Part shown: one piece after another, positions 1-64,000 of the stretch
Position numbering within the stretch: the first letter of the stretch is position 1
Layout: each line of letters starts with the position of its first letter
Source: an uncultured Selenomonadales bacterium
GTDB taxonomy: Bacteria; Bacillota; Negativicutes; Selenomonadales; Selenomonadaceae
Direction: 5' to 3'
Assembly (NCBI GenBank): GCA_900314765.1
Contig: OMWN01000024.1
Location: 1 to 64,000, forward strand
Length of the DNA stretch: 64,000 bases
Translations under genes and position numbers: made by a program
Notes under the pieces: model-generated
The model's database searches: none
Seen by the model: the letters and a program-made list of their open reading frames with translations, nothing else
Told to the model about the DNA's origin: nothing

Positions 1-318
1 GAAATCGAGCGGATTAATCGTCTTGAGGTCCCATTCGCCGAGGTCGTTGTTGACGGCACTGCGACCAGGGAGATTGATGTTGCCCGTCGAATATTTCGCG
101 ATGTTGTACGGCGGATCGGTCAATATGAGGTCGACGGACTTCGCAGGGATTTTAGCGAGGTAGCTTTGGCAATCGTCATTGACGAGCGTCACGTCGGGCG
201 GCGCGATTTCTTCTTTGATTGCGTTTTCGTTTTCGCTTTTCGCTGCGTCGTTTATCGTTTTTGCTTCAGCTTTTTTATTCGGTTTCTTTGATTTTATGTC
301 TGATGTCTTTTTCTTCAT
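1..318 (-). CDS. Site-specific DNA methyltransferase, N-terminal part (runs off window)
   Basis: The reading frame is open from the ATG at 318 to the window edge, giving the first 106 residues. It has a Lys/Glu-rich, probably disordered leader of about 40 residues. Then comes the start of an amino-methyltransferase domain, with the catalytic motif TDPPYNI at residues 67-73, typical of N6-adenine or N4-cytosine methylases of the DPPY class. The start codon overlaps the stop of the upstream endonuclease (ATGA), so the two are translationally coupled. By context it protects the host against that nuclease. Specificity cannot be read because the target-recognition part is outside the window. Confidence 0.85.
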   Translation of the reverse strand, partial: MKKKTSDIKSKKPNKKAEAKTINDAAKSENENAIKEEIAPPDVTLVNDDCQSYLAKIPAKSVDLILTDPPYNIAKYSTGNINLPGRSAVNNDLGEWDLKTINPLDF

Positions 319-1190
319 TGCCTGTTCTCAATGGTCCTGTTGATGATTTCAACCATGCGCGCGTTGAGGTCGATTTCCTCGAGTGCCGCTTTGTAAATCT
401 TCGTGAATCGCTTGAAGCTGATGCCATCTGGCAATATCTTGTCCCAGAACTGTTTGCCAATCAAAAACATCTCTGGGTACGCCAAGTGTTTTTTCACGGT
501 CGATTTCCACGTGTGTCCCTCGCCGTTTTTGTTGTAGAGCGCGACGAAGTACGCCTTCGCGTTTTCGACGTGAACGCCCGCGTATATTGTCAATAGCTTG
601 TCGACGTTCGACGGCGCGTTTGATGTATCGAGGTCGCCGCCCGCCTTGAGCTCGAGAATGTTCCATTCGCCATTGTCGAAAAATGCGAGGTCAACGGGCT
701 TCGTGTGGTATCCGCGCGTCCTGTATTTTTCCGATATGGCGAGCAGCTCCTTTATGCTCGACTGCGTGACCGTGCTTTGGCGACGGGATTTGCCCCTGCC
801 CACGGCCTCGCGGTTTGCTCTGAATCTGTCTATCTCGCCGTGAAGGTCGCCGCTCGCGACATCGATGTCCGTGACGATGATTTGCCCGATTACTTTGGAC
901 GGGTCCATGTCGTGCGGCACGCCGCGTGGGTTGACGATGGGCGGCACATTTTCCACGCCGAATTTCAATCGCGCGATGCGCTTTGCGCACGCCTCCATCG
1001 CGTTGCCACTTTTTGATTCAAAGCTGCTCACGAACACCATGTTCGCCGTCAGCGTGCTGTCCATTTGGCTGATGAGAAAATTGTATTGCTTCTGGATATA
1101 ATTTTTTCTGAAATCGCTCTCGATGTTCGCCATCAGCAGGCTGAACTCCTCGACCACGATTTCCTTTATCATCATTTCCGTGTCTGTCAT
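315..1190 (-). CDS. Type II-like PD-(D/E)XK restriction endonuclease
   Basis: Predicted 291-residue protein. The middle holds PVDLAFF followed by NILELKAGGD, which fits the D...(D/E)XK nuclease core, with ELK as the metal-binding end. The upstream half is helical and charged, with no membrane segments. It overlaps the start of a DPPY methyltransferase by ATGA, the usual layout of a restriction-modification pair with the nuclease first. An in-frame ATG further upstream (1256) lies in a terminator stem, so I use the ATG at 1190 behind AAGGAA. TdeIII/MjaII-type enzymes have a similar ELK-based core, but I cannot name the family or site with confidence. Confidence 0.7.
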   Translation of the reverse strand: MTDTEMMIKEIVVEEFSLLMANIESDFRKNYIQKQYNFLISQMDSTLTANMVFVSSFESKSGNAMEACAKRIARLKFGVENVPPIVNPRGVPHDMDPSKVIGQIIVTDIDVASGDLHGEIDRFRANREAVGRGKSRRQSTVTQSSIKELLAISEKYRTRGYHTKPVDLAFFDNGEWNILELKAGGDLDTSNAPSNVDKLLTIYAGVHVENAKAYFVALYNKNGEGHTWKSTVKKHLAYPEMFLIGKQFWDKILPDGISFKRFTKIYKAALEEIDLNARMVEIINRTIENRQ

Positions 1191-1246
1191 CTGCGCGTCA
1201 TTCCTTATAAATTTATCGTAGCCTATATTATAATATCCAGCACACA

Positions 1247-1289
1247 AAAAAGCCATCCCACTTGATTCGTGTCAAATGGGATGGCTTTT
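1247..1289. terminator. Bidirectional intrinsic terminator
   Basis: The stem AAAAGCCATCCCA pairs with TGGGATGGCTTTT around a 16-base loop, with T-runs on both strands. It lies upstream of the endonuclease and downstream of gdhA. It probably ends the gdhA transcript, from which it is now separated by an A repeat. Confidence 0.75.
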
Positions 1290-1327
1290 GTATTTTTCGC
1301 GAGAAACATGAGTGCGAATGGGGAATA

Positions 1328-1568
1328 ACCCTCTCCGCCTCGCATTCGCTCGGCACCTCCCCCAAAGTGGGAGGCTGGCGTCACAGACACTGAGATTATT
1401 TACATTAGTTGAATCGTTGACGTGTGAAAGTATGACGCTTTCCAATTTAGCAAAATCTTTAGATAGTGAAATCGCAAATATTTTATTCTATCGTTTAGTT
1501 TAAGCGTAAAGACTCTGTTATGTAGCCTCCCCAATGGGGGAGGTGGCCCCGCAGGGGCCGGAGAGGGT
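1328..1568 (-). repeat. A-family palindromic element, copy 1
   Basis: Ends are ACCCTCTCCG and its inverse CGGAGAGGGT. Each end is followed by a hairpin built on CACCTCCCCC/GTGGGAGGC. The left end carries the CCTCGCATTCGCTCGG module and the right end the GGCCCCGCAGGGGCC module, so it is in reverse orientation relative to copies at 16407 and 21681. It lies between gdhA and its likely terminator. Confidence 0.85.
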
Positions 1569-1589
1569 CATGACCATATTCTTTTGCGA

Positions 1590-2948
<1,359 letters not shown>

Positions 2949-2990
2949 TCACCCTTGTATATCCTTTTTGCATATCTGCAAGTATTTTTT

Positions 2991-3018
2991 AGTATACTAT
3001 AAGCAAGAAAAAATACAA
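2991..3018 (-). promoter_or_regulatory. Promoter of gdhA
   Basis: On the minus strand TTGTAT is followed by 16 bases and TATACT, about 55 bases before the gdhA ATG. A perfect palindrome, GTATAC-GT-GTATAC (3033-3046), lies just upstream of the -35 and could be an operator. Confidence 0.55.
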
Positions 3019-3070
3019 TAATTTTAAATAAAGTATACGTGTATACATGAGGGCGAGGTTGATTTTGCGC

Positions 3071-4252
3071 TCATTTTCTCGTCATCGTCTTGAACCATAC
3101 GGCGGCGACGAGCATGAGCGTGCCCGGGATGAGGAAGACGCTCACGATGCCGAGCGCGCCCGCGAGCCAGCCGCCGAAAAATGCGCCCGTGAACATGCCG
3201 ATGAACTGCGCCGATTGATTGAGCCCGAAAATGCGACCGAGTGTCGCGTCGGACACTTCCTGGCGAATGAGGCTGTTCGTCGAGGGGATGAGGCCCGCAC
3301 CCGCGATGCCGCCGATGAATCTCAATGCGCCGAGCTCGAGCGGCGTCGTGACGAATGCCTGCGGCAAAAACGAGAGACCCGCGAGCAAAAGCGAAACGAA
3401 CATCACGCGCTCTGGGCCGACGCGGTCGGAGAGATGGCCGAGCGGCGAGCCCGCCAGCGCGCTCGCGACGCCCGTCGCTGAGAACACGGCGCCCGAGATG
3501 AGAGCGACGTGCTCAGACTCGGGCACGAGCGACGCGATGTAGACGGTGATGATGGGGTGGACGCACGTGAGTGAGAAGTGAAGAAGAAACGTCGTCGTGA
3601 AAATGCCAACGACGCGGCGCGGATGAGGAATCATTTTGAACGTCTTCGAGAACGAGACGGCCGCGGCGTGGGGCACGGGCGTGAATGATTCGTGAACGAA
3701 GAACATTGAGGCGAAGCCGACGAAGCAAAAGCCGCCGACGAAGAAGAACACGTCGCGGCATCCCATGAGCTCGACGAGCCAGCCGCCGAAAAGCGGACCG
3801 AGCAGCGCGCCCGAGACTTGAAACGTGAAGAAGATGCCGAGCGCCCAGCCCGACTTTTCCTTCGGCGCCTCCTGCGCGACGAGCGGCACGACCGCGCCGA
3901 GAAATCCGCTCATCGCGCCCTGCATGAGCCGCAGCGCGAAAAGTTGCTCGGGACTCGTCGCGAGGCCGAAGCCGACCATGATGGCGCCAAGCCAGAAGCT
4001 CGCACGCAGCGCCATCGGTTTTCGCCCGTATTTGTCTGACAGACGACCCCATATCGGCGCGGCGATGGCGAGCGATATGAAATTCGCGCCGAATATCATG
4101 CCGGACCAGCGCGTGATCTCCGCCTCGTCCTCCATGCCCATCTCGACGAGATAGAGCGGCAGCATCGGCGCGAGCTGACTCATGCCGACAGACACGATGA
4201 AGCACGCGACACAGCAGAGGTATAGATTTTTCTTCCATCGTTCCATTTTCAT
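3071..4252 (-). CDS. MFS multidrug efflux transporter, MdtG-like
   Basis: A 393-residue, 12-helix major facilitator protein. The loop 2-3 signature GRLSDKYGRKP and its counterpart GHLSDRVGPERV in the second half are present, as is the motif C-like SGWALGIFFTFQVSGALLGP in helix 5. The order of conserved blocks resembles E. coli MdtG, so drug/proton antiport across the cytoplasmic membrane is likely; the substrate is unknown. The ATG at 4252 follows AAGGAAG at good spacing. The frame stays open upstream for 60 codons, but that part is translated B repeat and is rejected. Monocistronic. Confidence 0.85.
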   Translation of the reverse strand: MKMERWKKNLYLCCVACFIVSVGMSQLAPMLPLYLVEMGMEDEAEITRWSGMIFGANFISLAIAAPIWGRLSDKYGRKPMALRASFWLGAIMVGFGLATSPEQLFALRLMQGAMSGFLGAVVPLVAQEAPKEKSGWALGIFFTFQVSGALLGPLFGGWLVELMGCRDVFFFVGGFCFVGFASMFFVHESFTPVPHAAAVSFSKTFKMIPHPRRVVGIFTTTFLLHFSLTCVHPIITVYIASLVPESEHVALISGAVFSATGVASALAGSPLGHLSDRVGPERVMFVSLLLAGLSFLPQAFVTTPLELGALRFIGGIAGAGLIPSTNSLIRQEVSDATLGRIFGLNQSAQFIGMFTGAFFGGWLAGALGIVSVFLIPGTLMLVAAVWFKTMTRK

Positions 4253-4296
4253 TTGAATTTCTTCCTTAATGGTGCAAATTTGCGAATATCTCCGGG

Positions 4297-4435
4297 GCGA
4301 TGCCAGTCTGAAGTAATTTAGCAAATTCTTATAGGCTCTTATGCTGACTCCGAAGCGGCGTGTCTTCGCTTTTGCCGCGAGGAGGACAGCCTTAGAGCCT
4401 ATTGAAATTGCACAGTGGATGAAGACTGGCATTGC
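4297..4435. repeat. B-family inverted-repeat element, copy 1
   Basis: A 139-base element bounded by GCGATGCCAGTC and GACTGGCATTGC, with inner arms ATAGGCTC/GAGCCTAT. Intact and the same length as the copy at 34181. It sits directly upstream of the MFS gene and creates a false N-terminal extension for it. Confidence 0.85.
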
Positions 4436-4511
4436 CGAGTCACTTTTTCAATGATTTTACAAACTCGTGAACTCAAGGTTTATTTTTCAGTATACCACCG
4501 CAAAAAATCCC

Positions 4512-4540
4512 TTGCCAACAAAATTATCTGATGATATAAT
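4512..4540 (+). promoter_or_regulatory. Promoter of the rpsF-ssb-rpsR operon
   Basis: TTGCCA, 17 bases, TATAAT. This is a strong sigma-A type promoter about 120 bases before rpsF. Confidence 0.75.
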
Positions 4541-4592
4541 CTTTTGGTCGATTAGGATTCAAATGATTGAAAGAAAGTTTGAAACCTTCCCT

Positions 4593-4633
4593 GCTCACAG
4601 GATGTGTGAGCCATGAAGTCGCGTCGCGGCTTC
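4593..4633 (+). promoter_or_regulatory. Structured rpsF leader, possible S6:S18 autoregulatory element
   Basis: Two stems sit in the 5' UTR: GCTCACA/TGTGAGC with loop GGATG, then GAAGTCGCG/CGCGGCTTC. Leaders of rpsF operons are known to bind S6:S18 for feedback. Assignment here rests on position and structure only; I did not match the known motif. Confidence 0.3.
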
Positions 4634-4659
4634 TAAATGTCCAAAGAGGAGGTGATTTC

Positions 4660-4992
4660 GTGAGAAAATACGAAGTCATATTCATCGTAAAGCCAATGGA
4701 CGACGAGCAGACGAACAAAGTCATCGAGAAGTTCACGAAGCTCATCGCTGACAACGGCGGCACGATTGAAAAAGAGGATAGGTGGGGCAAGAGAAGACTT
4801 GCTTACCAGATCAAAGACTTCCAGGAAGGCTACTACGACCTTCTGTACGTCAATGCTGAGCCAGCATGCGTCAAAGAGGTCGACCGCGTGATGAAGATCA
4901 CGGAGGATGTCCTGAAGCACATGATCGTACGCTCCGAGGGTGTTCCCGAGGGCGAGGAAGAGCCAGAGGATGACGGCGTCGAGGCTGTCTGA
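4660..4992 (+). CDS. rpsF: 30S ribosomal protein S6
   Basis: S6 binds 16S rRNA in the platform of the small subunit as a heterodimer with S18. The 110-residue product starts RKYEVIFIVKP and contains EDRWGKRRLAYQIKDFQEGYY, both diagnostic of S6, and ends in an acidic tail (EGEEEPEDDG). GTG at 4660 behind AGGAGG is the start; the frame is open earlier but runs through the structured leader. First gene of an rpsF-ssb-rpsR operon with the canonical order. Confidence 0.97.
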   Translation: MRKYEVIFIVKPMDDEQTNKVIEKFTKLIADNGGTIEKEDRWGKRRLAYQIKDFQEGYYDLLYVNAEPACVKEVDRVMKITEDVLKHMIVRSEGVPEGEEEPEDDGVEAV

Positions 4993-5030
4993 TTTGTGTA
5001 TCGAGGTTTAGTCAGGAGGATGGATCGCCA

Positions 5031-5495
5031 ATGAACAAGGTCATTCTGATGGGTCGCCTCGCGCGTGACCCGGATGTGCGCTCGACGCAGTCCGGCAGGA
5101 CGTACGCGCGTATGACGATTGCCGTTGACAGGCGCATGAGCCGCAACGCTGCCCCGGGGCAGCAGACGGCGGACTTCATCAATCTTGTCGCATGGGAGCA
5201 GCGCGCTGAATTCGCGGGCAACTATCTCCACAAGGGAACGAAAATAGTCGTGGAGGGACGTCTGCAGGCGAGGTCGTACGACGCTCAGGACGGCACGAAG
5301 CGCTATGTGACGGAGGTCGTCGTCGACAATATCGAGTTCGCTGAGTCCAAAAAGAGTGACACGAGCGCGTCGTATGGCGGCGGCCAGTCTTACGGCGGGG
5401 CGCAGTCCTATGGTGCGCCGCAGAGCGCGCCGATGCCCGGAGGCTCGGCGGGCGGCCTGGGCGATTCCGTCTCTGACGATGATATCCCATTCTGA
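5031..5495 (+). CDS. ssb: Single-stranded DNA-binding protein
   Basis: SSB coats single-stranded DNA during replication, repair and recombination. This is a 154-residue protein with an N-terminal OB fold ([17 protein letters not shown], then [20 protein letters not shown]). A Gly/Gln/Ser-rich linker of about 35 residues follows, then the acidic tip DDDIPF that recruits partner proteins. AGGAGG lies 9 bases before the ATG. It is placed between rpsF and rpsR as in most Firmicutes and is the main chromosomal SSB by context. Confidence 0.97.
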
Positions 5496-5509
5496 AAGGG
5501 GAGACTAAA

Positions 5510-5743
5510 ATGATGAGACGTGACCGCGGTCGTCGTCCACGCAGGAAGGTTTGCAGCTTCTGCGTTGACCATGTCGACAGCATCGACTACAAAGACGTCG
5601 CAAAGCTTAGAAGGTTCATCACGGAGCGCGGCAAGATACTTCCACGCCGCATTTCCGGCAACTGCGCAAAGCATCAGCGCCAGGTGACGCTCGCTATAAA
5701 GCGTGCTCGCAACATCGCGCTGCTTCCGTTCACAGCGGAATAA
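5510..5743 (+). CDS. rpsR: 30S ribosomal protein S18
   Basis: A 77-residue basic protein. [30 protein letters not shown] and [20 protein letters not shown] are the conserved S18 blocks. The N-terminal and internal cysteines suggest the zinc-binding (C+) form of S18. It starts at ATG 5510, 14 bases after ssb, and is followed at once by an intrinsic terminator that ends the operon. Confidence 0.97.
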
Positions 5744-5756
5744 TAGAGCCAACAAG

Positions 5757-5786
5757 AAGGAGAGGATTGTGTCCTCTCCTTTTTTG
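5757..5786 (+). terminator. Terminator of rpsF-ssb-rpsR
   Basis: AAGGAGAGGA-TTGTG-TCCTCTCCTT followed by a T-run, 14 bases after the rpsR stop. Confidence 0.9.
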
Positions 5787-5820
5787 TTTGTGTAGAAATG
5801 TTTTGCTTCGATAAACGCTA

Positions 5821-6081
5821 ACCCTCTCCGCCTCGCATTCGCTCGCGCAAACATGCCACTGGCATGTTTGCCACCCATTGGGGAGGCTGGCTTCACAGAT
5901 TCTGTGATTATTTGCATTAGCTGAATAAGTTACACGTGAAAGTGTGAAGCCTTTATTCTAGCTAAATAATCGACTAACGAAAGTGTATCGTCTTCTATTC
6001 CTTCGTTAAGTTTAAACGAAAAAGCTCTCGTACTATGCCTCCCACTCTGGGGGAGGTGCCCCCGCAGGGGGCGGAGAGGGT
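5821..6081 (-). repeat. A-family palindromic element, copy 2
   Basis: Ends ACCCTCTCCG and CGGAGAGGGT. Type-1 module (CCTCGCATTCGCTCG) on the left, type-2 (CCCCCGCAGGGGG) on the right. The left hairpin contains an extra 21-base palindrome, AAACATGCCACTGGCATGTTT at 5849-5869, shared with copies at 32278 and with the D element at 36840. Confidence 0.85.
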
Positions 6082-6201
6082 CAGCAGAATTTTCAGGTTG
6101 ATGCAGTATCTCGTTTTCAAGCTTTGAAAGTTTTGTTTACAATCCACAAAATATTGACTAGAATAAATTGATAGCTGAAATTTTGATTGAAGGTGAAATT
6201 G

Positions 6202-6879
6202 TTGGCGGAGATTTTTCATAACGATTGGGCAAATTATTTGAACGACGAGCTCAAGAAGCCATATTATCGTGAGCTGCGCGCGTTCCTCATCAACGAGTAT
6301 AGCACGCGCCGCATTTATCCCGACATGTATTCCATATTCAACGCGCTCCACTACACGCCGTATGCGAGCGTGAAGGTCGTCATTCTCGGGCAGGACCCGT
6401 ATCATGGGCCGGGACAGGCGCACGGGCTGTCGTTCTCCGTGCTGCCGGGCGTGAAGCCGCCGCCGTCGCTCGTGAATATTTTCAAGGAACTTTCCGTCGA
6501 CTGCGGCTGCAAAATCCCGAACAATGGCTGCCTGCGTCCGTGGGCCGATCAAGGCGTGCTGCTGCTCAACACGGTGCTTACGGTGCGCGAGCACGAGGCG
6601 AACTCCCATCGCGGCCACGGCTGGGAGATTTTCACGGACCGCATCATCGAGCTTCTGAATGAGCGCGAGAAGCCGATGGCGTTCGTGCTCTGGGGCACGC
6701 CGGCGCGAAAGAAGAAAATCATGATCACAAACCCCGCGCATTTCATCGTCGAGTCGCCGCACCCGAGCCCGCTCTCAGCGTCGTACGGATTTTTCGGCAG
6801 CAGGCCATTCTCGCGTGTGAATAATTTTTTGAAGAGCGTCGGCGAAACGCCGATTGATTGGCAGATACCAGACATTTGA
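6202..6879 (+). CDS. ung: Uracil-DNA glycosylase (family 1)
   Basis: Removes uracil from DNA to begin base-excision repair. About 225 residues, the usual size. The water-activating loop [18 protein letters not shown] is complete with its catalytic Asp, as is the uracil-binding region [18 protein letters not shown]. The DNA-intercalation loop [18 protein letters not shown] carries the catalytic His. TTG at 6202 lies 6 bases after AAGGTG; TTGs at 6187 and 6199 are alternatives. Monocistronic, between an A repeat and the M23-bactofilin pair. Confidence 0.93.
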
Positions 6880-7017
6880 GATTTTGCGCCATCACTCCAT
6901 CGTCGTATATGGTCGCGTTTCCTATTTTTAAATTTGTGGTTTTATGGTATAATAATCGTGTCTTTTTGACGATAAAAGTGATATGCAGAAGAGAGTTAGT
7001 TGGGAGGAAATCATCTC

Positions 7018-7941
7018 TTGGACGGCAACATAAAACAAGAGGATAACCGCGAATATACGATAAAAATCATACCGCATCAGGGAGAGACGGTGCACAGCGT
7101 GCGCGTGCCATTCAGGGTGCTGAAGTATGGGCTCGCATCGCTCTGCGCGGGTGCGGTGCTTTTCGTCGGCGCACTGAGCTTTGCGACGTACAGCGCGTTC
7201 ACGGCGAAGGATGACGCGGACCGCATGGCACAGCTCAAAAAGGTGAACACGCTCCAGCAGGAGCAGCTCACGCAGCTCGCGAAGAAGGCGAACACGTTGC
7301 AGGATCAGATGGACGAGGTGCGCGAGATAGAGCAGGAGCTGCAGATGGTGTCGGGCCTCGTGGCGCCGGAGGACGCGGAGGCGCCGACGGAGTCGTTTGA
7401 CGGGCAGGGCGGCCCGTGGATAGAGCCAAATCCGAAGAATGTCAACATAGCGCTCGACAATATCAGCCACAAGCTCGATGTCACGCGCTCGCATATGGAC
7501 GGGATACGCGAGGCCATAAAGAAGCAGCAGAAGCTCGGCTCGTATCATACGAGCTATTCGGCGGAGATACCGTCGATATGGCCGTCGTCGGGCGATGTGA
7601 GCTCGCCGTACGGCATGCGCTGGGGCGGCTCGGATTTCCACCCGGGCATCGATATCGCCAATGACTACGACACGCCGATTGTCGCGACGGCTGACGGTGT
7701 CGTGACGTTCGCGGGGTACAACTCTGGCGGCTATGGCAACATGGTGGACATCGACCACGGCAATGGCCTCACGACGCGCTACGGGCATGCCGAGGAAGTC
7801 GTCGTCGAGGCGGGTCAGGCCGTGCGCCGCGGGCAGATAATCGCGTTCATGGGCAGCACGGGATTCTCGACGGGTCCTCATGTGCACTATGAGGTGCGCG
7901 TGAACGGCGAGGTTGTAAATCCTGAGAATTATCTTTGGTAA
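7018..7941 (+). CDS. Membrane-anchored M23 family murein peptidase
   Basis: A 307-residue protein: short cytoplasmic N-terminus, one membrane helix (residues about 40-62, LASLCAGAVLFVGALSF), a Gln-rich coiled coil (about 75-110), a linker, and a C-terminal LytM/M23 domain. The zinc site is complete: HPGIDIAND (HxxxD) and GPHVHYEVR (HxH). It is expected to cut peptidoglycan cross-links or to activate amidases at the outer face. TTG at 7018 follows GGGAGG. It is linked 17 bases upstream of a bactofilin gene, a frequent pairing in cell-shape control. A TATAAT at 6948-6953 may be its -10. Confidence 0.9.
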   Translation: MDGNIKQEDNREYTIKIIPHQGETVHSVRVPFRVLKYGLASLCAGAVLFVGALSFATYSAFTAKDDADRMAQLKKVNTLQQEQLTQLAKKANTLQDQMDEVREIEQELQMVSGLVAPEDAEAPTESFDGQGGPWIEPNPKNVNIALDNISHKLDVTRSHMDGIREAIKKQQKLGSYHTSYSAEIPSIWPSSGDVSSPYGMRWGGSDFHPGIDIANDYDTPIVATADGVVTFAGYNSGGYGNMVDIDHGNGLTTRYGHAEEVVVEAGQAVRRGQIIAFMGSTGFSTGPHVHYEVRVNGEVVNPENYLW

Positions 7942-7958
7942 TAAGAGGCGAGTAGACG

Positions 7959-8342
7959 ATGTTTGACAGCATGCGCAAAAAAGTGGACAGCACGAATGAC
8001 ATAGAGACAATCATAGGCCGCAGCACGGCGATAAATGGACAAATATCGGGCAGCGGCAATATCCGTGTGGATGGCAGGGTCGATGGCGGCATAGCGGTCG
8101 CGGGCGACGCCATCATCGGCGAGAGCGGCATCATCGTCGGCGACATCAAGGCGAGGAGCCTCGTCGTCGCGGGCACCGTCAACGGCAATGTCGAGGTCGA
8201 GGGCAATCTGTCGATACATGCGACGGGTCAGCTCATCGGCGACGTGAAGGTCAGGAGCCTCAACATCGCTGACGGCGGCGTGTTCAAGGGACAAAGCGAT
8301 ATGGCTGTGCGCACTGGCGACGTCCAAGTGCAGCCCGCGTGA
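7959..8342 (+). CDS. Bactofilin (polymer-forming cytoskeletal protein)
   Basis: A 127-residue protein whose centre is a run of short beta-strand turns rich in Gly and Val (GNIRVDGRVDGGI, GDIKARSLVVAG, GNVEVEGNLSIHATG, GDVKVRSLNIADGG). This is the bactofilin beta-helix. Such proteins polymerise on the membrane without nucleotide and localise peptidoglycan enzymes. The unstructured N-terminus (residues 1-20) contains the likely membrane-contact stretch. It is co-transcribed with the M23 peptidase and ends at a strong terminator. Confidence 0.93.
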   Translation: MFDSMRKKVDSTNDIETIIGRSTAINGQISGSGNIRVDGRVDGGIAVAGDAIIGESGIIVGDIKARSLVVAGTVNGNVEVEGNLSIHATGQLIGDVKVRSLNIADGGVFKGQSDMAVRTGDVQVQPA

Positions 8343-8362
8343 CGTGATATGAGAGCGTGAAA

Positions 8363-8395
8363 AAGGCGTGAGGTTCATTCCTCGCGCCTTTTTTT
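8363..8395 (+). terminator. Terminator after bactofilin
   Basis: AAGGCGTGAGG-TTCAT-TCCTCGCGCCTT followed by a T-run, 21 bases after the stop. Confidence 0.9.
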
Positions 8396-8464
8396 CATAT
8401 ATAAATTTCTAAAATGAGCATAATTCTGAATCTGTTGATTTTATTATAGAAGGGAGAACTCGAA

Positions 8465-11400
8465 ATGACGTCTGCAATTTCTGACGCTGAGCGCGAGGCT
8501 CTCGAGCGGATTGCTGTGCCGCTTTGCGTTTTTGAGTGGGCGGACTGGCGCTATCATGTGGCCGCCGTGTCTGATGGGGTTGCGGAGCTCCTCGGCATGA
8601 AGAGGGAAGAGCTCATCGGCGAGGATGGCAATCTTGCCATGAAGGTGCATCCAGAGGATCAGGCCGCCCTCGACAACATGAAAAAATATGTGGCGCTTCA
8701 TCCCGACGCGATATATCCGATGACGTTCCGCGTGCAGCGCGCGGACAAGACGTATATATGGGTCAAGGCGCAGTCGAAGGCGCGTCGCGCGAACATGGAT
8801 GACGGCGAGCGGCTCATATTCTATGTGACGTACTCCGACTTCACGGCGGAGGAGGAGATGCGCCGCGCGCAGGACAGGGCGCGCAAGCGGTCGGGCACGC
8901 TGATGGAGAAAATCATGGAGACGACGCAGACGCCGATATTCTGGAAGGACGCGCAGCGGCGGTTTCAGGGCGTCAACAAGGCATTCCTTGACTACTACGG
9001 CGTGCCGTCGTCTCATGTCTTGCTCGGCAAGACGGACGAGGACATGGGCTGGAACATCGAGATTGGCAAATTCAAGAGCGATGAGGAAGAGGTGCTGAAA
9101 GGGAAGCTCGTCAGCCGCCAATTCGGTCACTGCATCAGGAAGGGCGAGACGCGCGACATTCTCGCGAACAAGACGCCGCTCAAGGATGAGCATGGGCGCA
9201 TCGTTGGGCTCGTGGGCTCTTTTATTGATGTGACGGACGAGATACGCCGCATGGGGCAAAATGAGCGCCTTTTGATGGCGCTCGACAACGTGCCGACGGG
9301 CATTTGCCTCTACGATTTCAGCTCGGGCGAACCGCGCTGCATCATGATGAACAAGTACCTCGCGCAATTCACGGGCATCATGCGCGATGCCGTCGAGCAA
9401 CGGCCATTCGACGCGATACTGCCGTTCGTGCTGCCCGCTGACCGCAGCAAATTCAAAAAGCGCATGATGGAAATCGCGATAGATTCACAGGATTTCGACA
9501 TGTCGCTGAGCATTCAGCGGGCGGGCGGCGGCTACGCGTACATGCACGTCATTGGCACGCGCGTGAAGGACGGCCTCGCCGACCGCATCTACGTGTCGAT
9601 GTTCGATGTGACGCGGCTCAAAAAGGTACAGCAGACGCGGCGCGCCGAGCGCGAGATACTGCAGAAGGCGCTCGACATCGTTCACGTGCTCGTGTGGACG
9701 TACGACGTAGAGGCGAAAAGCCTCACATTTATTCGCTCCGACGCGTCCGACTCTGAGCGCATGCGCATAGGACTCGAGGAGACGATCAGTCCATTGCCAG
9801 ACGCGCTCATGGACTGGGTCGCTGATGATGACCGTGCGAAATTCGCCGACCACATCGCGAAGGTCAATCAGGGCATGTCGTCGACCGTGGACATCGGATT
9901 TCATCGCCCGAATGAGAGCGAGTCGCGCATCTACCGCATCACGCATCTCGTCACGCTCGACCCGTCGACGGGCGCGCCGTACAGCGCGTACGGCATTGCG
10001 CAGGACATCACGGACGAGAAGCGCGCCGAGAAGAAATATCACGACGAGGTGCACGCCATAGATTCGTCGGCGCCGCACAACCTCGTCGCGAAAGGCCACT
10101 ACAATCTGACGTCGAACAGGGTCGTCGAGCACTGGGCGCGGGACGGGCGCGTGCTCGATATCAAGCCCGACATGACGTACGATGAAGTCGCGCGAGAGAT
10201 GGTCATGACGGTGAGCGACGACAGCACGCGGCAGACGATAGAGAAGGCGCTTGAACGTGACGCGCTCATCGCGCGCGCATACGAGGGCGAGCGAAGCTTC
10301 AGCATCGAGTTCAGGCACGAGCAAAAGGGATGCCTGCCGTTCTGGGCGCTCTTGACGCTCAACATGTTCAGCCTCGAGTCGGGCGATATAGAGGCGTTCA
10401 TTTACATCTACGACATCACGACGGCGCTCATACGCCGCGAAATCATCTCGAAATTCCCGCTGCTCGGCTACGATGCCATTGGGCTCATAAACCTCGATAA
10501 GAACATCATTTTCATGTACGACGACGCTCTTTATGACAGCAATTCGATGGGCGAGACGGAAAACTACACGGCGTTGATTTCACGGCGCGTCGAAAAGTAC
10601 TGCCTCAAGGACAAGCGGGGCGATGTGAGACAGGCGCTCTCGATTGAGACGATACGCGAAAAGCTATTGACGCAGCCCGTTTATGATGTTTCGTATGATT
10701 ACGTCGGCAATGGCGAGCGTCTCAGAAAGCACATGCAGTTCTGCCATTTGTCGTCGTTCTCCGACTATGTCTTCTACTGTCGCAGCGACGTCACGGAGCA
10801 ACATAAAAAGGAAATCGACCAGATGGCGCGGCTCAAGAACGCGCTCGAGACGGCGGAGCAGGCGAACGAGGCGCGGACGATGTTCCTCGCGTCGATGAGC
10901 CACGACATGCGCACGCCGCTCAACGGCATCCTCGGCTTCACGCGCCTCGCGATTGGCACGTCGAGCATCGTGAAGCAGCGCGACTACCTGCAGAAAATTC
11001 TTTTCTCGGGCTCGCTCCTGTTGTCGCTCGTCAATGAGACGCTGACACTCTCGCGCCTCGAGAGCGGCAAATACATCCTGCAGCCTGAGGATGTGCCGTT
11101 CCGCGATGTCGTTGACGGCGTCGTCGTGCCCGTCGAGGTCTCGGCGCAGGAGCACGACGTCTCGTTCGTCACGCAGTTTGACGACCCGCCTGCGCCGCTC
11201 GTCAGAGTGGACAGGCTGAAGCTGCAGGAGATATTGCTCAATCTCTTGTCGAATGCCGTGAAATTCACGCCCGAAGGCGGCAGCATCATATTCACGATAA
11301 AATTCCCGTCGGGCGGCGAGCTCGACGACCTCGCCGAGGGCTGCAACACACGCATTTCCGTCAGCGACAGCGGCATCGGCATCAGCAAATCATTTTTGTC

Positions 11401-12007
11401 GAAAATATTTGAGCCGTTCACGCAGGAGCGCACGAAGAGCACGCAGAACATCAGCGGCACGGGGCTCGGCCTCGCCATCGTGAAGCGCATCATAGACCGC
11501 ATGGGCGGCGTCATCAGCGTGGACAGCGAAGTGGGGCACGGCGCACGGTTCGTCGTCGACCTGCCGCTCACGTTCATCGACGGCACGAAAAACGATGAGC
11601 GCGTCGCGAAGGGCACCGTCGATTTCAAAGGCAAAAAAGTGCTCCTCGTCGAGGACAATTTCCTCAACCAAGAAATCGCGAAGACGCTGCTCGAGGAAAA
11701 AGAATTCATCGTCGACACGGCAGAGGACGGCAGCGAGGCCGTCGAGAAATTCAAGAGCTCGATGGAAGGCGAGTACAGCATCATACTGATGGACATCAGA
11801 ATGCCGAACATGGACGGCTACGACGCGACGAGCACGATAAGAAAGCTCGAGCGCAAAGACGCGGCGACCGTCCCCATACTCGCCATGACCGCCGACGCGT
11901 ACGCCGAAGACGTGAAACATTGCCTCGACGTCGGCATGCAGGGCCACATCGCAAAACCGATTGACCCTGTGAAAATGTTCGATGCCATCGCGAAATGGAT
12001 AAAGTAA
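8465..12007 (+). CDS. Hybrid sensor histidine kinase with multiple PAS domains and a receiver
   Basis: An 1180-residue cytoplasmic protein with no membrane segment. The first 790 residues form an array of PAS-like sensor units (about 20-130, 145-260, 270-385, 400-525 and at least one more degenerate unit to 790). A short coiled coil leads to the dimerisation/phosphotransfer box MSHDMRTPLNGI (His near residue 812). The ATPase domain has NLLSNAVKFTPEGG, SDSGIGIS and GTGLGLAIVKR. It ends in a receiver (about 1057-1175) with LVEDN, the phospho-acceptor LMDIRMPNMDG and the conserved Lys in AKPID. No separate response regulator or HPt gene is adjacent, so the output is unknown. The signal is presumably intracellular. 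Confidence 0.93.
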   Translation: MTSAISDAEREALERIAVPLCVFEWADWRYHVAAVSDGVAELLGMKREELIGEDGNLAMKVHPEDQAALDNMKKYVALHPDAIYPMTFRVQRADKTYIWVKAQSKARRANMDDGERLIFYVTYSDFTAEEEMRRAQDRARKRSGTLMEKIMETTQTPIFWKDAQRRFQGVNKAFLDYYGVPSSHVLLGKTDEDMGWNIEIGKFKSDEEEVLKGKLVSRQFGHCIRKGETRDILANKTPLKDEHGRIVGLVGSFIDVTDEIRRMGQNERLLMALDNVPTGICLYDFSSGEPRCIMMNKYLAQFTGIMRDAVEQRPFDAILPFVLPADRSKFKKRMMEIAIDSQDFDMSLSIQRAGGGYAYMHVIGTRVKDGLADRIYVSMFDVTRLKKVQQTRRAEREILQKALDIVHVLVWTYDVEAKSLTFIRSDASDSERMRIGLEETISPLPDALMDWVADDDRAKFADHIAKVNQGMSSTVDIGFHRPNESESRIYRITHLVTLDPSTGAPYSAYGIAQDITDEKRAEKKYHDEVHAIDSSAPHNLVAKGHYNLTSNRVVEHWARDGRVLDIKPDMTYDEVAREMVMTVSDDSTRQTIEKALERDALIARAYEGERSFSIEFRHEQKGCLPFWALLTLNMFSLESGDIEAFIYIYDITTALIRREIISKFPLLGYDAIGLINLDKNIIFMYDDALYDSNSMGETENYTALISRRVEKYCLKDKRGDVRQALSIETIREKLLTQPVYDVSYDYVGNGERLRKHMQFCHLSSFSDYVFYCRSDVTEQHKKEIDQMARLKNALETAEQANEARTMFLASMSHDMRTPLNGILGFTRLAIGTSSIVKQRDYLQKILFSGSLLLSLVNETLTLSRLESGKYILQPEDVPFRDVVDGVVVPVEVSAQEHDVSFVTQFDDPPAPLVRVDRLKLQEILLNLLSNAVKFTPEGGSIIFTIKFPSGGELDDLAEGCNTRISVSDSGIGISKSFLSKIFEPFTQERTKSTQNISGTGLGLAIVKRIIDRMGGVISVDSEVGHGARFVVDLPLTFIDGTKNDERVAKGTVDFKGKKVLLVEDNFLNQEIAKTLLEEKEFIVDTAEDGSEAVEKFKSSMEGEYSIILMDIRMPNMDGYDATSTIRKLERKDAATVPILAMTADAYAEDVKHCLDVGMQGHIAKPIDPVKMFDAIAKWIK

Positions 12008-12027
12008 TGATAGAAAATGGAATAGTA

Positions 12028-12066
12028 AAAATGCTGGGCGCGAAATTTGCAGCCCAGCATTTTTTG
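12028..12066 (+). terminator. Terminator after the hybrid kinase
   Basis: AATGCTGGGC...GCCCAGCATT followed by a T-run. It is very similar in sequence to the terminator at 12246-12283 on the other side of a small A repeat, which suggests the two arose by duplication. Confidence 0.85.
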
Positions 12067-12101
12067 TGTATGCGTGTGATGTTATAAATAGCAAATGAGA
12101 A

Positions 12102-12208
12102 ATTCTCTCCGCAATGAAATCGTTTCAGCTTGTGTCAATAATCACAGAATTTGTAACGCCAGCCTCCCCAATGGGGGAGGTGCCGAGCGACTGCGAGGCG
12201 GAGAGGGT
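12102..12208 (+). repeat. A-family element, copy 3, internally deleted
   Basis: The right half is intact (GCCTCCCC...GGGGGAGGTGCCGAGCGACTGCGAGGCGGAGAGGGT). The left end is reduced to ATTCTCTCCG, which then joins directly to internal sequence. It lies between the tails of the kinase and the convergent alcohol dehydrogenase. Confidence 0.7.
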
Positions 12209-12245
12209 TGCATGGTAGCAAACATGAGATTTTCATAGCATAATA

Positions 12246-12283
12246 AAAAATGCTGGACACCATTTCTGATGCCCAGCATTTTT
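12246..12283 (-). terminator. Terminator after the iron alcohol dehydrogenase
   Basis: Stem AAATGCTGG...CCAGCATTT with T/A runs on both sides, 20 bases beyond the dehydrogenase stop. Bidirectional. Confidence 0.8.
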
Positions 12284-12303
12284 GTGTGCGTGTGATTTTG
12301 TTT

Positions 12304-13485
12304 TCAATGATTTGCCATGCTGTATATTGCGATGGCGGTGGGTTTGTCGATTTTGTGGAAGGCGCCGACGGTCGTTTTGCCGCCGTCTGTGAGTTTGTCG
12401 GCGAGGTACTCTATCTCATCGTCGTCTTTCACGCCGATGCCAAGCTCCGTGAATGAGAGCGGCAGGCCGAGGCTCTGCCAGTATTCTTCCGTGAGGCGGA
12501 TGCCCGCGCGCGAGCGCTCCTCGGGTGTGCCGACGGTGACGCCCCAGACATTCGTCGCGTACTCGGCAAATCTCTCGGGCGCGTCCTGATACATGTAGCG
12601 CGCCCAGCTGCCCCACATCGTTGTGAGCGTCTCGCCGTGCGTCGCGTCGTAGCGGGCGGAGAGCTCATGCGCGAGCTTGTGCACGCCGAAGTCCATCGTG
12701 CGCCCGAGGCTCGTGAAGCCGCAATGCGACACGCTGCCGCTCCACATGATTTCGCTCATCGCCTCGTAGTCCTTGTGGTTCGACATCGCGATTTTGCCGA
12801 ACTTGATGACGTTTTTGAGCAGCGCCTCGGCGACGCGGTCCGTGAGATTGTTCCCTGTCTCGTGCGTGAAGTAGCGGTCAATCGTGTGCATCATGATGTC
12901 GGCGATGCCCGCCGCGAGCTGCTTTCTGGGCAGCGTGTAGGTGAGCTCGGGGTCCATGATGGCGAACGCGGGACGATTGAACTCGATGTTGATGCCGCCT
13001 TTTTTGCCCGTCTCATCGTTCGTGAGCACGGCGGAGTCGCTCGTCTCGCTGCCTGCCGCCGATATGGTCAGCACGACGCCAATCGGCAGCGAGCGCGTGA
13101 CGGGCTTTTTCTTCGCCCAGAATTCCGCGATGTCCGTGTCGAGATTTGCGGCGCCGTGTGCGATGGCCTTTGCCGTGTCGATGACGCTGCCGCCGCCGAC
13201 CGCGAGTATGAGGTCCGCGCCGAACTTCGCCGCCTCATGGACGCCCTCGCGCGCCTTCGACATCAGCGGGTTTGGCTTTACGCCGCCGAACTCCGCGTAT
13301 GGCAGTCCCGCTTCCTCGAGCGTTTTCTCGACGCGCTCGAGAAGTCCGCTCTTTTTGACGCTGCCGCCGCCGTAGACGATGAAGACGCGCCTCCCGCCAT
13401 GATGCTTTACGGCCTCAGCGACCTTCGCCTCCGTTCCCCTGCCGAAAATGATTTCCGTTGGAACATGAAATGTGAAATTATTCAT
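12304..13485 (-). CDS. Iron-containing alcohol dehydrogenase, BDH/YqhD-like
   Basis: A 393-residue group III alcohol dehydrogenase. It likely reduces aldehydes or short-chain alcohol precursors with NAD(P)H during fermentation. Dinucleotide site: VYGGGSVKKSGL and LAVGGGSVIDTAKAIA. Metal site: AAGIADIMMHTIDRYF (Asp and His) and the later HKLAHELSARYDATHGETL (two His). Full length. ATG behind GGAGG. The N-terminal MNNFTFHVPTEIIFGRG is typical of NADPH butanol dehydrogenases and YqhD, but the true substrate cannot be told. Monocistronic. Confidence 0.9.
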   Translation of the reverse strand: MNNFTFHVPTEIIFGRGTEAKVAEAVKHHGGRRVFIVYGGGSVKKSGLLERVEKTLEEAGLPYAEFGGVKPNPLMSKAREGVHEAAKFGADLILAVGGGSVIDTAKAIAHGAANLDTDIAEFWAKKKPVTRSLPIGVVLTISAAGSETSDSAVLTNDETGKKGGINIEFNRPAFAIMDPELTYTLPRKQLAAGIADIMMHTIDRYFTHETGNNLTDRVAEALLKNVIKFGKIAMSNHKDYEAMSEIMWSGSVSHCGFTSLGRTMDFGVHKLAHELSARYDATHGETLTTMWGSWARYMYQDAPERFAEYATNVWGVTVGTPEERSRAGIRLTEEYWQSLGLPLSFTELGIGVKDDDEIEYLADKLTDGGKTTVGAFHKIDKPTAIAIYSMANH

Positions 13486-13542
13486 GATGTCCTCCTTGTA
13501 TCGAAAATGAATTTTGAATTTAAAATTTTCGTAAAATAAAAA

Positions 13543-13593
13543 ACCATCTCTATCAGTATACCATGAATTTACGATAGAGATGATTTTATTTTT
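13543..13593 (-). terminator. Terminator of the ABC permease-ATPase operon
   Basis: CATCTCTATC pairs with GATAGAGATG around a long loop and is flanked by A/T runs on both strands. It lies 50 bases after the ATPase stop and within the upstream region of the alcohol dehydrogenase. The loop contains TATACT, which may be that gene's -10. Confidence 0.65.
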
Positions 13594-13643
13594 TTTAGAG
13601 ACTTTATTTAATCGATGTGGGGAAATCCGCCAATACGATTTTC

Positions 13644-14438
13644 TCAGCTCAAGAGCAGACTGTCGTCGCCGAGCTCGCTGCCTGCTGCTTTTTCGAACAT
13701 GAGCAGGAGGTCTTTGACGGTGAGTTTTTTCTTTTCTCTGTCTTTCACGTCGATGAGTATCTTGCCGCCGTACATCATGATGAGGCGATTGCCGCAGGCG
13801 AGTGCGTCGCGCATGTTGTGCGTTATCATGAGCGTCGTGAGGTGGCGCTCCGCGACGATGCTCGTCGTGATTTTGAGCACCTGCGCCGCTGTCTTCGGGT
13901 CAAGTGCCGCCGTGTGCTCATCGAGGAGCAAGAGCTTCGGGTCGGCGAGCGTCGCCATGAGGAGCGTCAGCGCTTGACGCTGGCCGCCGGAGAGCAGGCC
14001 GACTTTCGATTCGAGCCTGTCCTCGAGTCCGAGGTGAAGCGACGCGAGCATGCTCTGAAATTTCTCTTTGTCTTCTTTCTTCGAGCTCCATGAGAGATTC
14101 GGGCGGCGATTTCTGCGCGAGGCAATCTCGAGATTTTCCTCAATCATCATGTTGGCCGCCGTGCCCATCATTGGGTCCTGAAAGACGCGGCCAATATATT
14201 TCGCGCGACGATGCTCAGGCCAGTCGGTGATGTCCTCGTCGTCGATGCTGATCGTGCCTTTGTCGACGGGGAACGTGCCCGCGATGGAGTTCATCAGCGT
14301 CGATTTGCCTGCGCCGTTGCCGCCGATGACGGTGACGAATTCGCCGGGCGCGAGGTGAAGCGATACGTCAATGAGCGCGACTTTCTCCGTTATCATGCCG
14401 GGGTTGAACGTCTTTGAGATATGTGATATGTCGAGCAT
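13644..14438 (-). CDS. ABC transporter ATP-binding protein (TrpZ-like group)
   Basis: A 264-residue ATPase of a binding-protein-dependent importer. Walker A GGNGAGKST, signature LSGGQRQAL, Walker B LLLLDEHTAALD and the switch His in MITHNMRDAL are all present. The gene abuts the permease stop (next base), so the two are co-translated. Permeases and binding proteins of this group (PF04392-type partners) include tryptophan and other small-molecule systems. The substrate cannot be assigned here. The matching binding protein is probably the gene at 16748-17758. Confidence 0.9.
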   Translation of the reverse strand: MLDISHISKTFNPGMITEKVALIDVSLHLAPGEFVTVIGGNGAGKSTLMNSIAGTFPVDKGTISIDDEDITDWPEHRRAKYIGRVFQDPMMGTAANMMIEENLEIASRRNRRPNLSWSSKKEDKEKFQSMLASLHLGLEDRLESKVGLLSGGQRQALTLLMATLADPKLLLLDEHTAALDPKTAAQVLKITTSIVAERHLTTLMITHNMRDALACGNRLIMMYGGKILIDVKDREKKKLTVKDLLLMFEKAAGSELGDDSLLLS

Positions 14439-15323
14439 TTATTCTCCCGCCTTTCTCATAGCCTTGAACTTCGCCTGAATGAGCGGCATCGAAAGCGCCA
14501 GCGCCACGAGTATTGCCGTGAAGAGCTTGAGGTCGTTCGGCGGCATGCCGAGCGCGAGGACGATGGCGATGACGACACGGTAGACGATGGAGCCAAGCAC
14601 GACGGAGAGCAGGCAACGCCAAAATGTGCGCGTGCCGAAAAGCACTTCGCCGATGATGACGGACGCGAGGCCGATGACGATGGTGCCGACGCCCATGCCG
14701 ACATCAGCGAAGCCGTTGGCCTGACCGATGAGCGCGCCCGATATGGAGACGAGCCCGTTCGATATGAGCAGGCCGAGGATGATGGTGTTGTCGGTATTGA
14801 TGCCGTTCGCGCGTATCATGCGCGGGTTTGCGCCCGTGGCGCGTATCGCGGAGCCAATCTCCGTGCCGAAGAACCAGTAGCAGAGGAGCGCGAGCACGGC
14901 CGTCGAGACGATGCCGACGAAGAGCGCGACGTTCTGCGGGTCGTCCGAGATGAAGCCCGCGAGCGTGAATATCGTGTCCATGCGCAGGAGCGAGAGGTTC
15001 GCTTTGCCCATGATGCGCAGATTGACGGAGTAGAGCGCAATCATCGTGAGGATGCCGGCGAGCAGTGCGGGGATTTTGAGCTTCGTCGTGAGGATGCCCG
15101 TCACGATGCCCGCCGCCATGCCGGCGAGACACGCGACAAACACGGACGTTATCGGGTCGTAGCCCTCAGTCAAAAGCTTTGCTGCCGTCGCTGCGCCGAG
15201 CGGGAAGCTGCCCTCGACCGTGAGGTCGGCTATGTCGAGCACTCGGAACGTGATGTACACGCCGATGGCGAGAATGGACCACAGGAGGCCTTGAGATAAT
15301 GTTGGAATAGCAAGTTCAAGCAA
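14439..15323 (-). CDS. ABC transporter permease (branched-chain/TrpY-like fold)
   Basis: A 294-residue membrane protein with about 8-9 hydrophobic helices. GVYITFRVLDIADLTVEGSF near the N-terminus and IRATGANPRMIRANGINTD in the middle are hallmark blocks of the permease family that pairs with PF04392 binding proteins. It ends immediately before the ATPase gene. The start is behind AGGAGGG. The upstream 350 bases carry no binding-protein gene, which is unusual for this family. Confidence 0.88.
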   Translation of the reverse strand: MLELAIPTLSQGLLWSILAIGVYITFRVLDIADLTVEGSFPLGAATAAKLLTEGYDPITSVFVACLAGMAAGIVTGILTTKLKIPALLAGILTMIALYSVNLRIMGKANLSLLRMDTIFTLAGFISDDPQNVALFVGIVSTAVLALLCYWFFGTEIGSAIRATGANPRMIRANGINTDNTIILGLLISNGLVSISGALIGQANGFADVGMGVGTIVIGLASVIIGEVLFGTRTFWRCLLSVVLGSIVYRVVIAIVLALGMPPNDLKLFTAILVALALSMPLIQAKFKAMRKAGE

Positions 15324-15673
15324 TTTATTTCCCTCCTTTTATTTGTAAAAACACGAAAGTCATTATATCACAGCAAAAAGCACATATCAACAAATCAGAC
15401 GGAATCTGATGAAAATAAAATGAGTTCATGTGTAATGTTGTAAGGCGCGAGAAAATCGATTCATTTTTTATGAGAGATATACGTATAATGTTCCGTATCA
15501 TTATTCGCAGCAAATTATATGCGCAGAATTTTATGTTTGCAAAGCATTTGGCACGCAGGAATTGGCTGTATGGAAATTTTTCGCGTATTTTGATATAGTA
15601 GATGAGACGAATTGACGTCGTAATGAAGATATTCGGCAAATCAAATCCATGACGGAGCGAAGGGATGATTTTC

Positions 15674-16378
15674 ATGATACGCATAACGATTGAGACGAAC
15701 GACAAGACGGGCATCGGCTATCAACTGCATCTGAAGGACGACAGGCAGCATCGTGAGTGGATTGCGCGCGACGACAAAAACGGCTGGCCGGGCGGAAAGC
15801 CGTTCCTCGATCTCGATTCGACAGTGGAATGCGCGAAGCAGATCATCATCGCGGACAAACATTTCTCGAAGCACAACAAGGATATTTCGCGCAATCTGCG
15901 CGTGTCGAATGATGCGCTCGAGGCGAATAAGAATCGTGACATCGGAGCGCGTCGAATGCTCGCTGATATGAAAAAAGGCCGCTTCGAAAAATTTGCGCCC
16001 GCGCCCGAGAATTTTGGCAACGCGATACGCGCGAACGCAAAGGTGGAGTATGGCAAGGAGGAGCCAGGCAAGCCGCAGAAAGTAAAGATCAGCGTCAAGC
16101 CGATGGCGATGGTGCTCACGGTCTTTGGCGTCGCGCATGAAAATAGAATCACTCCGAAGTATCATGAGGTAGTGCAGAACTTTTTCAGGCTCGTCGCGTC
16201 AAAAGGATTTGGCGAGGGCGGCGCGTCGGCGATGATGGAGCAGTTTTACGCTTTGGACAAAGATACGGCGGGCGCGTGGGTCGCGGACCTCATCGACGAT
16301 GCGGACATCCCAGTGCAGACGCTGGAAATGATTATCATCAATGCGTTTGGCGGCTTCGATGACGATGATGATGCGTGA
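15674..16378 (+). CDS. Hypothetical protein
   Basis: A 234-residue, charged, cytoplasmic-looking protein I do not recognise. It has no signal peptide or membrane helix. The N-terminus is beta-rich (MIRITIETNDKTG); the middle is basic; the C-terminus ends in a run of Asp residues (GGFDDDDDA). The sequence EQFYALDKDTAGAWVADLIDDADIPVQTLEM suggests a helical C-terminal half. ATG at 15674 has AGGG at correct distance; ATG 15665 is too close to it. It sits on the opposite strand between two parts of an ABC importer and is followed directly by an A repeat, which fits later insertion. Confidence 0.7.
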   Translation: MIRITIETNDKTGIGYQLHLKDDRQHREWIARDDKNGWPGGKPFLDLDSTVECAKQIIIADKHFSKHNKDISRNLRVSNDALEANKNRDIGARRMLADMKKGRFEKFAPAPENFGNAIRANAKVEYGKEEPGKPQKVKISVKPMAMVLTVFGVAHENRITPKYHEVVQNFFRLVASKGFGEGGASAMMEQFYALDKDTAGAWVADLIDDADIPVQTLEMIIINAFGGFDDDDDA

Positions 16379-16406
16379 AGGGTGAGGGTGAAATCATAAA
16401 GGCATA

Positions 16407-16664
16407 ACCCTCTCCGCCCCTGCGGGGCACCTCCCCCAGAGTGGGAGGCATAGGATGAGAGGCTTTGCGCTTCAAACTTAACGAAAGAATAGATTATTTT
16501 ACCTTTTCAGTTGTCGATTATTCAGCTGGGTTGGTTATTCAGCCAGAATAAAAGCTTTACACTTTTGCGAGCAAATCGATTCGGACCATGTAAATAATCA
16601 CAGCGTCTATAACGCCAGCCTCCCCAATGGGGGAGGTGCCGAGCGAATGCGAGGCGGAGAGGGT
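16407..16664 (+). repeat. A-family palindromic element, copy 4
   Basis: Ends ACCCTCTCCG/CGGAGAGGGT. Type-2 module (CCCCTGCGGGG) on the left and type-1 (CCGAGCGAATGCGAGG) on the right. Located between the hypothetical gene and the terminator of the convergent binding-protein gene. Confidence 0.85.
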
Positions 16665-16694
16665 CTCATAAAAGAAAACTAAAAACGCACAAAC

Positions 16695-16727
16695 AAAAAA
16701 CCGCGCGGGTTCGTCCGCGCGGTTTTT
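16695..16727 (-). terminator. Terminator of the binding-protein gene
   Basis: AAAAAACCGCGCGG-GTTCGT-CCGCGCGGTTTTT, a perfect GC-rich stem with flanking A and T runs, 20 bases beyond the stop. Confidence 0.9.
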
Positions 16728-16747
16728 CGTTTGTTCTTATCTATATG

Positions 16748-17758
16748 TCATTCGACCATTTCGGCATTTTTCGCGATGTCGTCAGGAATCTTTATGCCGA
16801 GCGTCGTGACGTCTTTCTTGTTGATGAAGACTTTGAGCTCTTTTGCCATCTGTATCGGCATGGTGGCTGGCTTCGATTTGCCATCGAGGATGTCGGCTGC
16901 CATTTCGCCGGACTGCATGCCGAGCTTGTAGTAGTCTATGCCGTACGTGATGAGGCCGCCCGCTTTGACCATGTTAGGCTCGCCGCAGACGATTGGCTTT
17001 TTCGCGGCGTCAGTGATGGCGACGAGCGTCGGCATTGCCGATGCGATGACGTTGTCCGTTGGCTCATAGAATACATCGACATCGCCGACGAGGCTCTGTG
17101 CCGCCTGCTGGATGTCGTTGACCGTCGAGATGGTCGCGACTTTGACGGTGAGACCCTTCGACTCAGCGTAGTCCTTCATGATTTTCGTCTGTATCTCGGA
17201 GTTGACCTCGCTCGAGCAGTAGACTGTGCCGATGGTCTTCGCGTTCGGGCAAACCTTCATGAGGAGATCAATCTGCTCCTTTATCGGGCTCATGTCGCTC
17301 GTGCCCGTGACGTTGCCCTTCGGCGCATCGTTTGATGCGGCGAGCTTCGCGCCGACGTAGTCCGTGATGGCCGAGCCGACGATAGGAATGTCTTTCGTGA
17401 GGTTTGCGACGGTCTGCGCCGACGGCGTCGCTATGGCGTAGATGAGGTCAACCTTGTTGTTGACGAAGCGCTGGCCGATGTTCTGGAGGTTCGACTGGTC
17501 CGCCTGCGCATTCTGACGGTCGAACGTCACGTTTCGGCCTTCCTCGTAGCCGCGCTTCTTGAGTCCTTCGACGAAGCCCTTGTTCGCAGCGTCAAGTGCG
17601 TTGTGCTCGACGAGCTGCACGATGCCGACCTGATACTGTTTCTTGCTGTCGGCTGACTGCTTCTTGTCCCCGCCGCCGCCGCAGCCCGCGACGATGCCTG
17701 CGAACGCGAGCGCCGTGAGGCCCACAGCGATGCGCTTCAAAGTTTTCTTCATAAACAT
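16748..17758 (-). CDS. ABC transporter substrate-binding lipoprotein (TrpX-like, PF04392 type)
   Basis: A 336-residue exported lipoprotein. The signal peptide ends in the lipobox VAGCGGGG. The mature part has the two-lobed fold of the family (VGIVQLVEHNALDAANKGF, LIYAIATPSAQTVAN, VFYEPTDNVIASAMPTL, GEPNMVKAGGLITYGIDYYKLG). It should capture a small solute for the permease-ATPase pair at 13644-15323, which lacks its own binding protein. It has its own promoter and terminator. ATG at 17758 follows GAGGGGG by 8 bases; the frame is open further upstream. The family binds tryptophan in some members. Confidence 0.88.
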   Translation of the reverse strand: MFMKKTLKRIAVGLTALAFAGIVAGCGGGGDKKQSADSKKQYQVGIVQLVEHNALDAANKGFVEGLKKRGYEEGRNVTFDRQNAQADQSNLQNIGQRFVNNKVDLIYAIATPSAQTVANLTKDIPIVGSAITDYVGAKLAASNDAPKGNVTGTSDMSPIKEQIDLLMKVCPNAKTIGTVYCSSEVNSEIQTKIMKDYAESKGLTVKVATISTVNDIQQAAQSLVGDVDVFYEPTDNVIASAMPTLVAITDAAKKPIVCGEPNMVKAGGLITYGIDYYKLGMQSGEMAADILDGKSKPATMPIQMAKELKVFINKKDVTTLGIKIPDDIAKNAEMVE

Positions 17759-17812
17759 TTGCATTGCCCCCTCGAAAATACGCAAAATTTGAGTAAAATT
17801 GTAAACATGGAT

Positions 17813-17841
17813 ATTATACAAAATGTATAAGGTTTTGTCAC
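17813..17841 (-). promoter_or_regulatory. Promoter of the binding-protein gene
   Basis: On the minus strand: GTGACA, 17 bases, TATAAT, about 55 bases before the start codon. Confidence 0.7.
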
Positions 17842-18085
17842 GAAAAATTCATTATATTTTCGCTTATTTTCGCTTGTTTTTGCTGTATACAATTTTTATG
17901 ACGATTTTATTCTCAAAGTATTGGGTGATAAATTAACACACATTAATAAACTTTTAATCATGGCATAAGCATTTTGTAATTCGCCCAGTATAGACTCGTA
18001 AGCGATGAAAACGCTGCTTGTTTCCGCTGAGAAAAAGTGCTCTTCACGTGCCTTCATGTTTTAAACTGCAGGTATATGAAGGGCT
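17842..18085. other. Intergenic region between divergent genes
   Basis: AT-rich spacer between two divergent promoters. I see no gene, riboswitch or repeat in it. Confidence 0.5.
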
Positions 18086-18114
18086 TTGACAATGCACATA
18101 GCGGCGTGTATAAT
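18086..18114 (+). promoter_or_regulatory. Consensus promoter of the M48 protease gene
   Basis: TTGACA, exactly 17 bases, TATAAT: a perfect sigma-A consensus. The transcript start is expected near 18121, and a short hairpin (GGGCT-CAAA-GCCC) lies in the leader before AGGAGG. Confidence 0.85.
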
Positions 18115-18187
18115 CAATCAATGTTTCAAGGAAGTATCTGCCGATTTTTTGGTGTTGGGCTCAAAGCCCATATTAGGAGGAATTGAA

Positions 18188-19960
18188 TTGACAAAGAAAA
18201 TGTCCTCGAAGAAGTTCCGTGCTTTCGCTGCGTCGCTCGCGGCCGCAGCTCTTCTCTGGGGCGCGCCGGCGGCACTGCCGTCCGCCGCTCCTGTCGCGCA
18301 TGCTGATGCCATCACCGACATCATCGGCGGCATCATCGGCGTGAGCACGACGTACAGCGAATATCTCGATAAAATGCTCGCGATGGGCAACAGCCCTGAC
18401 CAGCAGATGGCCATGCTGAACAGCGACATGGACGAGAACGGGCGCGATCTCAATGAGGCGCACAACGAGGTCGTCACGCGCGTCATGAATCAGCTCATAG
18501 AAAATGCGGACTATGCGATGGCTGCGGACAGTCTGCCTTTCCGCTGGCGCGTCAATGACAGCGACCAGTTCAACGCGTACTGCTCGGCGATGGACTATGT
18601 CAGCGTCAATCGCGGCTTGCTCGAGGCGATAAACAACAACCCCGACGAGCTCGCGGGCGTGCTCGGCCATGAGCTCACGCACGGTCTGAAGCAGCATCTG
18701 CAGTACTCGGTCGCAAAGCAGGCGGCAACGGAGTACGGCGCATCGTTGCTCGAGAACAACGTCGGCGTCCTCGAGGGCACGCTCCTCAATATTCTCGTCA
18801 ACTACAACACGGCGAAGAACTACAACGCGCCGCTCGAAGCAGAGGCTGACCGCTACGGCTTCTACTACATGACGACGGCGGGCTTTAATCCGGGCGGGTT
18901 TGCGGCGATGGTCACGAAGATGCCGGACAGCCCGGGCGAGTCGCTCCTCAATCCAGACGACCATCCGGAGACGAGCAAGCGCCTCGAGCGCAGCCTCAAG
19001 TGGATGCAGGACTACAGCTGCGGCCACGTCACCGCCGTGACAGACGAGACCACGGGCGCGACGACGGTGTACATCGACGAGACGCCTTTCTATACGGCGA
19101 CGGTCATGTCGCCAGAGGAAATGGCGGCGGCCGGCGAAGTGTACAGCGCAAAGGAGCGCGCGTATTTCGTGGCGGGCGGCATCGCAAAGGGATTCCACGA
19201 CAACAGGCTCGCGACGCTATGGCATTTCAAGGCGCTGCCGAATGGCAACTATGATTTCCTCACGGACAGCGATGCCTACACGCCGCTCAAGAACGCCGTG
19301 AACTACGCAGGCAGCGGCGCGGAGCTCGAGAGGCTCGTCACGCTCGCGTACAGCAATGAGCGCAAGACGGGCGCGCGCGATGAGATGCTCGAGAAAGAGA
19401 ACGAGATGAAAGAGGACATCGCGAAGGACCGCAAGAAGGCGATGGCGAACACGGATGAAAATATTTCCACGTATGAGGACAAATCTGACCGCTACAATGT
19501 GCTCGGCCTCACGCATCTCGCGACGCACGAGGCAAACAGGTTGCTCGCGTGCAACCCCTATGACTCTGCGAAGGCATTCGCGCATGGCGAGCTCGGCTGG
19601 GCGAAATACAAGGAGGGCAACTACGATGAAGCCGTGAAGGAGCACCAGACGGCCGTCGCCATCAATCCGTCGTCCGGATGGAACTACATGCGCCTCTCGT
19701 ATGCGCAGTACGCCGCGGGCGACTATGACGGTGCACTCGTCTCGTCACAGAAAGCGGAGCAGGTTTCGCCGGGCAAGTACTACGGCAACCACGTCGTTGC
19801 GGGTCTCATATATGACAAGCGCGGCAATCAGTCGGCCGCGATGAGTGAATTCTCACGCGCCCTCTCCGTGTCGAGCGATGCCGCGAGCGACATCCCCGAG
19901 GAATATAACGCAATGATTGCCGACAACGCGGAGCGTGTCGCGGCGAAATATGACAACTGA
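18188..19960 (+). CDS. Exported M48 family metalloprotease with C-terminal TPR repeats
   Basis: A 590-residue protein. The signal peptide covers residues 1-38 and ends near AHA. The zinc peptidase core has HELTHG (HExxH) and the third ligand in EAEADRYGFYYM. After about 400 residues there is a charged helical stretch, then TPR-like repeats (LGWAKYKEGNYDEAVKEHQ, LSYAQYAAGDYDGALVSS). The plan resembles BepA/YfgC, which supervises outer-membrane protein assembly in diderms, so a periplasmic quality-control role is likely. TTG at 18188 lies 7 bases after AGGAGG. The frame is open back to the promoter, but that extension would start at the -35 box. Confidence 0.9.
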   Translation: MTKKMSSKKFRAFAASLAAAALLWGAPAALPSAAPVAHADAITDIIGGIIGVSTTYSEYLDKMLAMGNSPDQQMAMLNSDMDENGRDLNEAHNEVVTRVMNQLIENADYAMAADSLPFRWRVNDSDQFNAYCSAMDYVSVNRGLLEAINNNPDELAGVLGHELTHGLKQHLQYSVAKQAATEYGASLLENNVGVLEGTLLNILVNYNTAKNYNAPLEAEADRYGFYYMTTAGFNPGGFAAMVTKMPDSPGESLLNPDDHPETSKRLERSLKWMQDYSCGHVTAVTDETTGATTVYIDETPFYTATVMSPEEMAAAGEVYSAKERAYFVAGGIAKGFHDNRLATLWHFKALPNGNYDFLTDSDAYTPLKNAVNYAGSGAELERLVTLAYSNERKTGARDEMLEKENEMKEDIAKDRKKAMANTDENISTYEDKSDRYNVLGLTHLATHEANRLLACNPYDSAKAFAHGELGWAKYKEGNYDEAVKEHQTAVAINPSSGWNYMRLSYAQYAAGDYDGALVSSQKAEQVSPGKYYGNHVVAGLIYDKRGNQSAAMSEFSRALSVSSDAASDIPEEYNAMIADNAERVAAKYDN

Positions 19961-19985
19961 AATTCGTAAAATGAAATAAAAATTT

Positions 19986-20022
19986 GAATGGAGCATCGCG
20001 ATTTTGCGGTGCTCCATTTTTT
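19986..20022 (+). terminator. Terminator after the M48 gene
   Basis: ATGGAGCATCGC-GATTTT-GCGGTGCTCCAT followed by a T-run. Confidence 0.88.
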
Positions 20023-20129
20023 GCGCGAAAATAAATTCAAGATGACGAAAAAATCATTTAAGATTTTCGCGTGAAATGACGATATAGAGAGTGATATGAC
20101 TTTCGTTAGATTAAGGAAGGCGCATGACA

Positions 20130-20966
20130 ATGAGAAACACGATAATAATAGATCGCACGATGAACAATTTCTCATCGGTCGAGAAGGCGACGCGCTCGCT
20201 GAACCGCGCGACGGCGTCGATGCTCGCGGCAGGGCGCGGCACGTCGAAATATCAGGCGATACTCGAGAGCCTGAAGGAGCGCTACGCCGAAGCGGAGCGC
20301 GACGAGACGCTCGAGCGCACGGGCGACATGTCGCTGACGGACTACAGGGAGTATGTCAATCAAGTCGTCGAGGGCATGCCGACGGACGACTCAAGGAGCC
20401 GCGACACCGTCGCCATCGACATGACGGACGCGTGCCTTGTGCACATGCGCGACGACCCCGAGTATGAGAACTGGGTCATGGACGCGATACGCTCAGCGCT
20501 CGCATCGAAAAATCAGACGTCAGAGATATTCGGCGGCAGCTACATCACGATGCGGTTTGGCAGCGAAAAGGGCGATTTCTCCATCGAGACGTGGGAAAAG
20601 AACGGCTTCGAGATGATGGACATGTTCTCGACGAACAGCAAGACACGCGGCTCGTTCATGACGAAGCAGATGACAAAGCTCCAGCAGACGATGATGACGA
20701 ATACGCTGATGGCGGCGCAGAAGGCGCGGCTCGCGAGCGCCATATCGAGCTACAACGCGGCATCGGGCAGCGCGAGCGGCACCGACGCGGCGACGAACAC
20801 GAAAATCGCGAGCGCAAAACTCTCCGCGCTCATGGGCGACGGCGCGTCGTCATACACGTCGATACTTTCATCGCTCACGGGCGACTACCGTGTGAAAGGC
20901 ACGAGCCTCGTCGCGTCGTACCTCATGATGTTCATGGGCGGCAGCAGCATGGCATCGTTTTTGTGA
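20130..20966 (+). CDS. Hypothetical protein
   Basis: A 278-residue protein I do not recognise, with no signal peptide or clear membrane helix. The N-terminal 130 residues are charged and helical. A central part (IFGGSYITMRFGSEKGDFSI) looks beta-rich. The C-terminal third is Ala/Ser-rich, low in charge (ISSYNAASGSASGTDAATN), and ends in a Met-rich hydrophobic tail (YLMMFMGGSSMASFL). AAGGAAGG suits the ATG at 20130 rather than 20124. The Ser/Thr/Ala composition and helical ends recall secreted or flagellum-related structural proteins, but that is only an impression. Confidence 0.65.
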   Translation: MRNTIIIDRTMNNFSSVEKATRSLNRATASMLAAGRGTSKYQAILESLKERYAEAERDETLERTGDMSLTDYREYVNQVVEGMPTDDSRSRDTVAIDMTDACLVHMRDDPEYENWVMDAIRSALASKNQTSEIFGGSYITMRFGSEKGDFSIETWEKNGFEMMDMFSTNSKTRGSFMTKQMTKLQQTMMTNTLMAAQKARLASAISSYNAASGSASGTDAATNTKIASAKLSALMGDGASSYTSILSSLTGDYRVKGTSLVASYLMMFMGGSSMASFL

Positions 20967-21008
20967 GCAGAGTCGAAAGTGGCTTTGCATGTAAATTTAA
21001 GGATTATC

Positions 21009-21094
21009 GTTCACTTCCAATTCTATCGTGAAGCATCGCTTTCGCTATGCCTCCCACTATGGGGGAGGTGGCCCCGTAGGGGCCGGAGAGGGTT
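21009..21094 (-). repeat. A-family element, copy 5, right half only
   Basis: Ends in GCCTCCCACTATGGGGGAGGTGGCCCC...GGCCGGAGAGGGT with the type-2 module. No left end is seen, so this is a truncated copy. Confidence 0.75.
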
Positions 21095-21160
21095 GCTTCA
21101 GTTTGTTATGAAAGTTTGATTTGTTTGATTTGCTCAAAATTTTAGGGGGACATCCATATA

Positions 21161-21565
21161 ATGATGAAAAAATTAATTTGCGGTGTATGTCTGTCGATTG
21201 CGTGCGTATCGTCATTTGCGAACGCGCCCGCACACGTCTGCGCGGCGCCCGCCGCTGATGCAGAGACGGCGGACAGCGACAAAGAGAAGCCCATCGACCT
21301 CGGCCTCGCGTGGTACATGTTCCCGTCGTCCGTCGGCGACATCAGCGACGACGGCACGACGAAGTCTTTCTCGCTTGTGCTGTGGAAAGGCAACTACTAC
21401 AACAAATATTATTTTCGTCGGCAGGAGACGATGAAGAAAAACGAATTCGACTACTACAACACGAACGACCGCAGCTGGCGCCACTACGACTGGGGCACGA
21501 AGACGCCGCTTTTCAAGGCGTACACCATCGGCTACGACATCGCGTTCAACGGGAAGGAATATTGA
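21161..21565 (+). CDS. Small secreted hypothetical protein
   Basis: A 134-residue protein with a clear signal peptide (MKKLICGVCLSIACVSSFA, cleavage likely near AHVCAAPA). The mature part of about 105 residues is rich in Tyr, Trp and Asp (GLAWYMFPSSVGD, FDYYNTNDRSWRHYDWG). It is probably a periplasmic or surface beta-sandwich domain. No family recognised. Start at 21161 or 21164 behind AGGGGG. A strong terminator follows, so it is monocistronic. Confidence 0.75.
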   Translation: MMKKLICGVCLSIACVSSFANAPAHVCAAPAADAETADSDKEKPIDLGLAWYMFPSSVGDISDDGTTKSFSLVLWKGNYYNKYYFRRQETMKKNEFDYYNTNDRSWRHYDWGTKTPLFKAYTIGYDIAFNGKEY

Positions 21566-21589
21566 AAGTAGAATAGCGGCTGAATCGAA

Positions 21590-21622
21590 AAGCCCACGGC
21601 AAAATTTGCCGTGGGCTCTTTG
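21590..21622 (+). terminator. Terminator after the small secreted protein
   Basis: AGCCCACGGCAAA-ATTTGCCGTGGGCT, a perfect stem followed by CTTTG. Confidence 0.75.
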
Positions 21623-21680
21623 CGTGTATGGGTTGCGGTTGCAAGTTCACTGAGGTGCTTTTACTTTATGTTTGCACGAG

Positions 21681-21937
21681 ACCCTCTCCGCCCCCTGCGG
21701 GGGCACCTCCCCCAGAGTGGGAGGCATAGCGAAAGCGGTGCTTTACGTTATAATTGAAAGTGAACAGCCGTCCTTCACTTTACAGGCAAAGCAAATTACA
21801 CGTTTTCAATTACGATGGGAATGTGCAATCACGTTTTTCTTAATGAACCGCTTTGACTAATGTAAATAATTTCAGCATCTGTAACGCCAGCCTCCCACTC
21901 TGGGGGAGGTGCCGAGCGAATGCGAGGCGGAGAGGGT
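21681..21937 (+). repeat. A-family palindromic element, copy 6
   Basis: Full-length copy: ACCCTCTCCG, type-2 module on the left, type-1 on the right, CGGAGAGGGT. It contains a spurious ORF (SAPCGGTSPRVGGIAKAV) that is translated repeat. Confidence 0.87.
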
Positions 21938-22068
21938 TGCCCTACATTATCCATCACTTCCATGACTTTATTTATATTTGTACGCGCAACTATTTATATT
22001 TAGTGGTATAATGCTTTTAATTGACGACAATACTGACGTCAATTATGAAGCGAAAAGGGGTGAGACGC

Positions 22069-23511
22069 GTGAATGTGAGGCTTTTGTGCTTGGTGCTCGG
22101 CCAAGCGACGATGGTTGTCGGCATGGCAATGCTGCTGCCGCTCATTCACGCGCTCTTTCTTTTGTCACCGCTCGTGCCGGGTCTCTTCGCCGCGTTTCTT
22201 GTCACGATGACGGTGGGCGAGATTTTCGCGCGCTACGGCAAAAATCATCCACAGAAATTTGAGCTCATGGATGCGGCGGGTGTGATGGTGCTTATATGGC
22301 CGACGTTTTCCTTGGTCGGCATGCTGCCGTTTCTTTTCACAGGCCTCGAATGGCCCATCGACGCATTTTTTGAGAGCGTGTCATGCCTCACATCGACGGG
22401 CATATCGCTTCTGGAGGAGTCGGCGCCTAATCCGATATTCGTGTGGCGCTGCCTGCTCTCGTGGATAGGCAGTCTCACGTTCATCATATTGCTCGTGACG
22501 GTGGCGCCGCCTGTCTGCGGCTCGCTCGGCCTCGTCGTGACATACGAGCAGAGCCTCGAGTTCAGCCCGATGATTCGCCGCATGCAGCGCGCGTCGCTCA
22601 GGGCGCTCAAGATGTACGGATTTTTGACGGGCATATCGCTCATACTTTTTCTCACGACGGGCATCGGCGTCGTCGAAGCCGTGAAAATGGCGCTGATGTC
22701 TATATCGACGGGCGGCTGGTCAGAGCACAATGTGTTCCTTTTGCGCAATGACCCGTGGCTAGAGGCGGTCGCGTCGTTTTCGATGATGCTTGCGAGCGTG
22801 AATTTTCTCCTTTATTGGCAGGCCGTGAGACAGAGGTCGCTCAAAACGATATTCCGCGACGGCGAGCTGCGCGTCTTTGTCTGTATGGCGGCGGCGTTCG
22901 CGGCCATCATTGCCTTTCATTTGTGGTATACGGGCACGTATGGCGCATTCAACAGCATTCGCTACGCGATTTTTCATGTTTTGTCTTTCTCGTCGACGAG
23001 CGGTTTTTTGGCAGCGGACGTCACGGCGTGGCCAGACTTCGACAGATTTGCGCTTTTATTGCTCGTCGCCATCGGCGGGTGTATCGGCTCGCTTTCGGGC
23101 GGGTTCAAGGTCAAGCGCATGGTCATTCTTTTCAAAATGACATTCGCCGAAATGCGTCGCTCGCTTCACCCGCACATGGTCTCGCACATCGGCATCGGCG
23201 ACGAGCTTGTGCCGCTTCGCATCGTCATGAATATTCTTTGCTATTTCTTCGTCCACATATCGGTGGTCTTTGTCTTCACGCTGCTTTTGTCCATCGCCGA
23301 CATACGTCTCTCGGAGGCAGTCGGCATCGCGTTAGCAATGATTTCATCCGTCGGCTCGGCCTCGGGCCTTTATGGCGCCGACGTGTTCACGAATTTCGCG
23401 CCGGGCTTCAAGCTGACGTGCTGTGTGTTCATGATGATAGGACGCATCGAGGTCTTTGCGCTGATGCTTTGGCTCGCGGGCGAGTTCGAGGACAGGCATA
23501 AAAAATGGTGA
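22069..23511 (+). CDS. TrkH/KtrB family cation transporter subunit, first of two
   Basis: A 480-residue membrane protein of the K+ (or Na+) uptake channel family built from four membrane-pore-membrane repeats. The four filter turns are at CLTSTGIS, SISTGGWS, SSTSGFL and SVGSASGLYG. The first three keep the T-x-G pattern; the fourth is SVGS. GTG at 22069 follows AGGGGTG; an ATG at 22045 is an alternative. No regulatory TrkA/KtrA gene is nearby. It is 19 bases from a paralogous gene, an unusual tandem. Confidence 0.88.
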   Translation: MNVRLLCLVLGQATMVVGMAMLLPLIHALFLLSPLVPGLFAAFLVTMTVGEIFARYGKNHPQKFELMDAAGVMVLIWPTFSLVGMLPFLFTGLEWPIDAFFESVSCLTSTGISLLEESAPNPIFVWRCLLSWIGSLTFIILLVTVAPPVCGSLGLVVTYEQSLEFSPMIRRMQRASLRALKMYGFLTGISLILFLTTGIGVVEAVKMALMSISTGGWSEHNVFLLRNDPWLEAVASFSMMLASVNFLLYWQAVRQRSLKTIFRDGELRVFVCMAAAFAAIIAFHLWYTGTYGAFNSIRYAIFHVLSFSSTSGFLAADVTAWPDFDRFALLLLVAIGGCIGSLSGGFKVKRMVILFKMTFAEMRRSLHPHMVSHIGIGDELVPLRIVMNILCYFFVHISVVFVFTLLLSIADIRLSEAVGIALAMISSVGSASGLYGADVFTNFAPGFKLTCCVFMMIGRIEVFALMLWLAGEFEDRHKKW

Positions 23512-23530
23512 GAAATGAGGTGAGGTTCTT

Positions 23531-25000
23531 TTGAATTTTGTCGTCATCGCGGAGATTCTTGGGAGTCTCGCTTTTTCCGTCAGCGCCGTCATGATGTTGC
23601 CGATGGTGGTTGCCATATATTACGGCGAGGCGAATGCGGCAGCAGCATTTTTCTTCGCGGCGATGGGCGCAATGCTTCTCGGCGGCGCTTTCAAGCAAGT
23701 GTCTGGGCCTGAGCACAATGCGGACGTGCCTGTCCGTGAGGGCGTTGCTGTCACGGGCGTCGGCTGGCTCATGGTGACTATCATATCGATGCTGCCGTAT
23801 CTTTTTGGCGGCTACCTCGGCCCGCTCGACAGCCTCGCCGAGTCGGTGTCGGGTCTTTCGGGCACGGGCGCGACGTTCATTGCCGACCTCGACCCATTTC
23901 CGAGGAGCATGCTTTTTTGGCGCAGTCTCACGAACTGGATTGGCGGCATCGGGATCATCGTCATATTCATGGCGCTCCTGCCGCAGTTTGGGCGCGGCAC
24001 GATGAATCTTTTGAAAGCGGAGGCGACGGGCCCCGTCTCGGAGCGTCAGCTGCCGCGCATACGCGACAACGCAATGGCGCTTTTCGGCGTGTATATCATT
24101 TTCACGGTGCTCTGCGCCGTATCGTATTTCCTTTGCGGCATGGACGTCTACGCCGCTGTCAATCACGCGCTCACGACGATTGCGACGGGCGGATTTTCCA
24201 TTTACAACAACAGCTTCTTTTATTTTGACAGTCCGATCATAGAGGGTGTCGCGATATTTTTCATGCTGCTCTCGAGCGGGAGTTTTGGCATGTACGTGCT
24301 CGCAATGCGCGCGGGCGCGGGCGGCTGGCGCATCGTGTGGGAAAATACGGAGTATCGCGTGTTCCTTTTGATATACGTCGTGACGACGTGCCTCGTGACG
24401 ATCGACATCGCGACGGAGATGGATGTGAGCGTTCTCCACGCACTGCGAATTGCGGCGTTTCAGACGGCATCCTTAAGTTCGACGACGGGTTTTGTCTCGG
24501 ACGATTTCGACCTCTGGCCGTCGTTTTCAAAGGGCGTTTTGCTTTTCCTCATGTTCATGGGCGGCTGTGCGGGCTCGACGGCGGGCGGCTTCAAAATCAC
24601 GCGCTTCGTTGTGATGGTGAAGCTCGTGAGAAATCTCATTCACAAAAAGCTCCATCCTCAGAGCGTGCTGCGCGTGTCGATGAACGGCGTGCTGATGTCA
24701 GAGCAGACGCTTTTCAACATCACGCGCCACTTCTTCGTCTACGTCATGCTCGATGTGATTTTCGCGTTTTTCCTCATATTCGACGGCATCGGCATGATAG
24801 ACGCGGTCAGCGTGTCCGTGTCGACGATGGGCAGCGTCGGCCCAGGCTTCGGCATTGCGGGCGCGACGAGCACGTATGCGCTCTTGCCGATGTTCTCCGA
24901 GGCTGTCGCGTGCTTTGCGATGTTCCTCGGCCGTCTCGAGATTTTCACGGTGCTCGCGCTTTTGACGCCGGAGTTTTGGCGCAAAGGACGACGCTGGTGA
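23531..25000 (+). CDS. TrkH/KtrB family cation transporter subunit, second of two
   Basis: A 489-residue paralogue of the preceding gene. Its filter turns are more canonical: LSGTGATF, TIATGGFS, SSTTGFVSDDF and MGSVGPGFG. The conserved GGCAGSTAGGFKITR lies between repeats three and four and corresponds to GGCIGSLSGGFKVKR in the first gene. TTG start with GAGGT upstream. The two genes form one transcription unit. They may form a heterodimeric channel or two channels with different ion preference; TrkH proteins normally work as homodimers with a TrkA ring. Confidence 0.9.
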   Translation: MNFVVIAEILGSLAFSVSAVMMLPMVVAIYYGEANAAAAFFFAAMGAMLLGGAFKQVSGPEHNADVPVREGVAVTGVGWLMVTIISMLPYLFGGYLGPLDSLAESVSGLSGTGATFIADLDPFPRSMLFWRSLTNWIGGIGIIVIFMALLPQFGRGTMNLLKAEATGPVSERQLPRIRDNAMALFGVYIIFTVLCAVSYFLCGMDVYAAVNHALTTIATGGFSIYNNSFFYFDSPIIEGVAIFFMLLSSGSFGMYVLAMRAGAGGWRIVWENTEYRVFLLIYVVTTCLVTIDIATEMDVSVLHALRIAAFQTASLSSTTGFVSDDFDLWPSFSKGVLLFLMFMGGCAGSTAGGFKITRFVVMVKLVRNLIHKKLHPQSVLRVSMNGVLMSEQTLFNITRHFFVYVMLDVIFAFFLIFDGIGMIDAVSVSVSTMGSVGPGFGIAGATSTYALLPMFSEAVACFAMFLGRLEIFTVLALLTPEFWRKGRRW

Positions 25001-25038
25001 CGCTGATGGCAGAATGACAAAATGTTTTCGAAAAAAAC

Positions 25039-25066
25039 TTTGATATGAAAAATTATATGTTATAAT
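25039..25066 (+). promoter_or_regulatory. Promoter of the HTH gene
   Basis: TTTGAT, 16 bases, TATAAT, about 30 bases before the TTG start. Confidence 0.55.
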
Positions 25067-25098
25067 AGTAACATTAAAAAGAAGGGCGGGGTGTAACG

Positions 25099-25704
25099 TT
25101 GATTACGGGAGAATTCAAGCTGACGTATGGCAAAATCGAGCTTTCCTCCATCAATACGGGTGCGCGCAGGAGGCTCGCGAAAAAGTTGGTCGACATCGAT
25201 GAGGCGTATGTCATTTCCATCGACCAAGAGAAAAATTATCTGCTCATCCTCACGGTGGAGGGCGGAAAGTGGCGCATCATCGCGGACACGGCGGCGGATC
25301 CGTCGCGCGGGCAGGTAGAGGTGTATCGCGAGGCGGGCATCGATGAGGCGGGCATGCCGATCGTCTGCCGTGCGGCCGCGCGCTGGGGCAAGGACCGCGT
25401 GCCCGGTCGTCCGTCGATATACGACGACGAGAAAGAGGGGCAGGAAATCTTTGTGCAGCACGTCTACGAGGGCAAATCGATTCGCGCCATTGCTGCGGAT
25501 ATGCACATGAGCCCATCGACGGTGCAGAAGATTTTGAACCGTGTGCGCATGAAAGTCGCGAAGAAAATGCTCGACGGCGAGCTGCTGTTGTCGCCGGAGT
25601 CGCCGATATACGCAAAGAGCCTCGATGTGCTGCGCTGGGCCATGAAGAACAGTGAAGGCGAGGAGCAGGAGAAGTATCGCCAATTTTTGAAGACGCAAAT
25701 ATAA
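25099..25704 (+). CDS. HTH DNA-binding protein, resolvase-like C-terminal helix-turn-helix
   Basis: A 201-residue protein. The first 110 residues form an unrecognised domain with beta-strand character (YVISIDQEKNYLLILTVEGG). Then GRPSIYDDEKEG introduces a helix-turn-helix (YEGKSIRAIAADMHMSPSTVQKILNR, residues about 133-158). This is the sort found at the C-terminus of site-specific recombinases and in small regulators. No recombinase catalytic serine domain is present. TTG at 25099 lies after GGGCGGGGTG. Likely a transcription regulator; target unknown. Confidence 0.7.
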   Translation: MITGEFKLTYGKIELSSINTGARRRLAKKLVDIDEAYVISIDQEKNYLLILTVEGGKWRIIADTAADPSRGQVEVYREAGIDEAGMPIVCRAAARWGKDRVPGRPSIYDDEKEGQEIFVQHVYEGKSIRAIAADMHMSPSTVQKILNRVRMKVAKKMLDGELLLSPESPIYAKSLDVLRWAMKNSEGEEQEKYRQFLKTQI

Positions 25705-25774
25705 ACAGCAAAATATAAACAGTAATCGTAACAAATAACAAGAATAAGAAACGTGCTTTAAAAGGAAATTTTTG

Positions 25775-26992
25775 ATGAACGAGAAACATATTTCATGCTT
25801 TGAGCCCGCCTATCTGGAGAAATTCGTCTGCGATGGCTCCGTTTGCGGCTCAAAGTGTTGTCACAAGTGGGGCATCCTCATAGACGACAAAACATATAGA
25901 AAATATCAAGCTATAGAGCCTGCGTCGGAACGAGACGCGATAATCTCGCATATCACGACGATAAACGATGACGGCGAGGAGCATCTGACATTCATAAAGG
26001 ACGAGTGCGACGGATGCTCGCTGCTCGATGACGACGGTCTCTGTCACATACAGCGCCAAAAAAAATACGGCGCGTCGTATCTCTCAAATGTCTGCGCCGA
26101 GTTTCCACGGCGCACGTACTACATCGAGGGCTTCTCTGTGCGCGCGCTCTCGCTCGTGTGCCCGATTGCCGCGCGGCTCGCGCTTATATCGCGCGAGCCG
26201 ATGACGTTTCACACGGTGGAGATTTCCGATGAGCGCCTCGACTATTTCATCACGCGGCCAGCGGAGACGATACCAGCGGCGGGTGCTTTTTTCAGCGTGT
26301 TCACGACGGGCGTCAATATACTTCAAAATCGCAAGCTCACAATCGGCGAGCGACTGTTGGCACTCGGACTGTTTCTCGATTATGCAGACGATTTCGTAAC
26401 ATCGAATGATGTGGCCGGCCTCGAGCGATTCGCCGAGAATTACAGGCAGCCCAATGAAGAAACATTCGCGAATGTTTCGGCATCGTTCGCGTTCGATGCG
26501 TCGCTTCATTTTTCGCTCATGACGGGACTCATTGATGCACTGTACGACGACCGCTCGATTTATCCCGTTGGCAATCCCGACGATTATCTCGTGCCATTCC
26601 GCGAGACGTTCGGCACCGATATGGAGAAATGGGAGCGCGGCGAAAAAGCGTATCGCGAAAAGGTCGTGAAGCCGTTTGACTATGTTATCGAGAATTATCT
26701 CGTCAATGAATTCGTCGGCGGGCTGTATCCGTCTATGACGAATGGCTCGTTCTTCCATAATTTTATAGTATTTGTAACGTTTTATAATGTGCTTGAGCTC
26801 ATGCTCATGACGACGGCGATGATGCGAGATGTTACTGAGGACGATGTGCTCCGCGCCGTGGAGAGGCTCGGCGTCAGAACAGATCACACGCTCGAGTACA
26901 TACGACGCGTTGAATCATATATGAAGGACAAGGAAGAAAACGGTGCGATGCTATTGACGGCACTCGTCGATGCTTCGGATAAAATCGATTGA
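25775..26992 (+). CDS. fliB: Probable flagellin lysine-N-methylase
   Basis: A 405-residue cytoplasmic protein of the FliB family, which methylates lysines of flagellin in Salmonella and relatives. The N-terminal part carries the family's cysteine cluster: CDGSVCGSKCCHKWG near residues 17-31, then CDGCSLLDDDGLCHI and VCAEFPRR, suggesting an iron-sulfur or metal site. The rest is helical. The ATG follows AAAGGAA by 7 bases. No flagellar operon is adjacent; flgE is 16 kb away. The assignment rests on the cysteine pattern and length, so moderate confidence. Confidence 0.7.
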   Translation: MNEKHISCFEPAYLEKFVCDGSVCGSKCCHKWGILIDDKTYRKYQAIEPASERDAIISHITTINDDGEEHLTFIKDECDGCSLLDDDGLCHIQRQKKYGASYLSNVCAEFPRRTYYIEGFSVRALSLVCPIAARLALISREPMTFHTVEISDERLDYFITRPAETIPAAGAFFSVFTTGVNILQNRKLTIGERLLALGLFLDYADDFVTSNDVAGLERFAENYRQPNEETFANVSASFAFDASLHFSLMTGLIDALYDDRSIYPVGNPDDYLVPFRETFGTDMEKWERGEKAYREKVVKPFDYVIENYLVNEFVGGLYPSMTNGSFFHNFIVFVTFYNVLELMLMTTAMMRDVTEDDVLRAVERLGVRTDHTLEYIRRVESYMKDKEENGAMLLTALVDASDKID

Positions 26993-27016
26993 AAGGAAGA
27001 AAGGGGAAAAGGCTTC

Positions 27017-27826
27017 ATGATAAATCAACTGAACCCTTTGGCGCCGTCGCGGCGTGAGCTTCTGCTCGAGGGCGCCCATGACGGCATACCGATAGCGCTC
27101 GGCTACATCGTCGTCGGATTCACGCTCGGCATCGCCGCGAGAAACGCGGGTTTCACGCCGTTCATGGGCTTCATCACGAGCTTTTTCAACAACGCCTCGG
27201 CGGGCGAGTACGCGGCGTTCGTGTTGGCTTCGTCCGATGCGTCGTACATCGAGATGGCCATCATGACGCTCATCGCGAACGCGCGGTATCTTTTGATGGC
27301 CTGCGTCATCAGTCAGCGTCTCGCGCCAGACGCCTCGCTGCTTCAGCGTGTGCTCATCGGCTTTGACCTCACGGACGAGATTTTCGGCATCACGGCGGCG
27401 CGCTATGTCACGCGCGCCGTCGAGCCCGCCTACGTCTATGGCGCTATGCTCGTCGCGCTGCCTGCGTGGTCGGGCGGCACGGCGATGGGCGTCATCGCGG
27501 GGAGCATCCTGCCGCCGTATCTCGTCTCGGCGCTCTCGGTCGCGCTCTACGGCATGTTCATCGCCATCATCATTCCGCCATCGAAAAAAGACCACATCGT
27601 TGGCATTTTCGTTTTGCTAAGTTTCGGCGCGAGCTTTTTCGCGGCGCATCTGCCGTATATCATGACGCTCTCGAGCGGCACGCGGACGATTATTTTGACC
27701 GTCGTTCTCTCATCGGCTGCCGCGATACTTTTCCCTATCAAAGATGACAATCAGCAGAGTGACGAGAATAAAGGCATAGATACCGTAACGGATGCGGATA
27801 GAGAAATGGAGGCGCGGCGCCCATGA
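27017..27826 (+). CDS. azlC: Branched-chain amino acid exporter, large subunit AzlC
   Basis: A 269-residue inner-membrane protein with about seven helices. The AzlC signature GIPIALGYIVVGFTLGIAARNAGF is near residue 23, and the conserved GFDLTDEIFGITAARY follows. With AzlD it exports branched-chain amino acids or analogues. The C-terminal tail is hydrophilic and charged and overlaps the start of azlD by 4 bases (ATGA). GAAAGG-type ribosome site. Confidence 0.92.
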   Translation: MINQLNPLAPSRRELLLEGAHDGIPIALGYIVVGFTLGIAARNAGFTPFMGFITSFFNNASAGEYAAFVLASSDASYIEMAIMTLIANARYLLMACVISQRLAPDASLLQRVLIGFDLTDEIFGITAARYVTRAVEPAYVYGAMLVALPAWSGGTAMGVIAGSILPPYLVSALSVALYGMFIAIIIPPSKKDHIVGIFVLLSFGASFFAAHLPYIMTLSSGTRTIILTVVLSSAAAILFPIKDDNQQSDENKGIDTVTDADREMEARRP

Positions 27827-28128
27827 CACACGACATATACATGTACATCGCCGTCATGAGTGCGGTGACGCTCGCCATTCGCATATTGCCGCTCACGCTC
27901 ATCAGGCGCCAAGTCAAAAGCCAATTTCTGCGCTCGTTCCTCTACTATGTGCCGTATGTGACGCTCGCCGTCATGACGTTTCCCGCCATCATCGAGGCGA
28001 CGCATGTGCCGGCGGCAGGCGCGGTCGCGCTCTTTTTCGGCATAGCACTCGCGTGGTTCGGAGCGAGCCTCTTTCAAGTCGCAGTCACGTGCTGCGTCGC
28101 CGTTTTCATCGTTGAGTGTTTGATGTGA
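27823..28128 (+). CDS. azlD: Branched-chain amino acid exporter, small subunit AzlD
   Basis: A 101-residue protein with four hydrophobic segments. It begins MYIAVMSAVTLAIRILPLTL and contains YYVPYVTLAVMTFPAIIE, the AzlD core. Start overlaps the azlC stop, giving translational coupling. Confidence 0.9.
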   Translation: MTHDIYMYIAVMSAVTLAIRILPLTLIRRQVKSQFLRSFLYYVPYVTLAVMTFPAIIEATHVPAAGAVALFFGIALAWFGASLFQVAVTCCVAVFIVECLM

Positions 28129-28190
28129 CGCGTGGTTGATTAATGTGATATAAAATTTTTTGATATGATTTTTCAGAGGAGACGATTTTC

Positions 28191-28775
28191 ATGGAATCAA
28201 AAATTTCACGCGATGCGGCGCTCGAGCTGCTCAAAAAATACAACAAGGAGCCGTTTCATATACAGCATGGCTTGACGCTTGAGGGCGTCATGCGTTGGTT
28301 CGCAGAGCATGAGGGATTTGCGGACGATGCCGAATATTGGGGCATCGTCGGACTCCTGCACGATGTGGATTTTGAGATGTGGCCGGAGGAGCATTGCAAA
28401 AAGGCGCCAGAGCTCCTTCGTGAAGCGGGCGTCGGCGACGATATGATTCGTTCGATTTGCTCGCACGGCTACGGCATTTGCGTCGACATAAAGCCAGAGC
28501 ATCAGATGGAGAAAATTCTCTTCACGGTCGATGAACTCACGGGTCTCATCGGCGCGGCGGCACTCATGCGCCCGTCGAAGAGCGTCATGGACATGGAAGT
28601 GAAAAGCATAAAGAAAAAATTCAAGGACAAAAGATTTGCTGCGGGCTGCTCGCGCGACATCATAAAGCAGGGGGCGGAGATGCTCGGCTGGGATTTGGCC
28701 GACGTATTCGAGAAAACGCTTGAGGCGATGAAATCGTGCGAGGAGAGCATCAGAAAAGAAATGGGCGAGGCGTAA
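28191..28775 (+). CDS. HD domain phosphohydrolase-like protein
   Basis: A 194-residue protein. The HD-type metal site can be traced: His in HIQHGLTLEGVMRW, the HD pair in GLLHDVDFEMW, and His in SICSHGYGI. The later Asp is likely in TVDELTGLIG. Such small HD proteins hydrolyse phosphate esters, often nucleotides, but the substrate is not predictable. GAGGAG upstream of the ATG. It lies 18 bases before a DMT exporter gene and may share its transcript. Confidence 0.82.
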   Translation: MESKISRDAALELLKKYNKEPFHIQHGLTLEGVMRWFAEHEGFADDAEYWGIVGLLHDVDFEMWPEEHCKKAPELLREAGVGDDMIRSICSHGYGICVDIKPEHQMEKILFTVDELTGLIGAAALMRPSKSVMDMEVKSIKKKFKDKRFAAGCSRDIIKQGAEMLGWDLADVFEKTLEAMKSCEESIRKEMGEA

Positions 28776-28792
28776 AAGGACGGTGACAGCGG

Positions 28793-29686
28793 TTGACGGA
28801 TAAAAAGCATCAGGTCTTGCTTGCGCTTTTTGCGCCTGCTGTGATTTGGGGATTTCAGCCCGTGCTCGTGAAATATCTCGTCGCCGCGTGGACGCCTGTC
28901 ACAGTCACATTCATGCGCTACGTGCTCGCGAGCGCGATTCTTTTTTCTTTTATGGCGTGGCGCCATGAGCAGGAGTGGCGACCAAAGGCGCCAATGGTGT
29001 GGGTCGGCGTCATCGGCATGGGGCTCTTTGGCATATTCCTCGACTGCGTGCTGCAGTTCACGGGCATCAAAACGACCGTCGTCACAAATGTCACGCTGAT
29101 TTCGGCGACGACGCCTGCGATGACAGCGCTCTTGGCCGCGGTATTTCTGCGCGAGCGGCTATCGCTCATCGCATGGGGCGGCATCGTGATTTCGTTCTTC
29201 GGCGTCATGCTCGTCGTGAGCCACGGTTCGCTCGACATGGTGATGTCGCTCTCGTTTAACTTCGGCGACGTCCTCTGCCTTGCGTCGCAGCTCGCGTGGG
29301 CGCTTTATTCGCTCATCGGCCTCTACGTGCTTCGCCACACATCGCTCATGACGGCGACGGCGTGGTCCGCTTTCTTCGGCGCGATACTTACGGGCATATA
29401 CGGCGTCGTCATGGGCGAGCTCGTCATCGTGCCGATTGGCGCGTACGCCATAGGGAGCTACCTCTACATCACGCTCCTCGGCGGCATCATGAGCCAGCTC
29501 TGCTGGAACTACGGCGTCCACGAGGCAGGGCCGTCCATCACGAGCGTGTTCCTCAACGTCATGCCCGTCGTCGGCATGATGGCGGGATATTTTCTCATGG
29601 GCGACGAGATGGGCATCGTCCAGCTCACGGGCGCGGCCTCCATATTCGCCGGCGTCTGGCTCACGACGCACAGCTCAAGGAAATGA
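28793..29686 (+). CDS. DMT superfamily (EamA) transporter
   Basis: A 297-residue protein with ten hydrophobic helices in two EamA repeats (first from PAVIWGFQPVLVKYL, second from LASQLAWALYSLIGLYVLR). These proteins export amino acids, metabolites or drugs. TTG start after GGACGGTGA. End of the strand's run of genes: a small inverted repeat and a terminator follow. Confidence 0.87.
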   Translation: MTDKKHQVLLALFAPAVIWGFQPVLVKYLVAAWTPVTVTFMRYVLASAILFSFMAWRHEQEWRPKAPMVWVGVIGMGLFGIFLDCVLQFTGIKTTVVTNVTLISATTPAMTALLAAVFLRERLSLIAWGGIVISFFGVMLVVSHGSLDMVMSLSFNFGDVLCLASQLAWALYSLIGLYVLRHTSLMTATAWSAFFGAILTGIYGVVMGELVIVPIGAYAIGSYLYITLLGGIMSQLCWNYGVHEAGPSITSVFLNVMPVVGMMAGYFLMGDEMGIVQLTGAASIFAGVWLTTHSSRK

Positions 29687-29693
29687 ACAGAGA

Positions 29694-29732
29694 GAACACT
29701 GATTATTTCAATCTTCAATCAATCAGTGTTTC
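29694..29732. repeat. Mini C-family inverted repeat
   Basis: AACACTGATTATTTCA...AATCAATCAGTGTTT. It matches the outer ends of the C elements at 29922 and 36296 with the middle missing, so it is probably an internally deleted derivative. Confidence 0.5.
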
Positions 29733-29751
29733 ATTGATTGCTAATAGAATC

Positions 29752-29793
29752 AAAAAATGCTTGAATGTCGAAAGTGACATTCAAGCATTTTTT
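29752..29793 (+). terminator. Terminator after the DMT transporter
   Basis: AAAAAATGCTTGAATGTC-GAAA-GTGACATTCAAGCATTTTTT, a long stem with a GAAA-type loop. Confidence 0.88.
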
Positions 29794-29875
29794 CGTTTGA
29801 GCAAAATTTGATGCAAAATTTACGAGTCTGTTATGAAATTTGGTGGAATTGTAAAAGTATAGGGAATGTGACCCA

Positions 29876-30174
29876 GCGATGCCAGTCCGAAGTAACTTAG
29901 CAATTTCATACAGGCTCTTACGGAAACGCTGATTATTTCCGCAGTCGTCTTGACGGATCTTTTTCCGTATATCTTCGTCGATGCTCATCAGCGTAGCACC
30001 ACTACGCCTCTTCGCATCTTCTTGATACACGAAAAAATCTCTCGTCAATACTTCTACTTCAATTAATCAGCGTTTCCTTTGGCTGGCTCCGAAGCGGCGT
30101 GTTTTCGCTTTTGCCGCGAGGATGCCAGTATTAGAGCCTGTCGAAATTGCGCAGTGAATGAGGACTGGCATCGC
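29876..30174. repeat. B-family element, copy 2, interrupted by a C element
   Basis: Perfect terminal repeats GCGATGCCAGTC and GACTGGCATCGC. The element is split at 29921/30078 by a 156-base C element. Without it the length is 143, versus 139 for intact B copies. Confidence 0.85.
29922..30077. repeat. C-family element, copy 1, nested in a B element
   Basis: GGAAACGCTGATTA at the left and TAATCAGCGTTTCC at the right; 156 bases. Nearly identical to the copy at 36296-36451, which has the same length. Confidence 0.87.
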
Positions 30175-30203
30175 TGGGGGATTATTTACAGGCTCATGCG
30201 ATT

Positions 30204-30968
30204 TTACTTTTTCGGCGTGATGGCGATGACGCGCGCGGGGAGTCCCGTCGCTTTTTCGATGCGCGGCCAGAGCGCGATGAGCAGCGCACCCGCGGGCGCG
30301 ACTTTGTCGAGGTTCGAGAGAACTTCTATCTGCAGCTTGCCTTTTTTGAGGACGTAGCGCTCGCATGCAAGGTCGCCCGCTTTCGCGGCTTCCTTCGATG
30401 CGTCAGTGTCGAGCGTCTCATGGCCGCTCGCTGCCGCATTCCTCGTCTCGTAGATGTACTCGAGCGCCGAGAGACTCCATGCGGGGAAATTCTCACTGCC
30501 GTCAGCGGCGATGCCGGAGAGCTTGTCCATGCTCGGCCAATTTTTGTGCCAGTCTGTGCGAAGCGCGACGAATGCGCCGTCGGGGATGTCGCCGTATTTC
30601 GCCTCGTACGCTTTTATGTCGTCCGCAGTCGCGGCGTAGCGTGGGTCGTCCTTCACTTTGTCCGTGATGTCGATGACGCAGAGCGGATATATCATGTTCG
30701 TCACGCCGAACGCGTCGGAGAGCGGCGCGTTTTTGATGAAGTGGCCGGGGAAATCGACATGCGTGCCGAACTGCCCCGGGAATTTGAACGTCTGAATGAG
30801 GCACTCGAGCATCGGGTTGCCCCAGTCGAATACCGTCTTCGAGAGCTCGACCGAGCCAGCGGGTATGCCCGACCATACGGGCGCATCGTTGTTCAGCGGG
30901 TGAGAGAGCTCCACCCACTCGTATTCGTCCTTCAGCGATTTCAGTGTGTCCCAAAGTTTGTAGCTCAT
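30204..30968 (-). CDS. Cyclase family (kynurenine formamidase-like) metal hydrolase
   Basis: A 254-residue protein of the cyclase superfamily. The metal motif is FGTHVDFPGHFIK (H-x-x-x-D-x-x-x-H). Family members hydrolyse amide or ester bonds, for example N-formylkynurenine or isatin; the true substrate here is open. ATG at 30968 follows GGGAGG; a 9-codon upstream extension is possible but lacks a site. Stands alone, divergent from the parA gene. Downstream is the nested B/C repeat. Confidence 0.85.
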   Translation of the reverse strand: MSYKLWDTLKSLKDEYEWVELSHPLNNDAPVWSGIPAGSVELSKTVFDWGNPMLECLIQTFKFPGQFGTHVDFPGHFIKNAPLSDAFGVTNMIYPLCVIDITDKVKDDPRYAATADDIKAYEAKYGDIPDGAFVALRTDWHKNWPSMDKLSGIAADGSENFPAWSLSALEYIYETRNAAASGHETLDTDASKEAAKAGDLACERYVLKKGKLQIEVLSNLDKVAPAGALLIALWPRIEKATGLPARVIAITPKK

Positions 30969-31187
30969 GTTTGCATCCTCCCTACGTTGATTCATATCTT
31001 AATTCATACTAAGTATATATGCTTTATTAATGTATATAATACAATCGCATCTTGCTGTTGTCAATATGTAATGTGAAATTTGTCTTTAGTGTGCGCCTAT
31101 GGTATATTTATAGCGTAACGATTTGAATGTGATTGAAAATTTTCATTGAAGATTTTCTTGTTGATGAAATGATGGAGGTATCACGAC

Positions 31188-32264
31188 ATGCCAAGAACAT
31201 ATTCGAGACGTGCGGGCTCGACGCCAAGGCGCCACGCTCCAGCGAAGCCAGCAGACGCGACGGCGGCAAAGACGCGCAAAAAGAAATCCGATGAAAAGGA
31301 AGAACTTGCGGCGAATGCGAGTGAAGTGGTCGAGGATGCTGAGAAAAAAGTAGACGCCGAGGTGACCGCGAGCGCGAGTGAAAAGAAGGACGCGCCAGAG
31401 AAGAAGGAAAAGCCTGCAGAGAAAGAGCCGAAAGAAAAGGCAAAGGAGAAAGCGAAAGGCAAGCACGCGAAGGAAAAGTCTGAGAAAACTGAGAAAATAG
31501 AGCACAAGACGCGCGTCATCGCGGTCGTCAATCATAAGGGCGGCGTCGGCAAGACGACGTGCACGATGGACATCGGCGCGGGGCTCAGGCGCTACGGCAA
31601 GACGGTGCTGTTCATCGACGCTGACCCGCAGGGCAGTCTCTCGCTCGGGCTTGGCATAGACACGAAGGGCAAAAACACGCTGTATGAGCTGCTCAAGGGG
31701 AAATGTCGCCCAGAGAAAGCCATCATGAAGACGAAGAGTGGCGTGGACATCATAGCGGCAGACATCATGCTGCAGGCAGCGGAAGGCGAGCTTTCGAATG
31801 AGCCGGGGCGCGACTATCTCTTGAGCGAGGTCGTCGACAAAGTGAAGGACAAGTACGACTATATCCTCATCGATTGCCCGCCCGCGCTCGGCATGCTCAC
31901 GCTTAATGCGCTCGTCGCGGCGACGGAGGCGCTCATCGTCGTGAAACCGGAGTTCTATTCGATACAGGGCATAAAGCAGCTCGAGGAAACGTTCAACGTC
32001 GTGAGGAAAAGGCTCAACAAGAATCTCAAAGTCGCGGGCATCGTCATCAATATGTACGACGCGCGCCGCAAACAGAAAAACAAGGAGGCCATCGACGCGA
32101 TACAGGAAATGTTCGATGAGCATATCTTCGCGTCATCCATCAGAAACACGGCGGCCGTCGCCGTGAGCCCGAGCGAGCATGAAGATATTTTCGCCTACAG
32201 CGCGAAAGAAGCCAGCGACTTCGATGCACTCGTCAAGGAAATCATCGACATGGAAGGGAAATAA
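31188..32264 (+). CDS. ParA/Soj family ATPase with a charged N-terminal extension
   Basis: A 358-residue protein. Residues 1-105 are Lys/Glu/Ala-rich and surely disordered (for example EKEPKEKAKEKAKGKHAKEK). Then comes a complete deviant-Walker ATPase: NHKGGVGKTT near 116-125, DADPQGSLS, and DYILIDCPPALG. Typical Soj proteins are about 255 residues, so the tail is extra and may bind DNA or membrane. No parB follows; an A repeat comes next. It may position a cargo such as a flagellum, chemosensory array or plasmid-like element rather than segregate the chromosome. Confidence 0.88.
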   Translation: MPRTYSRRAGSTPRRHAPAKPADATAAKTRKKKSDEKEELAANASEVVEDAEKKVDAEVTASASEKKDAPEKKEKPAEKEPKEKAKEKAKGKHAKEKSEKTEKIEHKTRVIAVVNHKGGVGKTTCTMDIGAGLRRYGKTVLFIDADPQGSLSLGLGIDTKGKNTLYELLKGKCRPEKAIMKTKSGVDIIAADIMLQAAEGELSNEPGRDYLLSEVVDKVKDKYDYILIDCPPALGMLTLNALVAATEALIVVKPEFYSIQGIKQLEETFNVVRKRLNKNLKVAGIVINMYDARRKQKNKEAIDAIQEMFDEHIFASSIRNTAAVAVSPSEHEDIFAYSAKEASDFDALVKEIIDMEGK

Positions 32265-32277
32265 GAGATATACGCAG

Positions 32278-32554
32278 ACCCTCTCCGCCCCCTACGGGGG
32301 CACCTCCCCCAGAGTGGGAGGCATAGCGAAAGCAGTGCTTTACGATACGATGAAGAATGAATGTCAGACGCTCACTTTACAGGATCAAACAAGCTACACA
32401 ATTTTGATTACGAAGAAAATTTGTAATTGCTTTTTTATCAATGAAACGATTTAGCTTGTGTAAATAGTCTCAGCATCTGTAACATCAGCCTCCCCAATGG
32501 GGGGTAAACATGCCAGTGGCATGTTTACGCGAGCGAATGCGAGGCGGAGAGGGT
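32278..32554 (+). repeat. A-family palindromic element, copy 7
   Basis: Full copy with type-2 left and type-1 right modules. The right hairpin holds an inserted palindrome, AAACATGCCAGTGGCATGTTT (32506-32526). Starts 14 bases after the parA stop. Confidence 0.87.
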
Positions 32555-32735
32555 CGCTTATTTCGCTTGTGGCTGAAGGTTACGCAGTATCGACGAAAAA
32601 TTTTATATTGAATCTATCATTACATCTCAAGAAAAAATCAAAAATTTCTTGGGATTTTTTGTAAATTTTATTTGCATTTTGTATTCAAGGGTGATATACT
32701 ACGTTACAACCTCATTTACAAAGTTACATAATCTT

Positions 32736-33006
32736 AATGACGATGAACGGAAGCACGTGACAGATGTCCTTCACAGAGAACCGAGAAATGGTGAGAATCG
32801 GCAAGGGCAAATCACATCTCGTCCGCGAGTCCCGCTCGTGAATGGAGTAGCGAGCGGCGCATGGCAGCGTTAAATGCCGCTAAAGTGTGAGCTTTGATTT
32901 TGATGGCTTATGCCGAAGTAATAAATGCGGGTGGTACCGCGCGAACGAAACGAAAAAATTGATGTCGCGCCCCGATGGACGGTTTTGCGTCTGTCGGGGC
33001 TTTTTA
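32736..33006 (+). promoter_or_regulatory. T-box leader of the TRAP operon, probable proline (CCC) specifier
   Basis: T-box leaders bind an uncharged tRNA and allow read-through into the downstream gene. Stem I begins at GATGAACGGAAGCAC, continues with CAGAGAA and the distal loop ATGGTGAGAA between CCGA/TCGG, and returns through ACATCT. On its 3' side the specifier loop reads GAG-T-CCC-G (CCC at 32831-32833), the same spacing as in glyQS leaders (GAA-A-GGC-A). The T-box AAATGCGGGTGGTACCGCG is at 32924-32942; its variable base is U, which pairs with discriminator A, as expected for tRNA-Pro and not for tRNA-Ser. A terminator (32969-33006) follows. T-box identity is firm; the proline assignment is inference. 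Confidence 0.88.
32969..33006 (+). terminator. T-box-controlled terminator
   Basis: GCCCCGATGGACG...CGTCTGTCGGGGC and a T-run, competing with the antiterminator that contains the T-box sequence. Confidence 0.88.
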
Positions 33007-33087
33007 TTTTACTCAAAATTTTAGGGGAACGCTTATTAATTGAATTGAAGACATTGATTAGTGTTTTCCAAAGGGGAGGAAATCAAA

Positions 33088-34131
33088 ATGAGTAGTATCA
33101 AGAGAAAGTCGTGGAGCATCATCGCAGCGCTCTGCCTGGCGGTCATGATGACCGTGCTCGCAGGGTGCGGCGCCTCAAAGGGCGCATCGAAGCAGGACAG
33201 CGCGGGCGGTAAGGTGGAGCTTAAGCTCGCGTATCATCTGCCAGTCGATCACCATTTGTCGAAGAGCATCGAGAAATTCGCGAAGAATGTCAACGAGAAG
33301 TCGAAGGGACAAATCACGATTACGACGTATCCAGCGGGGCAGCTGTACACGGACAAGAGCATGAACGACGCCATCATGAGCGGCGCGCTCGATATGGGCC
33401 TCAACTCCACGGCGATGTGGACGACGGTCGTGCCGACGCTCAACGTGCTCGACGTGCCGTTCCTGCTCCCGACGTATGAGTCGGTCGGCAAGGCCATCGA
33501 CGGCGATCTCGGCAAGACGCTCGGCGCCGAGATGGAGAAAAAGGGCGTCCATCCACTCATTTGGGCGGACTACGGCTTCATTCAGTTCGCGAACAACGCG
33601 CACCCCATAACGAAGCCGGACGATTTCAAGGGGCTTCAGATTCGTGGCTACGGCCAGATCCCTGCGGAGACGATAAAGGCGCTCGGCGCGTCGCCTGTGA
33701 CGATGGGCTCGGCTGAGGTCTACACGGCGATACAGCGCGGCACGATTGACGGTCAGACGTCCGGCCAGACGGCGATGTATGCGCGCAAGATTTACGAGGT
33801 CGCGAAATATCTCACGGTCACGAATCACGCGTTCTGCGAATTCGTCGTCGCCGTGAACAAGGCGAAATGGGACAGCCTCACGCCGGACCAGAAGAAAATC
33901 CTCGAGGACTGCGCAAAAGAAATTCAGGATGAAATCCGCAAAGAGACGAAGGGCGAGGACGAGGTGTCTCTTAACAAGCTCAAGGAAAACGGCATGGAAG
34001 TCTACGAAGTGCCAAAGAGCGAAGTCGCCGTATGGCAGGCCGCAACGGAACAGGTCAAAAATGATTTCATCAAGGCGAACGGCGAGATTGGCGAGAAAGT
34101 CGTCAAGGAGTGCCTCGACGCCAGCAAATAA
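33088..34131 (+). CDS. dctP: TRAP transporter substrate-binding lipoprotein (DctP family)
   Basis: A 347-residue exported protein that captures a solute, usually a carboxylate, for a Na+-driven TRAP permease. Signal peptide with lipobox VLAGCGA. Family blocks: LAYHLPVDHHLSKSIEKFA, TYPAGQLYTDKSMNDAIMSG, the carboxylate-pairing Arg in GLQIRGYG, and GTIDGQTSGQ. ATG at 33088 is after GGGGAGG. First gene of a dctPQM operon under T-box control. A B repeat of 139 bases separates it from dctQ. If the proline specifier is right, the cargo may be proline or a related compound. Confidence 0.92.
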   Translation: MSSIKRKSWSIIAALCLAVMMTVLAGCGASKGASKQDSAGGKVELKLAYHLPVDHHLSKSIEKFAKNVNEKSKGQITITTYPAGQLYTDKSMNDAIMSGALDMGLNSTAMWTTVVPTLNVLDVPFLLPTYESVGKAIDGDLGKTLGAEMEKKGVHPLIWADYGFIQFANNAHPITKPDDFKGLQIRGYGQIPAETIKALGASPVTMGSAEVYTAIQRGTIDGQTSGQTAMYARKIYEVAKYLTVTNHAFCEFVVAVNKAKWDSLTPDQKKILEDCAKEIQDEIRKETKGEDEVSLNKLKENGMEVYEVPKSEVAVWQAATEQVKNDFIKANGEIGEKVVKECLDASK

Positions 34132-34180
34132 TTTGCGGTGAAATAAGAGCTACATTATTAAAGCAGAGAGAAATGACTCA

Positions 34181-34319
34181 GCAATGCCAGTCCTCATTCA
34201 CTGCACAATTTTAATAGGCTCTAATGCTGGCTTCCTCGTGGCAAAAGCGAAAACATGCCACTTCGGAGCCAGCCAAAGAGCCTATAAAAAATTGCTAAGT
34301 TACTTTGGACTGGCATTGC
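34181..34319. repeat. B-family element, copy 3, inside the TRAP operon
   Basis: GCAATGCCAGTC...GACTGGCATTGC, 139 bases, inverted relative to the copy at 4297. It lies between dctP and dctQ. Its stem may set the ratio of binding protein to membrane subunits. Confidence 0.87.
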
Positions 34320-34383
34320 CTCGGGATAATCACAAATTCATTAAACACGTCAAAGCAAGTTGATTTAAATTGGAGAGATTGTT

Positions 34384-34944
34384 ATGGAGCGTTTCGTGTC
34401 GATTTACGACGTCATTGTAAATAAAATATCGCGTGTGGCAAGCGTCATCGCGGGGCTGTGCATCATCATCGTGGCGTTCATCGTCACGTATGAGATTATC
34501 GCTCGCGGGCTTTTCGGCTCGCCGACGGAGTGGGTGCTCGAAGTCTCGACGTACCTCATCATCGTCGCGGGATTTTTGGGGCTCGCCATCACGCTCAGGC
34601 ATCACGCCCACGTGTCTGTCGATTTCATGACGTCGCGTCTTTCGGCGCGCACGCGCTGCGCGCTCGACGCCGTGACGACGCTCCTCGCGATACTCCTTTT
34701 CTACGTGTTCATGACGGAGGCGACGGATCTCGTCATGGCGTCGTTCGAGTATAACAAGCTCTCGCCGTCGATACTGCGCTTTCCGCTGTGGATACCGCAG
34801 AGCTCGATGATCGTGGGCGCCGTGCTTCTCGAGCTCGAGCTCGTGCGTCAGCTCCTCGACGACATCGTGATGATGAAAAATGGAAGATTTGATAAGCTCG
34901 ACATGTCCAATGCGAACACTGTGAATGACAAGGAGGCGAAATGA
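34384..34944 (+). CDS. dctQ: TRAP transporter small membrane subunit (DctQ family)
   Basis: A 186-residue protein with four hydrophobic helices. The DctQ core is recognisable (GLCIIIVAFIVTYEIIARGLF, then SPTEWVLEVSTYLIIVAGF and RHHAHVSVDFM). It works with DctM as the membrane part of the transporter. The last codons overlap the ribosome site of dctM, which starts 2 bases later. Confidence 0.9.
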   Translation: MERFVSIYDVIVNKISRVASVIAGLCIIIVAFIVTYEIIARGLFGSPTEWVLEVSTYLIIVAGFLGLAITLRHHAHVSVDFMTSRLSARTRCALDAVTTLLAILLFYVFMTEATDLVMASFEYNKLSPSILRFPLWIPQSSMIVGAVLLELELVRQLLDDIVMMKNGRFDKLDMSNANTVNDKEAK

Positions 34945-34945
34945 C

Positions 34946-36223
34946 ATGCTGGCTGCTTTTTGCGCGCTGATAATTCTTCTGCTGCTCGTCGGCATGCCCG
35001 TCGCTTTTTCGCTCATGCTCGCTGGCGTGCTCGGCATGCTGTTTTGCCTCGGCGGAGCGTCGGCACTCGCGTCGATCCCCGTCATCGCGTACAAGACGCT
35101 CGACGACTTCGTGCTGACGGCAGTGCCGCTCTACATCCTCATGAGCCAGATACTTTTGAAAGGCAAAGTCGGCAATGAGCTGTTCGAGTTCGGCAGCAAA
35201 TGGCTCGGTCATCTGCCGGGCGGCCTCGGCATCGCAACCGTCTTCGCCTGCGCAATATTCGCGGCCATCAGCGGCTCGTCCGTCGCGACAGCCGTCACCA
35301 TCGGCGCGATGGCCATCCCCGAAATGCTGAAGCGCGGCTATCCGCGTGAGGCCGTGCTCGGCACCGTCGCAGCGGGCGGCACGCTCGGCATCCTCATTCC
35401 GCCGTCCATTCCGATGATACTCTATGGCTCCATCACGGACGAGTCCGTCGGCAAGCTCTTCCTCTCGGGCATCGTGCCCGGCGTCATCTTGACGCTTGCG
35501 TTCATCGCCTACATCGTCTACGTCGCGTGGGGCATGAAGCGCCAAGAGAAAGCCTCGTGGCAGGAGCGCGTCGCCGTTCTTCGGAGCAATATCTGGGGTC
35601 TCCTCCTCCCCATCATCGTCGTCGGCGGCATCTACACCGGCGCATTCACGCCGACAGAGGCGGCCGCCGTCGGCACCGTCTACAGCCTCATCATCACATT
35701 CTTCGTCTACCGCACCGTGCACCTCTCCGACATGCCCGAGATACTCGAGTCGAGCGTCAAGACGACATCGATGATATTCGCCATCATGATTGGCGCGATG
35801 CTTTTCGGCTTCATCCTGACAGTACTCCAAGTGCCGCAGGGACTCATGGCGCTCGTCACGAATGCCGACGTCAATCGCTGGCTCGTGTTCATCGGCATCA
35901 ATGTCGTGTTGCTCATCCTCGGCTGCTTCCTCGAGACCGTCTCCATCATCCTCATCACGCTGCCGATGCTGTTCCCCGTCGTCAAGCACCTCGGCTTTGA
36001 CCTGATATGGTTCAACGTCGTGCTCCTCATCAACATGGAGCTCGCGCTCATATCGCCGCCGATCGGCATGAACCTCTTCGTCATCAAGGGCATCAGCCCC
36101 GACAGCACCATCGGCCAAATCATACGCGGTTCCATGCCGTTCGCGCTCATCATGGCACTCGAGATACTCCTCCTCTGCTTCGTGCCCGAGCTCGCGACAT
36201 GGCTGCCAAGAGTGCTGAAATAA
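34946..36223 (+). CDS. dctM: TRAP transporter large membrane subunit (DctM family)
   Basis: A 425-residue membrane protein with about 12 helices and two inverted repeats. Family motifs: GMPVAFSLMLAGVLG, FAAISGSSVATAVTIGAMA, PEMLKRGYPRE, AGGTLGILIPPSIPMILYG and SPPIGMNLFV. It carries the Na+-coupled transport pathway. ATG at 34946 lies 9 bases after AAGGAGG; the upstream ATG at 34925 would overlap dctQ by 20 bases without a site. End of the TRAP operon; a C repeat follows. Confidence 0.93.
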   Translation: MLAAFCALIILLLLVGMPVAFSLMLAGVLGMLFCLGGASALASIPVIAYKTLDDFVLTAVPLYILMSQILLKGKVGNELFEFGSKWLGHLPGGLGIATVFACAIFAAISGSSVATAVTIGAMAIPEMLKRGYPREAVLGTVAAGGTLGILIPPSIPMILYGSITDESVGKLFLSGIVPGVILTLAFIAYIVYVAWGMKRQEKASWQERVAVLRSNIWGLLLPIIVVGGIYTGAFTPTEAAAVGTVYSLIITFFVYRTVHLSDMPEILESSVKTTSMIFAIMIGAMLFGFILTVLQVPQGLMALVTNADVNRWLVFIGINVVLLILGCFLETVSIILITLPMLFPVVKHLGFDLIWFNVVLLINMELALISPPIGMNLFVIKGISPDSTIGQIIRGSMPFALIMALEILLLCFVPELATWLPRVLK

Positions 36224-36295
36224 AATCACCGCAAAAAATATAAAGCGCATTCACTGATTAGATTGAGCAAAGGACTTTTGGGATTGCAATCCTGG

Positions 36296-36451
36296 GGAAA
36301 CACGGATTATTTCAGCAGTCGTCTTGACGGATCTTTTTCCGTATATCTTCGTCGATGCTCATCAGCGTAGCACCACTACGCTTCTTCGCATCTCCTTGAT
36401 ATACGAAAAAATCTCTCGTCAATACTCCTGCCTCAATTAATCAGTGTTTCC
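36296..36451. repeat. C-family element, copy 2
   Basis: GGAAACACGGATTA...TAATCAGTGTTTCC, 156 bases, nearly the same sequence as the element nested at 29922. It stands alone between dctM and tatA. Confidence 0.87.
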
Positions 36452-36623
36452 CCAAAGTTCTTTCTTTTTGTATTTTTTGGGATTATAATCCAAAAACTTT
36501 TCATCCACTAAAAATATAATGTGCCTCAATAAAATTTATTGTCTCGCTTGACGCGTGATGTTATAATTTATGCAAGAATGAAGATGGTTTGCGCTCGTTA
36601 TGAAAAAGCGGGGAGGTAATCAC

Positions 36624-36809
36624 ATGTTTGGACTCGGAGTGCCGGAGCTTTTGCTCATTCTCATCGTTGGGCTTGCGCTTTTTGGCGCGGGGCGGCTGCC
36701 GGAGGTCGCGCGCGCGCTCGGCAAGAGCGTGAAGGAGTTCCGCGAGGAGACGTCGGGCAGTGCGGAGAAGAACATCACGCCGACGACTGATGGCAAGAAC
36801 AAGGCGTGA
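36624..36809 (+). CDS. tatA: Sec-independent translocase subunit TatA
   Basis: A 61-residue protein with one N-terminal membrane helix (VPELLLILIVGLALFGAGRLPE), the hinge FGAGRLPEVARALGKSVKEF, and a short amphipathic helix with a hydrophilic tail. It oligomerises to let folded proteins cross the cytoplasmic membrane. ATG at 36624 is 8 bases after GGGGAGG; an upstream in-frame ATG (36600) is less likely. No tatC is near. Confidence 0.93.
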   Translation: MFGLGVPELLLILIVGLALFGAGRLPEVARALGKSVKEFREETSGSAEKNITPTTDGKNKA

Positions 36810-36839
36810 GCTTCCAAAAAATTTCCGTTTTGTTCGTAG

Positions 36840-37090
36840 GTCACCCCACCACCGCCTACGGGAAGACATGCCACTGGCATGTCTTCCCCCTTCCCTCAAT
36901 GGGCGGACAAAGTGTGTGGCGCACAACCCAGCTATAGTCTTTAAGTGTATGCCTAAAGTGATGAGACTTAAGACTATGTCGCTTCAATAAAAAGAAATTG
37001 AAGATTTTAAAGCATTACTAAAAAGTTGCTTTCGCTCTCGTCCGCCCCTTGAGGGGCGGGGGACCATGCGTAGCATGGTGGTGGGGTGAC
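36840..37090. repeat. D-family palindromic element, copy 1
   Basis: GTCACCCCACCACC...GGTGGTGGGGTGAC, 251 bases. The ends carry hairpins like those of A elements but of different sequence (GTCCGCCCCTTGAGGGGCGG). The left end also contains the ACATGCCACTGGCATGT palindrome found in two A copies. Confidence 0.83.
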
Positions 37091-37220
37091 TTAGTAGCAT
37101 TGCTTCACTCGTGTTTGAATTGCGAACGTTTTTGTTTTATAAAATTTGCATTAAATCGCCTTATCGGTTGCAATTTGCATTTAAATGTGGTATATTTTTC
37201 CCTGTTCCAAGGCGGCATCG

Positions 37221-37345
37221 TTTTGAGCCGCACTTTTCGTGTCGTATAATTTCATAGCGGAATGCCTGCTTAGATCCCATGCGACTGAGACAGCGATAAA
37301 AAGACATCATTATGCCTTTCAGTTGTCATGGCTGAAAGGCATTTT
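37221..37345 (+). promoter_or_regulatory. Promoter and attenuator-like leader of the pantothenate operon
   Basis: TTTTGA, 18 bases, TATAAT (37245-37250) start a leader. Its first hairpin pairs CTG-CTTAG (37266-37273) with CTGAG-A-CAG (37285-37293), with one bulged A and an 11-base loop. An intrinsic terminator follows (ATGCCTTTCAG...CTGAAAGGCAT, 37312-37345), 45 bases before the gene. A bulged-A hairpin ahead of pan genes recalls the reported pan RNA motif; this match is from memory and unverified. Confidence 0.5.
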
Positions 37346-37391
37346 TCGTTGAATTGGGTTGGATTTCTTTGAATGTTGAAGGAGGAATATA

Positions 37392-38348
37392 ATGAAGAAA
37401 GTCTGCACTTTTTTGACGGACAACATGGCCGTGCTCGTCATATTGATTGGCATCGTCGGCGCCGTCTGGCCGAACACGCTCACGTGGGTCGGGCCTTACG
37501 TCTCGTGGATGCTCGGGCTCGTGATGTTCGGCATGGGCATGACGCTGAAGTTCGAGGATTTCAGGCTGCTTGCGAAGCGGCCGTGGGAAGTCTGCCTCGG
37601 CGCCGTAGCGCAGTTCACGATCATGCCGGCGGCCGCGTGGCTGCTCGTGAAGATATTCAATATCCCGCCTGAGATAGCGGTAGGCGTCGTACTGCTCGGC
37701 ACATGCCCGGGCGGCACGGCATCGAACGTCATCACGTACCTCGCGCACGGCGATGTGGCGCTCTCGGTCGCGATGACGATGACGACGACGCTCCTCGCGC
37801 CGATCGTCACGCCGATACTCACGTGGTGGCTCGCGGGCGCGTGGGTCGAGATTTCGCTCGTGTCGATGATGATTTCCATCGCGAAGATGGTGCTCGCGCC
37901 AGTCATTTTGGGCCTCTTGCTCAATCATTTCTTCGGCGAGACGGTCAGAAAAATCACGCCGGTGCTGCCGCTTTTCTCTGTCATCGTCATCGTGCTCTTG
38001 GTCGGCGGCGTCGTCTCGCTGAGCGCGTCGAAGCTCTTCACGTATGGCCTCATGATTACGGGCGTCGTCATCTGCCATAACATCATCGGGCTCATCTGCG
38101 GCTACATATTCGCGAAGGTGTTCCACCTCAATCCCGCGAAATCGCGTGCGCTCGCCATCGAGGTCGGCATGCAGAACTCCGGCCTCGCGTCGGCGCTCTC
38201 CATCATGTACTTCACGCCAGTGGCGGGCATCCCGGGCGCGATTTTCAGCGTTTGGCACAATATTTCAGGCTCGCTGTTCGCGAATTACTGCGTCAGAAAA
38301 GACCGCAGGGCGGAGCAGGAAATCACTGGTGCTCATGCCGAAGCGTAA
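37392..38348 (+). CDS. panS: BASS family transporter, probably pantoate/ketopantoate uptake (PanS-like)
   Basis: A 318-residue membrane protein with about 9-10 helices of the bile acid:Na+ symporter superfamily. Diagnostic blocks: GMTLKFEDFRLL, LLGTCPGGTASNVITYLA (Na+-site loop) and AIEVGMQNSGLASA. Its place directly before panC-panD suggests import of pantoate or a pantothenate precursor, as shown for PanS. No panB is seen in the window, which would make uptake of pantoate useful. ATG after AGGAGG. Confidence 0.82.
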   Translation: MKKVCTFLTDNMAVLVILIGIVGAVWPNTLTWVGPYVSWMLGLVMFGMGMTLKFEDFRLLAKRPWEVCLGAVAQFTIMPAAAWLLVKIFNIPPEIAVGVVLLGTCPGGTASNVITYLAHGDVALSVAMTMTTTLLAPIVTPILTWWLAGAWVEISLVSMMISIAKMVLAPVILGLLLNHFFGETVRKITPVLPLFSVIVIVLLVGGVVSLSASKLFTYGLMITGVVICHNIIGLICGYIFAKVFHLNPAKSRALAIEVGMQNSGLASALSIMYFTPVAGIPGAIFSVWHNISGSLFANYCVRKDRRAEQEITGAHAEA

Positions 38349-38425
38349 CGAAAATCCCAAATTTTAATTTGTTGATATATGCCGAGTTGTTTTGAAATTC
38401 AGTTTTAAAAGGAGAAAACATCAGA

Positions 38426-39283
38426 ATGAAAGTATTGAAAACGGTTGCCGAGATTCAAGCTTTTGCGAAGCAGATGAAGGACGAGGGCAAGACGATTGGC
38501 CTCGTGCCGACGATGGGCGCGCTCCACGAGGGTCACCTCACGCTCATGCGCCGCGCGCGTCAGGAGAACGACGTCGTCATCGTCTCCGACTTCGTCAATC
38601 CTGTCCAGTTTGGCCCAAATGAGGACTACGATAAATATCCGCGCGTCTTCGACGCTGACTGCGAAAAAATGGAGACGGTGCCTGTCGATGCGGTGTTCCA
38701 TCCGGAGCCGAGCGAGATGTACCCAGAGGGCTACTGCACGTATGTCAATGTCGAGGGCGACCTCACGCACAAGCTCTGCGGCGCTCAGCGCCCGGGCCAT
38801 TTCCGCGGCGTCGCGACGGTCGTGACGAAGCTCATGAATCTCTCACGCGCTGACCATGCGTATTTCGGTCAGAAAGACGCACAGCAGGTCTCGGTCGTGC
38901 GCCGTTTCGTCAAGGACCTCAACATCAACGTCGAGATTGTCATGGTGCCTATCTGCCGTGAAGAGTCGGGACTCGCGCGGAGCTCGCGCAATCGTTACAT
39001 GAGCGACACGGAGAAGGCGGCGGCCGTCATTCTCTCGAAGAGCCTCAGGAAAGCGAAGGACGCTTTCGAGGCGGGCGAGAAGGACGTCGAGACGCTGAAG
39101 AAAATCACGAGCGACGAGATAAAGACGGAGCCGCTTGCGACGATAGACTACGTCGATGCGTACACGTACCCAGCGCTCGAGCCGATAAAGACCGTCACGG
39201 AGCCCGTGCTTTTGGCGATTGCGGTGAAAATCGGCAAGACGCGCCTCATCGACAATGTTATACTCGGAGGTGACGCGAAATGA
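38426..39283 (+). CDS. panC: Pantothenate synthetase
   Basis: Joins pantoate and beta-alanine with ATP to give pantothenate. The 285-residue protein has the adenylation motifs [17 protein letters not shown] (HxGH), [12 protein letters not shown] and [13 protein letters not shown]. Full length. Ends overlapping panD by 4 bases (ATGA), so both are made together. Confidence 0.97.
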
Positions 39284-39663
39284 TGCTCAATCTCTTGAAA
39301 TGCAAAATCCATTGCGCGACGGTCACGGAGGCAAACCTTCACTACATGGGCAGCATCACGATTGATGAGACGCTCATGGAGGCCGCAGGCATCATCCCGA
39401 ATGAGCGCGTGCAGGTCGTGGACAACGACAACGGCGCGCGCCTCGAGACGTACGTCATCCCAGGGCCGCGTGACTCGGGCGTGATTTGCCTCAACGGCGC
39501 GGCGGCGCGCCTCGCACAGCCGGGCGATGTCGTCATCATCATGGCGTACTGCTTCATGGACGAGAAAGAAGCGAAGGACTACAAGCCGACGGTTGTCATG
39601 GCTACGGACGACAACAAGGTCGGCGAGATACGCCACGTTGAGTACCACGGTCAGACGAAGTGA
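39280..39663 (+). CDS. panD: Aspartate 1-decarboxylase
   Basis: Makes beta-alanine from aspartate with a pyruvoyl cofactor. A 127-residue precursor; self-cleavage is expected at the Gly-Ser of HYMGSITID, Ser near residue 25. [13 protein letters not shown] and the later [18 protein letters not shown] are family blocks. Starts within the panC stop and is followed by a terminator. Confidence 0.97.
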
Positions 39664-39681
39664 AATAAAGCGAATATAAAC

Positions 39682-39726
39682 AAAGCAGGGATACGCGATT
39701 TTATGCGTCGCGCCCCTGCTTTCTTT
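39682..39726 (+). terminator. Terminator of panS-panC-panD
   Basis: AAAGCAGGG...CCCTGCTTT with further pairing of ACGCGA/TCGCG inside the stem, then a T-rich stretch. Confidence 0.8.
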
Positions 39727-39805
39727 GTAAAAAATATTATTGCTTAATTCACTTTTTTTCTATATAATATGGCTAATGAAGTTTATGAAATAGGAGGTGA
39801 TTGAG

Positions 39806-40078
39806 TTGTTGGGCATGACAGATTTGGAGATTGCAAGGCGCGTGATTTTCTCTTTTATCAGCGCACTCTGCATCATCGGCATTTTCAGCAACGTCATCGG
39901 TGAGCGCCGCAAAAAGCTGTGGTTCAAGGCGCGCTCGCAGGTCAGCTTTTTCAATCGTCGTGGCTATTTTGGCAGGGCGTTTCTCTTTGGTCGCCCCATC
40001 ACGAAGGAAGGCGTCGAGGTAGCCGTCGCCATGTATGGGTGCATTGCGCTCGTTACGTTCGTCATTTTCATGATATGA
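39806..40078 (+). CDS. Small membrane protein
   Basis: A protein of about 90 residues with two hydrophobic segments (VIFSFISALCIIGIFSNVI near the N-terminus, and AMYGCIALVTFVIFMI at the end). A basic loop lies between them (GERRKKLWFKARSQVSFF). Function not known. TTG at 39806 is 9 bases after AGGAGG; the GTG at 39797 touches that site and is unlikely. Followed by its own terminator, so it is probably monocistronic. Confidence 0.65.
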   Translation: MLGMTDLEIARRVIFSFISALCIIGIFSNVIGERRKKLWFKARSQVSFFNRRGYFGRAFLFGRPITKEGVEVAVAMYGCIALVTFVIFMI

Positions 40079-40082
40079 AGAA

Positions 40083-40113
40083 AGGGAGTCTCAGGTGGAG
40101 ACTCTCTTTTTTT
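40083..40113 (+). terminator. Terminator after the small membrane protein
   Basis: AGGGAGTCTC-AGGT-GGAGACTCTCT followed by a T-run. Confidence 0.88.
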
Positions 40114-40158
40114 GCACCATGATATAATTAAAATTTATGGAAGAAGGCGTTTTTCCTC

Positions 40159-41148
40159 ATGGGAAAATTAATGGGAAAGCTCATTGGAAAGAAATTATTG
40201 GCTGCTATTTTCTGCATGGCGATGCTTGTCGTCGTCGCGGGCTGCGGCGGTGGCGGCAAAAAGGCGGAGGAGCCGAAGGCAAACAATGCGGCGGCGTTCG
40301 CCGTCATAAAGGACGACCTCGGCCGCACGGTGACGCTCGACAAAAAGCCGGAGCGCATCGTCGTGACGAGCGCGTCGTTCCTCGAGCCGCTGCATGAAGT
40401 CGGCGGCGACGTCGTCGGCCGCCCCGATTCAAAGACGAACATGCCCGACTTCGCGAAGGACAAGCCGAGCGTCGGCAAGGTCTACAACATCGACCTCGAG
40501 AAAGTGCTCGCGTGCGCGCCGGACCTCGTCATCATAAACAAGGGCATGAATGAGAAGCTCGTGCAGACGCTTGAGACGAACGGCATCAAGACGCTCGTCA
40601 TGGACATGAAGAACTACGAGAACGTCAGAAACGAAGTAAAGGTATTCGCGCAGGTGACGGGCGAGAAAGAGAAGGGCGACGCGCTCATCAAGAAGATGGA
40701 CGACGCCATAAAGGCGATAGTGGACGGCCTCCCGAAAGAGAGCACGCCGCGCCGCGTCGCGATACTCCACAGCACGGCGCAGGGCCTCTCGGTGCAGCTC
40801 GACACGAGCATCGCGGGCTCCGTCGCGAAGATGCTGCGCTTCACGAACGTCGCGTCGGGCATGAAGGCGATGGAGGACAATCCGGACGCCGCGCCGTACA
40901 GCATTGAGACACTCGTCGAGCAGAATCCGGAGATCATTTTCATCACGAGCATGGGCGAGATGGAGGACGTCAAGCGCGGCATGGAGCAGACGATTGCGTC
41001 AAACCCCGCATGGCAGACGATACCTGCCGTGAAGAACGGCAAGCTTTACTATCTCTCGCATGATCATTTCCTGCTGAGCCCGGGCATCCATTACCCAGAC
41101 GCCGTGAAGGAAATGGCGAAGCTTGTCTATCCAGACGCGGTGAAATAA
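40159..41148 (+). CDS. ABC transporter substrate-binding lipoprotein (iron chelate/heme/B12 type)
   Basis: A 329-residue exported protein with lipobox VVAGCGGG. The mature part has the FecB/BtuF fold: DDLGRTVTLDKKPERIVV, then LACAPDLVIINKGMNE, a long backbone helix, and NPEIIFITSMGE. First of three genes encoding an importer (binding protein, permease, ATPase). Substrate could be a siderophore, heme or cobalamin; nothing in the sequence decides. No cobalamin riboswitch or clear Fur box was found upstream. Confidence 0.9.
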   Translation: MGKLMGKLIGKKLLAAIFCMAMLVVVAGCGGGGKKAEEPKANNAAAFAVIKDDLGRTVTLDKKPERIVVTSASFLEPLHEVGGDVVGRPDSKTNMPDFAKDKPSVGKVYNIDLEKVLACAPDLVIINKGMNEKLVQTLETNGIKTLVMDMKNYENVRNEVKVFAQVTGEKEKGDALIKKMDDAIKAIVDGLPKESTPRRVAILHSTAQGLSVQLDTSIAGSVAKMLRFTNVASGMKAMEDNPDAAPYSIETLVEQNPEIIFITSMGEMEDVKRGMEQTIASNPAWQTIPAVKNGKLYYLSHDHFLLSPGIHYPDAVKEMAKLVYPDAVK

Positions 41149-41224
41149 ATTCGTAAATTCTTAAGCGGCTGTAGATTTTGCGTGGCCGTTTATGGCCCTT
41201 TATTTAATGTAAGGAATGACAGAA

Positions 41225-42220
41225 TTGGACGAAACAAAAAGCTCTGTGATGGCACGAAGAAGCATCATGCTCATCATCTTCGCGGTGCTTGTCGCCGCAG
41301 GATTTTTCACGAGCGTCATGATGGGCTCCGTGCGCATCCCGTTTCAGGAGATTTACGACGCGCTTTTCGGCGCGGGCGCGGGGACACATCAGCAGATTAT
41401 CTGGAATATCCGCCTGCCGCGCACCATAGTGGCGGCACTCGTCGGCATCAATCTCTCGCTGTCGGGCGCAATCCTGCAGGCCATCATGAAAAACCCGCTC
41501 GCTGACCCGCATATCATCGGCATATCGTCTGGCGCGGGACTCACGGGCATCATGGTCATGCTCATGCTGCCGGGTCATGAGTATCTCGTGACGCCGGCGG
41601 CGTTCGTCGGCGCGATGGCGGCGGCCATCTGCATCTACATACTCGCGTGGAAAAACGGCATACGCCCCGTGCGCATCATCCTCGCAGGCGTCGCCGTGTC
41701 GGCTTTCCTCGGCGCGGGCATATCGGCTCTCATGATTTTCTACAGCGACAAGGTACACGGCGCGCTCATGTGGATGGTCGGCGGCCTCGCGGCGCGCAGT
41801 TGGCCGCACGTCGACATCATTTACCCATATACCATCATCGGCATCGTGCTCGCGTTCCTCGGTGCGAAGCACCTCAATATCCTGCAGCTCGGCGACGAAA
41901 TTGCGAAAGGGCTCGGCCTCAATGTCGAGGTCACGCGCATCGTCATGACGGCGATAGCGGCCATGCTCGCGGCGAGCGCCGTGTCCGTCGTCGGCCTCCT
42001 CGGATTCGTCGGCCTCATCATCCCGCATGCGACGCGCCTGCTCGTCGGCTCGGACTATCGATTCCTATTGCCGGGCTCGGCGCTGCTCGGCGCCGCCGTC
42101 GTCATGCTGAGCGACACATTCGCGAGGACGGCATTCGCGCCGACGGAGCTCCCTGTCGGCATACTCATGGCGGTGCTTGGCGCGCCGTTCTTCCTCTTCT
42201 TGCTTAGGAGGGAGCTATAA
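41225..42220 (+). CDS. FecCD family ABC permease
   Basis: A 331-residue membrane protein with about ten helices. Family hallmarks: IRLPRTIVAALVGINLSLSG, MKNPLADPHIIGISSGAGL, and the ATPase-docking GLGLNVEVTRIVM, then FVGLIIPHATRLLVGSDYR. It forms the transmembrane channel for the binding protein upstream. TTG at 41225 is 9 bases after AAGGA; the ATG at 41216 is too close to that site. The stop overlaps the ATPase start by one base. Confidence 0.9.
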   Translation: MDETKSSVMARRSIMLIIFAVLVAAGFFTSVMMGSVRIPFQEIYDALFGAGAGTHQQIIWNIRLPRTIVAALVGINLSLSGAILQAIMKNPLADPHIIGISSGAGLTGIMVMLMLPGHEYLVTPAAFVGAMAAAICIYILAWKNGIRPVRIILAGVAVSAFLGAGISALMIFYSDKVHGALMWMVGGLAARSWPHVDIIYPYTIIGIVLAFLGAKHLNILQLGDEIAKGLGLNVEVTRIVMTAIAAMLAASAVSVVGLLGFVGLIIPHATRLLVGSDYRFLLPGSALLGAAVVMLSDTFARTAFAPTELPVGILMAVLGAPFFLFLLRREL

Positions 42221-43011
42221 TGGCAGTATTGGAAGCACGAAACTTAAAAATATCCGTGCAGGACAAAGTCATCCTGCACGATGTGAACGTGGCGTTCACT
42301 GAGGGCAAGCGCACGGCCATCATCGGGCCGAACGGCGCAGGCAAATCGACTTTGCTTAAGGCGCTCTCGTTCGTGAACCCGAAATACGATGGCGAGGTGC
42401 TGCTCGACGGCGTCAATATTCGCGAGATTGGGCGCAAGAAAATCTCACAGCGCGTCGCGATACTGCCGCAGGCGCCCGTTGCGCCGCCGGATGTGACGGT
42501 AGGCCAGCTCGTCGATTTCGGCAGATTTCCATACAGGAGCTTCATAAAGGCGAGCGACCCGAAAGCGGATCGCGAGGCCGTGGAGTGGGCGCTCGACCGC
42601 ACGCACCTGCACGATTTCCGTGACCGCCGCGTCATGGCGCTGTCGGGCGGCGAGCGTCAGCGCGCGTGGATTGCGATGGCACTCGCGCAGCAGCCGGAGA
42701 TACTGCTGCTCGATGAGCCGACGACGTACCTCGACATCGGCCATCAGCTCGAGGTCATGAACATCGTCGAGGACATCAACCGCGACTACAAGATGACAGT
42801 CATCATGGTGCTCCACGACATCAACCACGCGCTCCAGTACGCGGACGAGCTCGTCGTCATCAAGAATCACGGCGTATTCGCGCAGGGCACGCCGAAGGAG
42901 ATACTCAACGTGAAGCTCCTCGCCGACGTCTTTGGCGTGCGCGCCGACATATTCAAAAATTCGCAGGGCATCTCGGTGCTCTCGCCAGTCTCGCTCGTCA
43001 ATAGGGATTGA
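42220..43011 (+). CDS. FecE/BtuD family ABC ATPase
   Basis: A 263-residue ATPase that powers the importer. Walker A GPNGAGKST, Q-loop LPQAPVAPPDVTV, signature LSGGERQRAW, Walker B ILLLDEPTTYLD and H-switch VLHDINHAL are intact. Starts at TAATG overlapping the permease stop, behind GGAGGGAG. Confidence 0.93.
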   Translation: MAVLEARNLKISVQDKVILHDVNVAFTEGKRTAIIGPNGAGKSTLLKALSFVNPKYDGEVLLDGVNIREIGRKKISQRVAILPQAPVAPPDVTVGQLVDFGRFPYRSFIKASDPKADREAVEWALDRTHLHDFRDRRVMALSGGERQRAWIAMALAQQPEILLLDEPTTYLDIGHQLEVMNIVEDINRDYKMTVIMVLHDINHALQYADELVVIKNHGVFAQGTPKEILNVKLLADVFGVRADIFKNSQGISVLSPVSLVNRD

Positions 43012-43016
43012 ATCTC

Positions 43017-43044
43017 TTTACAAAACATTTTTACATGATAAAAT
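43017..43044 (+). promoter_or_regulatory. Promoter of flgE-like gene
   Basis: TTTACA, 16 bases, TAAAAT, directly after the ATPase stop. It looks like a sigma-A promoter; I see no good sigma-28 consensus. Confidence 0.5.
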
Positions 43045-43091
43045 GATGTTAGGCATTTTGATTTCATTCGCATAAAGGAGGAACATTCTTT

Positions 43092-44285
43092 ATGATACGT
43101 TCACTTTATACAGGCGAGGCGGGCATCAAGACGCACCAGACGCGCATGGATGTCATTGGCAACAACGTCGCCAACGTGAATACGACGGGATTCAAATCGG
43201 GGCGTGGCACATTCGATGACATATTGTCGCAGACGCTGAAAGGCGCGACAGCCTCGAACGGCACGCTCGGCAGCACGAATCCGACGCAGATTGGCCTCGG
43301 CGTGAAGCTCTCGGCTGTCGATATGATGTTCAGAAACGGCAGCATCCAGTCGACGGGCAAGAACACGGACCTCGCACTTTCAGGCGACGGGCTTTTCGCT
43401 TTGAAGGACGCCACGCGCACATACTACACGCGAAACGGCGACTTCGGATTTGACGAGGCGGGCAACTACGTGCAGAACGGCACGGGGCTTTTCGTGCAGG
43501 GCTGGATGGCCACGAACGGCGTCGTGACGCCGGGCGGAGCGACGACGAACATCAACGTGCAGATGGGCAAAGTCATGCCGGCGAAAGTGACGACGGAGGA
43601 GTACTATCACGCCAACCTCGACGCGTCGACGCCGATAGGCAAGACGGTCGATGTGTCGATGAACGAGTACGGCGCTGACGGCACACTCGTGTCGCGCCCG
43701 ATGCACTTCACAAAGACAGCGAATAATTCGTGGACGGTCACGTCGGACCCGTCTGTGAGCAGTGGCTCGTGGACGATAAATTTCGATGAGCATGGGAAAT
43801 TCGCGGGCGGCAGCGGTCTCATAAGCTATACGGACGGCAAGGGCGCGCAGGGCGTCACGGTGCACATGGGCGACCTCACGCAGTACGACAGCGCGACGAC
43901 GCTCTACACTGATTCCAATGGCTACGCCGAGGGCAAGCTCACGAGTGTGAATGTCAGCCAGTCGGGCATCATTACGGGCAACTACGACAACGGTCAGCAC
44001 ATGGTCGAGGCCGAGGTCGCGGTCGCGCGCTTCTCCAATCCGCAGGGACTCACGCGGAAGGGACGGAGTCTCTTCACCGTGTCATCGAACTCGGGCACAC
44101 CGACATACGGCGCAGCGAAAGAGCAAAACTCGACGATAACGCCTGCGGCGCTCGAGATGAGCAACGTCGACATCGCCAACGAATTCAGCGACATGATCGT
44201 GACACAGAGAGGATTCCAGTCGAATTCAAAAGTGATAACGACGTCGGACGAAAACCTCGAGACAGCGATAAATTTGAAGAGATAA
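43092..44285 (+). CDS. flgE: Flagellar hook protein (FlgE-type)
   Basis: A 397-residue axial protein. The N-terminal rod/hook motif (TGEAGIKTHQTRMDVIGNNVANVNTTGFK) and the C-terminal helix (MSNVDIANEFSDMIVTQRGFQSNSK) are conserved in hook and rod proteins. The size and the FlgE core (DLALSGDGLFAL, then the variable middle) fit FlgE better than FlgF/FlgG. It polymerises into the hook outside the cell. AGGAGG before the ATG. It is not in a flagellar operon here, which is unusual. It may be a second hook-like gene. Confidence 0.85.
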   Translation: MIRSLYTGEAGIKTHQTRMDVIGNNVANVNTTGFKSGRGTFDDILSQTLKGATASNGTLGSTNPTQIGLGVKLSAVDMMFRNGSIQSTGKNTDLALSGDGLFALKDATRTYYTRNGDFGFDEAGNYVQNGTGLFVQGWMATNGVVTPGGATTNINVQMGKVMPAKVTTEEYYHANLDASTPIGKTVDVSMNEYGADGTLVSRPMHFTKTANNSWTVTSDPSVSSGSWTINFDEHGKFAGGSGLISYTDGKGAQGVTVHMGDLTQYDSATTLYTDSNGYAEGKLTSVNVSQSGIITGNYDNGQHMVEAEVAVARFSNPQGLTRKGRSLFTVSSNSGTPTYGAAKEQNSTITPAALEMSNVDIANEFSDMIVTQRGFQSNSKVITTSDENLETAINLKR

Positions 44286-44336
44286 AGTTGAAGAGATAAA
44301 ATTAAAGCGTTAAAAGTTAAAGCTATAAGTAAAAAA

Positions 44337-44370
44337 GTGGCAGCACAAATCGTGTTGCCGCTATTTTTAT
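44337..44370 (+). terminator. Terminator after flgE
   Basis: TGGCAGCAC-AAATC-GTGTTGCCG and a T-run. Confidence 0.7.
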
Positions 44371-44398
44371 GCGTGTGAGAGAAATGTGGGCAATCGCT

Positions 44399-44688
44399 AC
44401 CCTCTCCGCCTCGCATTCGCTCGGCACCTCCCCCAGAGTGGGAGGCTGGCGTTACAGAGACTGAGATTATTTACGCTAGCTGAAAAAATTACTAATGAAA
44501 ACGTAAAGTCTTTACTTTAGCTAAATGCTCAGCTAACGAAAGCGTAAAATTTTCTGTTCTTTCGTTCAGTTTAATTTTATTCCGCTTAAAGTGAAAGACT
44601 ATAGTTCACTTTCAATTCTATAGTGAAGCATTGCTTTCGCTATGCCTCCCACCCTGGGGGAGGTGCCCCCGCAGGGGGCGGAGAGGGT
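44399..44688 (-). repeat. A-family palindromic element, copy 8, longest
   Basis: ACCCTCTCCG...CGGAGAGGGT, 290 bases. Type-1 module left and type-2 right. The interior is about 40 bases longer than in other copies, with repeated AGCTAA/TTAGCT and TTCACTTT motifs. Confidence 0.87.
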
Positions 44689-44804
44689 TTGCATTAGCTA
44701 TTTTCGGCGAGAATATACAAACTTATTTCGCGCATCAATGTATTGAAAACAATCAGAAATTCTATTAAAATATAATCAAGATTACAACACGGGAGGCGAT
44801 GGAT

Positions 44805-45617
44805 TTGCCGACACAGGCTGAGATTGAGCGAGAGATAAACAGGGAGCAGATTGCGGAGTATCGTCTCATGGACAATGAGTTCATGCAGGCATTTTTTCAT
44901 GAGAATATCCCGTGCACGCAGAAAATGGTGAGGGTCATCCTGAGCCGCACGGATGTCAAGGTGATTTCCTCGAACGGCGAGTATCACATGCCAAATCTGC
45001 GCGGCCATTCCGTCATACTCGACGTGCATGCCATCGATGAACGTGGCAGAGAGTTCGGATTCGAGGTGCAGCGCGCGGACGAGGGCGCGAAGCCGAAGCG
45101 CGCGCGATACGACAGCAGCCTCATGGACGCAAACTATCCAAATCCCGGCAAATACGCAAAGAACTTGCCCGAGATATGGACGGTCTTCATCGTGGAGCAT
45201 GACGTGCTCGGGCTGGGGCTGCCGATTTACATCATCGAGCGGACAATCACGGGCAAGGGACGAAACAAATTGTTTGGCGATGGTTCGCACATCATCTATG
45301 TGAACGTGTCGATACAGGACGACACGCCGCTCGGACGTCTCGCACACGACTTCACGTGCAAAGACCCGAACGAGATGTACGACCGCGACTTCGCTGAACG
45401 TGCCAGATATTTGAAAGAAACAGAAAGGGGCGTGGAGACCATGACGAAAAGGATGGAAGAGAGAATCGAAAAAGTAAGGGAAGAGACCCGTCGTGAGACT
45501 GTAAGAGAGTTTGCTCGCAACATGATTGAAGATAATGAGCCATTTGATAAGGTCGTAAAATATAGCAGGCTTTCGTTGGACGAAGTGCAGAAATTGGCAG
45601 GCAAAAGTTTGGTCTAA
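44805..45617 (+). CDS. Rpn-type PD-(D/E)XK nuclease (transposase-like family)
   Basis: A 270-residue protein. It has MDNEFMQAFF near the N-terminus, then a nuclease core with Asp in SVILDVHAID and E-x-Q in GFEVQRAD, and a coiled-coil stretch (MEERIEKVREETRRE), ending in a short tail (RLSLDEVQKLAGKSLV). Rpn proteins in E. coli are Mg-dependent DNases that promote RecA-independent recombination. TTG at 44805 suits the GGGAGG site; ATG 44799 is too close. The coil-encoding segment is repeated twice downstream with different tails. Confidence 0.82.
   Translation: MPTQAEIEREINREQIAEYRLMDNEFMQAFFHENIPCTQKMVRVILSRTDVKVISSNGEYHMPNLRGHSVILDVHAIDERGREFGFEVQRADEGAKPKRARYDSSLMDANYPNPGKYAKNLPEIWTVFIVEHDVLGLGLPIYIIERTITGKGRNKLFGDGSHIIYVNVSIQDDTPLGRLAHDFTCKDPNEMYDRDFAERARYLKETERGVETMTKRMEERIEKVREETRRETVREFARNMIEDNEPFDKVVKYSRLSLDEVQKLAGKSLV
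45431..45497 (+). repeat. Rpn 3' cassette repeat, copy 1 (inside the gene)
   Basis: CGTGGAGACCATGACGAA...CGTCGTGAGA, encoding the start of the coiled coil. Reading frame is the gene's own. Followed by tail 1. Confidence 0.85.
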
Positions 45618-45621
45618 GGGA

Positions 45622-45817
45622 CGTGGAGACCATGACGAAGAGAATGGAAGAAAGAATTGAAAAAGTAAGGGAAGAAACTCGTCGCGAGGATGCAAGAACG
45701 TTTGCTACAGTCTTGTTGCTCGATGGCAATATGTCACATGAAAAAATCGCAAATATCAGTGGCTTGCCCATCGAGGAAGTGAATTTACTTGCGCTGGCGC
45801 TGAAAAAATCTGCGTGA
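45622..45817 (+). pseudogene. Silent Rpn 3' cassette 2 with an alternative tail
   Basis: Begins with a near-identical copy of the repeat (45622-45690). It continues into a different, intact C-terminal tail with helix-turn-helix-like character (EKIANISGLPIEEVNLLALA) and a stop. A crossover between the two repeats (191 bases apart) would delete cassette 1 and join this tail in frame. It has an ATG (45632) but no good ribosome site, so it is probably silent, though free translation cannot be excluded. Confidence 0.75.
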
Positions 45818-45827
45818 AATGTTAGGG

Positions 45828-45867
45828 CGTGGAGACCATGACGAAGAGAATGGAAGAAAGAATCGCG
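45828..45867 (+). pseudogene. Rpn 3' cassette 3, degenerate
   Basis: CGTGGAGACCATGACGAAGAGAATGG... repeats the first 38 or so bases of the cassette, then diverges into a short open stretch without a recognisable tail. It lies 206 bases after copy 2. Confidence 0.75.
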
Positions 45868-45941
45868 AGCAAGCGAATCGGTTGAAGATGTTGCTTGAGA
45901 TGCCCTTGCAAAGTGAAGCTAAACAATAAACCACATAACAA

Positions 45942-45983
45942 AAAGCGAAGGAACTGTCCTGTTTGGATATTTCTTCGCTTATT
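45942..45983 (+). terminator. Terminator after the Rpn cassettes
   Basis: AAAAGCGAAG...CTTCGCTT and T-rich sequence. Confidence 0.65.
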
Positions 45984-46047
45984 TTTTCGGTATGAAAAGT
46001 TTGCACTTATTTTGGCACTGTTGAAGTCTATTCTAGCGCAACAAAAA

Positions 46048-46074
46048 AGGCTTTGCGGATAATCCGCAAAGCCT
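46048..46074 (-). terminator. Terminator of tRNA-Arg
   Basis: AGGCTTTGCGGATAATCCGCAAAGCCT, a near-perfect palindrome followed on the minus strand by TTTTTTG. Confidence 0.88.
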
Positions 46075-46083
46075 GTGTATTCA

Positions 46084-46161
46084 TGGTGATCCAGGAGGGA
46101 CTCGAACCCCCGACCCTTTGATTCGTAGTCAAATACTCTAATCCAACTGAGCTACTGGACC
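46084..46161 (-). tRNA. tRNA-Arg (anticodon ACG)
   Basis: A cloverleaf can be folded: acceptor GGTCCAG/CTGGATC, anticodon stem TTTGA/TCAAA with loop CTACGAA (ACG), T-loop GTTCGAGTC, and an encoded CCA after discriminator A. 78 bases including CCA. ACG reads CGU/CGC/CGA after wobble deamination. Confidence 0.95.
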
Positions 46162-46262
46162 AAATCGATTAACTGCTCTCGCAATCAACGGATATTATAT
46201 TAACACAACAGCGAAGTCGTGTCAACAAAAATTTGAAAAACTTCAGCGTAAAAAGTGCGCAA

Positions 46263-46315
46263 GTCACCCCACCACCATGCTTCGCATGGTCCACTGCCCC
46301 TCAAGGGGCGGACAA
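46263..46315. repeat. D-family element, copy 2, one end only
   Basis: GTCACCCCACCACC-ATGCTTCGCAT-GGTCCACTGCCCCTCAAGGGGCGGAC. It matches one end of the D element at 36840; the other end is missing. Confidence 0.75.
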
Positions 46316-46391
46316 AAGGCAAGGACTCGCAAGTGGCGGTTTTACATATCGAAAAATTTTCTCATAAAATTACGCTTGCTTTTGCGCTGTA

Positions 46392-46420
46392 TTGTAATAT
46401 TGTCCTGCAAGCGATATAAT
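46392..46420 (+). promoter_or_regulatory. Promoter of the GT/cytidylyltransferase pair
   Basis: TTGTAA, 17 bases, TATAAT, about 110 bases before the GTG start. The remaining intergenic sequence (46316-46530) holds nothing else I can identify. Confidence 0.6.
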
Positions 46421-46530
46421 AAAATTTAATATACTCACTATTTTATTTGTATGTTGATGCGCAAATTCATTGCCGATGACGAGGGCGTGGATTGCGGAAC
46501 GCGATAAAAATCAGCAGGGAGGCTAATGAA

Positions 46531-48768
46531 GTGTCGAAGGAAAAGAGAAAGACGAAAATCGTTTTCATGCCGTACAAGGCGGCGATGTGGGACAGTCTCG
46601 AGAGCGTATGGCGCGCGGCGGCGAGCGACCCCGACTGCGAGGCGTATGTCGTCCCGATACCGTATTTTGAGAGGAACCCCGATTTCAGCTTCGGCGAGCG
46701 CCATTACGAGATTGACCTTTTCCCGCCGGATGTGCCCGTGATCAATAATGAGGATTTCGACCTCGAGCAGGAGAAGCCCGACATCATTTACATCCACAAT
46801 CCGTATGACCAGTTCAATTCGGCGACGTCCGTCGACCCGCGCTATTATTCGAGCGAGCTCAGGCTGCACACGAAGCTTTTGATGTACGTGCCGTACTATG
46901 CGACGTCGGGCGGCATGATGGAGGGACAGGGCTATTGCAATTCGTATAAAAACATGGACTGCATCGTCATACAGGCCGAGTATCTGAGGCGTTTTTTCTC
47001 GCACGAGGTTCCCGAGTGGAAAATACAGGCGCTCGGCTCGCCGAAGTTTGACAAGGTCATTCGCTGCTGCAAAAATCCGCCGCCGATACCGGAGGCGTGG
47101 CGCAGCAAAATGGAGGGCAAGAAGGTCTATTTCTACAACACGAGCATCGGCGGCATGCTGCAAAATCCCGAGCAGCTCATGGGGAAGATGCGCTACGTGT
47201 TCGACACGTTCAAGAAGCATCCCGAGGCGTGCCTCCTGTGGCGTCCACATCCGCTGCTCGGCGGCGCACTCAAATCGATACGTCAGGCGATGAGCGACGA
47301 GTATGAGAAGCTCCGTGATGAGTACCGTGCCGAGGGCTGGGGCATTTACGACGACACGCCGGACATCGAGCAGACGATTGCGCTGTCGGACGTCTACATC
47401 GGAGACTCCGGCACGAGCGTCACGTCGCTTTTCGGCATCGGCGGAAAGCCCATATTCATTTTCAACAACGTGATTCATTCGCTGCCGGGCGCGGAGGATT
47501 GGCGCGGCGAGCTCTGCAACGTCAATCTCAACTGCGACTCGTGGATTGTCACGGCCAACAACAATTTCTATCATTCGCCGAATAAAGACTTCCATTATAA
47601 ATACTACGGCCATTTCTCGAAGTATCACTCGGCGTCGTACTGGGGGCAGGTGCTCGAGGCTGGCGGCAAGGCGTTCGCGTGCCCGTATAACTGCACGACG
47701 ATGCTTGAGCTTCATGACGATGGCACGGCGCGCGAGATAGAGCTCGAGCCGTTCGAGGGGCAGTCGGGCGTGTTCGCGGGCGCGTGGGCCGTCGATGACA
47801 GATATATTTTCCTCTTGCCGTTCCACTATCCGTCGCTCGTGCGCTATGACGCGCTGACGGATGAGATCACGTATATCAAAGAGCTTTCGATTGGCGAGCA
47901 GAAAATCTCGATGCAGGAATTTTTCGCGAAACCTGTGGGCAGTCAATGGCACATCGGCGGCTCGAACGTCTGGCGCGGCCACCTCATCATGACGACGCCG
48001 CTCAGCAACGTCGTCATGTTCCTCAAGGCCGACACGCTGCAGGTGACGACGCGGCTCTTGCCGCTCAAGAACGGCTGTGTCGCCGTCACCGTTTTCAAAG
48101 ATGAGCTGTGGTTCTTCCCGTGGTACGGCAATGACGTCACGCGCTGGGAGCCTTTGACGGGAGAAATGAAGACGTACGACGATTTGCCGGAGGGATTTGA
48201 GATTTATAATCCCGTCTACGGCTGCGAGGGCAACGACAGGCCGTTTTCGTCGGTGGCGTTTCTCGATGAGCGTCACGTCGTGCTCGCGCCGCTGCAGGGC
48301 AATATGTTCGTGCTGCTCGACCGCGAGACGGGCGTCATGGAGAAATTCGACATCGACCTCGACTGCGATTTGAAGCATCAGCCCGAGTACTTGTTCACGG
48401 GCGGCGTCGCGGCGTTCGACAGGCAGACGGAGTACGGCAAGGTGCGGCTGTTTTATTTCAAGGAGCGTCGTCTCTATAATCTCGATTTCAACAAGATGGA
48501 GGCCACGGAGACGAAAATTGTTTTCGACCCCGTTGATTTCAAAAAGCAGGCGTCGGGCTTCACGGAGCTCTCGGAGTGGGTCAGGTATGGCTGCGAGGAG
48601 AGCGCATTCAACACGCTCGAGGACCTTTTGACGGACAAAATCAACGGCGACGCGTTCAGCCGCGAGCGCGACTTGGCGGCGTACGGCGAGATTGCCGCGA
48701 ACATCGACGGTACGAGCGGCGAGAAAATTCACGCGTATGCGATGCATAAATTGGCACTTAAGGGGTGA
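46531..48768 (+). CDS. CDP-glycerol glycerophosphotransferase-like GT-B protein with a beta-propeller-like C-terminus
   Basis: A 745-residue cytoplasmic protein. Residues about 10-350 look like the GT-B transferases related to TagB/TagF: VFMPYKAAMWDSLESVWRAA at the start, LMYVPYYATSGG, LLWRPHPLLGG, and the donor-site-like YIGDSGTSVTSLFGIGGKP. Residues about 400-690 contain repeated WD-like blades (YDALTDEITYIKEL, WEPLTGEMKTYDDL, LLDRETGVMEKFDI), which suggest a propeller. Together with the next gene it probably transfers an activated alditol phosphate to a glycan. GTG after AGGGAGG. The domain pairing is unusual and I do not know a characterised match. Confidence 0.7.
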   Translation: MSKEKRKTKIVFMPYKAAMWDSLESVWRAAASDPDCEAYVVPIPYFERNPDFSFGERHYEIDLFPPDVPVINNEDFDLEQEKPDIIYIHNPYDQFNSATSVDPRYYSSELRLHTKLLMYVPYYATSGGMMEGQGYCNSYKNMDCIVIQAEYLRRFFSHEVPEWKIQALGSPKFDKVIRCCKNPPPIPEAWRSKMEGKKVYFYNTSIGGMLQNPEQLMGKMRYVFDTFKKHPEACLLWRPHPLLGGALKSIRQAMSDEYEKLRDEYRAEGWGIYDDTPDIEQTIALSDVYIGDSGTSVTSLFGIGGKPIFIFNNVIHSLPGAEDWRGELCNVNLNCDSWIVTANNNFYHSPNKDFHYKYYGHFSKYHSASYWGQVLEAGGKAFACPYNCTTMLELHDDGTAREIELEPFEGQSGVFAGAWAVDDRYIFLLPFHYPSLVRYDALTDEITYIKELSIGEQKISMQEFFAKPVGSQWHIGGSNVWRGHLIMTTPLSNVVMFLKADTLQVTTRLLPLKNGCVAVTVFKDELWFFPWYGNDVTRWEPLTGEMKTYDDLPEGFEIYNPVYGCEGNDRPFSSVAFLDERHVVLAPLQGNMFVLLDRETGVMEKFDIDLDCDLKHQPEYLFTGGVAAFDRQTEYGKVRLFYFKERRLYNLDFNKMEATETKIVFDPVDFKKQASGFTELSEWVRYGCEESAFNTLEDLLTDKINGDAFSRERDLAAYGEIAANIDGTSGEKIHAYAMHKLALKG

Positions 48769-48773
48769 ACGAT

Positions 48774-50135
48774 ATGGTGAAGGTGATAACGTATGGCACA
48801 TTTGACCTTTTCCACGAGGGACATTATAGGCTGCTGAAGCGGGCGAAGGCGCTCGGCGACTATCTCATTGTCGGCGTGACGACGGAATATTTCGACGAAA
48901 ATCGCGGCAAGCTCAACGTCGTTGACAGCCTCATGGACCGCATAAAGCACGTGCAGGAGACGGGGCTCGCCGACAAGGTCATCATCGAGGACCATGTCGG
49001 GCAGAAAATCGAGGACATACAGAAATATCACGCCGACATCTTCGTGCTGGGCTCCGATTGGGTTGGCAAATTCGACTACCTCAAGGAGTACTGCAAGGTC
49101 GTCTACCTCGAGCGCACGCGCGGCGTGTCGAGCACGATGCTGAGGCGCCAGAACTACGAGATCATTCGTCTCGGCATACTCGGCGCGGGGCGCATAGCGC
49201 ATCGCTTCATCCCAGAGTCGCATTTCGTCAGCGGCCTTTCGATAGAGGGCGTGTACAACCATCACCTCGACAAAGCGAAGCAGTTCGCGAAGGAAAATGA
49301 GCTGATTTTTGCGACGGACAACGTCGAGGAACTTTTCGACAGGGTCAACGCCGTCAACATCGCATTGCCGCATGAATATCACTATGAGTACGCGAAGAAA
49401 GCGCTCGAGCACGGCCTTCACGTGCTGTGCGAGAAGCCGCTCGCGCTGAAAAAGTCCGAGGCCGAAGAGCTCTTCGAGATTGCGAAGGAGAAAAACCTCG
49501 TGCTCATGGAGGCCGTGAAGACGGCGTACGCGCCCGGCTTCATCAGGCTGCTCTCGATGGCGAAGAGCGGCGTCATCGGCACCATCATGGACGTCGAGGC
49601 GGCATTCACTCGCATACTGCCCGAGCACAACGTCAGAGAATTCAACGACTACGAATACGGCGGCAGCTTCACCGAGTACGGCAGCTACACGCTACTGCCG
49701 ATCATCAAATTCCTCGGCGCCGACTACAAAAGCGTCAAGTTCAGAAGTTTCTACGACGAGAACGGTGTCGATCTCTACACGAAAGCATACTTCGACTACG
49801 GCAAGGCGCTCGCCACATCTAAGACGGGCATCTCTGTAAAAAGCGAGGGCCAGCTCCTCGTCTCGGGCACGAATGGCTACATACTCGTGCCGTCGCCGTG
49901 GTGGAAGCCCGAGGGCTTTGAGATTTGCCGCGAGGATCCGACGAAGAACGAGAAATTCTACACGCGCTACCTCGGCGACGGTCTGCGCTATGAGCTCGCT
50001 GACTTCGTCGCGGCCATAAACGGCACACGCGATGGCGAAGACTTCAAACTCAAACGAGAAGAATCCATCGCCATGGCCGAAGTCATGGAAAAATTTTTGG
50101 AAGACAGAAAGCAAAAGCTCGCAGAGAGAAAGTAA
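48774..50135 (+). CDS. Fusion of glycerol-3-phosphate cytidylyltransferase-like and Gfo/Idh/MocA oxidoreductase domains
   Basis: A 453-residue two-domain protein. Residues 1-130 are a TagD-type nucleotidyltransferase: TYGTFDLFHEGHYRLLKRA (HxGH), LVVDS-like NVVDSLMDRIKHV, FVLGSDWVG and the C-terminal RTRGVSSTMLR. From residue 131 a Rossmann oxidoreductase begins (LGILGAGRIAHRF), with the catalytic motif VLCEKPLAL near 216-224 and the usual C-terminal fold. One chain could therefore reduce or oxidise a sugar and charge an alditol phosphate with CMP. The start follows AAGGGG and overlaps the end of the upstream gene region closely, so the two are one operon. Confidence 0.82.
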   Translation: MVKVITYGTFDLFHEGHYRLLKRAKALGDYLIVGVTTEYFDENRGKLNVVDSLMDRIKHVQETGLADKVIIEDHVGQKIEDIQKYHADIFVLGSDWVGKFDYLKEYCKVVYLERTRGVSSTMLRRQNYEIIRLGILGAGRIAHRFIPESHFVSGLSIEGVYNHHLDKAKQFAKENELIFATDNVEELFDRVNAVNIALPHEYHYEYAKKALEHGLHVLCEKPLALKKSEAEELFEIAKEKNLVLMEAVKTAYAPGFIRLLSMAKSGVIGTIMDVEAAFTRILPEHNVREFNDYEYGGSFTEYGSYTLLPIIKFLGADYKSVKFRSFYDENGVDLYTKAYFDYGKALATSKTGISVKSEGQLLVSGTNGYILVPSPWWKPEGFEICREDPTKNEKFYTRYLGDGLRYELADFVAAINGTRDGEDFKLKREESIAMAEVMEKFLEDRKQKLAERK

Positions 50136-50144
50136 ACGCAAATA

Positions 50145-50185
50145 AAAAAGTGGACTGCCAGAGATGTGACAGTCCACTTTTTTAT
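50145..50185 (+). terminator. Terminator of the GT/cytidylyltransferase operon
   Basis: AAAAAAGTGGACTG-CCAGAGATGTGA-CAGTCCACTTTTTT. Confidence 0.9.
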
Positions 50186-50491
50186 GTTCAGATGATAAAA
50201 ATCGAATGATGACGAGTGTATTTTTTTTGCAAAAGGGAAAAGGATAATCGCGAGAATGACATGGCAAAATGTGACGAATGTTGAGCCGTTATCACAATTC
50301 GGTAAAAATCGGATTTTTAAGATTCACTACAAGCAGATACTTTAGGTGCAAATAAATCAGAGCATATTTTCGCCAAAATGCTCGTAAGTCACAAAAGTAA
50401 GTCACAAACGCAAAAGCGAACAAAAATGGACTCTAGGGTAGCCCCACAGTCTGACGCATTGCCCTTGGCAACGATGAGAGGGGCAATCACG
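50186..50491. other. Intergenic region without a recognised gene
   Basis: AT-rich, with a weak inverted repeat (ATTGCCC...GGGGCAAT, 50458-50487) next to the Rpn remnant. GGACTCTAGGG (50428-50438) also occurs in the tRNA-Ser terminator at 57557. No ORF here looks real. Confidence 0.4.
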
Positions 50492-50555
50492 TTCTTCGCG
50501 CATGAGGTCGGCATAAGCCTTTTCGCCGAATTCATAGAGTATCATATCGAACACC
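50492..50555 (-). pseudogene. Truncated copy of the Rpn gene's 3' segment
   Basis: A 64-base stretch encoding FDMILYEFGEKAYADLMREE repeats 50704-50768 of the adjacent Rpn gene with only a few changes. It lies 212 bases downstream in the gene's direction. After it the frame runs into unrelated sequence. Confidence 0.8.
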
Positions 50556-51431
50556 TTAATTCTGTAACAGAGGCAAATATTTTTTTTGCTCACTAGGAGA
50601 AATGTTAAGTATATCCATGGCGTGTTTTGCTGATGTCTTTAAACTGCGCATTATACTCTTTATATTGTTAATACGTTCTTTCTTTGTTCCAATTTCCTCA
50701 CCTTCTTCGCGCATGAGGTCGGCGTAAGCCTTTTCGTCAAATTCATAGAGTATCATATCGAACACCTCCGTCTTGTGCTGCATGAAATATGTTTTCAGTA
50801 TTCCTTTGTCGATGCATTCATCGACTGCTTGCTTTATTGCGTCTTCAAGCGTCATGCCTTTTGACTGGTTGTCACGTACCATCTGCACGAATATAGCATA
50901 GCCGTCGAGTGCCTTGCAGCGGCTCATTATTGTCTTGTTATGGCCAGCATTGATGTTTATCACGTGCGCCGTCCATTCGTAGCCGGGCGAGGGCTTTATG
51001 AATGCATCGGAGAGTTTTTCGTCCCACATCTCGGGCATTTCCCTGTCCGCATTGCACATGACAAAATATTCTGGAGCGGGTATCTTTACAAGCTTCGTGC
51101 CATATATGCGCTTGTCAAGTTCGTTCTTGATAAGCCATTCCTCATATTCGCGTGCGGCATAGAAGAACCCCCTCAACGGCATGTTTTTGTTTATAGTGCT
51201 CTGCTGCTCGAAAAGGTCAATAGAGTCATGTAAAAGAACGGCAACATCATTCTTCATTGTCAAGTACAATGCATTTTCAAGCGTCACGATTTTGAGATTG
51301 TCAATATCAGTGTAGTTCGTATCGTTCACCGCATTGAAGAGCGACAAAGCATTTTCTTTGTACGAGAATAGATTGACAAACAGCCTGTCCTTGTGTTTTC
51401 GCTCAACCGTGAAATGTTGTTCATTCTCCAT
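50556..51431 (-). CDS. Rpn-type PD-(D/E)XK nuclease, second locus
   Basis: A 291-residue relative of the recombination-promoting nucleases. RKHKDRLFVNLFSYKENALSLFNAV at the N-terminus, an Asp in VAVLLHDSIDLFEQQS with E-x-Q, and the conserved PLRGFFYAAREYEEWL and KIPAPEYFVMCN. The C-terminal part (FDMILYEFDEKAYADLMREE and a Lys-rich helix) varies in the family. ATG after AAGGTGGTGATG. A partial copy of its 3' part lies just beyond its stop. Confidence 0.85.
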   Translation of the reverse strand: MENEQHFTVERKHKDRLFVNLFSYKENALSLFNAVNDTNYTDIDNLKIVTLENALYLTMKNDVAVLLHDSIDLFEQQSTINKNMPLRGFFYAAREYEEWLIKNELDKRIYGTKLVKIPAPEYFVMCNADREMPEMWDEKLSDAFIKPSPGYEWTAHVININAGHNKTIMSRCKALDGYAIFVQMVRDNQSKGMTLEDAIKQAVDECIDKGILKTYFMQHKTEVFDMILYEFDEKAYADLMREEGEEIGTKKERINNIKSIMRSLKTSAKHAMDILNISPSEQKKYLPLLQN

Positions 51432-51530
51432 AACATCACCACCTTTGATTGTTGTTAATGGTTATTTCCATCACTATTATATCATGGATAGGCGATTTAG
51501 AACAATTTAATATCCATAATGGCAAAAGGA

Positions 51531-51567
51531 AAAAGGCTTTCAGCGATTTTCGCTGAAAGCCTTAAAA
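51531..51567 (-). terminator. Terminator after hsdR remnant
   Basis: AAAAGGCTTTCAGCG-ATTTT-CGCTGAAAGCCTTAAAAA. On the minus strand it follows the hsdR stop by 140 bases. Confidence 0.8.
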
Positions 51568-51707
51568 ATTGCTTGCCTGTTCCTTTTGCTCCTGTTGTGC
51601 ATCTTGCAGAGCATCATGCAGTTCTTGATGTTCGATACGGTTTTTATTATTTCATTTGTCAACTTGACAGGATGCACACCAAAACTACAACAGCCCTTTT
51701 TTCTTCT

Positions 51708-53996
51708 CTATGCCGCAAATGTCGCTTTCGACGTTATTTCCTTTATGCGACCAAATATTTTCTTCCACACGCTTTCTTTGTCTTTGAAAAGTTTCGTGAG
51801 GTCGACGCCTCTGAATGGCTCTTTGCTCGGCTCGACGTCTATGCTGCCGTTGCGCGCGATGTATTGGATGATTTTCTCGACGAAGTCCATCTGGCTGCGG
51901 CTCAGCCTGTTCTCCGTCAAAAATTCGCGGAACGCGTCACGCACAGACTCCTCGTCCATGCCCACTATCCTGCGCACGAGCTCGCCAAGCGGCTCATTCT
52001 CGTAGTTCTGCGCATAGTCCTCGCGCGTGCCGAGCTCCTGCCAGAATATCCGCTCGAGCTCGCGCATGTCGCTCATAGTCATCGGCTCGTTGTGCCTGAG
52101 CTTGTAGACCGCCGCATTGTCCATGTGCTCCTTCAGATAAAACTCCACCTTCTGCCGATAGCTCTCGGACGCGGTGGGCGGCCTCAGCTTCTCACCCTCG
52201 CCCTCCTGCACCTCATCAGAGAAATCTGTATATACATAGAATGTCTGCTTCGGCTTAATATACTGCATCAGCGACCGTATCTCGCGCCGCACGCTCTCGA
52301 TGTCGAGCGGCGTCGCATCCTCCCAGTATGCTTGGTGCCTTATGCGTTCTATCGTCTCGCGGTGCGCCGCCACCTGCGGAATATTCTGCATCGACGGCTG
52401 CGCGAGCTCATTCGCCGCACCCTCTGCTGCGGCTATCATGCCATCGGCCTTGTCCATCGCGCCCTCCACCGCGCTCAGCAGGATGCTCAGCATCAGATGG
52501 TCAAACCGCCGCACCTTCTCATCCTCGCGCCTCGAGATGAGCGGCGCTATCTCGTTCTTGAGCTCGGCGAGCGCGATGTCGTTCAGCGCGTTCAGATTAT
52601 ACACCTGCCTGTACTTTTCCACTGCCCGCAGATGGCGCTTCACGATAAAGCTCCTGTCATCGAGTGCCATGACCGCCGCGTGGAGCTCATTCACGAATTC
52701 ATCGTGGAGCTTTTTGAGCTCGTCATCCTTGACGCTCTGCAGCGTCTTCGCCACGCGTGCCTTCAGCATGAATACGCGGCTCGAGAGCGACAGCGGCAGC
52801 TTCTCATTGCTCTCCTTGTTCCTGTCCTCGCCGAAATACGCGAAATTGCCGCCATAGTCAAAAATGAGGAAATGATCCTTGTCCTGCCCCGTGCCGAATA
52901 GATTCGGCCTGAGCCGTGTGCCGCGTCCGATCATCTGCCAAAATTTGCTGTACGAATGAACTGCCTTGAAAAATACGAGATTGACAATATCCGGCACATC
53001 GATGCCCGTGTCGAGCATATCAACCGACACCGCGATTTCAGGATTGGCGCCCGTCTTCTTAAATCTGTCCACGATGTCCTCGGCGTAGTCGATGCTGTAG
53101 TCTGCCTGCTGAATGAAGTCGTCGCCGAGCTCGGGGTACATCTCGTGGAAGCACTCGACGATGAACCGCGCGTGCTCCGTGTTCTTCGCGAATATGATTG
53201 TCTTGCCGAGCTTGTCGCCGCCCTCGATGTGGATGCCCTCATCCATCAGTCGCGCGAGCACCTTCATCACGGTATCTTTGTTGAACAGCCATTTGTTGAA
53301 CGCGGACGACTCCACGTCATATCGCCCCGTCTCACAGTCCTCCGCGACCACGCCGAACATGTCCTCGAACTCGGATTTCTCGCTCTCGCTGAGGTCTTTG
53401 TAGCGGAGCCCTCTGTTGAGGAACTTCGTCGTGTACGTCTTGAGCTCGTAGTCGACGAGATACCCCTCACGCACCGCCGTCTCATAGTCATAGTTGTACG
53501 TCGGCACGCCGTCCTCGAGCTGAAATACACGGTACGTGTCGCGCCCGACCTCCGACTTCGGCGTGGCCGTGAGCCCAAGCAGCACCGCGTCGAAATAATC
53601 GAAAATCTCTTGATATTCCTTGTAAATGCTCCTGTGAGACTCATCGATGATGATGAGATCGAAATGCCCCGGCGAGAACATCCGCCGCCCGTCGTCCTCT
53701 CTCTTGTCGATGGCGTTCATCATCGTCGGGTACGTCGAGAATACAATGCGGCTCGTCGTCGGGTCCTCTTTATTGTCGAGCAGATTACAGAGCGTCAGCT
53801 TGTTCTTGAAAAACTCGGTAAACGCCGTCTTTGCCTGCTTCACGAGCGCTTTCCTGTCCGCGAGGAAAAGGATATTTTTTGCCCTGTTGTACCGCGTCAT
53901 CACGTCCGTGATGCTGATGGCCACGCGCGTCTTGCCCGTGCCCGTCGCCTGCACGATGAGCATGCGCCGCTGATGATGCTCGAGCGCCAAGGCCAT
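51708..53996 (-). pseudogene. hsdR: Type I restriction HsdR, N-terminally truncated
   Basis: HsdR is the motor and nuclease subunit of type I restriction enzymes, normally about 1000 residues. This 762-residue frame begins at the Walker A region (MLIVQATGTGKTRVAI) and keeps the helicase motifs: IIDESHRSIYKEY, LGLTATPKSEVG, VSVDMLDTGIDVPDI and QMIGRGTRLRPN, plus the C-terminal helical domain. The N-terminal PD-(D/E)XK nuclease domain is absent. No hsdS is present and hsdM is cut short, so the system should not restrict. A separate helicase role is not excluded. Confidence 0.85.
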
Positions 53997-54058
53997 GAAA
54001 TCACATCTCTCGAGGAAACGCCTTAAATTGCAGTAGGAATATTGACGAGAGACTTTTC

Positions 54059-54214
54059 TTATGGTTTTTTGAAAACAAATAGATACTCATGCGCAAGGAG
54101 CAGAAAATTATATTTTACGCTGTTCGTTTTCCAGTAGCCCGTCGCTCGGCAATTATGCTGTTCCTTTATGATAATTTCCTTCGTGCGAAATCCCGCTGCT
54201 TCGAAACCCCTCAT
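54059..54214 (-). pseudogene. C-terminal fragment of a DNA methyltransferase
   Basis: A 51-codon open stretch ends in QHNCRATGYW, then YNFLLLAHEYLFVFKKP and a stop. This pattern is the C-terminus of DPPY-type DNA methylases. Catalytic parts are missing. It lies between the DpnI-like gene and the truncated hsdR, and marks a recombination scar. Confidence 0.65.
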
Positions 54215-54219
54215 CACAT

Positions 54220-55179
54220 TTAATTTTTATCATTATAAAGTTCTATTTCGTACCCTTTAAAATCATCAGTATCGAGCACGATTTTTTTGTCCTTGTACGC
54301 GTCACGAATTTTTTGCACAGCCTCGCCTGCGCTCTTCGCTTCCACGTTCACGACCCTCTGCAAATATTCACGCACCTCTACCTGAAATTCTTTTTTGCCA
54401 GTAAGTTTTCTCGTCTTTTTGTAGTGCCCTCTACCATCTGTAAATTCTATAAATCCTTTATCGCGCAATATTTGAAGTTGCTGACGAATTTTCGCGTTTA
54501 TATTTTTATTTTCGACGTGTTTTTCTTTCAGCATTGCGCTAAATTCGTACATCTCACTCAGCGAAAATTCATCGTCCTTCATTTTATCAATGCATTTCAG
54601 CACGTCCATGAGCCATCCGCGCATTTCGAGATTGCGTGTCTCAAGTGATGCTGTCTGGCGAATTTTGTCAACGACTTCGTCAGCGGGCAATTCTGCACCA
54701 TTTTGGATTACAGGAATAATGCCGCTCGATGGGATTTCCGACCACACAATTAAGCAGCCTGTCCATCCACCACGCCTCGCACTCGCTCTGATTGGCGCTC
54801 TTCTCTCTATTATCTCAGGCACGAAAAAATATTTTGGTATCGCCCAAAAATTCTCGACGTGATAATCACTTTTCGCGTATTCCATGACAAACAAATCGGG
54901 ATTGTCGTTGCTGTTCAGCCGCGCAATCATCGTATTGTACGCGCCATCATTTATTTTGCGACCAAAATGGCCTCCTATCGCCTTAAGTTCGTACGTATTA
55001 TGACAATCGGGGCAATAAATATCAGCAACTGGTCGATTATTCATGCAATGCGCCAAATGCCTGCTGCCGCATCGCACGCAATAGAGATTTTTCACAGCCC
55101 AGTCCTCAGTAACGACGCGCGTCTTCTGCTGCGGGCTTTTGTAACCGTCGGCAAGTCTTTTGTCCATGAATAAATTCAT
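54220..55179 (-). CDS. DpnI-family methyl-directed endonuclease fused to a DpnD/PcfM domain
   Basis: DpnI cuts GATC only when its adenine is methylated. This 319-residue protein follows DpnI closely: the zinc cysteines C34, C37, C56 and C59, and the catalytic D53 (RPVADIYC), E64 and K66 (YELKAIGG), are all at DpnI numbering. The methyl-reading winged helix (RGWLMDVLKCIDKMKDDEF to QLQILRDKGFIEF) is intact. After residue 255, where DpnI stops, a 65-residue DpnD/PcfM-like domain follows (KKEFQVEVREYLQRVVNVEA). The fusion is unusual, since dpnD is a separate gene in pneumococcus. It looks active. Start at ATG 55179 behind AAGGGG. Confidence 0.92.
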   Translation of the reverse strand: MNLFMDKRLADGYKSPQQKTRVVTEDWAVKNLYCVRCGSRHLAHCMNNRPVADIYCPDCHNTYELKAIGGHFGRKINDGAYNTMIARLNSNDNPDLFVMEYAKSDYHVENFWAIPKYFFVPEIIERRAPIRASARRGGWTGCLIVWSEIPSSGIIPVIQNGAELPADEVVDKIRQTASLETRNLEMRGWLMDVLKCIDKMKDDEFSLSEMYEFSAMLKEKHVENKNINAKIRQQLQILRDKGFIEFTDGRGHYKKTRKLTGKKEFQVEVREYLQRVVNVEAKSAGEAVQKIRDAYKDKKIVLDTDDFKGYEIELYNDKN

Positions 55180-55318
55180 CACAATGTGCCCCTTTTCGTC
55201 GAATTAACTATCACTCCTTAGTATAATTTTTATCTTTTGTCGTGTCTACACTCACACAAAATTTTTCTTCATACTATACTATAAATTTTGTTGTATCAGA
55301 TTATTTTGCAAATCAAAT

Positions 55319-55513
55319 TCATGGCTCATCCTTATATATCTCAACTTCGTAGCCTATGAAGTCAGAATCATCGAGCACAATTTCTTCGGCTTTGTACGCA
55401 TGGAGAACTTTCAGCTCCGCCTCATCCTCGCTTGCTGCTTCCACTTCCACAATCCTTTGCAAATATTCTCGCACCTCTACCTGAAATTTTCTTTTGCCTG
55501 TTGGTTTCGTCAT
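55319..55513 (-). CDS. Free DpnD/PcfM-like protein, derived from a broken DpnI-DpnD copy
   Basis: A 64-residue protein (KRKFQVEVREYLQRIVEVEA to DDSDFIGYEVEIYKDEP) very like the last domain of the DpnI fusion. Directly upstream (55514-55565), another frame reads GFIKFKDGRGHYK, the DpnI end. Compared with the intact fusion there is one extra base at AAAAATGACG, which shifts the frame and creates an ATG with GGGGG upstream. So this is the tail of a second fusion gene whose body is gone. DpnD function is unknown. Confidence 0.75.
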   Translation of the reverse strand: MTKPTGKRKFQVEVREYLQRIVEVEAASEDEAELKVLHAYKAEEIVLDDSDFIGYEVEIYKDEP

Positions 55514-55574
55514 TTTTGTAATGCCCCCGTCCATCTTTAAATTTTATAAATCCATTTTTCGTTTTTTCAATCCA

Positions 55575-56468
55575 TCACAAAATAATTTTCCCACGCCCGT
55601 TAGCCTTGCTGTTTATCATCCTACTCGCAGCTATACGATGAATAATTTGCCTGCCATATAATTCATCGAAAAAATCATCGTTCTGATTTTCATTTTTAGG
55701 ATCAGAGTTACTCAGCAAAACGTGAGCGCCTTTGTTAATCAATTTCTGAACAAAGTCTGCGAGTTCCTTTTGCGCATTGTCATCAAAGCCGCCCGCTGTA
55801 TAGTTGGTGAATGAAGACGTCTGATTGAGCGGTCTATATGGCGGGTCAAAATATGCAAAAGTTTTATCGTCTATGAAATTCGCCGATTTTTTATAGTCTG
55901 CGCAAACCATTTCCACATTTTGAAGCAATGACGATATTTTTCTCAGATTTTCTTCATCGCAGATTTTGGGATTTTTATATGCGCCTGAAGGTACGTTAAA
56001 CAGTCCTTTTTTATTTACGCGATAAAGACCATTGAAGCATGTGTGGTTGAGAAAAATAAATAATGCCGCACTTTCAATGCTGTCCTTGCTCGTGCCATCA
56101 TTAATTAATTCGTTGTATCTTGCTCGCTTTTCATAAAAAAATTCTTTTCGGCTAGCAGTGTCACGCGCCAAATATTTTTCCTCAAAAACATGAAGCATCT
56201 CAAGCAATGCATCGACGTGAGCTCTCACACTTTTATACATATTTATCAATTCGGGATTTATATCGCTGATATAGACTTCACGCATTTTATAATTTGATAG
56301 CACATCAAAAAGCACTGCCCCGCCGCCGATGAATGGCTCAGCATATTTGTCTATGTCGTTGCCTAAATCCTTCGGATAGCGCGCAACTATCTCATTCACG
56401 ATTTGACCCTTGCCGCCAGCCCATTTCACTATTGGATGCACCTTCGTCAGCGCTGAACTATTTTCCAC
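55575..56468 (-). CDS. DpnM/Dam-like adenine methyltransferase, short C-terminus
   Basis: A 297-residue m6A methylase of the Dam/DpnM class. SAM motif KWAGGKGQIVNEIVARYP and AEPFIGGGAV, target-reading HTCFNGLYRVNKKGLFNVP, catalytic FAYFDPPYRPLNQTSSF (DPPY 208-211). These match DpnM, which methylates GATC. The end GRGKIIL is about 8 residues shorter than in DpnM, where the last strand continues. The stop abuts a DpnI remnant, so the gene was clipped by recombination. GTG start behind AGGGG. If active on GATC it would make the genome a DpnI target. Confidence 0.88.
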   Translation of the reverse strand: MENSSALTKVHPIVKWAGGKGQIVNEIVARYPKDLGNDIDKYAEPFIGGGAVLFDVLSNYKMREVYISDINPELINMYKSVRAHVDALLEMLHVFEEKYLARDTASRKEFFYEKRARYNELINDGTSKDSIESAALFIFLNHTCFNGLYRVNKKGLFNVPSGAYKNPKICDEENLRKISSLLQNVEMVCADYKKSANFIDDKTFAYFDPPYRPLNQTSSFTNYTAGGFDDNAQKELADFVQKLINKGAHVLLSNSDPKNENQNDDFFDELYGRQIIHRIAASRMINSKANGRGKIIL

Positions 56469-56501
56469 AATTATTTCCCCTCATATAATAATTACTCCTT
56501 A

Positions 56502-57248
56502 TTATAATTTTGATCCAATGCAATGTCTATCCTCGCGCAAAATTCTCGTCCTGTCCATGTCGTACCCGTGGAACATCGCGTTATTGAAATGCTCCGCGAG
56601 ATGCATGTCGACGTCGAGCTCGTCGCCGTAGTGCTCGCGCACGTACATCTCCGCGCCGACGAGGAAGCCCGCACTGCCCATCGCGGGGTCCACGATGACG
56701 TCCGTCGGCTGCGGCGCCACCATCTCCACCATCATCTTGATGATGTGGCGCGGCGTACGAAACTGCCCGTTCGTGCCCGACGTCGCGATCTTCGAGAGCA
56801 GATACTCGTAGAGGTCGCCCTTGCTGTCCTCTTCATCGAGCGAAAGCGTGTCGATGCCCTCGATGATGGACGCGAGCATCGCAGGCGTCGGGATTTTGAA
56901 TATCGCGTCGCCCATGTACTTCGCATACGCCGAGTCACCGTCGGGGTGAAGCGACTTGATGAATGGAAACACGCCCTTCTCGACAATCGTGTATATCTCC
57001 TCCGCCGAGCCCAGCTGCTTGAACTTGCTCCAGCGGTACTGCTGCTGATCGGCACCGAACAGCGCATGATAATCGCTCATGCCCATCATCATCGCGTTCT
57101 TCTCCTGACGCGTCTCGATGTCATCCAGCTGCTTGATGAAAAGAAGATACGTGAACTGCTCAATCACCTCCAGCGGATTAGAGATTCCACCCGAGTAAAA
57201 TATATTCCAAATGCGGTCAATCTTGTTCCGCTCCTCGCCATGCAGCAT
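56502..57248 (-). pseudogene. hsdM: Type I methyltransferase HsdM, C-terminally truncated
   Basis: HsdM is normally about 490-530 residues. This 248-residue frame has the N-terminal helical domain (IWNIFYSGGISNPLEVIEQ, LLFIKQLDD), the SAM-binding region (TPRHIIKMMVEMVAPQPTDV and DPAMGSAGFLVGAEMY), and ends in GYDMDRT, where family members continue MLRI. After that the sequence is foreign. The catalytic NPPF motif is lost. An alternate frame (TGREFCARIDIALDQNYNKE) over the last 60 bases hints at a tail from another gene. Confidence 0.85.
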
Positions 57249-57556
57249 GATACCCCTCATTTCCCTGTCTCAGATTCATATATGATTCTAATTTGACATT
57301 CGCGTGAAAAATCCTTCTTTTTGTTGAAAAATTCTTCCTTCCGCATGCGTGCGATTGATGAGCAAAGCAAAAGAGGCTGTGCAGCAGCGAAAAACCGCAA
57401 ACTGCAACAGCCCCCTTTATCACGCCTATTCGTCGACCAACAAAGAGAAAGTTTGATATTGCCCTGCTTGCAAGCGAGCAGGGCATTTTCGCTATTTGCC
57501 ATACAAGGATAAATAAAATATTTATAGGAGTATAAACAAATTGTTTAAAATAAAAA
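57249..57556. other. Intergenic region upstream of hsdM
   Basis: Contains an imperfect stem (GGCTGTGCAGCAGC...GCAACAGCC, about 57371-57411) but no gene I can support. Confidence 0.4.
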
Positions 57557-57587
57557 AGGACTCTAGGGCAAAACCCTAGAGTCCTTG
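57557..57587 (-). terminator. Terminator of tRNA-Ser(UGA)
   Basis: AAGGACTCTAGGG-CAAAA-CCCTAGAGTCCTT, followed by T-run on the minus strand. Confidence 0.88.
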
Positions 57588-57592
57588 ATATT

Positions 57593-57683
<91 letters not shown>

Positions 57684-57843
57684 AGTATTGAGTTTGCGTG
57701 ATGCGAGGCTCTTGCCCTCGTCATTGCACCAAAATATTATAGCAAAATTTTCTCTGGCGTGTCAATAATAATTTCAAATTCGCATGAACGGTGCGTAGCA
57801 AAACAGCGTTGCATTGTTGTGAACGGCGTGGAGCTATAACGCG

Positions 57844-58407
57844 TTAGAATCCCATGAGGCCAAAGGCGAGGCCGAGCACGCCGGAGCCAAAGAGTATTTT
57901 GATGACGCTGACTTTTTTTGTTTTGGCGATGACGGCGAGCGCGAGTATCAGCAGGTTGCTTTTGTCGAAGGCGAGCCAGTCGGCGGGATGATGCTCAGTG
58001 TTCCAGAGCGCCAAGAGGACAAATCCCATGCCCGCGCTGATGATGAGCGCGACGACGGCAGGGCGCAGGCCGTTCAGCGCGCCGCGTATCGGGCCGATGT
58101 CGCCGTATTTGAAGAAGAAGTGTGCGACGATGAGGCAGAGGATGAACGACGGCGTGACGAAGCCGAGCGTCGCGCAGATGGCGCCCGTGAAGCCCGCGAT
58201 TTTCATGCCGACGAATGTCGCGGCGTTGATGCCGATGGGGCCCGGCGTCATCTGCGATATGGTGAATATGTCGATGAATTCGGAGAGCGTGAGCCAGTGA
58301 TACGTGTCGACGACGCTCGCCTCGATGAGCGGCATGGACGCGTAGCCGCCGCCGACGCAGAATATGCTGACTTTCGCGAATTCGATGAACAGTTCGAGAT
58401 AAATCAA
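57844..58407 (-). CDS. Chromate transporter family protein, half-size subunit 1
   Basis: A 187-residue membrane protein with one CHR domain (about six helices). Motifs FAKVSIFCVGGGYASMPLIE and ISQMTPGPIGINAATFVG are typical. Short-chain CHR proteins work as pairs of opposite topology and export chromate or carry related anions. It follows its partner by 17 bases. The start is a TTG after AAAGGA; moderate certainty on start. Confidence 0.88.
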   Translation of the reverse strand: MIYLELFIEFAKVSIFCVGGGYASMPLIEASVVDTYHWLTLSEFIDIFTISQMTPGPIGINAATFVGMKIAGFTGAICATLGFVTPSFILCLIVAHFFFKYGDIGPIRGALNGLRPAVVALIISAGMGFVLLALWNTEHHPADWLAFDKSNLLILALAVIAKTKKVSVIKILFGSGVLGLAFGLMGF

Positions 58408-58424
58408 GATGATTTAGTCCTTTC

Positions 58425-59072
58425 TCACGAATATTTCTTCTCGCGCATGAGGACGAGGCCGACGAGGCCGTCAATCAACACAAGCGCCATGATATTCACG
58501 TCGAAGAAGAAATTCGCGATGAATGTGATGACGATGATGGCGAGCGGCAGGATGAGCTTTTTCTTGAGCTGCTTTCGCACGAGGTCGATGGCGACGTTGA
58601 CGATGAGCGCCGTGGCGCCGCACTGCATGCCTTTGAGCACGAGCTCGATGTACGGGTTGTGCGCGACGGCGTCGTAGGCGAGCGAGATGAGCGAAATGGT
58701 GATGAGCGGCGGCAGTGCCGTCGCGAATGCCGCGACGAGCGCGCCGGGGATGCCGGCCATGCGGTAGCCCATGAGGACCGTCGAATTGATAGCGACGACG
58801 CCCGGCAGCGATTGGCCGATCGCGACGAGGTCGAGTGTCTCCTTGTCGGTGAGCCAGCCGTATTCGTCGACATATTTCGCGCGCAGCAGCGGGATGATGA
58901 CGTAGCCACCGCCGACGGTGAATGCGCTGATGAGAAACGTCGATGTGAACAGCGCCCTGTAGAAATGGTCGTAATTTTTTGGGTCCATCTTTGGGGTGTC
59001 GCCGTTGGAATCATTGGCGCCATTCACTTCGGCGGTCTCAATATTTTTTGTGGATTCTGATTTTTCGTCCAT
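58425..59072 (-). CDS. Chromate transporter family protein, half-size subunit 2
   Basis: A 215-residue protein with a hydrophilic N-terminus of about 38 residues and one CHR domain (FLISAFTVGGGYVIIPLLRA and IGQSLPGVVAINSTVLMGY). ATG at 59072 follows AAGGAA; upstream codons have no site. First gene of the chrA-type pair. Physiological anion unknown; these families are common in genomes not exposed to chromate. Confidence 0.88.
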   Translation of the reverse strand: MDEKSESTKNIETAEVNGANDSNGDTPKMDPKNYDHFYRALFTSTFLISAFTVGGGYVIIPLLRAKYVDEYGWLTDKETLDLVAIGQSLPGVVAINSTVLMGYRMAGIPGALVAAFATALPPLITISLISLAYDAVAHNPYIELVLKGMQCGATALIVNVAIDLVRKQLKKKLILPLAIIVITFIANFFFDVNIMALVLIDGLVGLVLMREKKYS

Positions 59073-59094
59073 TTGAAATTTTCCTTCATTAATA

Positions 59095-60057
59095 TTATTC
59101 GCTTTTTGTCGGGCGCAGGAACAGGTCAAACAGTGCCTCTTTCGCGTCCTTGCCGTGGCAGACAATCTGATTCACAGTGTTTGAGATGGGGAGCTCGACG
59201 TCGTATTTTTTCGCGAGGTTCACGAGCGCTTCGCTTGTTGGCACACCTTCGGCGAGTTTCGTTGACTTTATGCCGCGCATGAGGTTTTCACCGTAGCGGC
59301 GGTTGTTGCTGTGCGCGGAGAACAGTGTCGCCTCGTAGTCGCCGAGGTGCGAGAGACCGTAAATCGTCATGGGGTCGCCGCCCATTGCGCCGACGAGGCA
59401 CGAAAGCTCATGTGTGCCACGCGCCATGAGCGCGCCTTTGAGGCTCGCGTAGCCGACGCCGTCGAGCATTCCCGCAGCGAGGCCGATGACGTTTTTCGCG
59501 GCTGCGCCGATCTCCGTGCCGAGGAGGTCGGTGCCGTAGTAGAAGCGTATCAGCGGGCTTTTGAATGTATCGACGAGCTTTTTCGTGAGCTCGTCTTTTT
59601 TTGATGCGATGATCATGCAGTTCGGGATGCCGCGCATGAAGTCCTCGACGTGGCCGGGGCCAACCCATACGGCGATGTCGGCGTCTTCGCCAATCTCCTC
59701 AGAGAGCACAACGGAGAGTCGCTTGCCCGTGTCCATCTCGAGCCCTTTCATGCAGAGAACGAACGATTTTCCCTTGAGCGATATGGGGAGGGCGCGGAGC
59801 TCGCGGCCAAACGAGCGCAGTGACTGCGAGCTGATGGATATGATGATGGTGTCAGCAAATGTCACGGCGGCCATGAGGTCGCTCGTGAGCGCTACGGACT
59901 CGGGCAGCGTCAGATATTCGTTTTTGTGCGTTTCCATGAGCTCCTTTAGGTGGGCGGAGCCGGGGCGTCCCCAGAGCATGACGCGGTGGCCGATATGGTC
60001 GGCATGCCATGCGTGGAACGTGCCCCATCGCCCGCAGCCAAGCACAGAGATATTCAT
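59095..60057 (-). CDS. gpsA: Glycerol-3-phosphate dehydrogenase (NAD(P)+)
   Basis: Makes sn-glycerol-3-phosphate from DHAP for phospholipids. 320 residues. The Rossmann entry is LGCGRWGTFHAWHAD, where most GpsA have GxGxWG with Ala/Ser, so the second Gly-rich position reads C-G-R-W-G but still fits. The catalytic Lys/substrate region is ATGAAAKNV-like (GTEIGAAAKNVIGLAAGM), and a typical RGTHELSCL follows. ATG at 60057 behind AAGGAGTG. G3P made here could also supply the cytidylyltransferase at 48774, by inference only. Confidence 0.9.
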   Translation of the reverse strand: MNISVLGCGRWGTFHAWHADHIGHRVMLWGRPGSAHLKELMETHKNEYLTLPESVALTSDLMAAVTFADTIIISISSQSLRSFGRELRALPISLKGKSFVLCMKGLEMDTGKRLSVVLSEEIGEDADIAVWVGPGHVEDFMRGIPNCMIIASKKDELTKKLVDTFKSPLIRFYYGTDLLGTEIGAAAKNVIGLAAGMLDGVGYASLKGALMARGTHELSCLVGAMGGDPMTIYGLSHLGDYEATLFSAHSNNRRYGENLMRGIKSTKLAEGVPTSEALVNLAKKYDVELPISNTVNQIVCHGKDAKEALFDLFLRPTKSE

Positions 60058-60117
60058 GAGCTTCACTCCTTTGTTATAGGAAATGTTGTGTAATGGATTA
60101 TGCTAACAAAGTTTACG

Positions 60118-60840
60118 TCATCTGATGCCAGTGATGTCCTTTATGACCTCGCTCGCGATGATGAGTCCCGCCACGGACGGCACGAATGAGATGCTCGCGG
60201 GTGCTATCTTGCGGCTTCCCTTTTCGCTGTCGCCGATGATGGGTGAGCGCGGCGGCTCCGTGGAGTATACGACTTTGAGACTTTTTACGCCGCGTTTTTT
60301 GAGTTCGTGGCGCATGACTTTCGCGAGCGGGCAGACGCTCGTATTGTAGATGTCCGCCACTTCAAACCGCGTCGGGTCGAGCTTGTTGCCCGCGCCCATC
60401 GCGCTGATGATGGGGATGCCGCGCCTCTCGCATTCGACGGCGAGGCTGATTTTCGCCGCGACGGTATCGACGGCGTCGACGACATAGTCGTAGTCGAAAT
60501 CATCGCCGAAAAATTCGTCGGCGACGTAGGGCAGATACCGCCTGTCCATGCGCGTGACTTTCGCGGCGGGGTTGATGTCCACGATGCGCGCCGCCATGAC
60601 GGCGGTCTTTGGCTTGCCAATCGTGCTCGTCATCGCGTGTATCTGTCTGTTGATGTTCGTCACGTCCACCGTGTCGCCATCGACGAGCAGAAATCGCCCG
60701 ATGCCCGCGCGCGCAAGCGCCTCGCATACGAACGAGCCGACGCCGCCGACGCCGAAGATGGCGACACTTGCGTTGTTTATTTTTTCGACGGCATCCTCGC
60801 CTATGAGCCTTACTGTGCGAGAAAATCTTTCATCTGTCAT
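60118..60840 (-). CDS. tcdA: tRNA threonylcarbamoyladenosine dehydratase, TcdA/ThiF family
   Basis: A 240-residue E1-like protein that cyclises t6A37 in tRNA to ct6A using ATP. N-terminal FSRTVRLIGEDAVEKI, the ATP loop IFGVGGVGSFVCEALARAG, DTVDVTNINRQIHA and the catalytic region NTSVCPLAKVMRHELKKRG (Cys) match TcdA/YgdL. GAGG before the ATG. It stands alone between gpsA and an A repeat. Confidence 0.9.
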   Translation of the reverse strand: MTDERFSRTVRLIGEDAVEKINNASVAIFGVGGVGSFVCEALARAGIGRFLLVDGDTVDVTNINRQIHAMTSTIGKPKTAVMAARIVDINPAAKVTRMDRRYLPYVADEFFGDDFDYDYVVDAVDTVAAKISLAVECERRGIPIISAMGAGNKLDPTRFEVADIYNTSVCPLAKVMRHELKKRGVKSLKVVYSTEPPRSPIIGDSEKGSRKIAPASISFVPSVAGLIIASEVIKDITGIR

Positions 60841-60863
60841 TTGTTTTTACCTCAATTCAGCCA

Positions 60864-61122
60864 ACCCTCTCCGCCCCCTGCGGGGGCACCTCCCCCATAG
60901 TGGGAGGCATAGCGAAAGAGATGCTTTACGATATGATGAATAGTAAACGTCAGTCCATTACTTTATAGAGAATAAAGCAAGCTGCACGGTTTCAATTATG
61001 ATTAAAATTTATAATTACGCTATTGCTAATGAATCGATTTGGCATGAGTAAATAATCACAGCATCTGTGAAGCCAGCCTCCCCAATGGGGGAGGTGCCGA
61101 GCGAATGCGAGGCGGAGAGGGT
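60864..61122 (+). repeat. A-family palindromic element, copy 9
   Basis: Type-2 left module, type-1 right; ends ACCCTCTCCG/CGGAGAGGGT; 259 bases. It starts 23 bases upstream of the tcdA start, so it separates tcdA from any distal promoter. Confidence 0.87.
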
Positions 61123-61202
61123 TAGGATGTTGACATAGTTTAAAAGTTTTACGATTTCAAAAAATCAATTCAATAGCTTACTATGCGCCGATTGCGTGAA
61201 TG

Positions 61203-61880
61203 TCACATGAATTTCATGGCCTCGGATTTCGCGAGCTTGTCGCATATCTCGTTGTACTCGTTGCCCGCATGGCCTTTCACCCAATAAAATCGTATGGAGT
61301 GTCGCTGAAATTCGTCGTCGAATTCGAGCCAGAGGTCTTTGTTCTTGACAGGCGTGCCGAGCGATGTGATCCAGCCTTTCCGTTTCCAGCTCACGATCCA
61401 GTGCTTCACGAAAGCGTTTTGCAGATATTGGCTGTCAGCGTAGAAATCGACAGCCGAGCCGTCGGGGAGGAGCCGCAGCGCTTCGATGCCAGCGCGTAGC
61501 TCCATGCGATTGTTCGTCGTCGATGGCTCGCCGCCCGATATTTTTTTGATGGTGCCGTCCTTTCGGATGATGACAGCCGCATATCCGCCGGGGCCATCGG
61601 GATTGCTCAGGCAGGAGCCATCCGTGTAGATGATGTAGTCGGCAGGCGCCCTTTTCACAGACGCCGCATCATCGAGCGGTGACTTTCCTGTCGTCTTATT
61701 GTCAGCGGGGGGATTCAGTTTCATTTTCTTGCCGTGAAGCCACGCTTCGGCTTCGGTTTTCGTCATAAATCCTTTGAACACAGGCCGCTCGAAGCCTTCG
61801 ACGTATGATTTGCATTCGTCCCAGCTCGTGAAAATGCCGATTTTCCGCCCGCGCTTTACGGCGTAGAATTTTTTCGCCAT
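61203..61880 (-). CDS. rnhA: Ribonuclease H1 with N-terminal hybrid-binding domain
   Basis: Degrades RNA in RNA-DNA hybrids. 225 residues: the N-terminal RNase H1 binding domain (KKFYAVKRGRKIGIFTSW, FKGFMTKTEAEAWL), a linker, then the catalytic domain with YTDGSC (Asp), MELRAGIEAL (Glu), YADSQYLQNA (Asp) and GHAGNEYNEICDKLA (His, Asp). All four acidic/His ligands are present. ATG at 61880 behind AGGAGG. Confidence 0.95.
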   Translation of the reverse strand: MAKKFYAVKRGRKIGIFTSWDECKSYVEGFERPVFKGFMTKTEAEAWLHGKKMKLNPPADNKTTGKSPLDDAASVKRAPADYIIYTDGSCLSNPDGPGGYAAVIIRKDGTIKKISGGEPSTTNNRMELRAGIEALRLLPDGSAVDFYADSQYLQNAFVKHWIVSWKRKGWITSLGTPVKNKDLWLEFDDEFQRHSIRFYWVKGHAGNEYNEICDKLAKSEAMKFM

Positions 61881-61952
61881 GCGAAACCTCCTGCCTATAT
61901 CGAGATACAAAAAAAGCAGCCCTCTGGCTGCAACTTATATGAAAATCTTTCT

Positions 61953-62082
61953 AACGTCGGGCCGCAGCCCCAAGGCACCCTCACGGCACATAAGGTATCT
62001 CACTTACCGCTGCTTCCTTCCGGACCTGACGGGATTCATGAGGCCTCATTGCGCGAGACCCAGACGCTGCGGTCCGACCTTA
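61953..62082 (-). ncRNA. ffs: Signal recognition particle RNA (small bacterial type)
   Basis: The domain IV hairpin is unmistakable on the minus strand: GTCAGGTCCGGAAGGAAGCAGC. The ends pair (GTCGGACCGCAG with CTGCGGCCCGAC). Length about 130 bases gives a form without the Alu domain. The boundaries are set by pairing and may be off by some bases. Confidence 0.93.
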
Positions 62083-62099
62083 AAAAGAACTAAAATCAA

Positions 62100-62191
62100 T
62101 GGCGGAGAGTGAGAGATTCGAACTCTCGGTACAGCGTTCACCGTACACACGCTTTCCAGGCGTGCTCCTTCAACCACTCGGACAACTCTCC
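62100..62191 (-). tRNA. tRNA-Ser (anticodon GGA)
   Basis: Acceptor GGAGAGT/ACTCTCC, anticodon stem CACGC/GCGTG with loop CTGGAAA (GGA), a long variable arm, T-loop GTTCGAATC, discriminator G and encoded CCA. 92 bases. It lies directly upstream of ffs and probably shares its transcript. Confidence 0.95.
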
Positions 62192-62334
62192 AGTGCTCAA
62201 ATCATAGATGGGATAAACCCAAACCAAATATGAAGTTCACGCGATGCCACATCGCGACGCAAAATATATTATCATAAATCGAACGATAAAACAAGGGGAA
62301 AAGTGTATTTTTTGAAAATTAAGATGGTTTCATG

Positions 62335-62578
62335 ACCCTCTCCGCCCCCTGCGGGGGCACCTCCCCCAGAGTGGGAGGCATAGATTGATATTTTTTGCGC
62401 TTAAACTTAACGATTGAATCAAGTGTTTTTTACATTTTCATTAATCGATAATTTTGCTAAAACAAAAGGATTCACGCTTTCATGCATAGATTTTCAGCTA
62501 GTGTAAATAATCTCAGCATCTGTAAAGGCAGCCTCCCACTCTGGGGGAGGTGCCGAGCGAATGCGAGGCGGAGAGGGT
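62335..62578 (+). repeat. A-family palindromic element, copy 10
   Basis: ACCCTCTCCG with type-2 module on the left; type-1 module and CGGAGAGGGT on the right; 244 bases, between the P-type ATPase terminator and tRNA-Ser. Confidence 0.87.
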
Positions 62579-62609
62579 TATGTTTACGACTCACCTCAAA
62601 TAGCGAATC

Positions 62610-62647
62610 AAAAAAGCGACGCGCAAAAATTTTTGGCGTCGCTTTTT
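62610..62647 (-). terminator. Terminator of the P-type ATPase gene
   Basis: AAAAAAGCGACGC...GGCGTCGCTTTTT with T-run on the minus strand, 43 bases after the stop. Confidence 0.88.
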
Positions 62648-62689
62648 GATTCACATTTAAATTTTTTTGGCTCGATTATTCAGCGCGTG

Positions 62690-64000
62690 TCATTTGCCGG
62701 GCAGGAAGTGATGTTTTGACGGTGAGCCGAATGAGAGGACTCGCGCGCTGTTCAGCACGACGGCGAGCGTTGCCGTGTTGTGGATGATGGCGGCCCAGAG
62801 CGGATTGATCCTGCCGAGGGCGCCGAGGAGCATCGCCGCGGAGTTCACGAGTATCGTCGCCATGAAGTTCTGGCGGATGAGGTGCATCGTGCGGCGGCCG
62901 AGCTGGAGCGCGCTCATGAGTCCCGACGGGTCCTCTGAGCGTATCGTGACGGCGGACGACTCAGCGGCGATGTCCGTTTGCCTGCCGCCGAGGCTCACGC
63001 CGACATTCGCGAACGCGAGCGCAGGGGCGTCGTTGATGCCGTCGCCGACCATCATGATGCAGCCGCCGCGGTCTTTGAGGCGGGAGACGTATTTCGCCTT
63101 GTCCTCGGGCAGCACTTCTGCATGGTACGTGTCGATGTCCATGTCGAGCGCGACTTCCTTGGCGACGGCCTCGGAGTCGCCCGTGAGCATGACGATTTCA
63201 TCGATGCCGTAGCGTCGCATTTGATTCAGCGTCTTTTTCATCTTCGGGCGTATCGGGTCTTTTATGCCGATGACGCCGAGGAGCTTTTTGTCACGTGCGA
63301 TGTAGATGCAGCTCGGCGCGTTCTTGTCGATTGAGACATCGTCAATGCCTGTGACGTGGGACTCCTCCATGAATTTTTTGCTGCCGACGAGAATGTTGCC
63401 GCCCTTGAAATTCTCGAAGTCGGGCACCGTCGCCTTCATGCCGCGCGCGACGATCGTCTTTGACGATTTATGCTGCGGCACTTGCCAATCCTGCTCCTTG
63501 ACGTATTTCTGTATGGCAACGGCGAGCGGATGAACGGAGTGCATCTCCGCCGAGGCCACGAGCAAAATCATTTCTTTCTCCGTCACGCCTTCCGCTGTCG
63601 CCGTATACGATATTTGCGGGATGCCGACGGTGAGCGTGCCCGTCTTGTCGAGCACGAGCGTGTCTGCCTCGGCGAGCGCCTCGATGTAGTTGCCGCCCTT
63701 GACGAGGATGCCGCGCTTCGCCGCCGCCGCGATGGCCGCCGATATGGCCGTTGCGGTCGAGAGCTTCAGCCCGCAGGAGAAATCGATGAAGAGGAGATTG
63801 AGCACGCGCTGCCAATCGCGCGTCGCGCCGTAGACGACTGCAGCGCCGAGGAACGAAATCGGCACGAGCAGATTTGCCATTTGGTCGGCGAAGTTCTGTA
63901 TGGGCGCGCGCTGTGCCTGCGCCTCTTCGACGAGGTGGACGATATGCGCGAGCGATGTATCGTCGCCGACCTTGCTCGCCTCTATGACGACCTCGCCTGC
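62690..64000 (-). CDS. Heavy-metal P-type ATPase, C-terminal part (runs off window)
   Basis: The frame is open from the window end to the stop, giving about 436 residues. Phosphorylation loop DKTGTLTVG, HP motif SVHPLAVAIQKY, nucleotide site and hinge GDGINDAPALAFANVGVSL are all present, so it is a P1B transporter. The metal-site helix reads DFSCGLKLSTATA, with SCG in place of the usual CPC or SPC, so the ion cannot be assigned by the standard code. Export of a divalent or monovalent metal is likely. Confidence 0.9.
   Translation of the reverse strand, partial: AGEVVIEASKVGDDTSLAHIVHLVEEAQAQRAPIQNFADQMANLLVPISFLGAAVVYGATRDWQRVLNLLFIDFSCGLKLSTATAISAAIAAAAKRGILVKGGNYIEALAEADTLVLDKTGTLTVGIPQISYTATAEGVTEKEMILLVASAEMHSVHPLAVAIQKYVKEQDWQVPQHKSSKTIVARGMKATVPDFENFKGGNILVGSKKFMEESHVTGIDDVSIDKNAPSCIYIARDKKLLGVIGIKDPIRPKMKKTLNQMRRYGIDEIVMLTGDSEAVAKEVALDMDIDTYHAEVLPEDKAKYVSRLKDRGGCIMMVGDGINDAPALAFANVGVSLGGRQTDIAAESSAVTIRSEDPSGLMSALQLGRRTMHLIRQNFMATILVNSAAMLLGALGRINPLWAAIIHNTATLAVVLNSARVLSFGSPSKHHFLPGK

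Follow-up and report, generated by a model that had tools for sequence, protein, structure and literature searches.

The genes for a DpnI-type nuclease and a DpnM-type Dam methylase that lie side by side on the minus strand of the 64 kb stretch of DNA analyzed here (the window) very probably mark the replacement scar of a cassette exchange, as judged from sequence comparisons, and not a self-cutting pair. An earlier note on this DNA had pointed out that a cell expressing both enzymes in active form should cut its own DNA, and had offered three ways out: the Dam is dead, it has another target, or a DpnD domain fused to the nuclease (or regulation) restrains the cutting. The first is the best supported of the three, in that the C-terminal strand is lost in every dpnI-linked dam that we examined and fragments of a displaced operon adjoin the pair. 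The apparent paradox is explained in this way, and a general rule emerges that a whole dam is not found together with an intact dpnI: the entry of dpnI into a dam operon appears to leave dam without its last strand, repeatedly and across phyla.

The nuclease gene (54220..55182, minus strand) encodes 320 amino acids and was assigned by Pfam (DpnI, E = 1.5e-65; DpnI_C, E = 5.4e-32; DpnD-PcfM, E = 1.7e-15) and by alignment with DpnI, whose solved structure 4ESJ aligns with residues 2–256 (E = 5e-71). Its PD-(D/E)XK catalytic domain (54637–55179) keeps the zinc cysteines and D53/E64/K66 (DpnI numbering) in that alignment, as had been read from the sequence before, and N48 and R126 are also kept. 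The catalytic domain is followed on the same strand by a C-terminal winged helix of the DpnI_C family (54415–54627) and by the DpnD domain (54253–54387), which is fused in frame. The m6A-binding residues of DpnI are L129, R135, W138 and G140 (PMC4117772); the alignment shows the last three to be kept and L129 to be replaced by Ile. We infer that this nuclease is functional and that Gm6ATC-methylated DNA entering the cell is restricted by it.

The adjoining dam (55575..56468, minus strand; 297 aa) was identified as DpnII type by Pfam, alignments and AlphaFold2 models. Its product matches Pfam D12 with E = 3e-60 and TIGR00571 ('dam') with 274 bits against a cut-off of 115, and its nearest solved structure is DpnM (2DPM, E = 7e-49); taken with the Pfam and 4ESJ matches of the nuclease, these assignments show that the pair described earlier is real. 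The reading frame of the gene is open and is preceded by a ribosome-binding-like sequence, and the protein contains the KWxGGK and FxGxG motifs and the DPPY motif noted previously, with all 39 residues that are invariant in intact Dams retained. The reported shortage of about 8 C-terminal residues was likewise confirmed: the protein terminates in RGKI-IL, compared with RGKISELLISNF in relatives, having lost SELLISNF, and the strand that follows the RGK/RxG region (E-L-L-I-S-N-F and near variants) is absent. The window Dam is thus similar to DpnM/Dam (2DPM; TIGR00571) in its fold, its AdoMet and DPPY motifs and its GATC-type loop, but differs in that the last β strand is missing. In Rossmann-type methylases, the last strand belongs to the central sheet. 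A first AlphaFold2 model was short of its last strands, in part owing to truncated rows in its alignment, and we relied on a second, deeper model, the alignment of which included full-length viral Dams. This model has the Dam fold (TM to 2DPM, 0.74/0.85) with a 3-residue stub, modeled at low confidence, in place of the last strand, and pLDDT is 49–58 over residues 281–297. The open frame, the retained invariant residues and the modeled fold speak against a dead enzyme. Nevertheless, the clipped Dam probably no longer methylates GATC, chiefly because of the rule observed in 20 other loci and the well-preserved DpnI alongside. A second D12 methylase (361 aa, with an insert, an intact IITNY end and a score above the TIGR00571 cut-off) is encoded on another contig of the same genome (C94; L122, 657–1742); if it made Gm6ATC, the DpnI of the window would be lethal.

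We surveyed 189 Selenomonadaceae genomes and found a DpnI match in 33; many of the surveyed genomes are draft or metagenome assemblies. Pieces of GATC-type restriction–modification operons (dam, dpnII, dpnA or a DUF6996/6997/7226 enzyme) occurred at 24 of the 33 dpnI loci. At nine loci of the family dam lay directly upstream of dpnI, and the C-terminal strand was lost in all nine; it was kept in every one of 26 dams of the family or class without a dpnI neighbor (19 single-domain and 7 fused) and in five of five viral Dams. Outside the family, scanning a genome collection with a single DpnI protein found nothing, and a scan with an alignment yielded 80 named dpnI loci from many phyla. A dam or a piece of it was directly upstream of dpnI in 13 of these loci (Planctomycetia, Oscillospiraceae and other Clostridia, Anaerotignum, Flavobacterium, Bacteroidales and Bacteroidetes), one of which (G136) had already been counted in the family, and the strand was absent from all 13. 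Overall, the strand ('ELLISNF') was absent from 17/17 dpnI-linked dams and from 4 shorter fragments, and present in 31/31 dams without a dpnI neighbor.

The dpnI-linked dams end at varied points, from residue ~30 through the fifth strand ('GAKVVV', residue ~250) to close to the end (~294), and the Dam of the window is the least cut among them. On a tree of 48 Dams, at least 13 changes are required to account for the truncated proteins, and their grouping as a single clade was rejected (p-AU 2.5e-5), although these changes do not amount to exactly 13 truncation events, because dam bodies recombine. The junction sequences agree with the tree in suggesting repeated truncation, about 14 distinct ones being present in the 17 longer cases.

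Truncated dams mostly keep clean reading frames, more so than old junk would, and the decay of conserved residues did not separate truncated from whole dams. Such conservation could mean that the truncated Dam is kept as a non-catalytic partner, either a DNA-binding regulator or a helper of DpnI: core residues are retained and frames open in nearly all of the 17 cases, many junctions fall at the same β5 strand ('GAKVVV') in unrelated lineages, and the reading frames of the truncated dam and of dpnI are often overlapping or almost contiguous. However, the dam ends scatter from residue ~30 to ~294, many dpnI loci have no dam beside them at all, the lysine of the KWxGGK motif is lost in L202 and the G143 dam contains stops. 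Moreover, intact dams often serve as a source from which dam bodies are renewed (as in G175 compared with G016b), which explains the conservation without a function, and we regard a retained partner as very unlikely. We set aside dN/dS on the truncated dams because the histories of dam and dpnI disagree (recombination) and most divergence predates truncation.

The earlier note had proposed a survey of related genomes for co-occurrence of the two genes. Among the 189 family genomes, ~31 carry a whole dpnI and 24 a whole GATC-type dam, with an overlap of 0 where 3.9 would be expected (P = 0.01, kinship ignored). Seven fused dams of 630–650 aa, which look like GATC Dams and which we take to resemble two-domain FokI-type methylases, were left out of this count. 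We also covered 50 dpnI-carrying genomes of other groups. None of the genomes examined had both genes intact, with weaker D12 matches remaining in some of them, and mutual exclusivity was upheld: where both genes seemed to be present, one was broken. G216 has a whole dam-dpnII operon and an internal stop in dpnI, the dam of G236 lacks its N-terminal 80 residues, G378 (same class) has dpnI and a frame-broken dam, and G139 has a whole dam and only a 31-aa fragment of dpnI. The sole Dam of G235 is fused (636 aa) and of another type.

We computed the avoidance of GATC on the window and the loci. The window contains 64 GATC sites in 64 kb compared with 276 expected (0.23), and the observed/expected ratio was 0.32 at family loci with truncated dam and dpnI, 0.47 at dpnI loci without dam and 0.73 at intact dam loci. 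A previous study reported avoidance of GATC for 38 out of 42 genomes encoding DpnI-like type IIM enzymes, all of them dam- (PMC4687349). The avoidance fits past GATC restriction and gives no date for it. Two other tetranucleotides are scarce in the window too, CTAG at 0.27 and CCGG at 0.45 of expectation. The 64 remaining sites bear on the possibility that both enzymes are active, with Dam still a GATC methylase and DpnI held in check by the fused DpnD or by low expression. The Dam is indeed almost full length, none of the tested invariant residues being lost, and the in-frame DpnI-DpnD fusion was found only in this genome among ~110 loci. However, those sites would be lethal targets, every other dpnI-dam neighborhood shows damage in at least one gene and at many junctions, and DpnD is ordinarily a separate neighboring frame, as beside dpnI in 25 other loci. 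We found no positive evidence that the fused DpnD restrains the nuclease, and a self-targeting pair in check is very unlikely.

The surroundings of the pair also bear traces of replacement. In minus-strand order, the window contains an hsdM piece, dam, a stray dpnD, the dpnI-dpnD fusion, a short dpnA frame and hsdR. The hsdM remnant of a type I methylase (56502..57260; 252 aa; Pfam matches limited to HsdM_N and the beginning of N6_Mtase) is 72% identical to residues 1–234 of the 488-aa HsdM of G014 and is broken after that. Comparison with G014 likewise shows that the hsdR remnant (51708..53996) covers residues 381–1143 of 1143 at 66% identity, its N-terminal part being gone; full-length relatives have ~1130–1180 aa. 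Because hsdM stops at 234/488 and hsdR starts at 381/1143, the GATC cassette sits inside a gutted type I system. Right after the dam stop, a reading frame abutting it (55515..55574) encodes the last residues of a DpnI winged helix (GFIKFKDGRGHYK); next comes a copy of dpnD (55319..55534; Pfam DpnD-PcfM, E = 7e-13) that is 59% identical to the fused DpnD, and tblastn matched DpnI residues 252–319 to 55325–55528. The segment 55319–55574 is what is left of an older, nearly erased dpnI-dpnD pair. Beyond the fusion, 54065..54220 (short frame 54217–54059) retains only the C-terminal 52 residues of dpnA, the second methylase of a DpnII operon (248 residues when complete), and is 83% identical to residues 197–248 of the G189 DpnA (E = 6e-24); no match to dpnII was found in the 48–60 kb stretch of the window. 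The remnants of dpnA and of the older dpnI/dpnD are absent from the earlier note, as are the broken type I genes that flank the cassette on either side. Farther along, 50556–51431 encodes a 291-aa protein without a Pfam match, which presumably resembles the Rpn/PD-(D/E)XK transposase-like family.

Within the family, intact dam-dpnII-dpnA operons occur in G185, G189, G164, G156 and G046. They encode a Dam of ~356 aa with an N-terminal HTH-like prefix and the end RGKIxELLISNF, then a Pfam DpnII enzyme and a 248-aa N6/N4 methylase, which we call dpnA from its operon position. The arrangement of truncated dam, dpnI and dpnA is found in G010, G171, G175, G178, G182 and the window, and the adjoining operon fragments indicate that dpnI took the place of dpnII within a DpnII operon. 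These operons also bear on the suggestion that the target of the Dam is a sequence different from GATC, which would remove the conflict. Specificity cannot be read from sequence alone, and Dam-family proteins with other targets exist. However, the window Dam groups with the Dams of operons whose partner is a Pfam DpnII enzyme, and its nearest solved structure is DpnM; another target is very unlikely.

Comparison of related loci suggests how replacement might proceed. Between G171 and G178, which belong to one genus, dpnI differs by 0–0.8% over 600 bp, whereas the truncated dam differs mostly by 14–25% and dpnA by ~16–24%. Up to its junction, the truncated dam of G175 differs by 0–6% from the G016b dam, which is intact, and the dpnA of G171 is mostly 1.5–7% from that of DpnII-bearing G185. 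Similar dpnI genes amid divergent truncated dam and dpnA genes imply that a dpnI core moves between operons with the dam and dpnA of resident DpnII systems, and homologous recombination in the dam/dpnA arms would be the simplest reading. As for carriage of dpnI by plasmids or phages, we found only a 6.6-kb phage fragment and two Neisseria records that are labeled as plasmids but have the size of chromosomes. In the series of events that we propose, a dam-dpnII-dpnA operon, itself nested in a type I restriction operon, would have had its dpnII gene replaced by dpnI(-dpnD), and the exchange would have removed most of dpnA together with the 3΄ end of dam. With the clipped Dam inactive, host GATC would be unmethylated and safe from DpnI. 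The flanking dam and dpnA would serve as homology arms for swapping the dpnI core into DpnII operons, a pattern seen in relatives. Swaps leaving dam whole would presumably kill the cell, so that every surviving junction would have a broken dam. If the idea of arms is correct, a modification-dependent nuclease spreads via the wreck of the system that it replaces, and the many truncated dams annotated as working methylases are untrustworthy predictors of GATC methylation. In L177 (5001–7458), a whole dpnI-dpnD and a methylase are followed by a second dpnI 3΄ end and dpnD, much like the remnant in the window; there and in the window, the dpnI 3΄ end with dpnD may be a recombination arm.

The window is a case of the known drg and pneumococcal DpnI-DpnII kind of dam replacement. 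In Neisseria, drg (dam replacing gene), a gene for a DpnI-type Gm6ATC nuclease, is inserted at the dam locus and dam is truncated (PMC4269198, PMC516771), and some gonococci have a DpnII-like gene after drg (PMC4269198). The window similarly has a dpnI-type gene at a dam locus with a truncated dam, and a DpnII-like gene follows dpnI in several surveyed loci. The window differs in its phylum, in the dpnA debris and older dpnI/dpnD remnant, in the type I nesting and in a Dam that lacks only ~8 residues. In Streptococcus pneumoniae, DpnI and DpnII are alternative, interchangeable cassettes (PMC12707154, PMC4263131). The loci surveyed here resemble them in that alternative GATC systems are exchanged at one locus and are never both active. 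Whole cassettes exchange between shared flanking genes in pneumococcus, whereas pieces of the displaced operon remain here, apparently serving as recombination arms. We did not find the breadth of this pattern or the uniform loss of the Dam C-terminal strand described in the literature.

Several loci combine dpnI with other enzymes. Full-length dpnA lies beside dpnI in several genomes without dam or its end (L116, L118, L119, L120, L083 and L084), and GATC methylation by such a dpnA would matter for DpnI. In G105 (L106, 5212–6826), dpnI is followed, with an overlap of ~2 bases, by a DpnII enzyme that is apparently complete with catalytic motifs, and no Dam was found in this assembly; a similar dpnI/DpnII-like gene order occurs in gonococcus (PMC4269198). 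If both enzymes of G105 were active, every GATC state would be cut. In G112 (L103, 5509–7604), dpnI is followed by a full-length frame for a DUF6996/6997/7226 enzyme, with no dam; the same type of enzyme adjoins the intact dam of G139 (L099) and may therefore be a GATC-related restriction enzyme that is new to the literature.
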